A stretch of 59,476 nucleotides of DNA from Deltaproteobacteria bacterium (GTDB taxonomy: Bacteria; Desulfobacterota; Desulfobulbia; Desulfobulbales; Desulfobulbaceae): the NCBI GenBank assembly GCA_024280455.1, contig JAJRQC010000084.1, positions 1-59,476 on the forward strand, in the 5' to 3' direction. Numbering within the stretch: position 1 is the stretch's first letter; each line of letters starts with the position of its first letter. This document shows, one piece after another, positions 1 to 59,476 of the stretch. Under the pieces are notes generated by a model. It saw only the letters and a list, made by a program, of their open reading frames with translations, had not been told where the DNA came from and searched no databases. Position numbers and translations under genes: made by a program.

Positions 1-110
1 CCAATTGTTTGTATTCCAAAAAAAAATGGTTTGGAATAAGATTGTCATGACTCATCTGTTTGTACAGAGTATTTTCATCGTTTGTTGTGCCCGGCGTGCC
101 GGGAATGATG

Positions 111-220
111 GTTTATCCGAAAATCGCCCACGAAGTGATGCTATTCCAGACTATTTTCATGGTTAGTTTATCCGAAAATCGCCCACGAAGTGATGCTATT
201 CCAGACTATTTTCATGGTGA
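111..220. repeat. 55-bp tandem duplication
   Basis: Two head-to-tail copies, 111-165 and 166-220, begin GTTTATCCGAAAATCGCCCA and differ at one visible position (GGTTA against GGTGA at the end). A fragment of the unit (ATTTTCAT) is also visible near 70-77. The second copy runs into the dispersed repeat at 201-263. Confidence 0.9.
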
Positions 221-263
221 GTTGTGGCTGTGACCTGAAAATCCGGTCCAGCCATGCTGGTTT
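201..263 (+). repeat. Dispersed repeat, short copy A
   Basis: This segment matches, in reverse orientation, the segment 21164-21252 between the ferredoxin gene and nuoA. Shared blocks in order are CTATTTTCAT, GTTGTGGCTGTG, TGAAAATCC and GGTCCAGCCATGCTGGTT. Copy A lacks about 28 bp that copy B has between the third and fourth blocks. The pattern looks like a non-coding interspersed repeat family; its class is unknown to me. Confidence 0.75.
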
Positions 264-330
264 ATGAGGGTATCAGCTAAAGAGTTGTGCGGCAAGTACA
301 TGATGATCAGGACACTGACAATGGCCGGCA

Positions 331-1415
<1,085 letters not shown>

Positions 1416-1424
1416 CTTTTCTCC

Positions 1425-1772
1425 TCAAGGACAGGAATCTATCTTTTTTTCAACAAGATAACGGGCAAGGGTTTTCCGATCCTGCCTGATGACCGTCAAC
1501 AGCAGGAGGTGGTCAGATAATACCCTGAGCAGATCCTTTGCCAGTTCGTTTTTCCCATCGGCCAGCCGGTAATACATCCAGACACCCCGGCGCTCTCCTG
1601 CAACCAGGCCGCCGTTACGGAGATAGGCCAGATGTCGGGAAATCGTTGATTGCGGTAGATCAAGAACCTCCATCAAATCACAGACACAGAGTTCACCCTC
1701 GATGAGAAGGGCCATGATCCGTAAGCGAACTTCTTCGGAAAGTGCTTTAAAGAGTTGAGCTGTCATTTGCAT
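1425..1772 (-). CDS. arsR: ArsR-family metalloregulator
   Basis: A 115-residue winged-helix repressor of the ArsR/SmtB family. The motif ELCVCDL at about residues 27-33 is the classical As(III)-binding CxC in the alpha-3 region, and PQSTISRHLAYLRNGGLV is the recognition helix. ArsR repressors release their operator when arsenite or antimonite binds. It is the first gene of a two-gene operon with the acr3 permease 9 bp downstream, and a palindromic candidate operator lies just upstream of its start. The family and the arsenic context are certain; the exact inducer is inferred. Confidence 0.92.
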   Translation of the reverse strand: MQMTAQLFKALSEEVRLRIMALLIEGELCVCDLMEVLDLPQSTISRHLAYLRNGGLVAGERRGVWMYYRLADGKNELAKDLLRVLSDHLLLLTVIRQDRKTLARYLVEKKIDSCP

Positions 1773-1781
1773 ATTTTCTTT

Positions 1782-1801
1782 ATATCTGCATAAGCGGATA
1801 T
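1782..1801. promoter_or_regulatory. Candidate ArsR operator
   Basis: The 20-bp imperfect palindrome ATATCTGCATAAGCGGATAT lies 9 bp upstream of the arsR start. ATATC/GATAT ends and GC..GC inner positions are symmetric, as in known ArsR/SmtB operators. It probably gives autoregulation of arsR-acr3. Confidence 0.6.
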
Positions 1802-2389
1802 AAGCAAACCTTTTTTTTCAGGAAAATCCCGGCAAGATATAATTGTCGGCGTCATAGACAGCAAAGGGCGACGAGACTTCCGGTAGTGATGTGGCAACGA
1901 CACATGATGAGCGAATCAGTGAGACTCTGAGAAGCCACGAAACCGACGGCGGAAAGGTTAGAACTTCTTGTATTTCCGTACAGTGTAAATGGAGTTTTTG
2001 CCTTTTTACGAGTCCATCAGAGTTCAGCAGTGCCTTATATTTGTTCATTTGGGACTGTACAGCGTACTTGTGCTACTCGAGCAGACCAAAATGGGCGAAG
2101 GTGAGGTGCTGCTGAACTCTTACGCCCCCTGAATAATCAAGCTGCTGATTAGAGACACTGTCCCGAATCTCTCCATTCCCGATTTCGACAATTCCTGATA
2201 CGAATCGACGACTTTGTCGAATATTCCCTCCCATAACGGGCTCCCTGCCCGGGCCCGCAGACATAAATACTATGCACTTCGCTGATACCACTTGGAAATT
2301 TATATATTCCCCGTCTGGCACAACCGTTGCTATACAGGAAGTACAGTAGAGATGATGACAGAACCCAACAACCTGATGGAGGTATACTC
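1802..2389. other. Intergenic stretch without recognisable gene
   Basis: About 590 bp separate arsR from the plus-strand EF-hand gene. Several short open frames exist on both strands, but none has a convincing start, composition or family signature, and I could not identify an RNA gene. It must hold the divergent promoters of both flanking genes. Confidence 0.5.
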
Positions 2390-3049
2390 ATGAAGATGAC
2401 AACCGCACTGACCGCAGCCCTGTTTTTCGGAACCCTCAGCCTGGGTGGAGGACTGGTTATCGCCAACGATTTGCCCACACGGGGGCCGATTCCCTTTGCC
2501 ACCTGGGACGCAGACGGCAGCGGGACCATTGAAGAGCAGGAATTCAACACCATTCGTGAAAGGCGGCAGGCAACAGCCAAAACCGATGGCCGCATGGGCA
2601 GAAACATGGCAAGCGCGCCAACCTTTGCCGAAGTAGACAGTGACGCCGACGGCAGGATCACAGCCGAGGAACTGACCGTCATGCAGCAGGGACAGGCGAG
2701 TATCCGGGCAATGGGACGGGGCCATAACGGTGCAGGCTGTGCCATGAAGAAAACCAGGGGACCGGGTCACCAGGCCATGGACGAAGAGACCCGGCTTAAA
2801 CATGAGGCATTTTTTGCCGACACAACCGAACTCCGTACAGCAATCGCAGCTAAACGGGCGGAAAAACGAGTCGTCATGCACTCTACAAATCCGGATCCGG
2901 ATCAGGCCGCACAGCTGACCCGCGAACTCCTTGAATTGCGGAGTCAGATGATGGCCCAGGCTGAAGCAGCCGGTATAGAATTCGGTCCGGGTAAGAGTCG
3001 CGGGTGTGGACGCGGAGCCCAGGGCCCGGGGTGCGGAGCACACATGTAA
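2390..3049 (+). CDS. Secreted EF-hand protein with Cys/His-rich C-terminus
   Basis: A 219-residue protein starting at the ATG at 2390, preceded by TGGAGG. An N-terminal signal peptide (MKMTTALTAALFFGTLSLGG, followed by VIAN) suggests export to the periplasm. Two EF-hand loops follow, TWDADGSGTIEEQEF and EVDSDADGRITAEEL, with acidic ligands in the right places for Ca2+. The C-terminal half has a charged helical segment resembling Spy/ZraP-type metal-responsive proteins and ends in a Gly/Cys-rich tail (RGCGRGAQGPGCGAHM). No partner genes are next to it. The calcium-binding assignment is good; the physiological role is unknown. An upstream in-frame start at 2327 is less likely because it would mask the signal peptide. 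Confidence 0.75.
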   Translation: MKMTTALTAALFFGTLSLGGGLVIANDLPTRGPIPFATWDADGSGTIEEQEFNTIRERRQATAKTDGRMGRNMASAPTFAEVDSDADGRITAEELTVMQQGQASIRAMGRGHNGAGCAMKKTRGPGHQAMDEETRLKHEAFFADTTELRTAIAAKRAEKRVVMHSTNPDPDQAAQLTRELLELRSQMMAQAEAAGIEFGPGKSRGCGRGAQGPGCGAHM

Positions 3050-3069
3050 TTGCTTTTCTTCTTGCTTTC

Positions 3070-3097
3070 CCCCCGGATGGAACCATCTATCCGGGGG
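3070..3097 (+). terminator. Rho-independent-like terminator
   Basis: A 9-bp stem (CCCCCGGAT / ATCCGGGGG) with a 10-nt loop, followed by TAATTTCTATT, lies 20 bp after the EF-hand gene. Confidence 0.6.
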
Positions 3098-3298
3098 TAA
3101 TTTCTATTCAGGCAGGGTAAAGATCTACAGCAAGGCCACCTTGAAAATGACTCAAATCCGACCAGCCTGAAAAATCGGTATTTACCAAAAACTATCACGG
3201 CCCTGTCCAAGTAGCTGTACGAATCCATCCATCATGCTTATACTGTTTCCAGAAAAGAGGAGACCCCTTGTACAAACACAACGAGCAGAGGGTAAGAG

Positions 3299-4312
3299 AT
3301 GAAAGAGGCGCTGTTTTATCGACCGGGGAAAAACAATGAGGTTGTCTGTGAACTATGCAACCATCACTGCCGTATACAGGAGGGAAAACGTGGCATCTGC
3401 GGGGTGCGGGAAAATAAAAACGGAGTTCTCTACAGTCTGGTCTATGGTCGGCTGATTGCAGAAAACATTGATCCCATCGAAAAAAAGCCATTATTTAACT
3501 TTCTACCCGGCAGCAGGGCTTTTTCCATTTCAACCGTCGGCTGCAACTTCCACTGTCTCCACTGTCAAAATTACAATATATCCCAATATCCCCATGCCCA
3601 TAAAGGGGAGATAGCCGGTACTGAACGCACCGCCGAGTCCGTGGTTGAAGATGCAATCCGAAGCGGATGTGCAAGTGTCTGTTATACCTATGTGGAACCG
3701 ACGATTTTCTATGAATTTGCCTACGATTGTTCAATGCTTGCCCATGAGCGAGGGCTGAAAAACGTCTTTGTCAGCAACGGCTACATGACCCCGGATGTCA
3801 CCCGCCATCTGGCCCCGGTCCTGGACGGGATCAATATCGATGTCAAGGCGTTTACCGATGACTTCTACAAAAAAGTCTGTAAGGCCAGGCTGCAGCCCGT
3901 TCTGGATAACGTTAAGCTCATGCATGAACTCGGGGTATGGGTCGAGGTGACTACCCTTATCATCCCGGGCCTGAACGACTCCGAGGAGGAGCTGCGCGAT
4001 ATTGCCCGCTTCATTCACTCCGTTTCCCCAACCATCCCCTGGCATGTAACGGCCTTTCACCCGACCTATAAGATGATGGACAGACGGCCGACTCCGATTG
4101 CCGCCCTGCGTAAGGCCCGGGAAATCGGACAGGAAGAAGGCCTCTACTATGTATATGAAGGCAATATTCCGGGCCAGGGCGGAGAGAACACCTTTTGTCC
4201 CGGCTGCGGCGCTGAACTGATCAGCCGCTTTGGCTTCAGCATCAGCGAAAATGATCTGACTGACGGTCGCTGCAGCAAATGCGGTCAACCCATTGACGGA
4301 GTCTGGAGCTGA
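3299..4312 (+). CDS. amrS: AmmeMemoRadiSam-type radical SAM enzyme (AmrS-like)
   Basis: A 337-residue radical SAM protein of the PFL-activase-like AmrS family. It has an N-terminal Cys cluster (CELCNHHCRIQEGKRGICGV), then the radical SAM motif CNFHCLHC at about residues 80-87 that binds the [4Fe-4S]-SAM cluster, and a C-terminal zinc-ribbon (FCPGCGAEL and CSKCG). Family members occur with AmrA (AMMECR1) and AmrB (MEMO); those partners are not in this window, and the substrate of the family is not established. The start at 3299 is preceded by AGAGGG. The following DUF202 gene is close, but there is no evidence that the two act together. Confidence 0.85.
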   Translation: MKEALFYRPGKNNEVVCELCNHHCRIQEGKRGICGVRENKNGVLYSLVYGRLIAENIDPIEKKPLFNFLPGSRAFSISTVGCNFHCLHCQNYNISQYPHAHKGEIAGTERTAESVVEDAIRSGCASVCYTYVEPTIFYEFAYDCSMLAHERGLKNVFVSNGYMTPDVTRHLAPVLDGINIDVKAFTDDFYKKVCKARLQPVLDNVKLMHELGVWVEVTTLIIPGLNDSEEELRDIARFIHSVSPTIPWHVTAFHPTYKMMDRRPTPIAALRKAREIGQEEGLYYVYEGNIPGQGGENTFCPGCGAELISRFGFSISENDLTDGRCSKCGQPIDGVWS

Positions 4313-4342
4313 GCATCATTGCCCGCGACTCTCTTATTTTCC

Positions 4343-4732
4343 ATGAAACAACACAAAAAAATTCCTCGGCAACCAGAAGTAGAACTCAGAAACCGATACG
4401 CCCTGGACCGAACGGCGCTGGCCAATGAACGGACCTACCTCGCCTGGACCAGAACCGGCCTGGCCTCGCTGGTCGGAGGCCTGGCAACTGAAAAATACCT
4501 TGACGGCGTTATCCCGGTCGGCAGTCTGCGCTTCATGGCTACCACCCTGATTCTCTTCAGCATCCTGTGCTTTCTGCTCTCGGCCTGGCGCTACCGGGCT
4601 CTGCATGTGGATCTTCGTCAGCTGGATATCAAGATGGTGCCCATCTCCATTGTTCTTGGGGTCAGTCTTCTTTTTTCCCTCTGTGCCATCCTTGCGGTCA
4701 TCGGCCTCTGGATTGTCATAGGAGTCGGATAG
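4343..4732 (+). CDS. DUF202 (YidH-type) inner-membrane protein
   Basis: A 129-residue protein with the DUF202 signature: a hydrophilic N-terminus with RYALDRTALANERTYLAWTR, then three hydrophobic segments (about residues 35-55, 60-85 and 100-125). Family members are small inner-membrane proteins of unknown function. I chose the ATG at 4343 over the upstream in-frame TTG at 4319, because the ATG gives the usual family N-terminus. It follows the AmrS-like gene by 30 bp and may be co-transcribed. Confidence 0.8.
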   Translation: MKQHKKIPRQPEVELRNRYALDRTALANERTYLAWTRTGLASLVGGLATEKYLDGVIPVGSLRFMATTLILFSILCFLLSAWRYRALHVDLRQLDIKMVPISIVLGVSLLFSLCAILAVIGLWIVIGVG

Positions 4733-4757
4733 GACCAGGGATACCCTTTACAATACA

Positions 4758-5030
4758 TCAATCGGCCTGGACATCTTCCGGGCGAAAGGTCACCATCACT
4801 GCCCAGCGCTGCAGTTCCCCAACCGAAAACCTGGCCGGGGAGATATCGTTTCCCTCCGACGAATTCTGTTCGTCCAGCAGGACATTCATCCAGTCAACCC
4901 GTAATTTTTTCTTCTCCATGACTAATGATGCTCCGGAACTGCAAATGATCTCTTCCAGGAAAATATCTGAATATATAGTCTGCAGATTCTCTCCATTTCC
5001 CCTCCTCTGTACACGTTTTCCGGGTATCAA
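4758..5030 (-). CDS. Possible small hypothetical protein
   Basis: A 90-codon minus-strand frame starting at TTG (5030). The composition of the C-terminal two-thirds (FSVGELQRWAVMVTFRPEDV) looks protein-like, but I recognise no family. It would be convergent with the DUF202 gene and divergent from the gene at 5142. An internal ATG gives a shorter product beginning MEKKKLRVDW. This may be a chance frame. Confidence 0.3.
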   Translation of the reverse strand: MIPGKRVQRRGNGENLQTIYSDIFLEEIICSSGASLVMEKKKLRVDWMNVLLDEQNSSEGNDISPARFSVGELQRWAVMVTFRPEDVQAD

Positions 5031-5105
5031 GCCTGCAAAAAGTATAGCCGAACCGAAAAGGCTCGAATAATTTTTTTATTGCACTTCTCCACTAAACAGC
5101 ATATG

Positions 5106-5125
5106 AATGGTTATCATTAACCATT
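5106..5125. promoter_or_regulatory. Perfect inverted repeat, candidate operator
   Basis: AATGGTTA-TCAT-TAACCATT is an 8-bp perfect inverted repeat with a 4-bp spacer, placed 16 bp upstream of the ATG of the zinc-ribbon gene at 5142. The TTATCATTAA core faintly resembles Fur-type sites, but the match is not good enough to name the regulator. Confidence 0.5.
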
Positions 5126-5141
5126 AAAGAAGGAGTCTTTC

Positions 5142-5585
5142 ATGTGCCTTGAAATACGAAAAACCTGTAAATGCGGTAAAAATGATGCCCAGTTCCACAT
5201 GCGGGATAACGTCCTCAGCCAGAAAGTTATCGCAGAGCTGTACTGTCCGGAATGTTCCAATCAGGCCGAGTTTAATCCGGATACCATGCTGGGGGATAAT
5301 GACTGGATCATTGAATACGATATGGATCTTGCCCGCTTCATGACCGTGTCCAAACTGATGCTGGAGCCGGAAGCAGTGCGACCGGGCTACCTTTTCGACA
5401 GCGGCTACGCCTGCTGGCTGGAGATGTATCCGGGTGAGAAGCAGGATATCCTTGAGGAACGCACGGAAATAATGGGACTCCAGAAGACGGATCCCACCCG
5501 CTACCTGCAGGAGATCAGCAGCTGGAATATAGCCCGGATTGAACGCTTGAAGGCGGATGGATGGCGTAAGGCTATGGCCGCCTGA
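5142..5585 (+). CDS. Hypothetical protein with N-terminal Cys4 zinc-ribbon-like motif
   Basis: A 147-residue protein with a good start (AAGGAG 8 bp before the ATG). Near the N-terminus it has C2, C9 and C11 (CLEIRKTCKCG) and then CPEC at about residues 37-40, compatible with a treble-clef or zinc-ribbon site. The remainder is acidic and soluble, with several Trp and Tyr residues (DNDWIIEYDMDLARFMTV). I do not recognise the family. It stands alone behind a perfect inverted repeat, so it is probably a single regulated gene. Confidence 0.65.
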   Translation: MCLEIRKTCKCGKNDAQFHMRDNVLSQKVIAELYCPECSNQAEFNPDTMLGDNDWIIEYDMDLARFMTVSKLMLEPEAVRPGYLFDSGYACWLEMYPGEKQDILEERTEIMGLQKTDPTRYLQEISSWNIARIERLKADGWRKAMAA

Positions 5586-5755
5586 TCAAAACGCAAGCGC
5601 TCACAGAACCCCCATCTTTCACGGTCTTCCCTGCACGCATAGCGGACTATAGCAAACAAGAGGGCCCGTAAAAACCTGCGGCACCTGTGAGCACTTACAC
5701 GTTTCGAAATGGTATGAAATCACAGAGTTATCCACCCCGTGATGCATTACGCGGA

Positions 5756-6754
5756 TCAGAACTTATATTTTTTCAGATACCCGCGGAGCTGATCATAGCT
5801 CAAGCCCAGACGCTCAGCGGTTTTACGTCGGTTAAACCGGTTTTCCTCCAGGGCCCGGGCCAGTATTTCCCGTTCCTGCATCCTGATATGGGCCTTGAAA
5901 TCGGCTGGCACGACCGTCCTGGTCTCCGGTACCGATTCCTCCCGCCGCCCTTCGATCTGCGAGGATGCAGATTGGGGGCGAAAGGGGGAGGCAAAGGGAT
6001 CAAAAACAATCTCTGCTATGCGCTCTTCCTCGCCGCTGTGATAGACCGCCCGCTCAACCACGCTTTTCAGTTCCCTGACATTGCCCGGCCACTGATACTG
6101 CAGCAACAGCTCCCGGGCTGAATCGGTAAAGCCTGGAAAATATTCCCGCTTAAGCTCTCCGGTCATGCCAAGGGCAAAATGTTCCGCCAGCAGAAGAATA
6201 TCCTCTTCCCGGGCCCGCAGGGGCGGCAGGGTGACCACATCAAAGGCCAGCCGATCGAGCAGGTCGGCCCGAAACTTTTTTTTGGCAGCAAGCTCCGGCA
6301 AATCCTGATTGGCGGCCCCGATAATCCGGGCCCGGCTCTGCAGAGTTTTACTGCCGCCGAGCCGTTCATACTCTCCGTATTCAATCACCCGCAACAGCTT
6401 TTCCTGAAGCCGCCCCGACATGGAGCCGATTTCATCGAGAAAAAGCGTCCCGCTGCCCGCGCGCTCAAAACGGCCGGGACGGCGGTGCGTGGCCCCGGTA
6501 TATGCCCCGGCCTCATGACCGAACAACTCCGAATCGAGCAACGGTTCGGAAAGGGTTGCACAGTTGACCTTTAAAAACGGCTCTTCCCAGCGTCCGGAAA
6601 GGTAATGGAAGCGGTCGGCGATCAACTCCTTGCCCGTACCCCGTTCACCTATGATTAGAACCGGCCGGTTCAGATCCGCCGCCTTGGAGACATGCTCAAG
6701 AACCGCAAGAAAGGCCGGAGACTGCCCGATTATTGGATTTCCCGTCGAATACAT
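5756..6754 (-). CDS. pspF: PspF-type sigma-54 activator of the phage-shock operon
   Basis: A 332-residue AAA+ enhancer-binding protein with no N-terminal receiver domain, as in PspF. Walker A is GERGTGKE (36-43), the sigma-54 contact loop is GAYTGA (83-88), and Walker B is within GTLFLDEIGSM. The C-terminus ends in a Fis-type helix-turn-helix (NRRKTAERLGLSYDQLRGYL). It is divergent from pspABC, whose promoter has a -24/-12 element. In the known system PspA holds PspF inactive until membrane stress releases it. The ATG at 6754 gives the canonical start near NPIIGQSPAF; an upstream in-frame extension to 6916 runs through a hydrophobic, low-quality stretch in the promoter region and is rejected. 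Confidence 0.93.
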   Translation of the reverse strand: MYSTGNPIIGQSPAFLAVLEHVSKAADLNRPVLIIGERGTGKELIADRFHYLSGRWEEPFLKVNCATLSEPLLDSELFGHEAGAYTGATHRRPGRFERAGSGTLFLDEIGSMSGRLQEKLLRVIEYGEYERLGGSKTLQSRARIIGAANQDLPELAAKKKFRADLLDRLAFDVVTLPPLRAREEDILLLAEHFALGMTGELKREYFPGFTDSARELLLQYQWPGNVRELKSVVERAVYHSGEEERIAEIVFDPFASPFRPQSASSQIEGRREESVPETRTVVPADFKAHIRMQEREILARALEENRFNRRKTAERLGLSYDQLRGYLKKYKF

Positions 6755-6875
6755 CGGTATAAAATACCATAAAATGGTGAAATAAACCATATGTTGGTAA
6801 CAAATAAACACACCGTGCGATAGCTTCACAAAGAAAAAACTTATGAATTCCAACAGATAGAAAAAGAAGGCAAAC

Positions 6876-6891
6876 CGGCACGAATCGTGGA
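6876..6891 (+). promoter_or_regulatory. Sigma-54 promoter of pspABC
   Basis: CGGCACGAATCGTGGA matches the sigma-54 consensus (TGGCAC-N5-TTGCA) at the -24 GG and CACG. The spacing from the -24 GG to the -12 dinucleotide is the correct 10 nt, with GG instead of GC at -12. It lies about 50 bp before the pspA start and beside divergent pspF, which fits the known regulation. Confidence 0.65.
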
Positions 6892-6939
6892 ACTCACGGA
6901 GTAAACAACAGCACATCCCATAACCACAGGAGCCTCACC

Positions 6940-7608
6940 ATGGGTATCTTTTCAAGATTCAACGACATCGTTAATTCAAATATCAACGCCCTGCTCGAAC
7001 GGGCTGAAAATCCGGAAAAAATTATTCGGCTGGTGATCCAGGAGATGGAAGACACCCTGGTCGAGGTCCGCACCAATGCGGCCCGGACCATTGCCGACCA
7101 GAAGACCCTGAAACGGCGCCTGGCCAGGCTGCGTGAAGAACTGGCCGAGTGGGAGTCCCGGGCCGAGCTTGCCATCAGCAAGGACCGGGAAGATCTGGCC
7201 AGGTCCGCCCTGGCTGAAAAATCCGCCCTGCAGAAGGTGATCGACAGACTGGAGCAGGACGCTGTCTTTATCGATGAACAGCGGCAACAGCTCAGTGATG
7301 ATATCGCCCGACTGCAGGCCAAGCTGAACGAGGCCAAGGCCAGAAAAAAAGCCCTGCTCATGCGGGGGGATACGGCAAAAAGCCGGATCAGAACCCGCGA
7401 CAGCCTGAGCGACCGCCGGGTTGAGGAGGCCATGGCCAACTTCGAACACCTGGAGCGGAAAATGGATACTCTGGAAGGGCAGGTTGAAGCCTATGATCTC
7501 GGCCGTGACCGGTCCCTGGATGAGGAGTTTGCCGACCTGGCCGCAGACGACGGTATCGAGCAGGAGCTGGCCGACCTCAAAAAACGCATGCAGGAAAAAC
7601 AGGCCTGA
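6940..7608 (+). CDS. pspA: Phage shock protein A (membrane-stress ESCRT-III-like protein)
   Basis: A 222-residue, almost entirely helical coiled-coil protein. The family start MGIFSRFNDIVNSNINALLE is followed by ENPEKIIRLVIQEMED, both hallmarks of PspA/IM30. PspA binds stressed inner membranes through its N-terminal amphipathic helix, oligomerises to stabilise them, and inhibits PspF in the unstressed cell. It is the first gene of pspABC behind a sigma-54-type promoter. Length and sequence are normal for the family. Confidence 0.95.
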   Translation: MGIFSRFNDIVNSNINALLERAENPEKIIRLVIQEMEDTLVEVRTNAARTIADQKTLKRRLARLREELAEWESRAELAISKDREDLARSALAEKSALQKVIDRLEQDAVFIDEQRQQLSDDIARLQAKLNEAKARKKALLMRGDTAKSRIRTRDSLSDRRVEEAMANFEHLERKMDTLEGQVEAYDLGRDRSLDEEFADLAADDGIEQELADLKKRMQEKQA

Positions 7609-7641
7609 GCCGTCTTTCCGCATCTTGAAGGATAGAGAGTT

Positions 7642-7884
7642 ATGATGACAACAACCGTCTTCGGAATGCTGACCGCACTGGCCGTAGTCTTTATGGTGGT
7701 GGTTCTCCCTGTCTGGCTGCTGCTGCACTACCTGACCAAGATGAAGGGTCTGCGCGGCCTGTCGGCAGAGGACGAGGAGGCCCTGGAAAAACTTTGGAAG
7801 AGTTCGGCCGCCATGGAAGAACGAATCAACATCCTGGAAACAATTTTGGATGAGCATCATCCAAACTGGAGGAGTACACAATGA
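7642..7884 (+). CDS. pspB: Phage shock protein B
   Basis: An 80-residue protein with one N-terminal transmembrane helix (about residues 5-28) and a short coiled coil ending in the PspB-typical pattern LEKLWKSSAAMEERINILE, then PNWR. PspB works with PspC in the inner membrane to sense stress and recruit PspA. It lies 33 bp after pspA, and its stop codon overlaps the ATG of pspC (ATGA), showing translational coupling. Confidence 0.9.
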   Translation: MMTTTVFGMLTALAVVFMVVVLPVWLLLHYLTKMKGLRGLSAEDEEALEKLWKSSAAMEERINILETILDEHHPNWRSTQ

Positions 7885-8267
7885 GCACAACCCGAACCCA
7901 CAACACACTATACAGGGATAAACAGCACCGGATTCTCGGCGGGGTCTGTGCGGGCCTGGCCGATTATTTCGGGATCAGCCGCCTAGCTGTCCGCCTGCTG
8001 ATTCTGGTTTCCCTGTTCATGTTTACCCTGCCCACCATAGTGATCTACGCCGTGGCCATGTTCTTCCTCAGGGACAAACCGGAAGAAATTGATCGTGATG
8101 CAGAGGAAAAAAAGCTCTGGCAATCCATGCACCGTTCCCCCCGAGACACCATGGGCAGTATTCGCCGCCGTTTCTCCTCCATGGAGAACCGCATCCGCGA
8201 CATGGAGGCCTATCTCACCTCCCGTAAATACAAACTTGACCGAGCCTTTGACAAACTACGGGATTAA
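7881..8267 (+). CDS. pspC: PspC-domain inner-membrane protein
   Basis: A 128-residue protein with the PspC signature at the N-terminus (RILGGVCAGLADYFGISRLAVRLL), one strong transmembrane segment (about residues 38-62) and a charged cytoplasmic helix. PspC with PspB relieves PspA inhibition of PspF under envelope stress. The start overlaps the pspB stop by 4 bp. Downstream, 8268-8446 shows no gene. Confidence 0.9.
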   Translation: MSTTRTHNTLYRDKQHRILGGVCAGLADYFGISRLAVRLLILVSLFMFTLPTIVIYAVAMFFLRDKPEEIDRDAEEKKLWQSMHRSPRDTMGSIRRRFSSMENRIRDMEAYLTSRKYKLDRAFDKLRD

Positions 8268-8446
8268 CAGAACCGTCGGATTGTTGGAATCGGTCAATGT
8301 TTTGATATCGTATGAAAAACCAAAAAAAGATCAGACCTGCATGGTTGACGGCTGCTGGTTTTAAGTTTACTGTTTCTTTGGCTTTCTACCGTAAACCATA
8401 AACCCGGTGCCGAATTTTCTGGCAGCACATACACCGCCATCAGCAC

Positions 8447-9220
8447 ATGACACCACCTGTTACAACCCAATCGTCCAATCGTCCCCCATGGATCCCCCTC
8501 CATTTTTCTCTGGCCTTTCTTCTAAAAAGCCCGAGACTGCTGGGATGGAGCGTACTGCTGGTGGTGCTGACCGGAGGGTTGACCTGGCTTGGCTACCTTG
8601 AGACCATCCATCTGGTCGACGGCTGGACCGGGAGTTTTTTTAACCAGCCACCGGAGACAAGTGGCTGGTGGGGATGGCTGGTGATCAAGGGGTGGCTGGT
8701 GCTGAAATACCTTTTTCTGGCCGTCTCAAGGGTTGTCGCCTTTTATCTGGCCTTTCTGGTCGCCTACTGCCTGACCTGCCCGGGCTATGTCTTTCTCTCC
8801 ACCGCCACGGAAAAGAAATACCGGGGCGGCGTTCTGACTGCGGAGCAGGGACTCTCCCTGCGAGGAGTCCTCACGGATCTTATCGAGGGCTGCAAAATCG
8901 GCCTGCTCGGCCTGCTGGTCACCGTTGTTGCCCTTGTGGTCAACTTCATTCCGGTCATCGGCCAGGGACTGGTTTTTGTACTGTACACCTTTTACTCGGC
9001 CCTGATGTTTGTTGATTACCCGACCTCAAACCGTCGCTGGAGCCTGGGCAAAAAAATCTCCTGGCTTAATGTACACCGAAACCGGGCCTTTCGCCTTGGC
9101 CTCCTGCCCGCCCTGATCACCCTGATCCCGATCATCAACATCCTGTTCATGGCCCTGCTCTTCCCCCTGTTCACCGTCCACACCACCTTGAACTTTATGG
9201 CGATTGAAAAAGAGGGTTGA
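8447..9220 (+). CDS. EI24/CysZ-like multi-pass membrane protein
   Basis: A 257-residue inner-membrane protein with about four to five hydrophobic segments. The diagnostic region VDYPTSNRRWSLGKKISWL followed by NRAFRLGLLPALITLIPIIN is typical of the EI24 domain family, which includes the sulfate permease CysZ. Transport activity cannot be concluded from sequence: many EI24 proteins outside enterobacteria are unassigned. It stands 180 bp after pspC and converges on arfB. Confidence 0.75.
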   Translation: MTPPVTTQSSNRPPWIPLHFSLAFLLKSPRLLGWSVLLVVLTGGLTWLGYLETIHLVDGWTGSFFNQPPETSGWWGWLVIKGWLVLKYLFLAVSRVVAFYLAFLVAYCLTCPGYVFLSTATEKKYRGGVLTAEQGLSLRGVLTDLIEGCKIGLLGLLVTVVALVVNFIPVIGQGLVFVLYTFYSALMFVDYPTSNRRWSLGKKISWLNVHRNRAFRLGLLPALITLIPIINILFMALLFPLFTVHTTLNFMAIEKEG

Positions 9221-9227
9221 TCCGGGA

Positions 9228-9668
9228 TTAATCCTGACTGGAAACCTTTCTGCTGCGCATCTTCTTTAAGCGGCCCCGGTTTTTTTTAGTCGACAGCCGT
9301 CGTTCTTTCGCCCCCCTCGACACTTTTGTCTTCTTACGCGGCCGTTGCTCATGCAGGGCCCGGCGCAACAAGTCGGCAAATCGGCGCACGACCTCTTCCC
9401 TGTTCCCCTGCTGGGTCCGACTGGAATCGGCTGCAATCCGCAACACCCCGTTTTTGTTAATCCGGGTGGCAAGACGACGGCGAATCATCGCCTTTTGCCG
9501 GTCATTCAGACAGGGAGAGTTGGACACATCAAAGGAGAGGGTGACCCGGGTGTTGACCTTGTTGACGTTCTGCCCTCCCGGCCCGCTGCTGCGGGAGAAG
9601 GAAAAAGAAAGCTCGGAAGATGAAATGGAACAGCCGGGGTTGATAAAAATCCGGTCGACAGCAGTCAT
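9228..9668 (-). CDS. arfB: ArfB-type ribosome rescue peptidyl-tRNA hydrolase
   Basis: A 146-residue member of the class I release-factor family with the catalytic GGQ in RSSGPGGQNVNKVNTRV, and a long basic C-terminal tail (RPRKKTKVSRGAKERRL, then KNRGRLKKMRSRK). This architecture marks ArfB/YaeJ, which enters ribosomes stalled without a stop codon through its basic tail and hydrolyses the peptidyl-tRNA. It lacks the codon-recognition domains of RF1/RF2, as expected. It lies 20 bp beyond the end of the ABC ATPase gene on the same strand and may be the last gene of that transcript. Confidence 0.92.
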   Translation of the reverse strand: MTAVDRIFINPGCSISSSELSFSFSRSSGPGGQNVNKVNTRVTLSFDVSNSPCLNDRQKAMIRRRLATRINKNGVLRIAADSSRTQQGNREEVVRRFADLLRRALHEQRPRKKTKVSRGAKERRLSTKKNRGRLKKMRSRKVSSQD

Positions 9669-9688
9669 AACAGGTTGTGGGTGGAAAA

Positions 9689-10429
9689 TTAGAGAATCTG
9701 CTCTAAAAAAAGCTTGGTCCGATCGTACTTCGGATTGTCGAAAAAGATATCCGGTGCAGCCATCTCAACAATGGCCCCCTCATCCATGAAAACCACCTGA
9801 TCGGCAACTTCACGAGCAAATCCCATCTCGTGAGTGACCACGACCATGGTCATACCTTCATGGGCCAGGGTAACCATAACCTCAAGCACCTCACCGATCA
9901 TCTCCGGATCCAGGGCCGATGTCGGTTCATCAAACAGCATGATCTTCGGTTCCATGGCCAGGGCCCGGGCAATGGCAACCCGCTGTTGCTGGCCGCCGGA
10001 CAGTTGCAGGGGATAATGCTCGGCCCGGTCCCTGATACCGACCTTATCCAGCAGGCGGAGGGCCAGTTGATCAGCCTCCTCCTTTGACATTTTTTTTAGT
10101 TTAATCGGGGCCAGGGTCAAATTTTCGAGCACGGTCTTGTGTCTGAACAGATTAAAACTCTGAAAAACCATGCCCAGCTCCATGCGGATCCGGTTGATAT
10201 CTTCAGCAGGATCGTACAGATCATGGCCGTCAACGATAATTGAACCGGAGCTGATGGTTTCAAGCTTGTTGATCGCCCGCAGCAGAGTGGATTTACCGGA
10301 ACCGGAAGGGCCGAGCACAACCACCTTTTCACCAACGGTCACATCAAGACTGACATCATCAAGAGCCTTGAAGCTGCCAAAGTACTTGTTGATATTTTGT
10401 ATTTGAATGATCGGATCAGCGGCGTTCAT
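9689..10429 (-). CDS. Polar amino-acid ABC transporter ATPase
   Basis: A 246-residue ABC ATPase of the GlnQ/ArtP/HisP class. It has Walker [10 protein letters not shown], the signature LSGGQQQR, Walker [12 protein letters not shown] and a switch His in [10 protein letters not shown]. It energises import through the permease encoded immediately upstream (14-bp overlap) with the periplasmic binding protein encoded first. The class is certain; the substrate (a polar or basic amino acid such as glutamine or arginine) cannot be fixed from sequence. Confidence 0.93.
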
Positions 10430-11201
10430 AATAACTGAGACGGTGTTCCATGTTGGAGATCAATTTAGAGAGAATCAGAGTAATCAACAGATAAACCAGA
10501 GCAATCATGGTGTAGGTTTCAAAATAATTGAAACTCTCTGAGGCATATTCCCGCCCGCGACGCAGAATATCGGAAACCGCCAGTATGGAAACCAGTGAGG
10601 TGTCCTTGAGCAGGGCGATAAATTCATTGCCGACCGGTGGCAGGATAGTCCGCCAGGCCTGAGGGAGAATCACATAGGTCATGGTCTGGCGCTGATTAAA
10701 GCCCAGGGAGAGTGAGGCCTCGGTCTGGCCGAAATCAATGGACTTGATACCGGCCCGAAAGACCTCGCCCATGTAGGCCCCGTAACAAAACGACATGGCA
10801 ATGACTGCCGCAACAAGATCCGGAACCAGAACAAACCGGCCCAGGGCAAAGTAGATATAGAACAACTGCACCAGAAGCGGAATGCCGCGGACAACCTCGA
10901 CATAGAGCGAGGCGGTAAGGTTAAAAAAACGATTAGTTGAAATCCTGCCGAGCCCGGTTACAAGTCCGATCACCAAGGCCAGAGAGATGGAGAGAATGGT
11001 CACCTCAAAGGTGATCAGAATACCATCGGGAATAAACAGTAGAACCTTTCCGTACGGATCCGGTTTGAACATCGGCAGGAAAACCAGCAGGCTGATCGTA
11101 CCAATAAGGGCAATCCACCAGGCGGAGAACAACCCCCTGTCTTTCGGGTCGGGAATGGCTGCCCCGTCCCCGATATCAATTTTCTTTTCCAGATCAGACA
11201 T
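10416..11201 (-). CDS. Polar amino-acid ABC transporter permease
   Basis: A 261-residue HisMQ-type permease with about five transmembrane helices and the EAA loop ([20 protein letters not shown]) that docks the ATPase. An N-terminal cytoplasmic stretch of about 25 residues precedes the first membrane segment. Only one permease gene is present, implying a homodimeric channel. It overlaps the ATPase gene by 14 bp. Confidence 0.92.
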
Positions 11202-11238
11202 TTTTTGTATTTCTCAACCGACAGGGCAAATAAAAGAA

Positions 11239-11262
11239 TCGGGCAGCTGGTCGGCTGCCCGA
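11239..11262 (-). terminator. Intercistronic hairpin (attenuator-like terminator)
   Basis: A 9-bp perfect stem (TCGGGCAGC / GCTGCCCGA) with a 6-nt loop lies between the binding-protein gene and the permease gene. On the transcribed strand it is followed by TTCTTTTATTT. Such structures after the binding-protein gene commonly lower expression of the membrane components, so I infer partial termination. Confidence 0.65.
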
Positions 11263-11284
11263 CATATAACCCACAGAATGCAAA

Positions 11285-12019
11285 TTACTGACCAATCCAC
11301 TTTTTCTTGAGCTCGAGGTCTATGCCTTTAGCCTTGACTGCGGCAATACCTTTATTCAACAGGTCCAGAACTTTTGAATTGCCCTTTTTCACGGCAAAAC
11401 CATAATTTTCCACTTCACCGGTTTTGATAACCGCCGCGATCTTCAAGGTATCCTTGTATTTAATCAGGGCGTAGTTGGCGGCAACAGGATCATCGCAGAC
11501 AACCGCTGAAATTCGGCCGACATTGAGATCTTCCATGGCCAGCCCGATCTCATCGTAGGATTTGGGGGTCAGCCCCTCTGCAGCTTTGATGGCAAAATAG
11601 CCGGTGGTACCGATCTGTCCACCAACCTTTTTCCCCTTCAGGTCGGCAAGACTTCTGACCGATGAATCCTTGTTGACTATCAGCGCCTGCTGAACAGTAA
11701 AATAGGGGGCACTGAAATCCATCGCCTTTTTCCTGGCCTCGGTGATGGAGACCGACGAACTGATCGCATCATACTTTCCAGACGCCAGACCGGCGAAGAT
11801 TCCATCCCAGGACGTATTTTTAAACACCGGTGTAAAACCGGCTTCCTTACCGGCGGCCTTTAAAAAATCGATGGCAAAGCCGACGATCTCTTTCTGGCTA
11901 TTGACAAATTCCATCGGCGGCCAGGTGGCATCGACGGCAAAGACAATCTTGGTCTCAGCCCAAGCCGAACCACAGAGAACCGACAGGGCGACAAGGGTCA
12001 ACAGTGCTTTCTTCAACAT
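11285..12019 (-). CDS. Periplasmic amino-acid binding protein
   Basis: A 244-residue type II solute-binding protein (SBP_bac_3 family). It has a cleavable signal peptide ending SAWA-ET, then the family start IVFAVDATWPPMEFVNSQ, the ligand-region motif AISSSVSITEARKKAMDFS and DLKGKKVGGQIGTTG at the interdomain crossover. It delivers an amino acid to the HisMQ/GlnQ-type transporter encoded downstream on the minus strand. Specificity is not determinable by eye. It is the promoter-proximal gene of the operon. Confidence 0.92.
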   Translation of the reverse strand: MLKKALLTLVALSVLCGSAWAETKIVFAVDATWPPMEFVNSQKEIVGFAIDFLKAAGKEAGFTPVFKNTSWDGIFAGLASGKYDAISSSVSITEARKKAMDFSAPYFTVQQALIVNKDSSVRSLADLKGKKVGGQIGTTGYFAIKAAEGLTPKSYDEIGLAMEDLNVGRISAVVCDDPVAANYALIKYKDTLKIAAVIKTGEVENYGFAVKKGNSKVLDLLNKGIAAVKAKGIDLELKKKWIGQ

Positions 12020-12256
12020 AACAGTCTCCTGAAAATAAAAAATAAGAATGATTCGAATGCAATCTCATGTACCATTCAATCTCAACCGTGGCAATCAAAA
12101 CAACCACTACTTGAAACGACTGTTACGCCTGGAAAAGGACGACAGGGCTGTGCAAAGGGAAGGATGCCCATCTTTCCCTTGACGCAATCAACCTGAAACA
12201 GGTAGGATAGTTGATAAAATTTTCCCCGCTTCTCTCAACATGTACGAGGATCTGCC

Positions 12257-12883
12257 ATGAAAATGCTGACCACCCTGCTGCTCATCACCTTTTTTTCCGC
12301 TTCCCTTGTTCTGCTCGGCGGCTGTGGTAAAAAGCCGGTTCCACCCTATTCTTCCCAAAGCGGCACCAGCTCAGCCACGGGTGAAAACACAGGAGATGGT
12401 GCAGGCAGCGGCCAGGGAACCATTACCGAGGAAACAACTCTTGCTGAAGAATCTCTGGATTCGACCGGGCAGACCGGTGAGGCGCTGGGTGGATTTTCGG
12501 TCAGCAGTGACCAGGAAAACGAGGAGTATAAGAAAACCTACGGCCGTTCTTCCAGCGAAATGCTACCGATCTACTTTGATTTTGACCAGGCCGGTATCCG
12601 CAGCGACCAGATTTCCCGGCTGGAGCACAACGCTGATTACATGAAAACCAACCCCAGCCGCAACCTGGTCATTGAGGGAAACTCAGACGAGCGCGGTACC
12701 AACGAATACAACCTTGCCCTTGGTGAACGACGGGCCCTGAATGCGAAAAATTATCTGATTGAACTGGGGGTGGAGGAATACCGCATCCGTACCCTCAGTT
12801 ATGGTGAAGAACGGCCGCTCTTCACCGGCCAGACTGATTTTGACTGGTCGCAGAACAGACGGGATGATTTTGTCCTTGAATAA
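12257..12883 (+). CDS. pal: Peptidoglycan-associated lipoprotein (Pal)
   Basis: A 208-residue outer-membrane lipoprotein. A signal peptide ends in the lipobox LLGGC (Cys at about residue 23), followed by a Ser/Gly/Glu-rich linker and an OmpA-like domain beginning IYFDFDQAGIRSDQ. It carries the peptidoglycan-binding motif NSDERGTNEYNLALGERRA. Pal ties the outer membrane to the cell wall as part of the Tol-Pal system. No tol genes are adjacent, so it is monocistronic here, with a terminator right after it. The C-terminus (RRDDFVLE) is typical. Confidence 0.93.
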   Translation: MKMLTTLLLITFFSASLVLLGGCGKKPVPPYSSQSGTSSATGENTGDGAGSGQGTITEETTLAEESLDSTGQTGEALGGFSVSSDQENEEYKKTYGRSSSEMLPIYFDFDQAGIRSDQISRLEHNADYMKTNPSRNLVIEGNSDERGTNEYNLALGERRALNAKNYLIELGVEEYRIRTLSYGEERPLFTGQTDFDWSQNRRDDFVLE

Positions 12884-12920
12884 GCCCTGAACGTCCCCGC
12901 CTCCACCAACTTTTCCATCG

Positions 12921-12956
12921 CCGGGAACAGCCTCCCCCTGTTCCCGGTTTCCTCCT
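12921..12956 (+). terminator. Rho-independent terminator of pal
   Basis: A 10-bp perfect stem (CCGGGAACAG / CTGTTCCCGG) with a 7-nt loop is followed by TTTCCTCCTCTT, 37 bp after the pal stop. Confidence 0.8.
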
Positions 12957-12996
12957 CTTGCCCTGCTGTAAAAATTACCTGCTGCTTCTTTTTATC

Positions 12997-13025
12997 TTGA
13001 CACGGTAATAATTATCAACTACTTT
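12997..13025 (+). promoter_or_regulatory. Sigma-70-type promoter with internal PerR-box-like operator
   Basis: TTGACA (12997-13002), a 17-bp spacer and TACTTT (13020-13025) form a good promoter 35 bp before the regulator gene. The spacer holds TAATAATTAT (13006-13015), which fits the core of the PerR consensus TTATAATNATTATAA. A repressor bound there would block RNA polymerase, so autoregulation of the island is inferred. Confidence 0.6.
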
Positions 13026-13059
13026 TAGAAAAAATAACACTTAACAAGAGATAACTGCT

Positions 13060-13716
13060 ATGCAGAAATTATTACGCATGACCCATCAACGTGAAGTTAT
13101 TCTTGACGAGATCAAGAAGAGCTCAACCCACCCGACCGCCGACGAGCTCTATGAACGGATCAAGAAAAAGCTGCCCCGTATCAGCCTGGCAACGGTGTAC
13201 CGCAACCTTGAAATCATGTCGGAGTCCGGCCTGATCAATAAGCTTGAGATCAGCGGCCGCCAGAAACGATTTGACTGGGATCTGGACCAGCATGACCATA
13301 TCTATTGTATACAATGTCACCGGGTCGACAATATTGACCTTGCCGATAAAAAAGATGTCGCCTTGCCGGCGGATCAGAATCGCGGCTACAAGGTTGCCGG
13401 CTGTCGGGTGGAATTCTACGGCATCTGCCCGAAGTGCAGTGCCCGTTCACAAAAAAAACAGAAAGGAGAATCAAAGAAGATGGCCTGTAAATCAAAATGC
13501 GGATCCAAGGAGTTAAGCGAGAAGCAACGCGAAATTCTTGAGGCCCTGGCAAAGTGTGAAGACGCCTGTGGCAGTAAAGATATTGCCGCAGCCACAAGCC
13601 TTGAGCCAAAACAGGTAAGCTGTCAAATCACCGCCTTAAAGAAAAAAGGTCTGGTCGACAGTCCGGTTCGGTGTAAATACGCGATTACCGGTGACGGTAA
13701 AGATGCGCTTTCCTGA
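13060..13716 (+). CDS. perR: Fur/PerR-family regulator with extra C-terminal winged-helix domain
   Basis: A 218-residue protein. Residues 1-130 are a complete Fur-family repressor: a winged helix (ISLATVYRNLEIMSESGLI), a His-rich metal site (DLDQHDHIYCIQCH) and structural-zinc cysteines C83/C86 and C123/C126. Residues 141-218 add a Cys-rich second domain (six Cys: 143, 147, 166, 170, 188, 205) that looks like another winged helix (KQREILEALAKCEDACGSKD). Fur-family proteins usually stop near residue 140-150, so this is an unusual fusion. An internal ATG at 13480 has AGGAG 10 nt upstream, so the second domain might also be made alone. PerR-type function is inferred from the neighbouring rubrerythrin, peroxiredoxin and superoxide reductase genes. 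The rubrerythrin start is 14 bp downstream. Confidence 0.85.
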   Translation: MQKLLRMTHQREVILDEIKKSSTHPTADELYERIKKKLPRISLATVYRNLEIMSESGLINKLEISGRQKRFDWDLDQHDHIYCIQCHRVDNIDLADKKDVALPADQNRGYKVAGCRVEFYGICPKCSARSQKKQKGESKKMACKSKCGSKELSEKQREILEALAKCEDACGSKDIAAATSLEPKQVSCQITALKKKGLVDSPVRCKYAITGDGKDALS

Positions 13717-13730
13717 AGGAGGATGGACCA

Positions 13731-14306
13731 GTGGCGACATTACAGGGAACACAGACCCAGACCAACATCTTAACCGCCTTTGCCGGTGAATCACAGGCCC
13801 GTAACCGTTACTCCTTTTTTGCCAAGACCGCTAAAAAGGAAGGCTTTGTCCAGATTGCCGCTATTTTTGAACGAACAGCCGAACAGGAACGAGCCCATGC
13901 CAAGACCCTGTTTAAACTTCTCGAAGGCGGTGAGGTTGAGATAACTGCATCCTTTCCCGCCGGCACCATCGGCACAACCATGGATAACCTTGAGGCTTCA
14001 GCCGCCGGTGAGGAACATGAATACATGGAAATGTACCCGTCCTTTGCCCAGGTGGCAAAAGACGAAGGATTCCCCGTTATTGCCGCCGTCTTTACAGCCA
14101 TCGCCAAGGCTGAACAGCAGCATGCCAGACAGTACCGGGACTTTATTGACAATCTCAAATCAGACCGGGTCTTCAGGCGCGATGATTCGGTTGTCTGGTA
14201 TTGCAGTAAATGCGGCTATGTCCATGAGAGCAATGAGCCTCCTAAAAAATGTCCGGCCTGTGCCCATCCCAGGAGCTATTTTGAACTGCTCGTTGAAAAC
14301 TGGTGA
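13731..14306 (+). CDS. rbr: Rubrerythrin
   Basis: A 191-residue two-domain protein. The N-terminal ferritin-like four-helix bundle carries the diiron carboxylates in FAGESQARNRYS, TAEQERAHAKTL, GEEHEYMEMYP and KAEQQHARQY. The C-terminal rubredoxin-like domain has CSKCGY and CPACAHP for the FeS4 site. Rubrerythrin reduces hydrogen peroxide to water in the cytoplasm of anaerobes, taking electrons from rubredoxin. The start is GTG at 13731, preceded by GAAGGAGG. It directly follows the PerR-like gene and shares its promoter. Confidence 0.96.
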   Translation: MATLQGTQTQTNILTAFAGESQARNRYSFFAKTAKKEGFVQIAAIFERTAEQERAHAKTLFKLLEGGEVEITASFPAGTIGTTMDNLEASAAGEEHEYMEMYPSFAQVAKDEGFPVIAAVFTAIAKAEQQHARQYRDFIDNLKSDRVFRRDDSVVWYCSKCGYVHESNEPPKKCPACAHPRSYFELLVENW

Positions 14307-14381
14307 TATGCAGCGCTTGAGCGTCTCTCTGCCGACCCCGGCAGAACCTATCAATAATTCAATGCAACGGAGAATAATCCA

Positions 14382-14975
14382 ATGAGTACACTTGTAGCCA
14401 AACAGGCACCCGACTTTACGGCAACAGCAGTTATGCCCGACAACTCGATGAAAGAGGATTTCAAACTGTCTGAATTCCGGGGTAAGTATGTGATTCTGTT
14501 CTTTTATCCCCTTGACTTTACCTTTGTCTGCCCCTCGGAAATTATTGCCTTTGACAGGAAACTGGACCAGTTCAAGGCCAAGAACTGTGAAGTTATCGGG
14601 GTCTCCGTCGACTCGCAGTTTTCACACTGGGCCTGGAAAAACACGCCGGTCAAAGAGGGCGGCATCGGCAACATCCAATATCCCCTGGTTGCCGATCTTG
14701 ATAAAAAAATCTCCCGTCAATACGGCGTCCTTCTTGACATGGGCGTTGCCCTGCGCGGAACCTTTCTGATTGATAAGGAAGGCCTTGTCCGTCATGCGGT
14801 TATCAACGATCTGCCCCTTGGCCGCTCCATTGATGAGGCCCTGCGCATGGGTGATGCCCTGGCCTTCCACGAGGCGCACGGCGATGTCTGCCCGGCCAAC
14901 TGGCAGCAGGGCGAGGATGCCATGACCCCGACTGCCGAGGGTGTTGCAGACTATCTGGCCAAACATAGCGACTGA
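14382..14975 (+). CDS. Typical 2-Cys peroxiredoxin (AhpC/Prx1)
   Basis: A 197-residue thiol peroxidase. The peroxidatic Cys50 is in [14 protein letters not shown] and the resolving Cys is in HGDVCPANW near residue 169, giving the intersubunit disulfide of typical 2-Cys enzymes. It destroys peroxides in the cytoplasm using thioredoxin- or AhpF-type reductants, none of which is encoded nearby. It is third in the oxidative-stress island, 75 bp after rubrerythrin. Confidence 0.93.
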
Positions 14976-14992
14976 TTTACATTCTGTTTTCC

Positions 14993-15017
14993 ACTGCAAA
15001 TAATTCGCATTTGCGGT
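14993..15017 (+). terminator. Weak hairpin after the peroxiredoxin gene
   Basis: Arms ACTGCAAAT and ATTTGCGGT pair over 9 bp (one G-T) with a 7-nt loop, followed by TTAAAAC. This may be partial termination or a processing site before the desulfoferrodoxin gene. Confidence 0.4.
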
Positions 15018-15144
15018 TTAAAACACTTGCCAATATCCTCATTTACTCTTATGAAAAAAATACCGCCTGCTTGTGCTACAGCCGTAAAGAACATAGGGTA
15101 CAGGTGGCGAAATATTGTTTATTTATCCAACAAGGAGAACGATC

Positions 15145-15519
15145 ATGACCAACAAGAACGAAATCTACAAATGTCCCCTCTGTGGTAATATCGTGGAAGT
15201 GCTTCACACCGGGGCCGGCGAGCTGGTCTGTTGCGGCCAACCCATGGACCTGATGTCGGAAAACACCGTCGATGCCGCCCTGGAAAAACATGTGCCGGTT
15301 GTTGAAAAAGTCGATAACGGCTACAAGGTGAACGTTGGTTCGGTGGCCCATCCCATGGAAGAGAAGCACTGGATCGAATGGATTGAACTGGTTGCCGACG
15401 GCAAAGTCTACCGCCAGGATCTGGCTCCGGGACAGACCCCGGAAGCAACCTTCTGCGTTGAGGCTGCCGAAGTCACGGCCCGGGCCTACTGTAATCTGCA
15501 CGGACACTGGAAATCATGA
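15145..15519 (+). CDS. dfx: Desulfoferrodoxin (2Fe-superoxide reductase)
   Basis: A 124-residue superoxide reductase with both iron domains. The N-terminal desulforedoxin centre is YKCPLCGN and LVCCGQPM. The catalytic domain has its histidine and cysteine ligands in [26 protein letters not shown] and [12 protein letters not shown]. It reduces superoxide to peroxide, which rubrerythrin and peroxiredoxin then remove, with electrons from rubredoxin. The ATG at 15145, preceded by AAGGAG, is preferred to an upstream in-frame start at 15115. The tandem rubredoxin gene follows within 66 bp. Confidence 0.96.
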
Positions 15520-15584
15520 TCCGGCGACCTCCGGTCAAACGTGAAAGAATAACCTGAACTATTCAGTAGGTTATCAGGGGTTAT

Positions 15585-15992
15585 ATGGCACAGCTTGAAG
15601 AAATATATCAATGTCAGACCGTAAACTGCGGCTATGTTTATGACCCGGACAGAGGTGAGCGGAAAGGAAAGATAAAAAAAGGAACGGCCTTTGCCGATAT
15701 TCCCGATGACTGGCGATGTCCGGTCCGCGGGGCGACAAAGGCGGCCTTCAAACCGCTGACCGGCCCGGGTTCGGTTCGCGACAGTCATGCAAAAAGTGAT
15801 GACCAACCACAACCATCTAGTGGAGGAAGTACGGTGAAAAAATATCGATGTCTTGTCTGCGGGTATGAATATGATCCCGACCTCGGTGATCCCGCCGGTG
15901 GAATTGAGCCGGGCACCTCGTTTGACGACCTGCCCGATGACTGGCTCTGCCCTGTTTGCGGGGCCGGCAAGGATGAATTTGAAGAGGCATAA
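15585..15992 (+). CDS. Tandem rubredoxin, degenerate first domain
   Basis: A 135-residue protein with two rubredoxin domains joined by a 30-residue polar linker. The second (residues 84-135, [15 protein letters not shown] with CPVCG) has all four iron-binding cysteines (89, 92, 122, 125). The first (residues 8-52) has C10-x4-C15, a spacing known from some sulfate-reducer rubredoxins, and CPVRG in place of CPxCG, so its fourth ligand is Arg48. A GTG at 15834 with GGAGG 7 nt upstream lies exactly at the start of the second domain, so a free 52-residue rubredoxin may also be produced. Rubredoxin is the expected electron donor for the neighbouring desulfoferrodoxin, rubrerythrin and FprA/ROO. Confidence 0.9.
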
Positions 15993-16001
15993 TTCGCACC
16001 T

Positions 16002-16037
16002 GCCCCACCCACCGCCAGCCGGTCGGTGGGGCTTTCT
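16002..16037 (+). terminator. Terminator-like hairpin after the rubredoxin gene
   Basis: An 8-bp stem GCCCCACC (16002-16009) / GGTGGGGC (16025-16032) with a 15-nt loop is followed by TTTCT. It probably ends the perR-rbr-prx-dfx-rd transcript at least in part. Confidence 0.55.
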
Positions 16038-16195
16038 GATTGTTGGAAGGAGAGCTGGACACGCCGGGTGGAAAATTCACCTTTCAACGGACAGAACTCT
16101 ATGTTAATTTGGGGAGATATATCATGACTAAGATAGTTTTTTTTCTTACGTTTTAATCATATATTTTTGTTTATCTTTTTGCAGGAGGAGCAACA

Positions 16196-17425
16196 GTGAA
16201 ACCGATCGAACTTGCCAAAAATGTATACTGGGTTGGGGCCGTTGACTGGCTGACCCGGGATTTTCACGGGTACTCGACCAACCGTGGAACCACCTACAAC
16301 GCCTACCTGATCATCGACGAAAAGGTCACTCTGATCGATACGGTTAAAAAACCCTATCGCAGCGATCTCATGCACCGGATCCGCAACATTATTGACCCGA
16401 AAAAAATTGACTACCTGGTGGTCAACCATGTGGAAATGGACCATTCCGGTTCCATGCCCGAGGTGATGGAGACCATCCAACCGGAAAAGGTCATCTGCTC
16501 AAAGATGGGACAGAAGGCCCTGCTCAAACATTTTCACCGGGAAGACTGGCCCTATCATGTGGTCACACCGGGTGAAGAGATCAGTCTGGGTGAAAAGACC
16601 CTCAACTTCCTGGAGACCAGGATGCTGCACTGGCCCGACTCCATGTTCACCTATCTCAAGGAAGACCAGATCCTCTTTTCCAGTGATGCATTTGGTGAAC
16701 ATCTGGCCACCAGTGAACGGTTTGACAATGAAGTCAATCAGGACGTGCTGATGCACGAGGCAACAAAATATTATGCCAATATCCTGACCCTGTACTCACC
16801 CCTGGTGAAAAAATTGCTCGCCAAGGTCCAGGAGATGAACCTGCCGATCAAGATGATTGCACCAGATCACGGGGTGGTCTGGCGCGATAATCCCGGCAAA
16901 ATCCTTGAGGCCTATTCCCGCTGGTGTGTGCATGAAGGCAAGGGCAATGCCCTGATCATCTACGACACCATGTGGCACTCCACCGAGATGATGGCCAAAG
17001 CCATTGCCGACGGGTTGCAGAATCAGGGAATCGGCTACAAACTACTCAACCTGCAGGTCAACCATCGCAGTGATGTCATGACCGATGTGCTGGAAGCCAG
17101 CGCCATTATCCTTGGCTGCCCCACGCTCAACAACGGTATGCTGCCCCGGATGGCCGGTTTCCTCATGTACATGCGCGGCCTGCGGCCGACCAATAAAATC
17201 GGTGCCGCCTTCGGCTCGTTCGGCTGGTCCGGCGAAGCGGTAAAACTAATGAATAAGTCCATGGGTGAGATGAAATTTACCATCTGTCATCCCGGCCTCA
17301 AGGTACAGTATGTACCCGAACACACCCACCTGAAAGAATGCGTGGAACTTGGCCAGACCGTCGGCAAGACACTCAATGACTTTCTTGCCGGCAAGGAAAT
17401 CGCGTCGGTGGAAGATATTATCTAA
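16196..17425 (+). CDS. fprA: A-type flavoprotein FprA / rubredoxin:oxygen oxidoreductase
   Basis: A 409-residue flavodiiron protein. The N-terminal metallo-beta-lactamase-like domain has the diiron ligands in VVNHVEMDHSG (H78, E80, D82), with further ligands in RMLHWPDS, LFSSDAFGEH and IAPDHGVVW. From about residue 255 a flavodoxin domain follows (ALIIYDTMWHSTEMMAKAI). In sulfate reducers this enzyme (ROO) reduces oxygen to water with electrons from rubredoxin, which is encoded just upstream. The start is GTG at 16196 behind GGAGGAG. There is no extra C-terminal rubredoxin or NAD-reductase module, so external rubredoxin is needed. Confidence 0.95.
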   Translation: MKPIELAKNVYWVGAVDWLTRDFHGYSTNRGTTYNAYLIIDEKVTLIDTVKKPYRSDLMHRIRNIIDPKKIDYLVVNHVEMDHSGSMPEVMETIQPEKVICSKMGQKALLKHFHREDWPYHVVTPGEEISLGEKTLNFLETRMLHWPDSMFTYLKEDQILFSSDAFGEHLATSERFDNEVNQDVLMHEATKYYANILTLYSPLVKKLLAKVQEMNLPIKMIAPDHGVVWRDNPGKILEAYSRWCVHEGKGNALIIYDTMWHSTEMMAKAIADGLQNQGIGYKLLNLQVNHRSDVMTDVLEASAIILGCPTLNNGMLPRMAGFLMYMRGLRPTNKIGAAFGSFGWSGEAVKLMNKSMGEMKFTICHPGLKVQYVPEHTHLKECVELGQTVGKTLNDFLAGKEIASVEDII

Positions 17426-17517
17426 GGGCTGGCCTAAAGGATGCCGTCAGGAGGTGAGAAAGTTCTTCGCCGTGCCTGTGGAACAGCCTCTTAACAAGAT
17501 AAAAAAACGGAGAGAAT

Positions 17518-17841
17518 ATGAAAATACTCATTGATAAAAGTATCGTAGAATTCCAGCCGGAGACCCCGCAGGAAACCACAGATATGGAGACCCTCTGGCG
17601 AATCATGGTCGACTGTATCGCCGACAACAAGCGCATGGAACCTATTGGTGAATTCATCCCAAGCAAGAGTAATGTTGCCCGCTTTATCATTGAAGGTGTA
17701 CCGGCAAAAACCGTATACACCGATGATCAGGTTCAGGCGGAATGTACCGTCGTCTGTACTATCTGCAACAAGTACGCCCACCTTAAATCTGGTGACTCGG
17801 TACCGGTCTGCTGCGGCAAACCCATGGAAGACATGGACTGA
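17518..17841 (+). CDS. Small protein with desulforedoxin-like C-terminus
   Basis: A 107-residue protein. The C-terminal 30 residues have VCTICNKYAH and VPVCCGKPMEDMD, the Cys pattern of the desulforedoxin FeS4 site also seen at the N-terminus of desulfoferrodoxin. The first 70 residues (LWRIMVDCIADNKRMEPIGE and following) match no family I recognise. It sits 92 bp after fprA and before a strong terminator, closing the oxygen-defence island, so a redox or iron-binding role there is inferred. Confidence 0.7.
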   Translation: MKILIDKSIVEFQPETPQETTDMETLWRIMVDCIADNKRMEPIGEFIPSKSNVARFIIEGVPAKTVYTDDQVQAECTVVCTICNKYAHLKSGDSVPVCCGKPMEDMD

Positions 17842-17874
17842 ACCCCTCCTGTTCAGGTAATACATGTGGTTCAG

Positions 17875-17901
17875 GGATCGGCATTGCCGATCCTTTTTTT
17901 T
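17875..17901 (+). terminator. Strong rho-independent terminator
   Basis: An 8-bp GC-rich stem GGATCGGC / GCCGATCC with a 3-nt loop is followed by a T tract, 33 bp after the desulforedoxin-like gene. It ends the oxygen-defence island. Confidence 0.9.
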
Positions 17902-18379
17902 TAAATTTCAACTCTTTTCCCGCCCCTTTAGGCCCCGAATCCTGCGCCAGTTCTACATCCCCTTCAACCTATCAATTTTTTTTGTTTTTTAAATAAAAAA
18001 AAACTGATTGTATTTCCTCCCCATAACCCGGTAAGTATATCCTTATACAAAAAATAACCATGCTGTATTTATCCCGCATATTCAACAAGTTTAACCTATT
18101 CTACATATTCCATGAAACACACGTTGTGGTATGAATACGTTTCCGGATTCCGTACAAAGGGAAACCGGAAGAGAACACAGGTAAAATACAACTAACATAC
18201 TCTAATAAATAAATATAATATTAAATAAGAGGCTACTTTTCGGTTCGTCAACCGATCAACTATTCATCAATTTAATTTAATACCATTTTCCGGGAAGCAC
18301 CCGCAGAGGTTCACCTATTATTGAAATCCTGTGGCGCAGACAAAAAACGGCGCCCCGCTTTAAACACGAGAGGAAGATC
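17902..18379. other. AT-rich intergenic region before the molybdoenzyme
   Basis: About 480 bp without a gene. Visible items are long A/T runs near 17970-18002, an inverted repeat TTTCCGG/CCGGAAG near 18141-18171 and a short hairpin TCGGTT-CGTC-AACCGA near 18240-18255. It presumably carries the promoter of the molybdopterin oxidoreductase and nuo operon; I cannot point to convincing -35/-10 or -24/-12 elements. Confidence 0.5.
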
Positions 18380-20467
18380 ATGAAAAAATCCGTGTACTCC
18401 ATCTGCGGCATGTGTGCCGTGCGTTGCCCCTTGAGAGTCGAGGTTGAAAACGGCAGGGTAACCTGGGTTGAGGGAAACGCAAATGATAGCGGGATGGGCA
18501 CCTCCATCTGTGCCAAAGGCGCGGCCTCCATCCCATTCCAGTACGATAATCAACGGCCGCAGTCTCCGATGATTCGAGTCGGAGAACGGGGTAGCGGCGA
18601 GTGGAAAAACGTCTCCTGGGACGAGGCCTACGACTTCATCACCGACAAACTCAAAAAAATTATCGACCAGCATGGGGCCAAAGCCATCATGCTCACCGAT
18701 CGCGGCGGCCCTTTTGCCGATCTGCGCAAGGCCTTTATGAAGGCCATCGGCTCTCCCAACTATATCAACCATGACTGCACCTGCGGCCGCAACTCCAATC
18801 ACGCCTCAAAATCCGTAAACGGCATGGGCCGGACCGGTTTCAACTATGACCTGAAAAACGCCAGACATATTGTCTTGTTCGGCCGCAATATAACCGAGTC
18901 ATTCAAGGTCAAAGAGGTCAAAAGCTTCATGAAGGCGGTGAAAAACGGGGCCCACGTAACCTACGTCGATCCCCGGGTAACCAACACCGCGGCCAAGGCC
19001 ACCCGATTCTGGCGCATTAATCCCGGTACCGATTATGCCCTGCTGCTCGGGATTACCAACTATATCATCGCCAACAAGCTCTACGATGAGGACTTTGTCG
19101 GCAAATGGGTCATTGGCCTGCCCGAGCTGCAGACCTTCCTTAAACCCTATACCCCGGAATGGGCTGCCGAGGAAACCGGTATCTCGGCCGAGGAAATCAA
19201 GGCCTTCTGCCATGAGGTCAACAATGACCGACCCGGGGTTATCTTTCATATCGGCTGGCATCTCTCCCGCTATCGCGATTCGTTCTACGCCAGCCGGATG
19301 CTTAACATCCTCAATGCCCTGATGGGCAATGTGGAAAAGCCCGGCGGCCTGATTCTTCCAAAAACACCGGGTGATGCCGGGGCCAAGGGGCTGAAAAGTC
19401 TCGGCGCCGACATCCCGGCGGTCAAGGAGCCGCGCTGTGATGAATGCGATACCACCTACAGTCATTTTGATTCTGGCGCCGGAATGCTGCAGATCGCCTA
19501 CCAGGCCATGGATACCGGCAAACCCTATCCGGTGAAGGCCTATATCGCCCACCGGCATAATCCAATCCTTGCCATGCCCGATCCCGTTGAACAGAAACGA
19601 ATCCTGAGCAAACTCGACCTGCTGGTAGCGGTCGAGGTGAATTACAGCGAAACCGCCTGGTTTGCCGATGTCATCCTGCCGGAATCCACCTTTTTTGAAC
19701 GGGACACCATCCTCCGCACCGAAAAGGGACCAAAACCCGGATTCGGTATGAGAAGAAAATGTATCGAACCGTTCTATGATTCCAAGCCCGGCTGGCAGAT
19801 CTATACTGATCTTGCCGGAATGCTCGGCAAAGAAGAATACTTCCCCTATGAGACCATCGAAGATATCTGGAACTATCAGCTCCAGGATACCGATATCAAA
19901 ATCGAGGATTTTGAGGCCAAGGGTTTTGTCAAACTTTGCGACAAGCCGATTGGCTGCGATCCGGACAACCTCAAGTTCGGGACTAAGTCCGGCAAGTTAG
20001 AGATCGTCAACGAACAATGGGAAAAACTCGGGATCAAATCGTTTGTTCCGTATGAGTCCCCGGAACATCCGCCGGAGGGCAGTTACCGGCTCCTTTTTGG
20101 TCGCAAGGGGTATCAAACCCATGGCCAGTCCACCAACAATCCCGTGCTTTCCGAACTGCTCGGGGCCAATAAATTATGGATCAACACTGCTGAAGCCGAA
20201 AAAATGGGGATTGGTGACGGAGACATGGTTGAAGTATCCAACGGGGACGCTGTAGGCACGATTGAGGCCCGGGTGACGGATTTTATTCACCCGGAGGCGG
20301 TCTTCATGCTCCACGGTTTCGGCAAGGATATCCCCGTGCTGGCCAGGGCCTACGGCAAAGGACTTGCCGACGAAGTCTTCATGAAGGGCAAACTGACCCA
20401 GTGGGATAAGGCAGGCGGAGGGCTTTGTCTGGCTGAAAGTTTCGTGACCGTTACCGCAGCGGCATAA
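18380..20467 (+). CDS. Cytoplasmic molybdopterin oxidoreductase, complex I-associated
   Basis: A 695-residue member of the DMSO reductase/MopB superfamily. It begins directly with the [4Fe-4S] motif CGMCAVRC (C9, C12, C16) plus C44, then has molybdopterin-binding segments (NARHIVLFGRNITESF, THVTYVDPR-like AHVTYVDPRVTNTAAK, RNILNALMG-like NILNALMGNVEKPGG) and a C-terminal dinucleotide-binding domain (HGQSTNNPVLSELLG). C133 or C135 in HDCTCGRN could be the Mo/W ligand. There is no twin-arginine signal, so it is cytoplasmic, and no N-terminal [2Fe-2S] domain, so it is not NuoG. It resembles the catalytic subunits of thiosulfate/polysulfide reductases and formate dehydrogenases, but the substrate is undetermined. 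A four-cluster ferredoxin and then the nuoEFG-less complex I genes follow. Confidence 0.85.
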   Translation: MKKSVYSICGMCAVRCPLRVEVENGRVTWVEGNANDSGMGTSICAKGAASIPFQYDNQRPQSPMIRVGERGSGEWKNVSWDEAYDFITDKLKKIIDQHGAKAIMLTDRGGPFADLRKAFMKAIGSPNYINHDCTCGRNSNHASKSVNGMGRTGFNYDLKNARHIVLFGRNITESFKVKEVKSFMKAVKNGAHVTYVDPRVTNTAAKATRFWRINPGTDYALLLGITNYIIANKLYDEDFVGKWVIGLPELQTFLKPYTPEWAAEETGISAEEIKAFCHEVNNDRPGVIFHIGWHLSRYRDSFYASRMLNILNALMGNVEKPGGLILPKTPGDAGAKGLKSLGADIPAVKEPRCDECDTTYSHFDSGAGMLQIAYQAMDTGKPYPVKAYIAHRHNPILAMPDPVEQKRILSKLDLLVAVEVNYSETAWFADVILPESTFFERDTILRTEKGPKPGFGMRRKCIEPFYDSKPGWQIYTDLAGMLGKEEYFPYETIEDIWNYQLQDTDIKIEDFEAKGFVKLCDKPIGCDPDNLKFGTKSGKLEIVNEQWEKLGIKSFVPYESPEHPPEGSYRLLFGRKGYQTHGQSTNNPVLSELLGANKLWINTAEAEKMGIGDGDMVEVSNGDAVGTIEARVTDFIHPEAVFMLHGFGKDIPVLARAYGKGLADEVFMKGKLTQWDKAGGGLCLAESFVTVTAAA

Positions 20468-20658
20468 GGCTCACTCAAAAAAAACTTCACATTTTGAAGC
20501 GCAACTGCAACACATCTTAAGCCGATCTTCAATCATGAAATCCTCAACGTAGCCCTGCTATGCCTGCGGTTTCATTCAATCAGATCGACTTAATCTATGT
20601 CACATTTACACATCAACTCTGCGAATTTATTTTTGAGTGAACCCAGGAGATTAAAACA

Positions 20659-21165
20659 ATGAGCAAATATTTCGTCACCCAGGATGTTGAACAATGCATC
20701 GGCTGCAGGGCCTGTGAAGTCCACTGCAAAACCAAGAACAATTCCGGCGAGGGCGCCTTTTACTGCAAGATGATCCAGGTCGGTCCGAAGATGAAGAACA
20801 ATCTTCCGGTGCTTGATTTTGTCTATATGGCCTGTTTTCACTGTGAAAAGCCCTGGTGTGTCGATGCCTGTCCCACCGGGGCCATGCAGCGACGCGATAA
20901 AGACGGCATTGTCTTTGTTGAGGAATCTCTTTGTGTGGGGTGCAAGGCCTGCATGACCGCCTGCCCCTGGGGTGTTCCCCAGTGGGACATCAATACCGGC
21001 AAGGTCGGCAAATGCAACCTCTGCATGGACCGGATCGACCAGGGCCTTGAACCGGCCTGTGTCTCCAAATGTACCACCGGCTGTCTCAGTTTCGGCCCCC
21101 CGGAGCAGGCCTCGGATGAAAAACGGCTCCAGTTTGCCGAACGGCTGCTCCAGAACAAAGGATAA
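20659..21165 (+). CDS. Four-cluster ferredoxin subunit (DmsB/PhsB type)
   Basis: A 168-residue iron-sulfur protein with 16 cysteines in four [4Fe-4S] motifs: CIGCRACEVHC, CFHCEKPWCVDAC, CVGCKACMTAC and CNLC with EPACVSKC. This is the electron-transfer subunit architecture of DMSO/thiosulfate-reductase-type enzymes. There is no Tat signal or membrane anchor, so it should be cytoplasmic with the molybdoenzyme encoded 190 bp upstream. I infer that it passes electrons between that enzyme and another carrier, possibly the peripheral arm of the complex I encoded next. Confidence 0.9.
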   Translation: MSKYFVTQDVEQCIGCRACEVHCKTKNNSGEGAFYCKMIQVGPKMKNNLPVLDFVYMACFHCEKPWCVDACPTGAMQRRDKDGIVFVEESLCVGCKACMTACPWGVPQWDINTGKVGKCNLCMDRIDQGLEPACVSKCTTGCLSFGPPEQASDEKRLQFAERLLQNKG

Positions 21166-21252
21166 CCAGCATGGCTGGACCAGGTAAGCGGAGCGAAGCG
21201 CAGACTCCTGGATTTTCAAGGCACAGCCACAACCAATAATGAAAATAGCCTG
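21164..21252 (-). repeat. Dispersed repeat, long copy B
   Basis: The reverse complement matches copy A at 201-263 in four blocks and has an extra 28 bp (including TCTGCGCTTCGCTCCGC) in the middle. It fills most of the gap between the ferredoxin gene and nuoA and overlaps the last two bases of the ferredoxin stop codon, so it would be transcribed within the operon if ferredoxin and nuoA share a message. Confidence 0.75.
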
Positions 21253-21292
21253 AAAGGCCTCTGCGTTACGGCCTGTTTACGGATAATACAGC

Positions 21293-21667
21293 ATGACATC
21301 ACAAACAATCCCCCAGGAATACCTCGCCATATTGATCCTGATTATCTTCGGGATTCTTTTTGGTGTGGTCACCCTGTTTGTCGGCCGTTTTTTCAGGCTC
21401 AGCCGACCGTACCATGAAAAGCTGGTCGCCTACGAGTCCGGTAATGAGCCCACCGAGGCCCCGCGCATGCGGTTCTCGGTCAAGTTTTACCTGATCGCCA
21501 TCCTCTTTGTCGTCTTTGATGTGGAGGCGATATATCTCTATCCCTGGGCGATTGTTTATGACCGGCTCGGCCTTTTTGCCCTGGTGGAGATGATGCTGTT
21601 CATCGGCCTGCTGCTGGTCGGCTACATCTATGCCTGGAAGAAGGAGATCCTGCAATGGGAGAAATAG
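21293..21667 (+). CDS. nuoA: NADH-quinone oxidoreductase subunit A
   Basis: A 124-residue membrane subunit with three helices and the NuoA signature [20 protein letters not shown] followed by [15 protein letters not shown]. NuoA sits at the junction of the membrane and peripheral arms of complex I near the quinone site. It is the first of eleven nuo genes in the order A-B-C-D-H-I-J-K-L-M-N and overlaps nuoB by 13 bp. Confidence 0.95.
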
Positions 21668-22182
21668 AAACAAAACCACCCGGTCTGGTTGAAATCGAAG
21701 ACGGAATCCGGATGATCCCCGGAGCAGGCGCCCTGCTCGGGCCGCTCAACAAACTGGTCAACTGGGGCCGGGCCGGCTCCATCTGGCCGGTCACCTTTGG
21801 TCTGGCCTGCTGTGCCATCGAAATGATGGATGCCGGTGCCTCCACCAATGACCTCGACCGGTTCGGGATTATCTTCCGGGCCAGCCCCCGCCAGGCCGAC
21901 TGTATGGTGGTTGCCGGAACCCTGAGCAAAAAAATGGCCCCGGTGCTGCGCCGGGTCTATGACCAGATGCCAGAACCCCGATACGTGCTGGCCATGGGCA
22001 GTTGTGCCTGCAGCGGCGGAGTGTTCGATACCTACTCGGTTGTCCAGGGAGTGGATTCCATCATCCCGGTCGATGTCTATGTCCCGGGCTGCCCGCCCCG
22101 GCCGGAAGCGCTGTTACAGGGTTTTATCAAACTGCAGGAAAAAATACTGGGGGAACAGTTCAGATGGAGTCAATGGAGATAG
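21655..22182 (+). CDS. nuoB: NADH-quinone oxidoreductase subunit B
   Basis: A 175-residue peripheral-arm subunit carrying the terminal [4Fe-4S] cluster N2. The ligand cysteines are visible in [20 protein letters not shown] and [12 protein letters not shown]. It passes electrons from the iron-sulfur chain to quinone at the NuoB-NuoD interface. It overlaps nuoA and nuoC. Confidence 0.96.
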
Positions 22183-22730
22183 CCGGGCGTCTTCAGGCCC
22201 AGTTCCCGGATCAGGTTCTCGATATCTGTTCCTTTCACGGCCAGGTCGGCGTCCTTATCCAGCGGCAACAGGTGGTCGATATGCTGCGCTGGCTGCGGGA
22301 TACCCCGGGAATGCAGATGAACCACCTGATGGATCTTTGTGGAGTCGATAATGCAAAAAAAGATGAACCCACCCTGCAACGCTTTGAGGTCGTGTACAAC
22401 CTCTATTCCGTGCCTGAGCGTCACAGCCTTAGAATTCGTGCCCAGATTCCTGAAGAAGACCCCTGTATTGACTCAATCTCCTCCCTCTGGGCCGGTGCCG
22501 ACTGGCATGAACGGGAATGCTTCGATCTGATGGGTATTTCCTTTAACGGTCATGAAAACATGAAGCGTATCCTGCTCCCTGAGGACTGGCAGGGACATCC
22601 CCTGCGCAAAGAGTACCCTTTAAAAGGCAGAGAAGAGTGGTCGGGGATGGAAGAACTGCTGCACAAGGTTGAAACCCTGCAGCAATTTGGGTTTAACGAT
22701 GCACAAAACCAGGACAATGAAAAAACATGA
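22164..22730 (+). CDS. nuoC: NADH-quinone oxidoreductase subunit C
   Basis: A 188-residue subunit (30-kDa family) with the signature [20 protein letters not shown] then [19 protein letters not shown] set the start at the ATG at 22164 ([10 protein letters not shown]), inside the end of nuoB; the longer open frame to 22002 only shadows nuoB. NuoC is separate from NuoD here, unlike the NuoCD fusion of enterobacteria. Its stop overlaps the nuoD ATG. Confidence 0.93.
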
Positions 22731-23956
22731 CACGCCCTGTGACTAAAACCCTGGAGATTCCGGTCGCCGACGGGGAGCGGAACCCGTATTCCCTGAAGAT
22801 GGGGCCCCAGCATCCGGCAACCCACGGTGTGTTGCGGGTTGACCTGGAGCTTGACGGTGAAACCATCCTCAAGTGTACCCCCCATGTGGGCTACCTGCAC
22901 CGCGGCTTTGATAAAATTGCCGAGAACCGTACCTATGCCCAGACCCTGATCCTTACCGACCGGCTCGACTATATCGGAGCCATGGCCAACAATGTCGGCT
23001 ACTGCGTGGCGGTGGAGCAGCTCCTGGGTTTTTCCGTTCCAGAGCGGGCTAAGTACATCCGGACCATGGTCTGTGAAATGTCGCGGATCTGCTCGCACCT
23101 GCTCTGGCTTGCCACCCATGCCCTGGATATCGGGGCGATGACGGTCTTTCTCTACTGTTTCCGGGAGCGGGAAATCCTGCTTGATCTCTTTGAGGAGCTG
23201 TGCGGGGCCAGGCTGACCTTCTCCTATCCCCGTATCGGCGGGGTCCGCCAGGATGTAACTAGAAAGTTCATCGATGAGCTGCAACGTGTTATTCACCTCT
23301 TTCCCGGCCGGATTGAAGAGTATGAAACCCTGATCGACACCAACCGGATCTGGCTCAAACGCACGGTGGGGATCGGAAAACTCTCCGGAGACAAGGCCCT
23401 GGCCCTTGGCCTTACCGGCCCCTGCCTGCGCGGTTCCGGGGTTGATTACGATATTCGCAAACACCGCCCATACGACGCCTACGACCAGATGGATTTTGAA
23501 GTACCGCTGGGCAGTGACGGCGATATCTATGCCCGCTATCGCTGCCGGATGGAAGAGCTCCGTCAGTCGCTCCGTATCCTTCAGCAGTGTGTCGATATGC
23601 TGCCGCCCGGCCCCGTTTTGGACAAAGACGCGCCGGATCTGGTGATGCCCCTGCATAAAAATACAAAGGGAGGCGAAGCCGACTCCACCAGCTACGGAAC
23701 CGGAATTATCAAATTCATGGAAGAGCAGGGAATATATCCGGCCGGTGATATCTATGTTTCCACCGAAGCACCCAAAGGTGAACTCGGTTTTTATTTCATC
23801 AGCGACGGCAGCGCCCGGGCCTACCGGATGCACATCCGCTCACCATCGTTCATCCACATCAGCGCCCTGCCCACCATTGCTCAAGGGGAGCTCATTGCCG
23901 ACCTGATAGCCAACATCGGCAGCCTGGACGTGGTGATCGGCGAATGTGACAGGTGA
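22727..23956 (+). CDS. nuoD: NADH-quinone oxidoreductase subunit D
   Basis: A 409-residue 49-kDa-type subunit, related to hydrogenase large subunits but without Ni-binding cysteines. Landmarks are MGPQHPATHGVLRVDLELDG, HVGYLHRGFDKIAENRTY (quinone-site His/Tyr) and the C-terminal SLDVVIGECDR. With NuoB it forms the quinone-reduction site. The next gene, nuoH, begins 118 bp downstream after a short non-coding stretch. Confidence 0.96.
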   Translation: MTRPVTKTLEIPVADGERNPYSLKMGPQHPATHGVLRVDLELDGETILKCTPHVGYLHRGFDKIAENRTYAQTLILTDRLDYIGAMANNVGYCVAVEQLLGFSVPERAKYIRTMVCEMSRICSHLLWLATHALDIGAMTVFLYCFREREILLDLFEELCGARLTFSYPRIGGVRQDVTRKFIDELQRVIHLFPGRIEEYETLIDTNRIWLKRTVGIGKLSGDKALALGLTGPCLRGSGVDYDIRKHRPYDAYDQMDFEVPLGSDGDIYARYRCRMEELRQSLRILQQCVDMLPPGPVLDKDAPDLVMPLHKNTKGGEADSTSYGTGIIKFMEEQGIYPAGDIYVSTEAPKGELGFYFISDGSARAYRMHIRSPSFIHISALPTIAQGELIADLIANIGSLDVVIGECDR

Positions 23957-24074
23957 GATTTAGGGGCTAGGGATTATCTGCAGGTTGGATGGTCGGTGAA
24001 TGATACAAGTGATGCTGGAATTAGGAATCAAGGATTAGGGATCATAGGTCAGCGGAAATATAGAGTAAAGGGGT

Positions 24075-25046
24075 ATGATGCAGGTTTTAATTCTATTCAT
24101 TCAAATTCTCGTTCTTTTTGCAATCGTTATGCTGCATGTGGCCTATGCAACCTATTTTGAACGTAAGATAATCGGTCATATGCAGGTACGGATGGGACCG
24201 ATGCGGGTAGGCTACCACGGCCTGCTACAGCCGATTGCCGACGGCATCAAGAGTTTTTTCAAGGAAGACATTATCCCGGAACAGGCCGACAAGGCCGCTT
24301 TCCGGGCCGCACCCATTATCTGTCTGGTGGCGATGATGACTTCGCTGGCCGTTCTCCCCTTTGCCAAGGGCTGGGTGCTGGCGGATATCAACATCGGCCT
24401 GCTCTTTATCTTCGCCATGAGTTCACTGGCGAGCTACGGCGTTATTCTGGCCGGCTGGGCCTCCAACTCTAAATTCACCTTCCTGGGCGGCATGCGCTCC
24501 ATGGCCCAGGTGATCAGTTATGAAATCGCCATGGGACTGAGCCTGGTCGGGGTGATGATGCTCTCCGGAACCCTGAACCTGACCGAGATTGTCGAGGCCC
24601 AGGGGACATCGTTTACCGGCATGTATATCTTCCCGCAGATACTGGCCTTTTTCGTCTTCTGCATCGCCATGCTGGCCGAGACCAACCGGGTTCCCTTTGA
24701 CCTTCCCGAAGCCGAGACCGAGCTGGTTTCCGGGTACTGCACCGAATACAGCGGCATGCGCTACGCCATCTTTTTCATGGCCGAATATATCGGCATGATG
24801 GTGATGGCGGCCATCGGTACCATCTGTTTTCTCGGGGGCTGGAACGGGCCTTTTGTGATCCCGTTTTTCCCGCCCTTCTGGCTCATTTTAAAAATCTATG
24901 TCTTCATGTTCTTCTTTATCTGGATACGGGCCACCCTGCCCCGCTACCGTTACGACCAGTTGATGGAGCTGGGCTGGAAACTGCTCATTCCCCTGGCCCT
25001 GGCCAACATTGTGCTCACCGGAATCATCAAAGCGTTTACCAGCTAG
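24075..25046 (+). CDS. nuoH: NADH-quinone oxidoreductase subunit H
   Basis: A 323-residue membrane subunit with about eight helices. The conserved cytoplasmic loops are VGYHGLLQPIADGIKSFFKE and NRVPFDLPEAETELVSGYCT. It forms the membrane part of the quinone chamber and the first proton pathway. An ATG repeat at 24075/24078 leaves a one-codon ambiguity. Confidence 0.96.
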   Translation: MMQVLILFIQILVLFAIVMLHVAYATYFERKIIGHMQVRMGPMRVGYHGLLQPIADGIKSFFKEDIIPEQADKAAFRAAPIICLVAMMTSLAVLPFAKGWVLADINIGLLFIFAMSSLASYGVILAGWASNSKFTFLGGMRSMAQVISYEIAMGLSLVGVMMLSGTLNLTEIVEAQGTSFTGMYIFPQILAFFVFCIAMLAETNRVPFDLPEAETELVSGYCTEYSGMRYAIFFMAEYIGMMVMAAIGTICFLGGWNGPFVIPFFPPFWLILKIYVFMFFFIWIRATLPRYRYDQLMELGWKLLIPLALANIVLTGIIKAFTS

Positions 25047-25068
25047 GATGCTTTAGAAATAAAAAAAA

Positions 25069-25695
25069 ATGCAGATTCAATACAAACCAACAAGAACCCT
25101 GCTCCAGACCATCCTCCATGTGGAAATCCTCCAGGGTATGGCCCTGACCCTGAAGAGGCTGTTCTCCAAGCCCATCACCAGGCAGTACCCGCAGGAAAAG
25201 CCTGATGTCCGCCTGGGTTTCCGTGGCCAGCACGCCCTGGTTCGTGACCAGGCCTCCGGAGGATCCAAATGCGTGGCTTGCATGCGCTGTGCCACGGTCT
25301 GTCCGTCGCGCTGCATCCGCATCCGCTATCATGAGGATGAAGAGAGCGGTGCCCGGGTGGTGGACAGTTACGATATTGAGGCCCTGCGCTGCGTGTACTG
25401 CGGATTCTGTGAAGAAGTCTGTCCGGTCAACGCCCTGGTCATGACCGAGGTTTTTGAATATGGGGCCTATGACCGGCAATCGATCTTTTTTGATCAGCAG
25501 CGGCTGCTGGAAAACTGGGACCGTTTTACCGAACTTAAGGGCGGCGGGATGGATAATTATGTCAATCCCTTCTGGCGGCCGCGCGGTGCTGATGAAAAAA
25601 CCCTGACCGCTGCCAAACGGGTCAAGGTGCCGGATGACTGGACCCTTGAAGGCCAGGTTGTAGGCAAAAAGTTTAAAACAGAACGTTCCGTATAG
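25069..25695 (+). CDS. nuoI: NADH-quinone oxidoreductase subunit I
   Basis: A 208-residue ferredoxin-like subunit with two [4Fe-4S] motifs, CVACMRCATVCPSRC and CVYCGFCEEVCPVNA, for clusters N6a and N6b. In eleven-subunit complexes without NuoEFG it is the outermost iron-sulfur subunit and the likely docking point for a ferredoxin-like donor. A C-terminal tail of about 50 residues extends beyond the core fold. Confidence 0.95.
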   Translation: MQIQYKPTRTLLQTILHVEILQGMALTLKRLFSKPITRQYPQEKPDVRLGFRGQHALVRDQASGGSKCVACMRCATVCPSRCIRIRYHEDEESGARVVDSYDIEALRCVYCGFCEEVCPVNALVMTEVFEYGAYDRQSIFFDQQRLLENWDRFTELKGGGMDNYVNPFWRPRGADEKTLTAAKRVKVPDDWTLEGQVVGKKFKTERSV

Positions 25696-25708
25696 GGAGC
25701 CGCTTTTT

Positions 25709-26257
25709 ATGTTTACCCAGATCTTTTTTTGCTACTGCGCGGTGATGATTATCGGCACCGGCCTGTTGGCCATCACCATGCGCAATCCCGTACACTCGGT
25801 GCTCATGGTGCTGGTGCTGTTCTTTCATATGGCCGGACTGTACCTGACCCTGCAGGCGGAGTTTCTGGCCGCAGTGCAGATTATTGTCTATGCCGGTGCC
25901 ATCCTGGTGCTTTACCTCTTTGTCCTCTTCCTGGTCAGCCTGCGGGAGGAAGTACTGATAGAGCGCTATGTGGACAGCGCCTGGATCGGCCGAATTTTTG
26001 CCGGCGGCCTGGCCGTTGCCCTGATCGGCATTCTGCCCACCTTTATCCTTGGCGAAAAGGGAAACTGGCCGCTTGCCCGAGTACAGGAGGTCACCCACAC
26101 CAAGGCCATGGGGCAGGAGATGTACACCACCTTTATCCTGCCCTTTGAAATTGCCGGTCTCATCCTGCTGGTTGCCGTTATCGGCGGCCTGGTGCTGGCG
26201 AAAAGAAATGCGGCTGATCCGGCCCTGCAAACGGATGAGCGGGAGATTCAGAAATGA
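25709..26257 (+). CDS. nuoJ: NADH-quinone oxidoreductase subunit J
   Basis: A 182-residue membrane subunit with five predicted helices. The family segment [20 protein letters not shown] contains the pi-bulge helix region. It belongs to the proton-translocating membrane arm and overlaps nuoK by 4 bp (ATGA). Confidence 0.94.
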
Positions 26258-26556
26258 TCCCTCTAAGCTGGTACATGATCCTGGCCTCCATTCTCTTTGC
26301 CATCGGGGTCTGTGGATTTCTGACCCGAAGAAACATCATCATCATGTTTCTCTCCATAGAGCTGATGCTCAATGCGGTCAACCTGAATATGGTCGCTCTG
26401 AGCCACTTTCTTGAATCCATGGACGGCCAGATATTCACCTTTTTTATCATAACCGTGGCCGCCGCGGAAGCGGCGATAGGGCTTGGTATTGCCATCACCC
26501 TCTATCGCAGCCGGCAAACCGTCAACGTCGATGAAATTAACCAGCTGAAGGGATGA
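26254..26556 (+). CDS. nuoK: NADH-quinone oxidoreductase subunit K
   Basis: A 100-residue, three-helix subunit of the MrpC-like type. The conserved glutamates of the proton path are in [14 protein letters not shown] and [12 protein letters not shown]. Its stop overlaps the ATG of nuoL (ATGA). Confidence 0.95.
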
Positions 26557-28721
26557 CTATGAAATTTCGCCACCTGAACATAGCCCTGCTGGTCTTTCTT
26601 CTGACCACAACCTGCTGGCTGCAGACGGCGCTTGCCGAAACTGGGCACGAACTGCCTGCAGCGACAGCCGGCACGGGCGTGGATGTCGGTCATGGCACCG
26701 GGGTTGTCCAGTCTGATGAGCATACCGGAACAATCGGCGAGCTGGAGACGGAACACCAGGTTGCCTCCAGAACCGTTGCCCGGCCGACAACAGACACACA
26801 AATTCCCGGCTACCTGCTGCTGCTCCCCTTTCTGCCGCTGGCCTCGTTTTTCTTTACCTTTCTTTTTGGAAAACAGCTGGGCAGTCGTGCGCACTGGGTG
26901 CCGATACTCTCGATCCTAGTCTCCTTCATCTGTGCCCTCAAGGCCTTTTTCGCGGTCAAAGCCGGGTTTATTCTCAATCAGGACCTCTACACCTGGATCA
27001 GCTCCGGCGACCTGAGGGTTACGGTCGGCTTTCTAGTCGATCAATTGACCGTGGTCATGCTGATTGTGGTTACCAGTGTCAGCGCCCTTGTTCACATCTA
27101 CTCGGTGGGCTACATGAAGGGTGAGGCCGGCTACTACCGCTTCTTCTCCTACCTCAGCCTGTTCACCTTCTCCATGCTCATGCTGGTGCTGGGCAACAAC
27201 TTCATGCAGCTCTTTTTCGGTTGGGAGGCGGTGGGTCTTTCCTCCTATCTGTTGATCGGATTTTACTACGAAAAACAGTCCGCTGCCGATGCCGGAAAAA
27301 AGGCCTTTATCGTCAATCGAATTGGTGATTTCGGCTTTATTCTCGGCCTGTTTCTTATCTTTGTCAACTTCGGTTCCCTGCAATATTTTGATGTTTTTTC
27401 AAATGCCCGGGAGATTGTCGGCGGCTCATTTGCACTCTTCGGCATGAGCTTTGATCTGCCCACCGCCATCGCCCTGCTCCTGCTCTGCGGCGCCATCGGT
27501 AAATCAGCCCAGCTCCCGCTTCATGTCTGGCTGCCCGATGCCATGGAGGGCCCGACCCCGGTCAGTGCCCTGATCCATGCCGCCACCATGGTCACCGCCG
27601 GTATCTTTCTGGTTGCCCGTTGTAATCCGCTCTTTGAGCTCTCCACCTTTGCCCTGAACGTCATCACCATCCTCGGGGCGGTGACCTGCCTGTTTGCGGC
27701 CACCATTGCCCTGGTCCAGACCGATATCAAACGGGTTGTCGCCTATTCCACGGTCAGCCAGCTGGCCTACATGTTCATGGCCTGCGGGGTCGGAGCCTAC
27801 TCGGCCGGTATCTTCCACCTGTTCACCCACGCCTTTTTCAAGGCCCTGCTCTTTCTCGGCTGCGGTTCGGTCATTCTCGGGATGCATCACGAACAGGATG
27901 TCAAATACATGGGCGGCCTGAAGAAATACATGCCGATTACCTACTGGACCTTCCTGCTGGCCTCACTCTCCATCTCGGGAGTGCCCGGACTGGCCGGATT
28001 TTTCAGCAAGGATGAAATCCTGATGATGGCATTTAACTCGGAAATCGGGGCCGGAAAATTCGCCTGGTTTATCGGTACCCTGGTCGCCTTTATGACCGCC
28101 TTTTACTCCTTCCGGTTGTTCTTTCTCATCTTTCACGGTGAGTTCAGAGGAACAGAACACCAAAAGGAACATCTCAAGGAATCTCCAGCCGTGGTCACCA
28201 TCCCCCTGATCCTGCTGGCCATTGGCGCGGTCAGTGCCGGCTGGCTCGGTATACCGACCATTCTCGGCGGCAGTAACTCCTGGGCCCATTTCATGGAACC
28301 GGTGCTTGGTCACCCGCATGTGCTGCTCTCAAGCTACGCCGAATCGGTGTTGATGGGAGGCTCCATCCTGGCCGGCGGCTTAGGCATTCTGCTGGCCATG
28401 TACATGTACCTGACCAGACCTGAGTTACCAGCAGTGCTCTCCCAACGATTTTCCACAATCTACACCCTGCTGCTGAACAAATATTACATCGATGAACTCT
28501 ACATCAACGGCATCGTCAAACCGACCCTGAACTTCAGCCGCAGGGTTCTTTTGAAAATCGTTGACCTGGGGATCATAGAAAATATCGTCAACGGCGTCCC
28601 CAGGGGAATCGGGGCATTTTCACGACAAATCAGAAAGCTGCAGGATGGGCAGGTTTCCCATTACCTTGCCTGGATGGGTGGAAGCGCGCTGTTTATCTTT
28701 GTCTGGATGTTCACCAGATAG
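26553..28721 (+). CDS. nuoL: NADH-quinone oxidoreductase subunit L with N-terminal signal-peptide-like extension
   Basis: A 722-residue antiporter-like subunit. Residues from about 88 onward are a normal NuoL, with quinone-arm motifs [20 protein letters not shown] and [20 protein letters not shown] and a long C-terminal lateral helix region. Ahead of it is an unusual extension of about 85 residues. It begins with a signal-peptide-like segment ([20 protein letters not shown], then LQTALA before ETGHEL) and continues with a hydrophilic His/Thr/Gly-rich stretch before the usual first membrane helix ([20 protein letters not shown]). The 4-bp overlap with nuoK supports this start. I infer a periplasmic extension, cleaved or retained. 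Confidence 0.92.
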
Positions 28722-28769
28722 GGGTCTTGATAATGCCCATGAACCAATAAAAATCACGGTAAAAAAAGA

Positions 28770-30275
28770 ATGTCAGTCCCACTGCTCAGTACACTTATCT
28801 TCTTTCCGGTCATCGGCGCCCTGTCCCTGCTGCTGGTGGACGGAAAAGAGGTCCGGACCATCAGGGTCATGGCCCTGATTATCAGCCTGATTGAACTCCT
28901 GCTGGCGCTGCCGCTCTGGTTTCTGTTTGACAAGAGCACCTATCTCATGCAGTTTACCGAGCAGCACGCCTGGATACCAGCCCTCAATATCAACTATTCG
29001 CTGGGCATCGACGGGATCTCCATTTTGTTTATCCTGCTCTCCGCCCTGATCACCACCCTCTCCATCCTGGTCTCCTGGGAAAGCATCCGGACCAAGGTCA
29101 AAGAGTTTTTTATTGCCGTTCTTCTGCTTGAAGGGGCAATGATCGGGGTGTTCTGTGCCCTTGACTTCTTCCTCTTTTACATCTTCTGGGAAGCCATGCT
29201 GATCCCGATGTTCCTGATCATCGGGATCTGGGGCGGACCCAATCGGATCTATGCCACGGTCAAGTTTTTCCTCTATACCCTGATCGGAAGCCTGCTGATG
29301 TTGATCGGCATCATTACCCTCTACGCCCAGGGAGGGCATACCTTTGATATCCTCAAGCTGGCCGAACAGACCTTTCCGATCAAACTGCAGATGATGCTGT
29401 TCTGGGCCTTTTTCGCCGCCTTTGCGGTCAAGGTGCCTATGTGGCCGGTCCATACCTGGCTGCCCGATGCCCATACCGAGGCGCCCACGGCAGGCTCGGT
29501 TATTCTTGCCGGTATCCTGATCAAGATGGGCGCCTACGGGTTCCTGCGCTTTTCCATGCCCATCCTGCCCGATGCCACCCAGGCCATGATGATTCCGATG
29601 ATCGTGCTTTCCCTGATCGGCATTATCTACGGGGGGGTTATCTGCCTGGCCCAGACCGATCTCAAAAGGCTCATCGCCTACAGTTCGGTCAGTCACATGG
29701 GATTTGTCACCCTTGGTCTCTATGCCTTAAATCCCCAGAGTGTTGAAGGCGGTATCCTGCAGATGATCAACCACGGGGTAGTGACCGGGGCCCTGTTCCT
29801 CTGTATCGGCATGGTCTACGAGCGTACCCATACCAGAGTTATTGCCGATTACGGCGGACTGGCCACCACCATGCCGGTCTTCGCCTCGTTTTTCCTGCTC
29901 TTTACCCTGGCCTCGGTGGGGTTGCCCGGCACCAACGGCTTTATCGGTGAATTCCTCATCCTGCTCGGCAGCTTCATCACCCGGCCATGGATCGCTGTTT
30001 TTGCAGCCACCGGCCTGATCCTGGGGGCCTGGTACATGCTGTGGCTCTACCAGCGGTTGTTCTTCAATGCGGTCAACGACAAGGTGCTTAACCTGCCGGA
30101 GCTGAACCGACGGGAAATTATCACCCTGGTGCCCATGGTGCTCCTGATCTTCTGGATCGGATTGTATCCCAACGCCCTGCTCAGTTTTATGCACGAATCC
30201 GTCACTCATCTGCTCAACCAAGTGTACGGCACACCCGAGGCAATCAGTCAGGTCAGCACCTTGATAATGCGGTGA
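28770..30275 (+). CDS. nuoM: NADH-quinone oxidoreductase subunit M
   Basis: A 501-residue antiporter-like subunit of the membrane arm. Conserved proton-path residues are in FFLFYIFWEAMLIPMFLIIG (Glu on helix 5) and KVPMWPVHTWLPDAHTEAP (Lys on helix 7). The start at 28770 lies 48 bp after nuoL. Confidence 0.96.
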   Translation: MSVPLLSTLIFFPVIGALSLLLVDGKEVRTIRVMALIISLIELLLALPLWFLFDKSTYLMQFTEQHAWIPALNINYSLGIDGISILFILLSALITTLSILVSWESIRTKVKEFFIAVLLLEGAMIGVFCALDFFLFYIFWEAMLIPMFLIIGIWGGPNRIYATVKFFLYTLIGSLLMLIGIITLYAQGGHTFDILKLAEQTFPIKLQMMLFWAFFAAFAVKVPMWPVHTWLPDAHTEAPTAGSVILAGILIKMGAYGFLRFSMPILPDATQAMMIPMIVLSLIGIIYGGVICLAQTDLKRLIAYSSVSHMGFVTLGLYALNPQSVEGGILQMINHGVVTGALFLCIGMVYERTHTRVIADYGGLATTMPVFASFFLLFTLASVGLPGTNGFIGEFLILLGSFITRPWIAVFAATGLILGAWYMLWLYQRLFFNAVNDKVLNLPELNRREIITLVPMVLLIFWIGLYPNALLSFMHESVTHLLNQVYGTPEAISQVSTLIMR

Positions 30276-30367
30276 CAACAATGGTGGACAAACTGTTACT
30301 GAGCTTTAACGAAAAAAAAAGAATATCGTAGAGTCCGGCCCTCCGAGTGAAACAAGAGGCCATCCAT

Positions 30368-30393
30368 ATCGCCCACAGGGGTGGGCTCCTACA
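30368..30393 (-). repeat. REP-like palindrome
   Basis: On the minus strand it reads TGTAGGAGCCCACCCCTGTG followed by GGCGAT. The core is a GCCCAC/GTGGGC hairpin flanked by GTAGGAG at its 5' side. This is the layout of bacterial REP elements with a GTAG-type head, associated with RAYT transposases. It lies between nuoM and nuoN; one copy is seen in this window. Confidence 0.6.
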
Positions 30394-30427
30394 CAATGAT
30401 AGTCGAGAGAAAGCAAAAGGATAGATA

Positions 30428-31873
30428 ATGATGGATACAGCAATGATAAGCTGGACAGCCTTTGAACCGATTCTGCCGGAGATACTGCTGGTCTGCATTG
30501 CTCTTGCCGTAATCGGCCTGGACCTGTTTGCGGAAAAACAGCGGCAACTCCTGCCCTGGCTGACAGTGCTCGGCTGCGTCACGGTCCTGGGTATGGTTGC
30601 AGGGGTTCAGAATGGTAGTGCTTTTAACGGCATGTTTCTCACCGACTCCTACGCTTCTTTTTTTAAAATCATCTGCTTGCTCGGGGTCATTATGACCGCA
30701 TTGATGAGTGAACATTCTCGCCGGGTTGAAGGGGAAATGCAGGGGGAGTATTACGGCCTGATGCTCTTTTCCGCCGTCGGGATGTTGATCATGGCCTCGG
30801 CTGGTGACCTGATGATCCTGTACCTTGGCCTGGAACTCATGGCCCTGTCGGTCTACTGCCTGGTCGGTATGCATAAAAACGACCCGAGAACAAGTGAGGC
30901 GGCCATGAAATATTTTCTCATGGGCGGCTTTGCCTCGGCCATCCTGCTGTTTGGCATGTCACTGGTCTACGGGCTGACCGGGACCACAAACATTGCAAAA
31001 ATCGGTGCAATAACCGCATCCGGTGAGCTCTTACATAACCCGGCCCTGATGGCGGCGCTTGGACTTATGATTGTCGCCTTCTGCTTCAAGGTGGCTGTGG
31101 CCCCCTTTCACTTCTGGGTTCCGGATGTGTATGAAGGTGCACCGACACCAATCACCGCCTTCATGTCGGTGGGACCGAAGGCTGCAGGGTTTGCTGTGTT
31201 TGGCCGGGTGCTTATGTCGGGATTTCCACAGTTTAACGATCAATGGGGAACACTGCTGGCCGTCCTTGCCCTGTTGACCATGGCAATCGGCAATATAACC
31301 GCCCTGTCACAGCGCAGTATTAAACGGATGCTGGCCTATTCCGCCATTGCCCATGCCGGCTATGCCCTGCTCGGTATCCTTTCCGGGACTGCTGAGGGCT
31401 TATCGGCAACAATGAGCTATCTGTTGATCTATGGATTCATGAATATGGGCGCCTTTGCCGTGCTCATTCTCCTGTCCGCACCCGGGAACCGGCATGAATC
31501 CCTGGACGATTATAAGGGGCTTGCCAAGACCAATCCCGTGGCGGCAATCCTGATGCTCATCTTCATGTTTTCACTCACCGGGATTCCGCCGACGGCAGGG
31601 TTTATCGGTAAGTTCTACCTCTTGAAAGCGGCCCTTGCAGCCGGATACACGATGACGGTTATAGGTGCTGTCATCTTCAGTGCAATATCAGCCTATTTCT
31701 ACCTGCGGGTCGTGCGCTATATGTACATGAGCGAGCCGCAGGAGCAGCTTGATATCAGCTATTCTCCGGGTATTTCAGCCGTACTCGGTCTAGCATTGCT
31801 CGGGGTGATCGGACTTGGTCTACTCCCGGGCGCCATGATTGGCCGGGCGGCAAGCGTTCTGCTTGGCCAATAA
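30428..31873 (+). CDS. nuoN: NADH-quinone oxidoreductase subunit N
   Basis: A 481-residue antiporter-like subunit, last of the nuo cluster. Landmarks are MILYLGLELMALSVYCLVGM and FCFKVAVAPFHFWVPDVYEG. It is separated from nuoM by 152 bp containing a REP-like element. With L and M it forms three antiporter-type proton channels. The convergent cmk gene follows, with a strong hairpin between them. Confidence 0.96.
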   Translation: MMDTAMISWTAFEPILPEILLVCIALAVIGLDLFAEKQRQLLPWLTVLGCVTVLGMVAGVQNGSAFNGMFLTDSYASFFKIICLLGVIMTALMSEHSRRVEGEMQGEYYGLMLFSAVGMLIMASAGDLMILYLGLELMALSVYCLVGMHKNDPRTSEAAMKYFLMGGFASAILLFGMSLVYGLTGTTNIAKIGAITASGELLHNPALMAALGLMIVAFCFKVAVAPFHFWVPDVYEGAPTPITAFMSVGPKAAGFAVFGRVLMSGFPQFNDQWGTLLAVLALLTMAIGNITALSQRSIKRMLAYSAIAHAGYALLGILSGTAEGLSATMSYLLIYGFMNMGAFAVLILLSAPGNRHESLDDYKGLAKTNPVAAILMLIFMFSLTGIPPTAGFIGKFYLLKAALAAGYTMTVIGAVIFSAISAYFYLRVVRYMYMSEPQEQLDISYSPGISAVLGLALLGVIGLGLLPGAMIGRAASVLLGQ

Positions 31874-31923
31874 AGGCTTTTCAGCGGCCTGCCAATCTGC
31901 TGAAACGCCATCCTCCTTCGTAC

Positions 31924-31950
31924 GACGGCCGGCCATCGGGGCCGGCCGTC
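31924..31950. terminator. Strong hairpin between convergent nuoN and cmk
   Basis: A 10-bp perfect GC stem GACGGCCGGC / GCCGGCCGTC with a 7-nt loop lies in an 86-bp gap between convergent genes. There is no clear T tract, but position and stability suggest a bidirectional terminator. Confidence 0.65.
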
Positions 31951-31959
31951 ACTTTCAGG

Positions 31960-32640
31960 TCAGGATCCCTTGATAAACGAGAACATCCGTTCTATCACCT
32001 CTGCGGCTGACAGGCGGCTGGCATCTATCCGGACCGCATCATCAGCCGCCTTCAAGGGGGCAATGGTGCGCTCGCTGTCATCCCGGTCCCGTTTGATAAT
32101 CTGAGCCAGGATCTCCTGTTCATCCACCCGCTCACCCTTAAGCGTAAGTTGATTGATCCGCCGGCGGGCCCGCTCCTCCGGATCAGCATCCAGATAAAAC
32201 TTCCAGGCGGCTTGCGGAAAAACGACTGTCCCGGTGTCCCTGCCCTCAGCAACAATTTTCCCGGCCCGGCCCATTTTCTGTTGCATGACGGTCAGTTTTT
32301 GCCGGACAACCGGCAGGGCGGAAACTTTTGAGGCCAGCATTCCCATCTCGGGAGTACGAATAAAACCACTGATCTCCTGACCGCCAAGAAAAACCCGGAC
32401 ATCATCATCGGGACGTTTGGGCGGAAGAAGTTCAATGTGCAAATCCTGCAGAAAACGACCAACGGCCTGTTCATCTTCAACATCGACCCCGCCTTCCCTG
32501 CAGCCATAGGCCACGGCCCGGTACATGGCCCCGGTATCGAGATAGACAAATCCAAGCCTGTCGGCCAGCCCTCGGGATACTGTAGACTTCCCAACTCCGG
32601 ACGGGCCGTCAATGGTGACGATCTGTAACTTTTCAGACAT
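31960..32640 (-). CDS. cmk: Cytidylate kinase
   Basis: A 226-residue CMP/dCMP kinase. The P-loop is TIDGPSGVGKSTVSRGLADR, and GFVYLDTGAMYRAVAYG and the lid-region KIVAEGRDTGTVVFPQA are family hallmarks. It phosphorylates CMP to CDP in the cytoplasm. The ATG at 32640 gives the canonical start and overlaps the end of hisC by 8 bp, so the two are translationally coupled. Upstream in-frame extension is rejected because it reads into hisC. Confidence 0.95.
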   Translation of the reverse strand: MSEKLQIVTIDGPSGVGKSTVSRGLADRLGFVYLDTGAMYRAVAYGCREGGVDVEDEQAVGRFLQDLHIELLPPKRPDDDVRVFLGGQEISGFIRTPEMGMLASKVSALPVVRQKLTVMQQKMGRAGKIVAEGRDTGTVVFPQAAWKFYLDADPEERARRRINQLTLKGERVDEQEILAQIIKRDRDDSERTIAPLKAADDAVRIDASRLSAAEVIERMFSFIKGS

Positions 32641-33745
32641 AGCCCAGCCCATCCAGACAATCGGCAAGTGCGCCGATAAACCGGGTGTTTTCCGCCTCAG
32701 TTCCCACCGTAATGCGGATAAAATCAGGATAGCCATAGGCCTTCATGGAACGAACGATCACCCCTTTATGGAGCATGGCCTCATAGAGCTCGGTGGCGTC
32801 ACCACGTACATCGATCAGGAAGAAATTGGTGTGGGACGGGTAAGCCCTGCAGCCCAGCTTCTCCACCTGCTCACTGAGCCATTTTCGTCCGGCCCTGGTT
32901 CCGTTCAACGTCTTGTTGTAATGGGCAGTATCGGATAACGCGGCCAGCCCACCGACCTGAGCCGGTAGATTAATGTTAAAGGGTTGACGGACCCGGTGCA
33001 GCGTTTCGGCTATTTCCCGGTGCATCAGACCAAAGCCCACCCTGAGTCCGGCCAGGCCAAAGGCCTTGGAAAAGGTGCGCAGACCAACCACGGCCGGAAT
33101 GGACTCGGACTTGCGGATATAGGAGAGGATATCGATTCGCTCTTCCGGTTCGACAAAATCCACATAGGCCTCATCCAGAACCAGGATAACCGACTCCGGG
33201 AGGCTGTGGAGAAAATTTTCAAACCGTTGTCCGGAGAAAAACGTCCCGCAGGGGTTGTTCGGATTGTCGAGAAAAATAAGCCTGGTCCGATCATTGACCG
33301 CCTCAACGATTGCATCCAGATCATGCTCCATCTCCTTTAACGGCAGAACCGTATTTTTCCCGCCCCGGACCTGGACAAACTTCTGATACATGAGAAAGGA
33401 AGGATGGGAGGTAATGACCTCATCCCCGGTCCGGACAAAGGCCTTGATCAGAAACTCGATCACCTCGTTGGAACCGTTGCCAAGGACAATTTCATCCATT
33501 CCCGCCCCCAGCCAGCGGGCCAGGGCCTCGGTCAGGTAAAAACTCGAGCCGTCCGGGTAACGGTGCAGGCCGGACAGGGTTTCTTCAATTGCGGCAACGG
33601 CCTTGGGTGATGGCCCCCAGGCATTTTCGTTGGAGGCGAGTTTAATAGAGTTGGTGATACCATACTCACGCTCCAGTTCATCAAGGGGTTTACCGGGCGG
33701 ATAGGGAATAATTTCAGCTATATTATCAGGTATATTTAACTTCAT
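32633..33745 (-). CDS. hisC: Histidinol-phosphate aminotransferase
   Basis: A 370-residue fold-type I PLP aminotransferase. The PLP lysine is in LRTFSKAFGLAGLRVGFG, and NPNNPCGTFFSGQ and SNEVIEFLIKAF are typical of HisC. It converts imidazole-acetol phosphate and glutamate to histidinol phosphate in histidine synthesis, and related enzymes may also act on aromatic amino acids. It is coupled to cmk rather than to other his genes. Confidence 0.9.
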   Translation of the reverse strand: MKLNIPDNIAEIIPYPPGKPLDELEREYGITNSIKLASNENAWGPSPKAVAAIEETLSGLHRYPDGSSFYLTEALARWLGAGMDEIVLGNGSNEVIEFLIKAFVRTGDEVITSHPSFLMYQKFVQVRGGKNTVLPLKEMEHDLDAIVEAVNDRTRLIFLDNPNNPCGTFFSGQRFENFLHSLPESVILVLDEAYVDFVEPEERIDILSYIRKSESIPAVVGLRTFSKAFGLAGLRVGFGLMHREIAETLHRVRQPFNINLPAQVGGLAALSDTAHYNKTLNGTRAGRKWLSEQVEKLGCRAYPSHTNFFLIDVRGDATELYEAMLHKGVIVRSMKAYGYPDFIRITVGTEAENTRFIGALADCLDGLGYV

Positions 33746-33814
33746 AATCAGATGTCAGGTATCAGAAGTGGAATGGAGAAAACAAACAATACATCTAGTA
33801 TCCAGACGTATATA

Positions 33815-35269
33815 TTAATCCAGTCCCACTGGTTTTTTATCGACCACTCCGGCCCGCTGCTCCAGGTTCCAGGCGGCTTTAAGAAGAATTTCTTCGTTAA
33901 AGTGTGCGGCCTGCATCTGCATGCCTATAGGCAGACCGTCACTGGAAAATCCGCAGGGAACGGAGAGCCCGGGTATTCCGGCCAGGTTTGCAGAAATAGT
34001 CAGAATATCTGAAAGATACAGGGCCAGCGGATCATCAGCATTTTCCCCGATTTTCCAGGCCGGGGTCGGAGTAACCGGAGAGACCACCAGGTCACACTCG
34101 GTAAAGGCAGCACTAAAATCATCCTTGATCAGGGTCCGAACCTGGGATGCCTTTTTATAGTAGGCATCATAGTAGCCGGCCGACAGGGCATAGGTGCCGA
34201 TCAGGATACGCCGCTTGACCTCATCACCAAAGCCCTGGGAACGGGTCTGACGATACATATCGATCAGGGAATCCGACTCCATATCCCGATAACCGAACCG
34301 GACCCCGTCAAAACGGGCCAGGTTGGAGCTGGCCTCGGCCGGAGCAATCAGATAATAGACGGCAACGCAGTACTCTGTATGGGGCAGGGAAACATCGATG
34401 ATCTGCGCTCCTGCCTCACGCAGCATCTCAATACCGCCCCGTACGGCCTTCTCCACTTCAGGATCCATCCCCTCACCAAAATACTCCCTGGGTACACCGA
34501 TACGAACCCCCTGCAGACCATCGGTCAATGCCCCTGCAAAATCCGGGACTTCCCGCCTGATGGAGGTTGAATCACGACCGTCATGCCCGGCAATTACATT
34601 CATTATCAGGGCGCAGTCGGAAACGTCTTTGGTCAACGGCCCCACCTGATCAAGTGAGGAGGCAAAGGCCACCAGACCATATCTTGAAACCCGGCCATAG
34701 GTCGGCTTCAACCCGACAACGCCGCAGAGCGAGGCCGGTTGACGGATGGAGCCGCCGGTATCGGAACCCAGTGAGGCAAAACATAAATCCGCAGCAACAG
34801 CCGCAGCCGAACCACCGCTGGAACCACCGGTCACATAGCCCGCTTTCCATGGATTTTCCGGAACCTGAAAGGCGCAATTCTCATTGGTTGAGCCCATGGC
34901 AAATTCATCCATGGCCAGCTTGCCCAGGATAATGGCCCCGGCATCATGCAATTTTTCAATCACGGTTGCATCATAGGGTGGAATAAACCCTTCAAGGATC
35001 TTTGAACCGCAGGTGGTCGGCATATTTTGGGTGCAGAGCACGTCCTTTACCGCCACCGGAATACCGTGTAGAACTCCGGAACCCTTTTTTTTGTCGGCCT
35101 GTTCAGCTGCTGCAAGCGCCCCGTCCCGATCCAGGCTCAGGTAGGCTTTGATCCGACCATCAACCGCATCTATACGAGCAAGAGCAGATTCGACCAGAGC
35201 GGTGGAGGTGATCTCTCCGTTTGCCAGTTGTTTCCTTGCCCCGCCAATAGTTAAGCTATGCATATTCAT
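33815..35269 (-). CDS. gatA: Glutamyl-tRNA(Gln) amidotransferase subunit A
   Basis: A 484-residue amidase-signature enzyme. The Ser-cisSer-Lys triad is in GIPVAVKDVLCTQ (Lys), GSSGGSAAAVAADL and GSDTGGSIRQPASLCGVVGL. It releases ammonia from glutamine for amidation of Glu-tRNA(Gln) or Asp-tRNA(Asn) by GatB. It follows gatC by 6 bp on the minus strand; gatB is not in the window. Confidence 0.96.
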   Translation of the reverse strand: MNMHSLTIGGARKQLANGEITSTALVESALARIDAVDGRIKAYLSLDRDGALAAAEQADKKKGSGVLHGIPVAVKDVLCTQNMPTTCGSKILEGFIPPYDATVIEKLHDAGAIILGKLAMDEFAMGSTNENCAFQVPENPWKAGYVTGGSSGGSAAAVAADLCFASLGSDTGGSIRQPASLCGVVGLKPTYGRVSRYGLVAFASSLDQVGPLTKDVSDCALIMNVIAGHDGRDSTSIRREVPDFAGALTDGLQGVRIGVPREYFGEGMDPEVEKAVRGGIEMLREAGAQIIDVSLPHTEYCVAVYYLIAPAEASSNLARFDGVRFGYRDMESDSLIDMYRQTRSQGFGDEVKRRILIGTYALSAGYYDAYYKKASQVRTLIKDDFSAAFTECDLVVSPVTPTPAWKIGENADDPLALYLSDILTISANLAGIPGLSVPCGFSSDGLPIGMQMQAAHFNEEILLKAAWNLEQRAGVVDKKPVGLD

Positions 35270-35275
35270 CCTCCT

Positions 35276-35563
35276 CTACCCGATAACCTTGGGCACAATA
35301 AAGGTTGCATCGTTGTGCCGGGGTCCGGCGGCAAGCGCCTTTTCCCTGGGCAGGGAGTCACGCACCTCATCATCACGGAAGGCATTGACCACCTCCTGGG
35401 TATGGGTGGTCACCGCCACCCCGGTGGTGTCGAGCTCGTCGAGCTTGGCCACATACTGGAGAATGGAATCCAGCTGCCGGGTCACCTTCTCTACTTCATC
35501 CGTTGACATGTCAAGCCGAGCCAGCTGGGCTACACGTTCAACTTCTTTTTTGCTTATCTTCAT
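35276..35563 (-). CDS. gatC: Glutamyl-tRNA(Gln) amidotransferase subunit C
   Basis: A 95-residue protein with the GatC pattern KEVERVAQLARLDMSTDEVE, then LDSILQYVAKLDELDT and VPKVIG at the C-terminus. It wraps the GatA-GatB interface and stabilises the amidotransferase. It is directly upstream of gatA in a gatCA operon. Confidence 0.95.
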   Translation of the reverse strand: MKISKKEVERVAQLARLDMSTDEVEKVTRQLDSILQYVAKLDELDTTGVAVTTHTQEVVNAFRDDEVRDSLPREKALAAGPRHNDATFIVPKVIG

Positions 35564-35832
35564 CAGTCCGACAATACGTTATATGTTAAACCGTTATTCA
35601 GGCAGATAATACCACTTCCCTGTTCCCGCACCTGGAAACAAAAGTCTCACAGAGCCTGGTGTAAAGGGACCCTGAAGAAAATCTTTTATGAGACTATAGG
35701 GAGAATGTAAAAGGAGATGTCCGGGAATACAACAGAAAAAATGAATCGTTGATCAACTTAGGGGTTCTCTGCCCAATAAGTTCGCAGAATTGAGGTGTAA
35801 ATATGAATATGCAGTTCTTCCTGAACGACCCT

Positions 35833-36888
35833 TTATAGCTTATAGAGTGCGTCGGCTGAAAAAATAACCCCGGCAAAGGCCTCAACAAGTTCGGTATCAA
35901 ACTGGGAGCCGGCGCAACGGCGCAACTCGGCTACGGCATCAACCGTGGAGAGATTGCGGCGATAATTACGGCGTGAGGTCATGGCATCGAAACTGTCGGC
36001 CACGGTGATGATTCGAGTGAGCAGATCGAGCTCGTCACCTCCGATACCGTCGGGATAGCCGGTGCCGTCGATTTTTTCATGGTGGTGACGAATGATATTG
36101 CATTCACGCTCCATGAATTTCAACGGCTCGACAATATTAGCACCCACCTCCGGATGTTTCTTGATCAGTTCCCACTCCTCGGCCGTCAGCTTACCGGGCT
36201 TCTGGATACAGGAGAGATCAATAACCAGCTTGCCGATATCATGAAACTCCGAGGCCCGCCGCAGGACAACCTTATCCTGTTCGGGCAGAGTAATAGCCTC
36301 ACCGAGAAGCATGGCAAGCTCGGTCACCCGCCGGGTGTGACCGGCGGTGTACTCATCCTTTTCTTCCATGGCCGCCTGCAGGGAGGACATGATCTGAACA
36401 GTGGCCTTTTCCAGATGTTCACTGTACTGTTCGAGAAGGATGTTTTTCTGTGCCAGCTCCTTGGTTTTGTCCAGAACCTCACTTTCAAGATTCTGTTTAT
36501 AAAGCTTTTCGTGGCGGATAAAAGTTCGCTTTTCAATCGCCCGGCGAACCTTGACATGGAAGAGCTCAATGTCTTCGATGGGCTTGGTCATAAAATCGTA
36601 GGCCCCGAGATTAATGGCCTTGACCGCATAATCCATGGAACCGGCCCCGGTAAGAAACAGAACCGGGATATCAAGATTTTTTTTGTTCAGAAATTCCAGG
36701 GTCTCAAAGCCATCCATGTCCGGCATATTGATATCCAGGACAATGACATCATACTCGTCTGAAACCTGATCAACGACTTCCCGACCGGAACTAACCGCGA
36801 CCACATCATGATCAAACATAGTGAGGATTTTTTTGACCGCTGAGCGGACAAGATCATCATCATCAGCTATGAGAATTCTGGACCCCAT
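35833..36888 (-). CDS. Response regulator with HD-GYP phosphodiesterase domain
   Basis: A 351-residue protein. Residues 1-120 are a CheY-like receiver with acidic pocket DDDD (9-12), phospho-acceptor Asp52 in VLDINMPDMDG, Thr80 and Lys102. A coiled-coil linker follows (about 125-165). Then comes an HD-GYP domain with HD at 216-217 (EFHDIGK) and HHHEKIDGTGYPDG (268-281). HD-GYP enzymes hydrolyse cyclic di-GMP, so phosphorylation likely controls its turnover. No partner histidine kinase is adjacent. Confidence 0.94.
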   Translation of the reverse strand: MGSRILIADDDDLVRSAVKKILTMFDHDVVAVSSGREVVDQVSDEYDVIVLDINMPDMDGFETLEFLNKKNLDIPVLFLTGAGSMDYAVKAINLGAYDFMTKPIEDIELFHVKVRRAIEKRTFIRHEKLYKQNLESEVLDKTKELAQKNILLEQYSEHLEKATVQIMSSLQAAMEEKDEYTAGHTRRVTELAMLLGEAITLPEQDKVVLRRASEFHDIGKLVIDLSCIQKPGKLTAEEWELIKKHPEVGANIVEPLKFMERECNIIRHHHEKIDGTGYPDGIGGDELDLLTRIITVADSFDAMTSRRNYRRNLSTVDAVAELRRCAGSQFDTELVEAFAGVIFSADALYKL

Positions 36889-37007
36889 GGAATAACAACC
36901 TTTTTTTGTCAGTACTGTTTAAAAAGATGTTTCATGCAAGCAGGTATATAATACAGCCACCCTCATTACAAAGTCTCTCACAAATTTAGCGTCCTGCAAA
37001 ATTAATT

Positions 37008-38063
37008 TTACAATTTCCAGTAATTTTTTTGTACAGATAGAGCCTGTTCCAGCTGTGAACACCCAATATCAGCCGTTTTCAAGGATTCTAACCTTTTTAC
37101 TCCAAGTGCAGCACCGGGGATATCCTCTCCACATAATTCCGCCAGCACCGCCATAGCCCCATCCCGCATACCCGTTAAACTGTACCCTCCTTCAAGAGTT
37201 ATAAGAAGTTTCCCGCCGCACAGCTCCTCAGCCAGCTCACGCATCACCCGGGTCATGTAGGCAAAACCTGCCGGACTCACCTTCATGCTGCCAAGGGGAT
37301 CACCGTTGTAAATATCAAAACCACAAGAGACAAGAATCAGCTCCGGCTGGTAGAGCCGGGCTATGGGGGCAAAGAGTTCGTTGAAAATGCGAGCAAATTC
37401 AACATCTCCCTGGCCTCCCGACAGGGGCACGTTAACGGTAAACCCTTCCCCGGCTCTGTTACCGGTTTCCAGAACAGCTCCGCTGCCGGGATAGTAGGGA
37501 AACTGATGGGTCGAACAGTACAGGACCTGATCGGTATCATAAAAACTGTGCTGGGTACCGTTGCCATGGTGCAGGTCCCAGTCGACAATCAGGATTCGTT
37601 TAAGACCCAGCTCTTTCTTTGCCCACCGGGCTGCAACGGCCACGTTGTTAAATAAACAGAATCCCATCGACCGGTCGCGCTCGGCATGATGACCGGGCGG
37701 GCGCACAATGCAGAACCCGTTGTCGATTTCCCCCTGATCAAGACGATGAATGCCGTCAATCAGGGCCCCGACGGCTAGGCAGGCCGCATCATAGGAATCA
37801 GCAGAAGTCTGGGTGTCGGCATCAAGAAAACCATGACTCCGGCCGGCGGTGGCTGCAACCTGTTTGACCAGTCCGGCCGAATGGTTCAATTCAATGATGT
37901 CGGTTGAGGCCGGATCAAACTGCGGATAGATAAAAATCGAATCACTCTCAAGTTTGTCCAGTTCATTAAAGATGACCCGCAGACGTTCCGGCGATTCGGG
38001 GTGACCGGGCCCTGGGTCATGGGCCAGGAAAAGGTCATCACGGTAGATGGCTGTTTTACGCAT
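37008..38063 (-). CDS. Histone-deacetylase-fold (acetoin utilisation/acetylpolyamine type) hydrolase
   Basis: A 351-residue arginase/deacetylase-fold enzyme. Catalytic features visible are RPPGHHAERDRSMGFCLFNN (tandem His), the zinc ligands of VDWDLHHGNGTQHSFY and a further Asp in SCGFDIYNGDPLG. Bacterial members deacetylate small molecules such as acetylpolyamines or protein acetyl-lysine; the substrate here is unknown. It begins 2 bp after the 5-formyl-THF cyclo-ligase gene, so they are one operon. Confidence 0.9.
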   Translation of the reverse strand: MRKTAIYRDDLFLAHDPGPGHPESPERLRVIFNELDKLESDSIFIYPQFDPASTDIIELNHSAGLVKQVAATAGRSHGFLDADTQTSADSYDAACLAVGALIDGIHRLDQGEIDNGFCIVRPPGHHAERDRSMGFCLFNNVAVAARWAKKELGLKRILIVDWDLHHGNGTQHSFYDTDQVLYCSTHQFPYYPGSGAVLETGNRAGEGFTVNVPLSGGQGDVEFARIFNELFAPIARLYQPELILVSCGFDIYNGDPLGSMKVSPAGFAYMTRVMRELAEELCGGKLLITLEGGYSLTGMRDGAMAVLAELCGEDIPGAALGVKRLESLKTADIGCSQLEQALSVQKNYWKL

Positions 38064-38065
38064 GG

Positions 38066-38656
38066 TTAGTTTCTCCTGCAGGAGTAGCTGTTTTTTTCGG
38101 TGATAAGCCGGTCCATCAACTGGTCATGGGGCTGAAGATCTACGGTTTCGATGAGTTGTAAGTCATACGCAAGGCCTACACGTGTCGCCCCAGGGGCATC
38201 CTGGGAAAGGAACCGGTCATAGTATCCCCCCCCATAGCCCAGCCGCCCGCCTTGCCGGTCAAAAACCGAACCCGGCACCACCACCACATCAATGGAGGCC
38301 GGATCTATTTCCATTGTTCGGCGCAGGTTAAAAACAGGTTCAGGGATACCGCAGTAACCGGGTCCGAGATCCGTATCCGGATAACCGATCCGGATGGCCT
38401 GCAGTTTTTTTTCCTCTACAAGGGTTACGGGAACCGTAAGAATTTTTCCCTGTTGTATACACCACCGGAGAAAGGAAAATGTTTGCACTTCGCTGCGAAA
38501 ATTCACATACACAAATACGGTTGAGGCTTTTTGTATTTCCGGAAGTTCAAGTAACGAGGCGATGATTTTTTTCGATTTTTCGGTCTGTTCGGCAAGAGAG
38601 AGTTCATCGCGCCAGGCCAGTATCGTCTTTCGTAAATTTTGGCTGTCTGCGCTCAT
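38066..38656 (-). CDS. 5-formyltetrahydrofolate cyclo-ligase
   Basis: A 196-residue enzyme of the FAU1/YgfA family with the signature FDRQGGRLGYGGGYYDRFL. It uses ATP to convert 5-formyl-THF to 5,10-methenyl-THF, returning a storage/inhibitory folate to one-carbon metabolism. The start at 38656 fits the usual N-terminus. The deacetylase-fold gene follows 2 bp later. Confidence 0.93.
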   Translation of the reverse strand: MSADSQNLRKTILAWRDELSLAEQTEKSKKIIASLLELPEIQKASTVFVYVNFRSEVQTFSFLRWCIQQGKILTVPVTLVEEKKLQAIRIGYPDTDLGPGYCGIPEPVFNLRRTMEIDPASIDVVVVPGSVFDRQGGRLGYGGGYYDRFLSQDAPGATRVGLAYDLQLIETVDLQPHDQLMDRLITEKNSYSCRRN

Positions 38657-38748
38657 GGAGGACCGGGAGATTTAAATTTTTACTCATTTTAGAATACCTT
38701 GAAATGATATTTAAAGCAGTATAGCACAGTAGAGAATCTATTCCCGGC

Positions 38749-38786
38749 AAAAAAAAAAAACGGCATCCGCTATGCTGCGGATGCCG
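38749..38786 (-). terminator. Rho-independent terminator of the yeeE-type gene
   Basis: A 10-bp perfect stem CGGCATCCGC / GCGGATGCCG with a 6-nt loop (38761-38786). On the minus strand it is followed by a T tract (12 A on the plus strand at 38749-38760), immediately beyond the transporter stop at 38813. Confidence 0.9.
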
Positions 38787-38812
38787 TTTCTCCTTTTATG
38801 GAAAGATGTTGC

Positions 38813-40201
38813 TCACATGGGAACGATCAGTTTGTTGCTGTCCTCATTCCAGGTCACAACCACATACCACAGGGCCATCATAAAGGCGATCAGCAGCAGG
38901 GTCGGACCATAGCCCATCGCATCCGGCATATACACATACTTGCCGAGGTAGCCGGCCTGTTCCAGACCGGTTATATCTATGGAGTCACCAGCGGAAATAG
39001 CTTCCCTGATTTCCTCAACATCATAACCGATCAGACCAAGTTTTGCCTGTGGAATCAGATTGCTCAATGCGCTCCCTGTTACCTCGAACTCCATATTCTT
39101 GATCCAGGCGGTCATCATGGAGCAGGATATTCCGAAAATAGGAGCAACCAGCCACAGTTTAATCTGCCCTTCACCTACCCGCCACAGGGTCCCGGTACCA
39201 CATCCACCGGCAAACATGGCACCGAGGCCAAAGAGAAAACCACCGACAACGCCGCCCCAGCCAAAGGTACCGCGAACATAGTTCAACGGAGCAAGGACCG
39301 GGTCACCATCAAAACGGACAGCTACACCGTATTTAAGAACCGCTGCACCAATGGCGAGAACAAAAATGGACAGGGCAACTGATTTGGCCATCTTGGTATC
39401 ACCGGTCATGTGCGGTTCACGGAACCCCTGGACCATACACCAGCGACCGCGCTGCATGGCGTAGCCGAGTCCAGCGGCAATGAGTATAATACCGGAGAGT
39501 GAAACAACATAATCAGTATAGTTGTCGCCGTCGAAGTTGGCATAGAAGTAAGCTGCCCAGATCATACCGGATATGGCAACAACCCCGAGAATTCCCTGGA
39601 CCGCACGGGGAAGCTCTATGGTCTTGGAACCACCTGCACCCCAGGATATATATTCCATCTCCTTGTACAGCAGCCATAAACCGAAAACAACTCCGAAAAT
39701 AAGTCCCAGCCACATGGCAAAACCATGGGCCGACAGGTTGCCTATGGCATTATAAAAACCACCAACATTACACCCACCGGCAAGGGTAGCGCCTATACCC
39801 ATCAGGATACCGGCAATAACAGCCTTCAAATATTCACGATAGGGAGGAAAACGAAGGGCGAACTGGCCACCGAGACAGGCTGAAATAAAAGCACCGCCGA
39901 CAAAACCTATACCTATCACCGAACCGGTATTAAACCAGATGGATTTTTTTAGAATACTTACGCCTTCATCATTGATAAAACCGACAGCCTCTTTCATATC
40001 GCCGTTGAAATAGCCCACGGAATAGAGAATCCAGTCTCCCCAGTTCCTGACTGCACCGACAGCCCCCCAGGGACGCCACCAGGCCATTATCATAATACTG
40101 AGAATAGCAATCAACAACCCGGTGGTCGTGGCGTTCCACTCATCCTCACAAAGAACCTTGTACAGACCCTTGACCTTGCCGCCTAAACTATCATCACTCA
40201 T
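38813..40201 (-). CDS. YeeE/YedE-family sulfur (thiosulfate) transporter
   Basis: A 462-residue multi-pass membrane protein. It has the repeated YeeE loops AGGCNVGGFYNAIG, RGRWCMVQGFREPH and AGGCGTGTLWRVGEG, whose cysteines relay thiosulfate in structurally studied YeeE proteins. At 462 residues it is longer than E. coli YeeE (about 350), with an extra C-terminal region containing further hydrophobic segments and a polar loop. The ATG at 40201 sits behind a strong GGAGGAGGGG-type site; the upstream extension to 40288 is rejected. It is divergent from tusA-dsrE, matching the known YeeE-TusA partnership. Uptake of thiosulfate or another sulfane-sulfur compound is inferred. Confidence 0.88.
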   Translation of the reverse strand: MSDDSLGGKVKGLYKVLCEDEWNATTTGLLIAILSIMIMAWWRPWGAVGAVRNWGDWILYSVGYFNGDMKEAVGFINDEGVSILKKSIWFNTGSVIGIGFVGGAFISACLGGQFALRFPPYREYLKAVIAGILMGIGATLAGGCNVGGFYNAIGNLSAHGFAMWLGLIFGVVFGLWLLYKEMEYISWGAGGSKTIELPRAVQGILGVVAISGMIWAAYFYANFDGDNYTDYVVSLSGIILIAAGLGYAMQRGRWCMVQGFREPHMTGDTKMAKSVALSIFVLAIGAAVLKYGVAVRFDGDPVLAPLNYVRGTFGWGGVVGGFLFGLGAMFAGGCGTGTLWRVGEGQIKLWLVAPIFGISCSMMTAWIKNMEFEVTGSALSNLIPQAKLGLIGYDVEEIREAISAGDSIDITGLEQAGYLGKYVYMPDAMGYGPTLLLIAFMMALWYVVVTWNEDSNKLIVPM

Positions 40202-40731
40202 ACTTTCCCCTCCTCCATTATATGGTGAAAGAACTTCAAATAATCTCTGTCCATAAACAGGTATTCTCTGCGGAATAAGGTTCTGCAAAAAAATTCTTTT
40301 TTTGAACCATGCATAAATCCGGCATTGAATACGTCTATGATTGTCAACTCAATAATTAACCAGCCTCAACCTCCATTTTATTTTTAATTATTATTTTCTT
40401 ATAATAGAAAAACTTATTTAATTATAAGAAAATCACTTGCCGCCTATCCTCCATTCTAATTCACCCTTTACCGTCACCCTCTTTTTTTGTCAAGGATATT
40501 GACCTCGTTTTTAAACGAAAATTATAAATATATATTAAAATTTACACCTTTTTTTAACAACTTATAAAACAAACAAACTTTGAATGATTATTCATTTATA
40601 GCTTGACAGAATATCTGCTATTGGCTATACAAAGTTCTGCTTCACCACATTTTTTCAAAAATATATTGACGAAATCAGATGGTGAAGGTGGCAATAGTAT
40701 TTTTTTAACCTGACCATGTAGGAGGAACTAA
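40202..40731. other. AT-rich divergent intergenic region
   Basis: This 530-bp stretch between the transporter gene and tusA contains no convincing gene. It is very A/T-rich at 40370-40600 and carries the tusA promoter at 40603-40631. No riboswitch or tRNA was recognised. Confidence 0.6.
40603..40631 (+). promoter_or_regulatory. Near-consensus sigma-70 promoter for tusA
   Basis: TTGACA (40603-40608), a 17-bp spacer and TATACA (40626-40631) lie 100 bp before the tusA ATG. Confidence 0.75.
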
Positions 40732-40989
40732 ATGAGTGATTACAAAACAGCACCAGAAGGAGTTGAAGTTACAGCACACCTTGATGCAAAAGGACTGAGT
40801 TGCCCGATGCCTCTACTTCGTACAAAAAAAGAGATAGGAAAACTTAACTCCGGTGAGATCCTGCAGGTGGATGGTACCGATCCCGGTTCCAGAAATGATA
40901 TTCCCGGTTGGTGTGAACGTGCCGGTCATGAGTATATTGGAGAAAAAGAAGAAGCTGGTTTCATCAGCTTTTTTATCAAAAAAGGTTGA
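40732..40989 (+). CDS. tusA: TusA-family sulfur carrier
   Basis: An 85-residue protein with the TusA/SirA signature LDAKGLSCPMPLLRTKKEIG; the Cys of CPMP carries persulfide sulfur. Residues 50-60 (TDPGSRNDIPGWCERAGHEY) match the family. TusA proteins hand sulfur between DsrE-type sulfurtransferases, rhodaneses and biosynthetic or dissimilatory enzymes. It lies opposite the YeeE-type transporter and before two DsrE-like genes. The ATG is preceded by AGGAGGAAC. Confidence 0.94.
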   Translation: MSDYKTAPEGVEVTAHLDAKGLSCPMPLLRTKKEIGKLNSGEILQVDGTDPGSRNDIPGWCERAGHEYIGEKEEAGFISFFIKKG

Positions 40990-41040
40990 TCAAACCTCTT
41001 TTCTCTTACATCCTTATTCAGTATTTTAATCAGGTCAAAT

Positions 41041-41075
41041 AAACATCTGGTGTACAACACCAGATGTTTATTTTA
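41041..41075 (+). terminator. Terminator/attenuator after tusA
   Basis: A 12-bp perfect stem AAACATCTGGTG / CACCAGATGTTT with a 5-nt loop (41041-41069) is followed by ATTTTAA. It separates tusA from the DsrE-like genes and may leave tusA the most abundant message. Confidence 0.75.
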
Positions 41076-41140
41076 ATGAAAGTTCATTGACACCAATGGA
41101 CTGAAATACAATTCGATCTATATTTTTTCCGGAGGCGATA

Positions 41141-41458
41141 ATGGCTAAAAGTTTAGGTATATTTGTTACCAATCCTGAGCAATTCAAGCATGTCATGGGA
41201 ATAACCAAGGCTGCCAAGGCAAAAGGATCTAAAGTAAAAGTATTCTTTACCTGGGATGGAACCCTTAATGCAAAAAAAGAAGCAGGATTCAAGGATCTCT
41301 GTGAACTTGCCGATGATGTTTCTATCTGTGCCGATAGCTACGTCAAGCAGGGATATGATGTTAAAGACATTCCCGAGGGACTTGATGAGAAAAAAATGGC
41401 TACCCAGGCCCAGCACGGTATCATCATTGAAGACTACGACTGTTACTTAAGTTTATAG
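41141..41458 (+). CDS. DsrE-family sulfurtransferase-like protein
   Basis: A 105-residue DsrE/F-like protein. It begins with the Rossmann-like strand KSLGIFVTNPEQFKHVMGIT and has the candidate persulfide Cys in DVSICADSYVKQG, which corresponds to the DsrE active Cys. Such proteins accept sulfur from TusA or donors and move it within the cytoplasm. It is 12 bp ahead of a second DsrE-like gene. Start at 41141 behind GGAGG. Confidence 0.82.
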   Translation: MAKSLGIFVTNPEQFKHVMGITKAAKAKGSKVKVFFTWDGTLNAKKEAGFKDLCELADDVSICADSYVKQGYDVKDIPEGLDEKKMATQAQHGIIIEDYDCYLSL

Positions 41459-41469
41459 GGAGTTGGATA

Positions 41470-41775
41470 ATGGAATATAATAAAGTATGTCTGATGTACA
41501 GAGCTAAAGATTCCACCGTTGATGGTATCCGCTCCGGTCTTGGTCTCGCTGTTGAGAATATGTACGCCTATGGTGTAGTTCTTGACGATGTCACCATGGA
41601 TAAATTGGATGAGAATCAGATAGAATCTATTGAGATGCTCCGTGATATGGAAGGTGAAATTTATTCCACCAACCCTGCCAACTGTGAGTTGAACGGACTA
41701 GAGCCGATAACCATTGAGGAACTCGGTGAAAAACTGCGGGATATGACCCATATCATTCCTTACGGAATCAAATAA
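41470..41775 (+). CDS. Second DsrE-like protein
   Basis: A 101-residue protein of DsrE-like size and layout (MEYNKVCLMYRAKDSTVDGI, then SGLGLAVENMYAYGVVLDDV). Its Cys residues (C7 and that of NPANCELNG) are not at the position of the DsrE persulfide Cys, so it may be a structural partner (DsrF/TusC-like) rather than a carrier. It belongs to the tusA cluster. Confidence 0.65.
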   Translation: MEYNKVCLMYRAKDSTVDGIRSGLGLAVENMYAYGVVLDDVTMDKLDENQIESIEMLRDMEGEIYSTNPANCELNGLEPITIEELGEKLRDMTHIIPYGIK

Positions 41776-41796
41776 CGAGCACAGGAGATAACTCTA

Positions 41797-41970
41797 ATGA
41801 AAATATTAAATGTCTATCGTTCTGAGCCTGATGATACTACCAAAAAGTTGGTAGAGATCGTCACCAGAGACCGTGAGTCCGATTCTTTTGATTTATACAC
41901 GGACAGCCCGGATTATGATGCCCTGGTCGATAAAATATTCGAAGCCGACCAAGTTATAAGCTGGTGGTAG
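41797..41970 (+). CDS. 57-residue acidic protein ending ISWW (unrecognised)
   Basis: A short ORF with AGGAGATAAC upstream of its ATG. It encodes an acidic 57-residue protein beginning MKILNVYRSEPDDTTKKLVE and ending DQVISWW. The size and C-terminal Trp residues faintly recall DsrH/TusB, but I cannot assign it to that family. It is the last gene of the tusA-dsrE cluster. The final codons and stop are duplicated by an 18-bp repeat, which does not change the product. Confidence 0.65.
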   Translation: MKILNVYRSEPDDTTKKLVEIVTRDRESDSFDLYTDSPDYDALVDKIFEADQVISWW

Positions 41971-41988
41971 ATTATAAGCTGGTGGTAG
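41954..41988. repeat. 18-bp tandem duplication over a stop codon
   Basis: TTATAAGCTGGTGGTAG occurs at 41954-41970 and again at 41972-41988 (period 18 bp). The first copy encodes the ISWW-stop end of the small ORF; the second is non-coding. Confidence 0.9.
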
Positions 41989-42012
41989 AATTTTTTCCGA
42001 TCACTGCGCAAT

Positions 42013-42048
42013 AAAAAAGCCTCTGCCTTTATCGGCAGATGCTTTTTT
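42013..42048. terminator. Bidirectional terminator
   Basis: A hairpin with arms GCCTCTGCC (42019-42027) and GGCAGATGC (42034-42042), one mismatch, is flanked by AAAAAA and TTTTTT. It sits between the convergent sulfur cluster and the serine hydrolase gene. Confidence 0.88.
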
Positions 42049-42060
42049 ATTTTTCACCCC

Positions 42061-43185
42061 TTAATCCAGAGAAAAAAGAAATTCCATTACCCTATCATGA
42101 AACCAGGGTCTGAATTGCCGTATTTTTGTATTTTCCCTGTTTGGATGAACTCTGTTGGTCAACAGAACTAAACCCGTATCCCGTTCCGGATCTATCCAGA
42201 ATGAAGTACCTGAATAGCCCAGGTGGCCGATGCTTTTCTTTGACAGGAATTTGCCTGCACTTGTATAGCCTGTTGACGGGGTATCAAAACCCAGGCACCA
42301 CGTCTTATCTTCATACTTTTTTTTAAGCCCCTCACTCAATACGTTCCGACCGACAGGCAAAAGTTTTTTTCGTCCCTGCCAGCCTTCAAGAATAGAGCTG
42401 CATAGTTGTCCCACTGCGTTTATCGTTCCAAAAAGACCGGCATGCCCGGCCACCCCATCCATCAGAAAACAGTGTTCATCATGGACTTCACCCTGAATAA
42501 TCCTGTTGCGCCACTTGCAGCGTTCGGTGGCGGCACATTTTATATCCAATTTCTTTTTTTCAGGCAGAGGGAGAAAAAACAGTTCCTCGGAAATTTCAAG
42601 GGGTTTGGTTATCCATTCCGTAAAAAGGATATCCAGGGACTGCCCGGTTACCTGTTCAATTCCATCTCCAAGCAGGATAAAACCAAGATCACTGTACCTG
42701 CACTCCACACCAGTGTCATATTCAAGGGGATCTTTTAGAATTAGAGAAATAATTTTTTCTTTGTTTTCCTCTCCTGATTCAGGCTTAAAAAGCTCAAAAT
42801 AGGGTCTGTATGCTGATAAACCCGAAGAATGTGAAAGGAGATGGGCAACTGATATATTTTCCTTATCAAGCGGTGTTTTTCGTTTACTGATATCTTTATA
42901 TTTATAATTCCAATCGATGATGCCCTGCTCAACCAGATTATAGATCAACAGGGTTGTGGCCAGCGGTTTTGTCAGGGAGGCCAGGTCAAAAAATGTATTT
43001 TTATCTATCCTTCCCCCCATTTCATCCTGGCGTGTTCGACCGCTGGCGGCAATACCCTGTATTCTTTTTCTGCCCTGACCTGAAAAAACCACTGCGGCGC
43101 CACCTGGAAAAACACCTTTTTTTATTCCCTGTTGAAGAAGGAAATCAAGCTGCTGTTCAAGAGGGGAAAAAGAGGGAATATCCAT
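42061..43185 (-). CDS. Serine hydrolase of the class C beta-lactamase / S12 family
   Basis: A 374-residue beta-lactamase-fold protein. The nucleophile motif is SLTK (in FFDLASLTKPLATTLL), the second motif is YSD (in ECRYSDLGFILLGDG) and the third-box region reads HLGYSGTSFW in place of KTG. The family includes esterases and DD-peptidases as well as AmpC. The YSD and HLG variants argue against a typical beta-lactamase, so I would not predict drug resistance. No signal peptide is evident, so it may be cytoplasmic. Confidence 0.85.
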   Translation of the reverse strand: MDIPSFSPLEQQLDFLLQQGIKKGVFPGGAAVVFSGQGRKRIQGIAASGRTRQDEMGGRIDKNTFFDLASLTKPLATTLLIYNLVEQGIIDWNYKYKDISKRKTPLDKENISVAHLLSHSSGLSAYRPYFELFKPESGEENKEKIISLILKDPLEYDTGVECRYSDLGFILLGDGIEQVTGQSLDILFTEWITKPLEISEELFFLPLPEKKKLDIKCAATERCKWRNRIIQGEVHDEHCFLMDGVAGHAGLFGTINAVGQLCSSILEGWQGRKKLLPVGRNVLSEGLKKKYEDKTWCLGFDTPSTGYTSAGKFLSKKSIGHLGYSGTSFWIDPERDTGLVLLTNRVHPNRENTKIRQFRPWFHDRVMEFLFSLD

Positions 43186-43465
43186 GGGATAATTAACTTT
43201 TATTTCTTTGATTTTTCAGATTTTTTCGAGTAAAATACAAAGATATTTACCGCATCTGGAAAAACCTGTCCATAAGCTGTGTAAATTAGCGTTAAAAAAA
43301 TGTTTATAACTTTTTATTTTTCGTAATGCACAAAAAATAAAAAGGTTATCCTGATATTTATCAAGAAAAAATATTCTATTTTTTTCAACTGTTATACAAC
43401 TAATTAACAAACTAACACCCCTAATACCAACAACAATATTTTTTAATTAAAAAAGGACTATTACT
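43186..43465. other. AT-rich region upstream of dnaN, possible origin neighbourhood
   Basis: This 280-bp stretch is strongly A/T-rich, with no gene and degenerate DnaA-box-like words (TTATGGACA and TTATAAACA on the minus strand; GGTTATCCTG on the plus strand). It marks the switch from mostly minus-strand genes (32-43 kb) to plus-strand dnaN-gyrB-gyrA. No perfect TTATCCACA was found, and dnaA is absent, so an origin is only a possibility. It certainly includes the dnaN promoter. Confidence 0.3.
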
Positions 43466-44596
43466 ATGGCGTTTCATTTTAATATCGCCCGGGAAGATCT
43501 GCTTAAAGCTGCCGGCAGTCAGCAGAACATAACCAGTAAAAAGGGAACCCTGGCTATCCTTTCAAATATCCTGGTTGAAGTGGAACAGGATCATATCGTC
43601 TTTACCGGTACGGATCTGGATATTGGTTTGAAACAGAGTATCCCGGCAGAAGTTTTTGAAAAAGGGGTTCTGACCCTGCCTGCAAAAAAACTCTTTGAAG
43701 TGGCCCGTGAGTCCGGTTCACCGACTATTTCTTTTCAGGAAGAGGAAAAGAACTGGGTCAAGATTACCGCCGGATCCAGTGTATACCGACTGGCCGGAAT
43801 GGTCAGTGATGAATTTCCCCAGTTTCCTGACTACAATCAGGAGGCCATGGTAGAAATTGATTCGGCCGTAATGAATGATCTTATTGATAAAACCATATTT
43901 TCTATTGCCCAGGACAAAGAAAATATGTTTACCTTGACCGCGGCTCTTTTTAAAAAAATAGAAGAAGGGGATACAAAATTTCTACAGATGATATCCTCTG
44001 ATGGGCACCGTCTATCTATAATGAAAAAAGAGGTCGATGAATCAATTGACCGGCTGCAGTTAAACCCGGTGACCCTGATTCCCCGCCGTGGTGTCCAGGA
44101 AATACGTAAATTCTGCGAAGATCGCGACACGTTCCAGATAGGAATTGAGGAAAAACAGGTGGTTTTACAGAGTGATGATTCCCTGCTTATCATCCGTTGA
44201 CTGGAAGGAGATTTTCCCGATTTTCAGGCCCTTCTTGATGTGTTGACCAATGAGAACATCATCCGGATAAACCGGCTGGGATTTCTTGAATCGCTCAAAC
44301 GGATAAACCTGTTTACCGAGGACCTCTTTCATGCCATCAAGATGGAGGTTGAAGAAAATAAAATCATTCTCACCTCCCAGAATGCTGATTTTGGATCGGC
44401 CAAAGATGAACTGGATGTTGAATATACCGGTGATCCATTAACACTTGGTTTTAACTGCCGTTATTTTATAGATACCCTCCAGGTAATGGAAGGTGAAATT
44501 ATCGAAGCCTGTATCAATTCCAATGAAAGTCCCTGTCTGATAAGTTCAGATGATGATAAGGGATTTTTAAGCATTATAATGCCGATGAAGTTATAA
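43466..44596 (+). pseudogene. dnaN: DNA polymerase III beta clamp, interrupted by in-frame TGA
   Basis: The reading frame encodes a complete sliding clamp (about 376 codons, the normal length) with a single in-frame TGA at 44198-44200, codon 245. Upstream it ends VVLQSDDSLLIIR; immediately downstream the same frame reads LEGDFPDFQALLDVLTNENI and continues to the family C-terminus ending SIIMPMKL. In homologues the interrupted position is a hydrophobic residue, usually Leu, before the conserved EGDFPDY-type motif, near the domain II-III boundary. There is no frame change. DnaN is the processivity clamp of the replicase and is normally essential, so a base error (for example TTA read as TGA), readthrough or a second dnaN elsewhere must be considered. 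gyrB follows. Confidence 0.9.
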
Positions 44597-44647
44597 TACT
44601 GGTTCAGAGTTTTGAGGGATGAGTATAGATAGGAGTATCTCTTCGAT

Positions 44648-44676
44648 TTTACTGACTTTATACTTCTCTGTATAAT
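44648..44676 (+). promoter_or_regulatory. Possible gyrB promoter
   Basis: TTTACT (44648-44653), a 17-bp spacer and TATAAT (44671-44676) lie 70 bp before the gyrB ATG. The -10 box is perfect and the -35 is weak. Confidence 0.45.
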
Positions 44677-44747
44677 TTAACAAAGATGTTTTTTCATTTT
44701 CGAGGTTTGAATGGGCGACATCTTGATAAGGAAAGATTAAAAAAATT

Positions 44748-47159
44748 ATGAGTGAAAACAATTCGGACTACGGGGCGGAACAGATAAAGGTTCTTGACGG
44801 ACTTGAAGCCGTCCGCAAGCGACCGTCCATGTATATTGGCAATACGGCCGAAGAGGGACTCCATCATCTTATCTACGAGGTTGTAGACAACTCCATTGAT
44901 GAGGCTCTTGCCGGTCACTGTGACCGTACTAGTGTAACCATCCACCAGGATAATTCCGTATCCATTGAAGATAACGGTCGTGGAATTCCGGTGGAAAAGC
45001 ATCCCACTGAAAATATGTCGGCCCTGGAACTGGTCATGACCACCCTCCATGCCGGTGGAAAATTCGATCATTCCAGTTACAAGGTTTCCGGCGGTCTGCA
45101 CGGTGTAGGTGTTTCCGTGGTCAACGCGCTGAGCAGCAAGGCTACAGCCGAGGTCAAAAGAAATGGTAAAATTTACCTGCAGAGGTATGAATATGGTATT
45201 CGTACAAGTGATCTCGAAGAAATAGGAACCACTGAACACACGGGAACTAAAATATTTTTTGTTCCTGATCCGGGAATATTCACTGAAACCACTGTCTTTA
45301 GATATGATATTGTTCGCAACAGATTGCGGGAACTCTCCTTTTTGAACCGGGGCGTTCGCATCTATCTCAAGGATGAACGAAGCGGAGCCGAGGACAAATT
45401 TCATTATGAAGGAGGAATAACCTCCTATGTTAAATATCTGAACCGAAAACGCACGGTTGTTCATCCTGAACCTATTTTTATAGAAGGGGAAAAAGATAAA
45501 GTCCAGGTGGAGATCTGCTTTCAGTATTTTGACGGCTACTCGGAACGGCTTTTTTCCTTTGTCAATAATATCAATACCAGGGAAGGCGGGGCCCACGTCG
45601 CCGGTTTTCGGGCTGCCCTGACCAAATGCATCAACCGCTATGCCTCCGATGATGTGGTACCCAAAAATCTCAAGGCCAAGATGGGCGGTGATGACGTCCG
45701 TGAGGGGTTGACCTGTGTTGTTTCCGTTCGGGTGCCCAATCCGCAGTTTGAAGGACAGACCAAGACCAAACTCGGCAACTCCGAGGTCAAATCCATTGTC
45801 GAGAGTCTGTGTAATGAGAAACTCGGTATCTACCTGGAACAGAATCCGGGTGTGGCCAAGCGTATTTTAAGTAAGGCCGTGGAAGCGGCCCGGGCCCGTG
45901 ATGCGGCAAGAAAAGCGAGAGAACTTTCCCGTAAAAAAGGCGGTCTTTCGGTGATGATGGCCGGAAAGCTGGCTGAATGTCAGTCCAAAAAACCCGAAGA
46001 ACGGGAAATTTTCATAGTGGAGGGTGACTCTGCAGGCGGTTCGGCCAAACAGGGCCGTGACCGTGCGGTGCAGGCTATTCTCCCCCTGCGCGGAAAAATT
46101 ATGAATGTGGAGAAGGCCCGCTTTGATAAAATTCTCGGCTCCGAGGAAATCAGGCAGCTTATAGCCTCTCTGGGCACCGGTATCGGCCGGGAAGAGTTTG
46201 ATATGGACAAACTTCGCTATCACAAGGTTATCATCATGACTGATGCCGATGTTGACGGCGCCCACATCCGTACCCTGCTGCTCACCTTCTTTTATAGACA
46301 GATGTTGCCGCTGATTGAGAACGGCTTTGTCTATATCGGCCAGCCGCCCCTGTATCGCCTGGGCCGTGGAAAAAAAGAAAAATACTTTATCGATGATGAT
46401 GCCTTGAATACCTATCTTTATGATCAGGCCAGTCAGTTTATCCATATTCGGCCGCAAAAAAGCGAAGAGATAAGCAAAAAAAATATGGTCGATATTCTGC
46501 AGAAACTCTCCTATTTTGAAAGAATTACCGCCTATATGGAACGTTTGAACATTCCGGAAAAGATGACGATTTTTCTGCTGGCTAATGATGTCCATTCCGC
46601 GGATCAGTTTGAGGATAAAGGTTTTCTGGAAAATATAATAGCCCAGATAAAGGAACTGGAGCCGACCGTAGGCAATATCCGGCCCTGTCGCTGGCGGCCG
46701 AGCTGCTACGAGGTGGATATAGCCTTTCAGGGTCAATCTCATATGATGATGACCCTGGGGCCCAATGTTCCTCTTATTGCCGAATACAGGCATGGTCTGG
46801 ATCTTTTTGACCAGGTTAAAGAGTACCTTGACGATACCTTTACCATTATCCGCACCAGTAGCAGCAGCGGTCAGGAAAAAGAATATCCGGCAGACAACTG
46901 GCATGATCTGATCAGGGTTGTCCGGGAGGAAACCTTCCGTGGAAGTCATCTGCAGCGCTATAAAGGTCTGGGTGAAATGAATCCGGAACAGCTCTGGGAT
47001 ACGACCATGAATCCGGAGAACCGGACCCTGGTCCAGGTAAAGATCGGCGATGCGGAGATGGCCGATGATATATTTACCACCCTGATGGGCGATAAGGTCG
47101 AACCACGACGTGAATTCATCCAGAATCATGCCCTTGAGGTTTCGGAACTTGATATATAA
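44748..47159 (+). CDS. gyrB: DNA gyrase subunit B
   Basis: An 803-residue type IIA topoisomerase ATPase subunit. It has the GHKL ATP site (EVVDNSIDEALAGHCD, IEDNGRGIPV, SGGLHGVGVSVVNALS), the TOPRIM domain (IVEGDSAGGSAKQGRDR and DADVDGAHIRTLL) and the C-terminal GyrA-contact region RYKGLGEMNPEQLWDTTMNP. With GyrA it introduces negative supercoils. It is separated from gyrA by an MntA/HepT-type gene pair instead of being adjacent. Confidence 0.97.
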   Translation: MSENNSDYGAEQIKVLDGLEAVRKRPSMYIGNTAEEGLHHLIYEVVDNSIDEALAGHCDRTSVTIHQDNSVSIEDNGRGIPVEKHPTENMSALELVMTTLHAGGKFDHSSYKVSGGLHGVGVSVVNALSSKATAEVKRNGKIYLQRYEYGIRTSDLEEIGTTEHTGTKIFFVPDPGIFTETTVFRYDIVRNRLRELSFLNRGVRIYLKDERSGAEDKFHYEGGITSYVKYLNRKRTVVHPEPIFIEGEKDKVQVEICFQYFDGYSERLFSFVNNINTREGGAHVAGFRAALTKCINRYASDDVVPKNLKAKMGGDDVREGLTCVVSVRVPNPQFEGQTKTKLGNSEVKSIVESLCNEKLGIYLEQNPGVAKRILSKAVEAARARDAARKARELSRKKGGLSVMMAGKLAECQSKKPEEREIFIVEGDSAGGSAKQGRDRAVQAILPLRGKIMNVEKARFDKILGSEEIRQLIASLGTGIGREEFDMDKLRYHKVIIMTDADVDGAHIRTLLLTFFYRQMLPLIENGFVYIGQPPLYRLGRGKKEKYFIDDDALNTYLYDQASQFIHIRPQKSEEISKKNMVDILQKLSYFERITAYMERLNIPEKMTIFLLANDVHSADQFEDKGFLENIIAQIKELEPTVGNIRPCRWRPSCYEVDIAFQGQSHMMMTLGPNVPLIAEYRHGLDLFDQVKEYLDDTFTIIRTSSSSGQEKEYPADNWHDLIRVVREETFRGSHLQRYKGLGEMNPEQLWDTTMNPENRTLVQVKIGDAEMADDIFTTLMGDKVEPRREFIQNHALEVSELDI

Positions 47160-47474
47160 GTGAAACAAATGAAAAGAAAAGACTCCTTTTTTCAACTGAT
47201 ACGGAAAAATAAAGAATTTCTTGAGAGTATCGGAGTTAAAGAAATAGGGCTTTTCGGTTCCGTTGTTCGGGGCGAGGATACAGCTGCAAGTGATATTGAC
47301 GTGTTGGTCGAGTTTATCCAGGAAAAAAAAACGTTCCAGCGCTTTAATATGCTCTGCGATTTTCTGGAGAAAAATCTGGAATCAGACTTTGATCTGGTAA
47401 CAAAAGAAAGCCTCAGCCCATATATTGGTCCCCATATTCTTAAGGAAGTTGATTTTGTTGAAATCACCTCTTGA
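47160..47474 (+). CDS. MntA-type minimal nucleotidyltransferase antitoxin
   Basis: A 104-residue polymerase-beta-fold nucleotidyltransferase with GLFGSVVRGEDTAASDIDVL (GSx10DxD active site). MntA proteins neutralise the HEPN RNase toxin HepT by adenylylating it. The gene starts with GTG directly after the gyrB stop (an ATG at 47169 is the alternative), and overlaps the hepT start by 17 bp. It is inserted between gyrB and gyrA, so it depends on gyr-operon transcription. Confidence 0.85.
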   Translation: MKQMKRKDSFFQLIRKNKEFLESIGVKEIGLFGSVVRGEDTAASDIDVLVEFIQEKKTFQRFNMLCDFLEKNLESDFDLVTKESLSPYIGPHILKEVDFVEITS

Positions 47475-47813
47475 ATATCTGTATCACATCAGAGATGAGG
47501 CTGAATTTATACTCAATTCCACCAAGGATATTGATAAGGAATCATTTCTTGCAGATCCTGTTCTGACTCGGGCAATAATTCAAAGTCTGGAAATTATTGG
47601 TGAAGCGGCAAAAAGGTGCCGAAGGAATATAAAGAGAGCGTACAGTGTATAGAGTGGAAAAGTATGGCTCGAATGAGAGATAAACTCATTCACCATTATT
47701 TTGGAATAGACTACTCTATTGTCTGGGATGTTGTTAGATCGGAAATAGCTCCTTTGTATAAAAATATAATATTGTTAATAGATAAAATAAATAAGGATAA
47801 CAGTTCAGTATGA
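47458..47813 (+). pseudogene. HepT-type HEPN RNase toxin, frameshifted
   Basis: Two overlapping frames together form one HEPN/HepT (DUF86) protein. The first (47458-47652, TTG start, KSPLEYLYHIRDEAEFILN) ends after IIGEAAKRCRR. The second (through 47813) continues VPKEYKESVQCIEWKSMARM and contains the catalytic Rx4HxY motif RDKLIHHYFG. The break is in a run of five A in GCAAAAAGG; six A would restore EAAKKVPKEYKES. Either the toxin is inactivated by a one-base deletion or the base is missing from the sequence. Confidence 0.82.
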
Positions 47814-50335
47814 CCACTGAAACCGAGAATAACCAGCAGAAGTATCCCACAATTACCATTGAGAAGGAGTTACGGAAATCCTATCTTGATTATGCCATGT
47901 CCGTCATTATCGGTCGTGCCCTGCCCGATGTCAGAGATGGCCTGAAACCCGTACACAGAAGGGTTATTTTTGCCATGCGTGAGCTTGGCAACACCTATAA
48001 CCGTCCCTACATTAAATCGGCCCGTATCGTCGGTGACGTTATAGGTAAGTATCATCCCCATGGTGATACAGCGGCCTATGACACCCTGGTTCGTATGGCC
48101 CAGGATTTTTCCCTGCGCTACCCGCTGGTTGACGGCCAGGGCAACTTCGGTTCCATGGATGGCGATGCACCGGCCGCCATGCGTTATACTGAAGCACGAA
48201 TGACCAAACTTGATCAGGATATCGTTGCCGATCTGGATAAGGAAACCGTTGACTTTATCCCCAACTACGATAACTCCCTGCAGGAGCCCACTGTCCTGCC
48301 GTCAAAAATTCCCAACATCCTGGTCAACGGCTCAGAAGGTATTGCCGTCGGCATGGCGACCAAAATTCCACCCCATAACCTGAACGAGGTTATGGATGGC
48401 CTGATAGCCCTTCTTGATGATAAGAACATCACTGTCCACCGGCTGATGGAGATCATCACCGGTCCCGACTTCCCTACCGGCGGTTTCATCTGCGGTCGGG
48501 CCGGGATTCGTGAGGCTTACGAAACCGGACGCGGGGTGGTGATCATGCGCTCACGTACCCATGTGGAAGAACGGAAAAATGGCGGTGAATCCATAATAAT
48601 TACAGAAATTCCCTATCAGCAGAATAAGGCCACCCTGGTCGAAAAGATAGCCCTGCTGATGAAGGAAAAAAGAATAACATCCATCTCCGAGGTCCGGGAT
48701 GAATCCGACCGCCACGGTCTGCGGATTGTCCTGGAGTTAAAGAAGGGTGAATTTCCCGATATCATCATCAACCAGTTGTACAAGATGACGCCGTTGCAGA
48801 AAAGTTTCGGTATCATTCTGCTCTGCATTGTCAACAACAGGCCGGAAATACTCAATCTCAAACAGGTCCTTGAGTATTTCATCGTCCACCGCAAGACCGT
48901 TATTTACCGGCGCACCGCTTTTGAGCTTCGCAAGGCCGAAGAAAAGGCCCATATCCTGGAAGGTCTGAAGATTGCAATCACCAACCTTGATGATGTTGTC
49001 GCCCTGATCAGGGGTTCTGCCAACCCGGCCGAGGCCAAGGCGGAATTGATCCGCCGCTTCGAGCTCAGCGAGATCCAGGCCCAGACCATTCTCGATATGC
49101 GTCTGCAGCGATTGACCGGACTTGAACGGGAAAAGATCGTCAAAGATTATGAGGAAATTCTGGAACAGATATCCTGGTTGAAAAGCGTTCTTGCCGATGA
49201 TGACCGGGTCATACAGATCGTCCGTGAAGAGTTTGAAAAAATCCGGGAGGATTACGGCGACGAACGGCGGACCGAAATAATCGATGCCCCGGATGAAATC
49301 CTGCCCGAGGACATGATAACCCCTGAAGAAATGGTGGTTACGGTCAGCCATACCGGCTACATCAAGCGGAACCCTATGACTCTGTACCGGGCCCAGCGCC
49401 GCGGCGGCAAAGGCGTCAAGGGGATGACTACGATTGAAGACGATTTTGTTACCGATCTCCATATCGCTTCGACCCTGGACACCTTTTTATTTTTTACCAA
49501 CAAGGGCCGGGTCTTCTGGCGCCGGGTCTATGAGCTGCCGCTTGCCGGCAGAACCGCCCGCGGCAAAGCCATTGTCAACCTGCTGGAACTCAGAGAAGGT
49601 GAAAAAATGGCTGCTATCCTGCCGATCGCCGATCTGGCCGGTACCGACGAGTCGCAGACCGTGTTGACCATCACCAAGATGGGTCGGGTCAAGAAGACCA
49701 GTATTGCCGAATATAAACGGCCCCTGCGCAAGGGCAAATACGGTCTGACCATCAAGGAAGATGATGAAATCCTCACCGCAGCCATAACCTCGGGCGAAGA
49801 TGAGATCTTCCTGGTCACCAAAAAAGGCCTGTCCATCCACTTTCATGAATCCAAGATCCGGACCATGGGTCGTCTGGCAGCCGGGGTCAAGGGTATTAAT
49901 CTGGGCGACGATGATGAGGTTGTCGGCGTGGCCGTGCTTAAAGACGATGATTCTATCCTGACCGTGACTGAAAACGGTTACGGCAAGCGAACGGCGGTCT
50001 CGGAATACAAGCTCCAGAACCGGGGCGGCAAAGGGGTCTTTGCGATCAAGACCAGTGATCGCAACGGTAAGGTTATCGGGGTCCTGCAGGTGGTGGACGA
50101 AGATCAGGTTATGCTGATTGCCAACTCCGGCAAGGTTATCCGGATGCCCATGCATACGGTGCGGATCATCGGTCGAAACACCCAGGGCGTACGCCTTATT
50201 AACTTGAGTGAGGGAGAAAAGGTGGTCGGTCTGTCCATGCTTGCCCGGGAGGAAGAGGTAAGCGTTCCTGATGAAGAACTCCCGGAAGGTGAGCAGAGTG
50301 AGCAGGAACCCTCTGATGGATCTGGAGAAGATTAA
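47810..50335 (+). CDS. gyrA: DNA gyrase subunit A
   Basis: An 841-residue gyrase A subunit. The active-site Tyr is in [12 protein letters not shown]. The quinolone-resistance region reads [20 protein letters not shown] (Thr at the position of E. coli Ser83, Asp at Asp87). The GyrA-box [11 protein letters not shown] near residue 530 distinguishes it from topoisomerase IV, and beta-pinwheel repeats follow. Its C-terminus is an acidic tail. The end overlaps the gpsA start by 20 bp. Confidence 0.97.
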
Positions 50336-51362
50336 AAAAATTAAAAAAACAGCGGTTATCGGGGCCGGGAGATGGGGAACCGCTCTGGCTAAACTGCTGG
50401 CGGACAAGGGTGAGGAGGTGGTCCTTTGGGGCCACCGGCCCGAACATGTTGAGCAGATCCGGCGGGAACGGGAAAATAGGCAGTATCTGGCCGGAGCGAT
50501 CCTACCGGAAAATCTTCTCCTGGAGCAGGATCTTAACGTTGCCGTCAAGGGCGCCCAATGCGTTCTGATGGTGGTGCCCTCACATGGGTACCGTGAGGTC
50601 TTTATCCGTCTTCTGCCCTTCCTTGCCCCCAATACCCTGCTTGTTTCAGCGGTTAAAGGTATTGAAGTCGGTACCCGCCAGACCATGACCCAGTTGATGG
50701 CCAGGGAGGCGGGTTCCTCGGCCCATTTATATTTCGGGGTTCTGTCCGGGCCCAGTTTTGCCCGTGAAGTAGCCGACCATCAACCCACCGCAGTCACGGT
50801 TTCCTTTGCCGACCTCCCGGCGGCCCGCGCTATCCAGCACCTCTTTGCCACCGATTATTTCCGGGCCTATACCAGCACCGATGTCATCGGTCTTGAAATA
50901 AGCGCGGCCATGAAAAACGTTATTGCCATTGCCGCCGGTATCTGCGACGGACTTGGTTTCGGGCTCCACACCCGGGCCGCCCTGATTACCCGGGGCCTGG
51001 CCGAAATTACCCGCATGGGTGTAGCCATGGGCGCCGATCCTTTTACCTTTTCCGGTCTCGGCGGCCTGGGAGATCTGGTTCTCACCTGTACCGGCAACCT
51101 GAGCCGGAACCGAACCGTCGGCCTCAAGCTTGGCGAAGGAAAATCTCTTTCCACCGCCCTTGGTGAAATGACCATGGTCGCCGAAGGTGTAAAAACCACC
51201 AAGTCCTGCTACAACCTTGCCGAAGGTCTCGGGGTGGAAATGCCCATTCTCGAACAGACCTACCAGGTTCTCTACGAGGGAAAAGACTGCCGACAGGCGG
51301 TCCAGGAGCTCTTTCAGCGCGACCTTAAGGAAGAGTTCGACCAGATGCCGGCAACCTCCTGA
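50316..51362 (+). CDS. gpsA: NAD(P)-dependent glycerol-3-phosphate dehydrogenase
   Basis: A 348-residue enzyme. It has the dinucleotide-binding motif [19 protein letters not shown], the substrate-site [17 protein letters not shown] and catalytic Lys in [18 protein letters not shown]. It makes sn-glycerol-3-phosphate for phospholipids. I chose the ATG at 50316 (MDLEKIKK) inside the gyrA end, rather than 50271. Co-transcription with gyrA is likely. Confidence 0.93.
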
Positions 51363-51556
51363 TTAAAAAAACGATTACCCACTGTCCTCAGTCGTGAGCA
51401 AGGGATACCGTCACTGAAAATCAAGAAGGCTTAACGAATTTCCAATCAATCCACAGGGCTCTATGACCGGCTGAACAGGCGATGGTATCTTTGATTTATG
51501 ACGTTGAATGTACTTTTAATTTGTCACATTAACTTTCAATGATTCCAACAGTCATA

Positions 51557-51661
51557 CGTCATCCCCGAGCGGTTATGCTGTATGTAACGACGGTGTTGTT
51601 ATCGTGGATCCAGCTAGCTGGAAAGGCTCTGGATCCCCGCTAAAAGCATGCGGGGATGACG
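51557..51661. repeat. MITE-like element with terminal inverted repeats
   Basis: A 105-bp segment bounded by CGTCATCCCCG and its exact reverse complement CGGGGATGACG. Inside are a GGATCCAGCTAGCTGG-type palindromic stretch and a second hairpin CCCCGC/GCGGGG near the right end. It has no coding capacity and lies in the gap between gpsA and the lipoprotein gene. The layout is that of a short non-autonomous inverted-repeat element. Confidence 0.65.
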
Positions 51662-51717
51662 AAAAAATAAAATGTGACACAGCAGAAATTCTCTCTCCAT
51701 CTTTTTCGGGTGACATC

Positions 51718-52773
51718 ATGAAATCTTTTCTTTCCGCTTTTCTTTTTCTCTTTCTCCTGACCCTGACCGGCTGCGCCACCCTTGAAAAAACAGTGGTTAA
51801 AGAAATAAAAAAACCACCCTCCCCTGTTCCGGCTCCGGCCACCTTCACCGGCCGTATCCCCTGGGCCAACTGTGACGGTATTGATATCACTCTCAATTTT
51901 CGTCCGGACGGCCTCTATCAACTCCGCAAGAACGTCATCAGGGGAAAAAACTGGGATAAAAGTGCCGAGATGGGGCGCTGGAAGTATGATCCAGGGGAAA
52001 ACCTCATTGTGCTCGGCGAAAAACGTGGTTCACTCAAGACCCTGGCTCTGCTTGATGACAACACCCTGCGGCTGCAGGACGTTGAAGGGCAGATGATGTA
52101 TTCCACCAAGCTCAACTATGAGCTTCACAAAGCAGACACCGTTGATCCCTTTCCCGACCCGGTACGGATGCGTGGCATGTACAGCCTCAAGGGCGATACC
52201 GGGTTTCTGACCGAATGCAGGAGCGGGGTCCGGTTCCCGGTCTCCACGGAAAAAGAAAACAGGATTCTGGAACATAGCTACAACACTACACCCCACGGCC
52301 AGGGGGACCCGCTGCTGGTTTCCATTGAGGGAAGTCTGGTCAAAAAAGGATCCGGTACTGAAGAGATTGTTGTAGACCGTTTTATTAAGATCATCCCGGA
52401 GCAGGACTGCGACGGTGAACGCAACGATACCGGCCTGTTCAACACGACCTGGCGCCTGAGTGAACTGGACGGCCAGCCCATAACCCTGGCCGAGGGCCAG
52501 CAGAATCCCTTTGTCATGCTTGAGGTGGAAGGCAACAGGATGCACGGTTTTTCCGGCTGCAACCGGTTCTTCGGGACCTATCTGGTCAAGGGTGAGATTT
52601 TTGTGTTCAACAAGATGGCCGGCACCCGCATGGCCTGCCTGAAGGGAACCGCCCTGGAGAACGGATTTCTCAAGGCCATGAGTAAAACCGAGGCCTACCG
52701 CATCCGCAACGGCATGCTCGAACTCCGTGACCGGCATGAAAATATCCTGGCCCGCTTGAAGGCGGCTAAGTGA
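51718..52773 (+). CDS. Lipoprotein with NlpE-like and META/HslJ-like domains
   Basis: A 351-residue lipoprotein starting at the ATG at 51718 (MKSFLSAFLFLFLLTLTGC); the lipobox LTGC gives Cys19. Residues 40-125 resemble the NlpE N-terminal domain (GRIPWANCDGIDITLNFRPD, with the PxxxCxGI pattern). The C-terminal 110 residues are a META/HslJ-like domain (LFNTTWRLSELDGQPITL, GFSGCNRFFGTYLVKG, AGTRMACLKG). Such proteins are envelope lipoproteins linked to surface sensing or heat/novobiocin resistance; the role here is unknown. An upstream in-frame start at 51604 lies in the MITE-like repeat and is rejected. Confidence 0.83.
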   Translation: MKSFLSAFLFLFLLTLTGCATLEKTVVKEIKKPPSPVPAPATFTGRIPWANCDGIDITLNFRPDGLYQLRKNVIRGKNWDKSAEMGRWKYDPGENLIVLGEKRGSLKTLALLDDNTLRLQDVEGQMMYSTKLNYELHKADTVDPFPDPVRMRGMYSLKGDTGFLTECRSGVRFPVSTEKENRILEHSYNTTPHGQGDPLLVSIEGSLVKKGSGTEEIVVDRFIKIIPEQDCDGERNDTGLFNTTWRLSELDGQPITLAEGQQNPFVMLEVEGNRMHGFSGCNRFFGTYLVKGEIFVFNKMAGTRMACLKGTALENGFLKAMSKTEAYRIRNGMLELRDRHENILARLKAAK

Positions 52774-52838
52774 TGAGTTTTTTCCACTTTACTGACGATA
52801 ATATCAGATATTATGGACAAATTAAAAAGAAAAGTAAT

Positions 52839-52860
52839 ACCTGGAAAGATTTTTCCAGGT
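52839..52860 (+). terminator. Terminator-like hairpin after the lipoprotein gene
   Basis: A 9-bp perfect stem ACCTGGAAA / TTTCCAGGT with a 4-nt loop is followed by TGAGTTGTTT. It precedes the first attC-like site of the cassette array. Confidence 0.6.
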
Positions 52861-52866
52861 TGAGTT

Positions 52867-52948
52867 GTTTAATATCAAAATACATGGAAATTTGGCCCAG
52901 AGATAGGATGATATGATGGACATTTTCCATGTATTACCACTGTTAAAC
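52867..52948 (+). mobile_element. attC-like (or attI-like) site at the start of the cassette array
   Basis: R''-like heptamer GTTTAAT (52867-52873), then an 11-bp perfect inverted repeat ATACATGGAAA (52880-52890) / TTTCCATGTAT (52924-52934), then the core GTTAAAC (52942-52948). The layout is that of an integron recombination site, but R'' ends AAT rather than AAC and the arms lack the usual extrahelical base. It could be a degenerate attC or the attI side. It defines the 5' boundary of cassette 1. Confidence 0.6.
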
Positions 52949-54064
52949 TTCGAAATGGACATCTCAAAATATACTGACAGGAAGTTTCTAAAATGGATTA
53001 ACCAGCCTAATCTAAAGGGATGGCAGTTTTCATTTGAACGGCCCGAGCTTCCGGAATCAAAGTTCTTTAACATTAAAAAACATGATGGCATTGATGGTGC
53101 TTATTCGGCTGCAATAAAACACCGTGATGGATTTCTTGAAGCCGCCACTGAACTAGGCATATATGATAAAAACGCTTCAAGAAAAAAATTACTGCCACTA
53201 AATATTAAACTATCACCAAGAAACACTTCTGGTATCGTTGGAGTTTGTCGATCAGTAAGCCAAAGGAAAGACAGAGAAAAACCAGAGATTACATGGAGAG
53301 CCGGATATCAAAATGCAAAAGGGCAGAATAGGCAAAAAGGCTATTCTGTTCAGGGATTAGGAGAAAAAACAGCTTTCTATGAAGCTATAAAATACCGCCG
53401 AAATTTCCTGCTATCAGTCTACGACGCCCTTAAAAATGATTTTGCAAAAGAGGTATTAGAAAGACACATTGAGGAATTTGATGCGATCCTTGAATATGCC
53501 TCAGAGCTTGTTGATGACTCCGATGTTTTTTTCTTTCTTGGTGCTCTCAACAACCCATACTTGGAAAGCACTTCAAAGAAAGAAATGCTTGATATTAGAG
53601 TTGGCCAATATCGATTCCGAAAGCTGGTTATGTCCTATTGGGGAAATAGGTGTGCTGTTACGGGAACAAAGCATTTTTTAACTGCCGGTCATATAAAACC
53701 ATGGAGAGATTCGGACAATGCTGAAAGATTGGATGTATTTAATGGACTTTCTCTTTCACCTGTTTACGACAAAGCCTTTGATAATGGGCTTATATCTTTC
53801 GATAATGATGGGAAAATAATTATTTCAAAAAAACTCGAAGCCGAAGCATCTCTTCTTGGCATTAGTCCAGCGGATAAGTTGAGTGGTAAATTGAACTTTC
53901 TTCATCATAAATATTTAACTTGGCATCGGGAAAGAATCCTAGAAAAAGTTTAACAATTACATTCAGTTGACCCGCTACTCGTATCCGATTTTTTGTGCAG
54001 ATTCAAGTTGGTAGATTCTGGCAAACTAAGCGGCATTTCCAAGGCGGGCAACTGATGTTTGACG
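52943..54064 (+). mobile_element. Integron gene cassette 1 (AP2-HNH endonuclease)
   Basis: 1122 bp from the T after the 5' core G (GTTAAAC, 52942-52948) to the G of the downstream core GTTAGAT (54064). Its attC R'' heptamer GTTTAAC (53948-53954) is the exact reverse complement of its own 5' core, the hallmark of a cassette excisable by an integron integrase. It contains one plus-strand gene that nearly fills it, with the stop codon inside R''. Confidence 0.85.
52955..53953 (+). CDS. HNH endonuclease with AP2-like DNA-binding domain
   Basis: A 332-residue protein. Residues about 91-148 (TSGIVGVCRSVSQRK, ITWRAGYQNAKGQNRQKGYS, AFYEAIKYRR) have the AP2/ERF-type DNA-binding pattern. Residues about 225-300 are an HNH_2-type nuclease (RCAVTG, LTAGHIKPWRDSD with the catalytic His, NGLSLSPVYDKAFDNGLISF). 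AP2-HNH pairs are known from homing endonucleases; free-standing ones may act in restriction or defence. I start at the ATG at 52955, 12 nt after the cassette boundary; ATGs at 52913/52916 lie in the preceding recombination site and would add 13-14 residues. The gene is more A/T-rich than the flanking chromosomal genes, consistent with transfer. Confidence 0.8.
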   Translation: MDISKYTDRKFLKWINQPNLKGWQFSFERPELPESKFFNIKKHDGIDGAYSAAIKHRDGFLEAATELGIYDKNASRKKLLPLNIKLSPRNTSGIVGVCRSVSQRKDREKPEITWRAGYQNAKGQNRQKGYSVQGLGEKTAFYEAIKYRRNFLLSVYDALKNDFAKEVLERHIEEFDAILEYASELVDDSDVFFFLGALNNPYLESTSKKEMLDIRVGQYRFRKLVMSYWGNRCAVTGTKHFLTAGHIKPWRDSDNAERLDVFNGLSLSPVYDKAFDNGLISFDNDGKIIISKKLEAEASLLGISPADKLSGKLNFLHHKYLTWHRERILEKV

Positions 54065-54070
54065 TTAGAT
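53948..54070 (+). mobile_element. Integron attC site of cassette 1
   Basis: R'' GTTTAAC (53948-53954), L'' CAGTTGACCCGC (53964-53975), a variable middle, L' GCGGGCAACTG (54044-54054) and R' GTTAGAT (54064-54070, perfect GTTRRRY). L'' pairs with L' apart from an extrahelical A, as expected of a folded attC. It is 123 bp long. The HNH stop codon TAA is inside R''. Confidence 0.88.
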
Positions 54071-54077
54071 TTCCTTT

Positions 54078-54299
54078 CTATACCTGATGGATACGAAACC
54101 CTTTATTCTGAAGGTAATCGGAAAGAGCAACGCAAATAAGAGCATTTAGGGATATTCCACTGGTTTTGGCACAAGATCGGCCAACCGTCGCAAGGCGACC
54201 TGGGAGACGAACGCTTACAGCGATCTGCTCGGCTGATTCTTGAACCGGTTTAGGGGTATTGTGCGTGTCGGCGTTGGACTTCTTTCTGTTTCTTGACAT
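54078..54299 (-). CDS. Ribbon-helix-helix (Arc/CopG-like) protein
   Basis: A 73-residue basic protein. After a polar N-terminus (MSRNRKKSNADTHNTPKPVQ) comes a ribbon-helix-helix-like unit: strand QIAVSVRLPGRLATVG, then helices around KTSGISLNALICVALSDYLQ. The ATG at 54299 has AAGGAGG 8 nt upstream and direct-repeat operators behind it. It could be an antitoxin or a cassette regulator; no toxin is adjacent in the usual position. It runs opposite to cassette transcription and therefore needs its own promoter. Confidence 0.72.
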   Translation of the reverse strand: MSRNRKKSNADTHNTPKPVQESAEQIAVSVRLPGRLATVGRSCAKTSGISLNALICVALSDYLQNKGFRIHQV

Positions 54300-54327
54300 G
54301 GTTGAGCCTCCTTGAAATGGTATGAGT

Positions 54328-54358
54328 ATGATATCATGATGATACCAGGATGATACCA
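54328..54358 (-). promoter_or_regulatory. Candidate operator of the RHH gene
   Basis: The 10-bp perfect palindrome ATGATATCAT (54328-54337) is followed by two direct repeats GATGATACCA at 54338-54347 and 54349-54358 (11-bp period, one helical turn). It lies 29-59 bp upstream of the RHH start. Tandem half-sites at this spacing are typical of RHH repressor operators. Confidence 0.65.
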
Positions 54359-54871
54359 AAATGTCAATGGGGGTGAATTGGGGTACGAGTGGAGGGGGGC
54401 ACGATATACTCTTTGCCCCCCGAGCATGGACGCCAGGATGGAGCGGGTAAATGGGAAGGAAGGACCGCAAAGAGAGAAGTCTCTTGCAGAGCAACCCTTC
54501 AAGGGATATTGAAGGGGTCCTGTCGCCAACAACAAAGCAGGGAGTAGCGTTCGCAGAGCGAACCCTACACCCTACTCAGTAGCGGTGACGCTACAGGAAC
54601 CAGTAAAGAAAAAAACAGAGGGTTGTCGGACAAATACGGGCAAACGAAACGTGGGGCGAGATCCAACCGCCCTATAACCCCCGCAAAAGCAGGGGTCGGT
54701 CGGTTGGAAAGAGTGACAAAATTCTTTTTTTCTTGACTGAACCCTTGCGCTTTCGCTGGGCCTATAGGTGCCGAAGGCGGAAGAACGCCGTTCTTGCCAC
54801 CTCTGACAAAAGAACTGGAGTTTACAAAGGGCTGGTCCCGGACAAGAGGGGAAAACCCTGCCAGACAGACA
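54359..54871. other. Structured non-coding stretch of cassette 2
   Basis: No convincing protein gene on either strand. At least four stable hairpins are visible: CCCTTCAA/TTGAAGGG (54495-54516); GTAGCGTTCGC/GCGAACCCTAC with one mismatch (54544-54568); GTAGCG-GTGA-CGCTAC with a GNRA-type loop (54579-54594); and CCAACCG/CGGTTGG enclosing ACCCC..GGGGT (54663-54707). The density suggests a structured RNA or a folded single-stranded DNA; the strand is unknown. Confidence 0.5.
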
Positions 54872-54989
54872 ATCTAACAAGACGCTGAAGACCGCCCACA
54901 AGGGCAATCGTTAAGGGATTCAAGAACTGTTAAGAAAACTTGAATGAATTGAAGAGTTTGACGAAGGGCGGCTTAGCTCTACGTTATAC
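54872..54989 (+). mobile_element. Integron attC site of cassette 2
   Basis: R'' ATCTAAC (54872-54878), L'' GCTGAAGACCGCCC (54884-54897), L' GGGCGGCTTAGC (54966-54977) and R' GTTATAC (54983-54989). L'' and L' pair with two extrahelical purines, as in classical attC sites. It is 118 bp long. Confidence 0.88.
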
Positions 54990-55036
54990 AAATAAGGCTA
55001 TTTCCCAATGCGACACGGTGAAACCGAGGTAACCAC

Positions 55037-57307
55037 ATGAACATTGCTTTTGTTGAGATTCAGAACTTCCGCAAACTGAAATCCTGCCGGGTGGAGATCG
55101 CTTCTCAGGAAACGATTCTGGTCGGCGCGAATAATAGCGGCAAGACATCCGCGATGGACTCGATGATCCTGTTCCTCAAGAAGCGCCGTCGCAAAGATAT
55201 TGTCACCACGGACTTCACTCTGTCGAATTGGTTGCAGATCAATCAAATCGGCACACAATGGGTCAGTGCAGATGATGACACTATGCCAGACCTTACTCTC
55301 GAACAATGGCTGCAGTATTTGCCATCCATCGACATCTGGCTTGATGCCGATGATGCGGATATCCACCACGTTATCCATCTACTCCCAACACTTGATTGGA
55401 CACCCAAGCAGAAACTCGGGGTACGGCTGGTATTTGCCCCCAAGGACGTTGAAAAACTATACAAGGAATTTGGTGATGCATTCAGATCAGCACGCGAAAC
55501 TGAGCCTGCCCCGCCGAAAACTGAACCCGAGGTTCTATCCAAAGGCAAACGCAGGCTCTCCTTGTGGCCGGGATCAATGCGGGAGTTTCTGGACAGGACT
55601 CTTCAAGAACAGTTTGAGGTAAAGGCGTACATCCTAGACCCTGCGAAATGCTGTGATCCAGAGAAAGGTGTGGCTAAACCCCAGCTGCTTCCTGTTGACA
55701 GTGAACCGATGGACAGGGATCCATTTGACGGACTCTTCAAGATAGATGTAATCAGCGCCCAACGGGGATTTTCCGATCCAACAACGGAAGATAAGTCACA
55801 CAGCGGCTTTGCGAGCTTGTCCACTCAACTCCGGCAGTATTTCACCAAGCATTTAAACCCGTCGGACTCTCCAGATGCCAGCGATATTGAAGCCCTGGAA
55901 GCCATTGAAGAGGCAAAGACGATATTTGACGAGAAACTAAAAGCAAGTTTCAAGCCTGCAATTGGCGAACTTGAGGGATTGAACTATCCGGGGTTCAGCG
56001 ACCCGCGCATCTCTTTGACGAGCGAACTCCGCGCTGTTGACACATTGGACCACAAGGCCGCCGTCCAGTTTGACGTTCTGCCCGAAGGTGTCGGCACCGC
56101 CGCCTTATCGTTACCGGAGCAGTATAACGGCTTGGGATATCAAAACCTCATCTCCATGGTATTCAGCCTGATTCGGTTCAGGGACGAATGGATGCGGGTT
56201 GGCAAAGCGGCAAAGAAGAAAAGCGGCGACGACACCATTATCGAGCCGCTTCATATTGTTCTCATTGAAGAGCCGGAAGCTCACCTGCATGCTCAGGTTC
56301 AGCAGGTGTTTATCAAAAAAGCCTACAAAGTACTGCGCAGTCATAAGTCGCTCGAGGATGGTCATCTCAACACGCAGATGATCGTCAGCACGCATTCATC
56401 GCATATTGCTCACGAGTTGGATTTTACTTGTCTGCGATACTTTCGGCGCGGATCCGCTGCACAGAAAGGAGAGATATCTTTCGCAACGGTTGTGAATCTA
56501 TCGAACACGTTTGGCGATGGCACAGAAACATCCAAATTCGCCACACGCTACATCAAGTCCACCCATTGCGATCTGTTCTTCGCTGATGCGGCCATTCTTG
56601 TCGAAGGCTCGGTGGAACGAATACTGGTTCCGCATTTCATAAAGAATGGATTCAAGAAGCTGGATCAAAGCTATATTTCCCTGCTTGAAATTGGCGGCAG
56701 TCACGCACACCGCTTGAAACCACTCCTTGAAACACTGGGCCTTCTTTCGCTTGTAATCACGGACTTGGATTCAATCGGTGAGACGGGCACGGCAAAGGTG
56801 TTCCCAGAGCGTGGCAAGAAGTATCGGACCGGCAATACGACTCTCAAGGAATGGATACCCCGTAAAGACTCTCTGGATGAGATTCTGGATTGCTCTGACG
56901 ATGACAAGCAGTCCAGCAACCAGCAGATCAGGGTGGCCTATCAATGCCCTGTGAAACTCAAATATATGGCTGGCTCCGCTGAGGAAGCCGTCCCGTACAC
57001 GTTTGAGGATTCGTTAGCTCTGACCAATCAGGACTTGTTCCGAGGATATGATGCCCCAAAAGGTCTACTAAAGAAGCTCAAAGAAGCCCTTAGTAAAGCT
57101 ACTTTACCCGAAGCCCGGCGGGTGATGTTCGACAATTTAGGGGCAGGAAGTAAAGCCGAGATGGCTTTGGAATTACTTTATCTTACCGAGCCAAGCGAGT
57201 TAAAGCCTCCGGCCTACATTCATGAAGGGCTGAAATGGCTGGAAATCAAGCTTGCTGAGAAAACACCGGATTCCCTTACCTCTTCACCGGAGGTCGGGAA
57301 TGACTGA
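55037..57307 (+). CDS. gajA: GajA-like OLD-family ATPase/TOPRIM nuclease
   Basis: A 756-residue protein. An ABC-type ATPase domain has Walker A VGANNSGKT (29-37), the Walker B/signature region VLIEEPEAHLHAQVQQ near 405 and a His-switch IVSTHSSHIAHELDF near 450. From about 515 a TOPRIM domain follows with the acidic LVEGSVERILVPHF and VITDLDSIGE. This is the OLD endonuclease architecture of Gabija GajA, a nucleotide-sensing DNA nickase in characterised systems. Here it is longer than the prototype (about 580 residues), with extra sequence in the ATPase half and C-terminus. It overlaps a UvrD-like helicase gene by 8 bp. The start is preceded by GAGG. Confidence 0.85.
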   Translation: MNIAFVEIQNFRKLKSCRVEIASQETILVGANNSGKTSAMDSMILFLKKRRRKDIVTTDFTLSNWLQINQIGTQWVSADDDTMPDLTLEQWLQYLPSIDIWLDADDADIHHVIHLLPTLDWTPKQKLGVRLVFAPKDVEKLYKEFGDAFRSARETEPAPPKTEPEVLSKGKRRLSLWPGSMREFLDRTLQEQFEVKAYILDPAKCCDPEKGVAKPQLLPVDSEPMDRDPFDGLFKIDVISAQRGFSDPTTEDKSHSGFASLSTQLRQYFTKHLNPSDSPDASDIEALEAIEEAKTIFDEKLKASFKPAIGELEGLNYPGFSDPRISLTSELRAVDTLDHKAAVQFDVLPEGVGTAALSLPEQYNGLGYQNLISMVFSLIRFRDEWMRVGKAAKKKSGDDTIIEPLHIVLIEEPEAHLHAQVQQVFIKKAYKVLRSHKSLEDGHLNTQMIVSTHSSHIAHELDFTCLRYFRRGSAAQKGEISFATVVNLSNTFGDGTETSKFATRYIKSTHCDLFFADAAILVEGSVERILVPHFIKNGFKKLDQSYISLLEIGGSHAHRLKPLLETLGLLSLVITDLDSIGETGTAKVFPERGKKYRTGNTTLKEWIPRKDSLDEILDCSDDDKQSSNQQIRVAYQCPVKLKYMAGSAEEAVPYTFEDSLALTNQDLFRGYDAPKGLLKKLKEALSKATLPEARRVMFDNLGAGSKAEMALELLYLTEPSELKPPAYIHEGLKWLEIKLAEKTPDSLTSSPEVGND

Positions 57308-59177
57308 TTCAGCCGCACAAACTGCTGAGCTCCGCGATGTAATGGCGAGCTGTCTCAACCTGGACAACCCTAGGAGTTTCTTCCTGTTTGCCGGTGCCGG
57401 TTCCGGGAAGACGCGCGCCCTTGTTGACGCGATGCAGATCTTTCGCGAGAAATGTGGCGAGGAGTTCCGCGTCTCTGCGCGGAAGGTTTCCGTCATTACA
57501 TACACCAATGCTGCATGTGACGAAATCAAACATCGAATTGACTATGACTCTATGTTCTCCGTATCCACTATTCACCGTTTTGCGTGGGAACTGATTCGGT
57601 CATATCACGACGACATTCGTGAGTGGCTCGGCCACAATCTGATAATCCAAATCAGCGCCCTCGAAGAAAAGCAGCGAAAGGGCAGAGCTGGTAAGGCATC
57701 TGCTGACCGTGCTGTACAGATCGAATCTAAGAAAAAGAGGCTGGCTCGCCTCAATACAATCAAGTACTTCGCGTACAACCCGAATGGCGAGAACATCGGC
57801 AAAAACTCGCTTAACCATGTTGAAGTCATCAGTATTTCGACTGCGTTTCTGGCAGACAAGCCGCTGATGCAGCGAATTCTGATTCGCAAGTACCCGATCC
57901 TGCTTGTTGACGAAGTTCAAGACACTCAGAAGGATTTGGTCGATGCTTTTCTTGCCGTTCAGGGAGAGCATTCAAAGGAATTCTGTTTGGGGCTTTTCGG
58001 GGATGACATGCAGCGGATCTATTCAGATGGGAAAACGGGCCTCGCAGAAGCAATTCCCAATGACTGGGCCAAACCTGCTATTACTGTCAATCATAGATGT
58101 CAGAAGCGTATCGTAAGGCTCATTAACATGATCAGAGCCGAAGCAGATGCACAAACGCAAGAACCAAGAGAAGATGCTTCAGAGGGGTTTGTACGACTGT
58201 TCCTTGTGCAAGATGGTGAGGAAGCCAATAAGATCGCAGTCGAATCAGAAATTGCCGGAAGAATGGCTAAAATCACATCAGACAATCAGTGGTTTGGAGA
58301 GAATAGAGAAGTTAAGACACTCACGCTTGAGCATCACATGGCCGCGAGGCGTGGTGGTTTTAGTGACTTCTTCGAGCCGCTCTATCAAATTGCGAATTTC
58401 AAGACGGGATTGCTTGACGGAAATTTGAGCGGTATTCCGTTTTTCTCGCAACAGGTGCTTCCTTTGGTAATGGCACTGCAATCAGCGGATAGATTTGCTG
58501 TCACACGAATTGTTAAGAAATCCCCGCTTGTATCCGCTGACACACTGGAACTCAGCAAATCGCCAATGGATGAGATCCGCAAAGCCGACGATGCTGTAAG
58601 ATCGTTCTTTACCCTGTGGGACGACGACAACGATCCATCCCTGACAGCTGTTCTGAAAGCAATAGCGGCTACGGGTCTGCTTGCTATACCTGACGTATTT
58701 GCACCTGTCATGTCTCGATCGGATTCAGCAGAAGATGAGAGTGACACTGACGATTCCGCTGAATCTGCCCACGACCCAAGAATTGATGCCTGGGACAAGG
58801 CACTTGCCGCTCCATTTAGCCAACTGAAATCCTATGTCCAATATATCTCGGATAAATCTCCATTTGGAACACATCAGGGAATCAAAGGGTTGGAGTTTCC
58901 GCGTGTGATGGTGATTTTGGATGATAACGAAGCTCGCGGATTCATGTTTAGCTACGACAAGCTACTCGGAGCGAAAGAACCAACATCAACTGATCAGAGG
59001 AATCTCGAAGAGGGGAAAGATACAGCTGTCGACAGGACACGACGACTATTCTATGTCACATGCAGTCGGGCCAAAAGCAGCCTGGCCATCGTGGTGTACA
59101 CGGTCGAAAAGAAGAAGATAGCCACCCACTTGAAGAATGCAGGGTGGTTTGAGGATGACGAAATCATAGATATTTGA
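57300..59177 (+). CDS. gajB: GajB-like UvrD/Rep-family helicase
   Basis: A 625-residue superfamily 1 helicase. Motifs seen are Walker A FAGAGSGKTRALVDA (30-44), motif Ia/Ib-like ITYTNAACDEIKHRI and VSTIHRFAW, Walker B LLVDEVQDTQKD near 203, the Q-R motif LGLFGDDMQRIY, HRCQKRIVRL, and C-terminal GIKGLEFPRVMVILDD and YVTCSRAKSSLAIV. In Gabija, GajB is required with GajA for phage defence. The ATG at 57300 overlaps the gajA stop (8 bp), so translation is coupled; the extension to 57252 is rejected. An acidic insert (DSAEDESDTDDSAESAHD) lies near residue 475-495. Confidence 0.87.
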   Translation: MTDSAAQTAELRDVMASCLNLDNPRSFFLFAGAGSGKTRALVDAMQIFREKCGEEFRVSARKVSVITYTNAACDEIKHRIDYDSMFSVSTIHRFAWELIRSYHDDIREWLGHNLIIQISALEEKQRKGRAGKASADRAVQIESKKKRLARLNTIKYFAYNPNGENIGKNSLNHVEVISISTAFLADKPLMQRILIRKYPILLVDEVQDTQKDLVDAFLAVQGEHSKEFCLGLFGDDMQRIYSDGKTGLAEAIPNDWAKPAITVNHRCQKRIVRLINMIRAEADAQTQEPREDASEGFVRLFLVQDGEEANKIAVESEIAGRMAKITSDNQWFGENREVKTLTLEHHMAARRGGFSDFFEPLYQIANFKTGLLDGNLSGIPFFSQQVLPLVMALQSADRFAVTRIVKKSPLVSADTLELSKSPMDEIRKADDAVRSFFTLWDDDNDPSLTAVLKAIAATGLLAIPDVFAPVMSRSDSAEDESDTDDSAESAHDPRIDAWDKALAAPFSQLKSYVQYISDKSPFGTHQGIKGLEFPRVMVILDDNEARGFMFSYDKLLGAKEPTSTDQRNLEEGKDTAVDRTRRLFYVTCSRAKSSLAIVVYTVEKKKIATHLKNAGWFEDDEIIDI

Positions 59178-59203
59178 GAGGGTCGAGCGCTTAAACGTGA
59201 ATT

Positions 59204-59275
59204 GTATAACAAAAAAATGCACCTGACTTTTATTCCGCTGCGCTCCACAAAAGCAGGTGATTTTAGTCGTTCGGG
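59204..59275 (+). mobile_element. Integron attC site of cassette 3
   Basis: A compact 72-bp attC: R'' GTATAAC (59204-59210), L'' TGCACCTGACTTTT, a middle with CCGCTGCGCTCC, L' AAAAGCAGGTGATTTT, and R' GTTCGGG (59269-59275). L'' and L' pair with one extrahelical A. The R' bases after GTT belong to whatever follows. It lies 26 bp after the gajB stop and is followed by about 110 bp with no recognisable gene. Confidence 0.9.
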
Positions 59276-59382
59276 AGCATTACGCGTGTGTCCCACGAAA
59301 AGCTTGCGTTCAAATCTGAACCATGATAGCGTCACCTAGTGTCTGTCCAAAAACAGCCTTTTTCGGCCGAAGCAACTCGATA

Positions 59383-59476
59383 TTAATTCTCAGATAGTAA
59401 CCACTCTGCAAAGGATTCTTCTTCATCAGGCCGCAACCCCAAGATTTTTCTTTCACGGTGCGTTTTTTTCGAAAAA
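59383..59476 (-). CDS. C-terminal fragment of an unidentified protein
   Basis: A minus-strand frame enters from the right edge and ends at TAA (59383-59385). About 30 residues are visible, highly charged (KKTHRERKILGLRPDEEESF, ending AEWLLSEN). A TGTCTGTCC-type sequence near 59340 and the hairpin-like GGCCGAAAAAGGCTGTTTTT follow it. It could be the end of a transposase or of the next array gene; I cannot identify it. Confidence 0.4.
   Translation of the reverse strand, partial: FSKKTHRERKILGLRPDEEESFAEWLLSEN

What the first reader, a model, noticed from the sequence alone, without database searches (positions are those of the whole stretch)
54984..59269. A complete Gabija-type defence operon packaged as a 4.3-kb integron gene cassette
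Seen: a GajA-like and a GajB-like gene sit between recombination cores GTTATAC (54983) and an attC whose R'' is GTATAAC (59204), exact reverse complements, with classic L''/L' arms and an extrahelical base. Established: such end complementarity is generated when a cassette circle closes, and integron cassettes are usually short single-gene units. Anti-phage cassettes have been reported in integrons, but a two-gene OLD/helicase module of this size as one cassette is unusual. Inference: the whole defence system is mobile as one unit.
Basis: partly seen in the sequence, partly recalled or inferred. Interest (0 to 1): 0.92.

Follow-up and report, generated by a model that had tools for sequence, protein, structure and literature searches.

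The report
Gabija defence operon as integron cassette
A complete two-gene bacterial anti-virus system (Gabija) sits in this genome as one 4.3-kilobase integron gene cassette, and relatives of that cassette with the same ends lie in unrelated bacteria, so an immune system that looks large for such mobile units seems to travel as one.

Summary
Window 54984-59269 is a 4,286-bp integron gene cassette with full-length gajA and gajB, the third of three tandem cassettes (HNH gene 52943-54064; mostly non-coding 54065-54983). Each cassette's two cores are exact complements. In 200 shuffled windows no such double chain arose. A covariance model built only from attC sites elsewhere ranks the three attCs first to third in 52800-59476 with its filters off; with default filters it reported only the other two. 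Most telling: a 91%-identical cassette (L086) and a 77%-identical one in a Planctomycetota MAG (L088) have attCs on both sides, and DNA similarity to the window stops at the cassette ends. Three more relatives keep the 5' core 54 bp before gajA; five of the ten nearest do not. No integrase gene lies beside the array; one intact intI is on another contig. The last attC's R' runs into an insertion sequence, so present mobility is unproven. Anti-phage integron cassettes are known, but are described as small and streamlined; a full-length Gabija cassette found across phyla is a new variant of that kind.

The parts
52943..54064 (+). Cassette A, 1,122 bp: AP2/HNH endonuclease-like gene (ATG 52955, stop 53951-53953 inside R'') and its attC; preceded by core GTTAAAC at 52942
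   Evidence: core complementarity with R'' GTTTAAC 53948; Pfam HNH_2 41.6 bits
53948..54070 (+). attC of cassette A (R'' GTTTAAC, R' GTTAGAT)
   Evidence: R1 24.3 bits, E 0.0032 in the whole window; finder score 14.8
54065..54983 (+). Cassette B, 919 bp, mostly non-coding; short ribbon-helix-helix-like ORF on the minus strand at 54081-54299
   Evidence: no Pfam match for the ORF
54872..54989 (+). attC of cassette B (R'' ATCTAAC, R' GTTATAC), with GCT(G)AAG(A)CCGCCC / GGGCGGCTTAGC stem
   Evidence: R1 13.8 bits; finder score 13.3
54984..59269 (+). Cassette C: the Gabija cassette, 4,286 bp
   Evidence: cores 54983 and 59204 exact complements; same ends in L086 and L088
55037..57307 (+). gajA, 756 aa
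   Evidence: PDLC00093 924 bits; AAA_15 and OLD-like TOPRIM
57300..59177 (+). gajB, 625 aa, overlapping gajA by 8 bp
   Evidence: PDLC00111 803 bits; UvrD-helicase; start fixed
59204..59275 (+). attC of the Gabija cassette (R'' GTATAAC, R' GTTCGGG; R' runs into an insertion sequence)
   Evidence: R1 14.0 bits, filters off; near-identical site with intact R' in L086 5053-5123
59273..59339 (.). End fragment of an insertion sequence (GGGAGCATTACG...) abutting R'
   Evidence: same end near contig ends C120, C25, C87, C119, C127
59340..59476 (.). End of a second insertion sequence, at which the contig stops; the same sequence ends contig C26 beside intI
   Evidence: read
52867..52948 (+). Possible entry site: hairpin without extrahelical base between GTTTAAT and the first core GTTAAAC
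   Evidence: read; not scored by model R1; tentative

Best explanation
54984-59269 is a genuine integron gene cassette holding a whole Gabija system, third in an array of three cassettes without an integrase gene beside it, next to the gpsA region. Shown: cassette architecture, chained complementary cores, and relatives of the cassette with the same ends in other genomes between different attC sites. Inferred from established integron biology: an integron integrase supplied in trans binds the folded bottom strand of the attC, cuts between G and TT of the core, releases a circle of about 4.3 kb and reinserts it at another attC, an attI or a chromosomal site, so that gajA and gajB move together. 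Inferred from established Gabija work: GajA (ATPase and TOPRIM nuclease) and GajB (helicase-like) form an anti-phage complex. No clear promoter lies in the cassette's leader, so expression probably depends on read-through.
For: Three chained cassettes; 0 double chains in 200 shuffles; R1 ranks the three attCs first to third, filters off, and the two flanking attCs first and second in L086 and L088. BLASTN similarity covers 54981-59264 for L086 and 54981-59272 for L088 and no more, while for the non-cassette relative L087 it starts at the gajA start codon. GTTATAC stands 54 bases before gajA in the window and in 5 of the 10 nearest relatives. GajA is absent from the seven same-genus genomes searched. 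The genome has an intact IntI, and 52 of 96 relatives, own genome included, have one. A second array in the same genome shows the same core logic.
Against: R1 with default filters missed 59204-59275 and both L086 and L088 pairs. Its 14.0 bits are not far from chance-like matches elsewhere (12.6 bits at L136 2587-2615; 18.2 bits at L094 12153-12199), and in L088 the second attC (10.7) is close to the next match (9.4). The single-site PSSM expects 1.55 sites per shuffled window at 22 or more. The hairpin is not unusually stable. No attC was found by R1 in L090 and L092. No integrase in the genomes of L086 and L088 (MAGs, may be incomplete). Five of the ten nearest relatives are not cassettes.
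Confidence: 0.93

Rival explanations
1. It was a cassette but is now an immobile remnant: R' of its attC is damaged by an insertion sequence and no integrase acts on it, so Gabija is simply resident here.
For: R' is GTTC followed by an insertion-sequence end; no integrase match on the window contig and the one intact intI has an insertion-sequence end about 90 bp before its start.
Against: The GTT needed for cleavage remains, and a natural attC with R' GTTCGGC exists in L075; the intI frame is intact (462 aa). This concerns only the present state, not the origin.
Confidence: 0.4
2. An ordinary defence-island Gabija; the attC-like hairpins are terminators or chance repeats.
For: Half of the ten nearest relatives are outside cassettes; in L087 and L089 the sequence before gajA reads like the end of a type I restriction specificity gene (my reading). 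Terminator-like motifs are common here (14 found, 7.0 expected).
Against: Exact chained cores, conserved 5' core at a fixed 54 bp, and similarity ending at the cores in L086 and L088.
Confidence: 0.03
3. Two single-gene cassettes fused by loss of an attC between gajA and gajB.
For: Fused cassettes are known (PMC4670013, start of abstract in the listing).
Against: gajB starts inside the end of gajA in the window and in L086, leaving no room for a lost attC; gajA-gajB pairs also exist outside cassettes.
Confidence: 0.02
4. Moved by flanking insertion sequences (composite transposon) rather than as a cassette.
For: Two insertion-sequence ends follow the cassette directly.
Against: No such element was found on the left side, where the neighbour is cassette B; L086 and L088 share the cassette ends, not the insertion sequence.
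Confidence: 0.02

Closest known systems
Anti-phage integron cassettes (Darracq et al. 2025, Kieffer et al. 2025, Getz et al. 2025; known here through the review PMC12409362, section numbered 16 read whole, and passages of PMC12444791)
   Same: Defence genes carried as attC-bounded cassettes.
   Different: Those are described as streamlined and small, with systems of more than two genes absent; here a full-length two-gene Gabija of 4.3 kb, in an array without an adjacent integrase, with relatives of the cassette in several phyla.
Gabija (GajA-GajB)
   Same: Both genes, order, overlap and family models met.
   Different: Usually described in defence islands or other mobile elements (recalled); here bounded by integron cores. 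Only about 30 bits to the solved GajA and GajB chains.
Integrase-less cassette clusters (CALIN) and insertion at chromosomal attG sites (Loot et al. 2024, seen only as a reference in PMC11023631)
   Same: First cassette lies directly behind chromosomal genes (gpsA region here; nikR-like gene on C169).
   Different: The empty site could not be shown, so this remains inference.

Membership tests
Integron gene cassette | attC at the 3' end with R''/R', L''/L' stem and extrahelical base | tested here: met
   geometry read; R1 14.0 bits at 59204-59275, filters off; missed with default filters
Integron gene cassette | 5' core and R'' exact complements, as when a circle closes | tested here: met
   GTTATAC 54983 / GTATAAC 59204; chain null 0 double chains in 200 shuffles
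Integron gene cassette | Same unit found with the same ends in different neighbourhoods | tested here: met
   L086 and L088
Integron gene cassette | Excision and insertion by an integron integrase | not testable with these tools
   needs an assay
Complete integron | intI and attI next to the array | tested here: not met
   no integrase match on the window contig; IntI on C26, fragments on C87 and C112
Gabija | GajA: ATPase plus TOPRIM nuclease; GajB: UvrD-like helicase; adjacent genes | tested here: met
Gabija | Protection against phage | not testable with these tools
   needs an assay
Insertion at a chromosomal attG site | Uninterrupted empty site in a relative | tested here: inconclusive
   four same-genus relatives with the upstream gene do not keep the junction

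The most novel reading that the evidence does not exclude
Large, unshortened two-gene defence systems are a regular integron cargo in environmental bacteria. This Gabija cassette has crossed phyla, a second 2.6-kb cassette in the same genome carries another defence-like gene pair, and such cassettes are scattered at chromosomal sites away from any integron, forming integrase-dependent defence loci that escape the reported size limit.
Probability: 0.5. Interest if true: 0.75.

Novelty: new variant of a known kind. Interest (0 to 1): 0.64.

Why it matters
It gives a concrete route by which a common two-gene immune system can cross phyla without transfer machinery of its own, and it sits badly with the reported view that integron-borne defence is small and streamlined. 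Surveys that expect short cassettes or a neighbouring integrase would miss such units. Cassettes of 60 to 3,060 bp have been tested for excision (PMC5371416, passages), so a natural 4.3-kb cassette makes the size limit directly testable.

Tried and rejected
Rfam: nothing at gathering threshold in the window; one match at E 0.47, far below its gathering score, inside cassette B. Model R2 (attC ends with N between): no power; no match in the window with default filters, with filters off only partial, low-ranking matches at two of the attCs and none at 59204-59275, and neither flanking pair in L086 or L088; discarded. A third alignment of short attCs was poor and no model was built. Single-site PSSM: the three attCs score 26.1, 22.6 and 22.3, L086 24.0 and 24.6, L088 24.3 and only 15.9; leave-one-out training 21.9 to 32.4; but a probably false site at 54179-54307 scores 23.8 and shuffles give 1.55 sites per window at 22 or more, so it was not used alone. 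The Gabija attC has no match in plasmids. GajA relatives in plasmids: 382 records, all under 60% identity; none confirmed in viral contigs. Empty site: four same-genus relatives carry the upstream gene, but only G001 resembles the window for part of the intergenic stretch (by eye), so the insertion point is unproven. L099 has GTTATAC about 24 bases before gajA inside what reads like another gene's end; not counted. My first gajB translation was off by one base and was redone. The gajB tree was built but not printed because a row was absent; not repeated. Papers: searches showed none that describes a Gabija integron cassette. Of the 14 papers with Gabija, integron and cassette I opened only PMC12342005 (passages); the others were seen as listings. 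Opened besides: PMC12409362 (section 16 whole, passages), PMC12259885 (section 10 whole, passages), PMC12444791, PMC5371416, PMC11023631 (passages). The three primary 2025 papers are known here only through citations, so a Gabija cassette in their data is not excluded.

Full report
Observation. GTTATAC at 54983 and GTATAAC at 59204 are exact reverse complements and bracket 4,286 bp. The genes are full-length GajA (756 aa, PADLOC 924 bits) and GajB (803 bits), with the expected Pfam domains and weak but significant matches, about 30 bits, to solved GajA and GajB chains. GajB starts at ATG 57300 and overlaps the end of gajA; Walker A and TOPRIM-type motifs of GajA and Walker A and DEVQD of GajB are present (motif roles recalled).

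Surroundings. A simple attC finder gave two strong sites upstream on the same strand, 53948-54070 and 54872-54989; a relaxed run added 59204-59275. Their cores chain: GTTAAAC 52942 with GTTTAAC 53948, GTTAGAT 54064 with ATCTAAC 54872, GTTATAC 54983 with GTATAAC 59204. So there are three tandem cassettes of 1,122, 919 and 4,286 bp. Cassette A holds an AP2/HNH gene whose start codon lies 12 bases inside the cassette and whose stop lies in R''. Cassette B is mostly non-coding.

Chance. A test asking for attC-like sites linked by exact core complementarity found 12 sites and 2 links, forming one double chain, on the plus strand, and 5 sites without links on the minus strand. 200 first-order shuffles (both strands) gave 3 links and no double chain. 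Site scores alone are less specific: 1.55 sites at 22 or more per shuffled window in 60 shuffles.

Covariance model. R1 was built from 19 attCs: ten from three relatives' loci, four from a Thiodictyon plasmid integron and five from two class 1 integrons, none from the window or a Gabija cassette. Over the whole window with default filters it listed 53948-54070 (24.3 bits, E 0.0032) and 54872-54989 (13.8 bits, E 0.54) only. Over 52800-59476 with filters off, the three attCs were the top three of 19 listed matches: 24.3, 14.0 (59204-59275) and 13.8 bits, the fourth 7.8. Filters off, the two attCs flanking the operon were also the top two in L086 (13.8, 13.6; next 8.7) and in L088 (16.4, 10.7; next 9.4). 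Default filters had missed these in both. L090 and L092 gave nothing at E 1 or less; the non-cassette control L089 gave one match of 9.6 bits far from the operon. Matches of 12.6 bits and 18.2 bits (L094) elsewhere show that such scores alone prove little. The argument rests on rank, exact ends, chaining and relatives together.

Relatives. A genome-contig scan with GajA gave 35 relatives. Ten have 67% identity or more over their best segment. In 5 of these 10 (L086, L088, L090, L092, L108) GTTATAC stands exactly 54 bases before gajA, as in the window; in 5 (L087, L089, L091, L093, L094) it does not (read from the printed sequences). L086 and L088 have attCs on both sides. L090 has a decayed site downstream, L092 is cut by the contig end, L108 shows no attC downstream (by eye). 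BLASTN similarity to the window covers 54981-59264 for L086 (90.8%) and 54981-59272 for L088 (76.9%) and nothing else; for L087 it begins at 55036, next to the start codon. In the GajA tree of 35 rows the six core-bearing rows lie in a nine-row clade (100/95) with three rows lacking the core; the label needs three changes against 5.7 on average when shuffled (1 of 500 as low). Carriers include Planctomycetota, Ignavibacteriota, Nitrospirota and Pseudomonadota. The window genome is in the same phylum as G555, whose contig number and match coordinates equal those of L087, a Thermodesulfobacteriota MAG (the equation is my inference).

GajA is patchy: of 145 relatives searched, own genome included, 5 matched; the other four are order-level relatives at 33-39% identity, and none of the seven same-genus genomes had it. 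Of 395 genomes of the phylum, only the own genome and G555 matched at E 1e-200 or less.

Integrase. 52 of 96 relatives, own genome included, carry an integron integrase above the cut-off. The own genome has one full IntI on C26 (476 bits; 462-aa frame), with an insertion-sequence end about 90 bp before its start and then the contig end, and partial matches on C87 and C112. No match lies on the window contig. Integrases were found in 4 of 10 genomes of the nearest relatives, and in neither of the two with attCs on both sides.

A second case. In the own genome R1 listed one other place at E 10 or less, C169:655-778 (21.2 bits). There core GTTCTGC at 3286 and R'' GCAGAAC at 778 are again exact complements and bracket 2,625 bp with two overlapping genes: a 714-aa AAA-type protein resembling candidate defence family PDC-M49A (131 bits) and a 110-aa partner without a match; the next cassette holds a DUF3644 gene (PDC-S19, 267 bits). 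The large gene was not found in the other 256 genomes of the order searched, at E 1e-40 or less. A nikR-like gene lies just upstream. Both arrays thus begin beside ordinary chromosomal genes, which fits insertion at chromosomal sites, but the empty sites could not be shown.

How it works, most likely. Shown: anatomy and shared ends. Inferred: an integrase acting in trans excises and inserts the cassette through the folded attC bottom strand. No sigma-70-like match lies on the plus strand between 54341 and 55036, so expression likely depends on read-through. Defence activity is inferred from family membership. The present copy may be hard to move because R' runs into an insertion sequence.

Known or new. 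Anti-phage integron cassettes are established; the review PMC12409362 (section 16 read whole) reports that integron defence systems are streamlined to small size and that larger ones of more than two genes are absent. Gabija has two genes, so it does not break that last statement, but it is not small. Length experiments covered 60 to 3,060 bp and saw a consistent drop only at 1,500 bp or more when a neighbouring site folds poorly (PMC5371416, passages). No paper on a Gabija integron cassette turned up in the searches. I therefore call it a new variant of a known kind.

Noticed in passing
L136 (own genome C169) 661-3285, minus strand: A second two-gene cassette (2,625 bp) with exact complementary cores: a 714-aa AAA-type protein like PDC-M49A (its N-terminus reads like a PHP domain, from memory) and a 110-aa partner, followed by a DUF3644 (PDC-S19) cassette.
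   Followed up: partly
window 54380-54870: The non-coding part of cassette B is strongly structured on both strands (z -4.07 plus, -5.39 minus), matches no Rfam family, and could be an unknown structured RNA; a piece near 54755-54817 resembles a hairpin in three other genomes of the order.
   Followed up: partly
window 54081-54299, minus strand: Ribbon-helix-helix-like 73-aa ORF with an 11-of-12 promoter-like match in front (54367-54339) and repeated ATGATACC motifs; opposite in orientation to the array.
   Followed up: no
window 59273-59476; ends of C26, C120, C25, C87, C119, C127: Two kinds of insertion-sequence ends break the assembly; the one at the window's end is the same as at the contig end beside intI on C26.
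   Followed up: partly
L094 12153-12199: A short attC-like match (18.2 bits) lies just behind gajB in Candidatus Thiodiazotropha endolucinida, which lacks the GTTATAC core; possibly chance.
   Followed up: no
L092 7889-7953 and window 52867-52948: Near-perfect hairpins without an extrahelical base directly before a first core; may be entry sites for cassettes.
   Followed up: no
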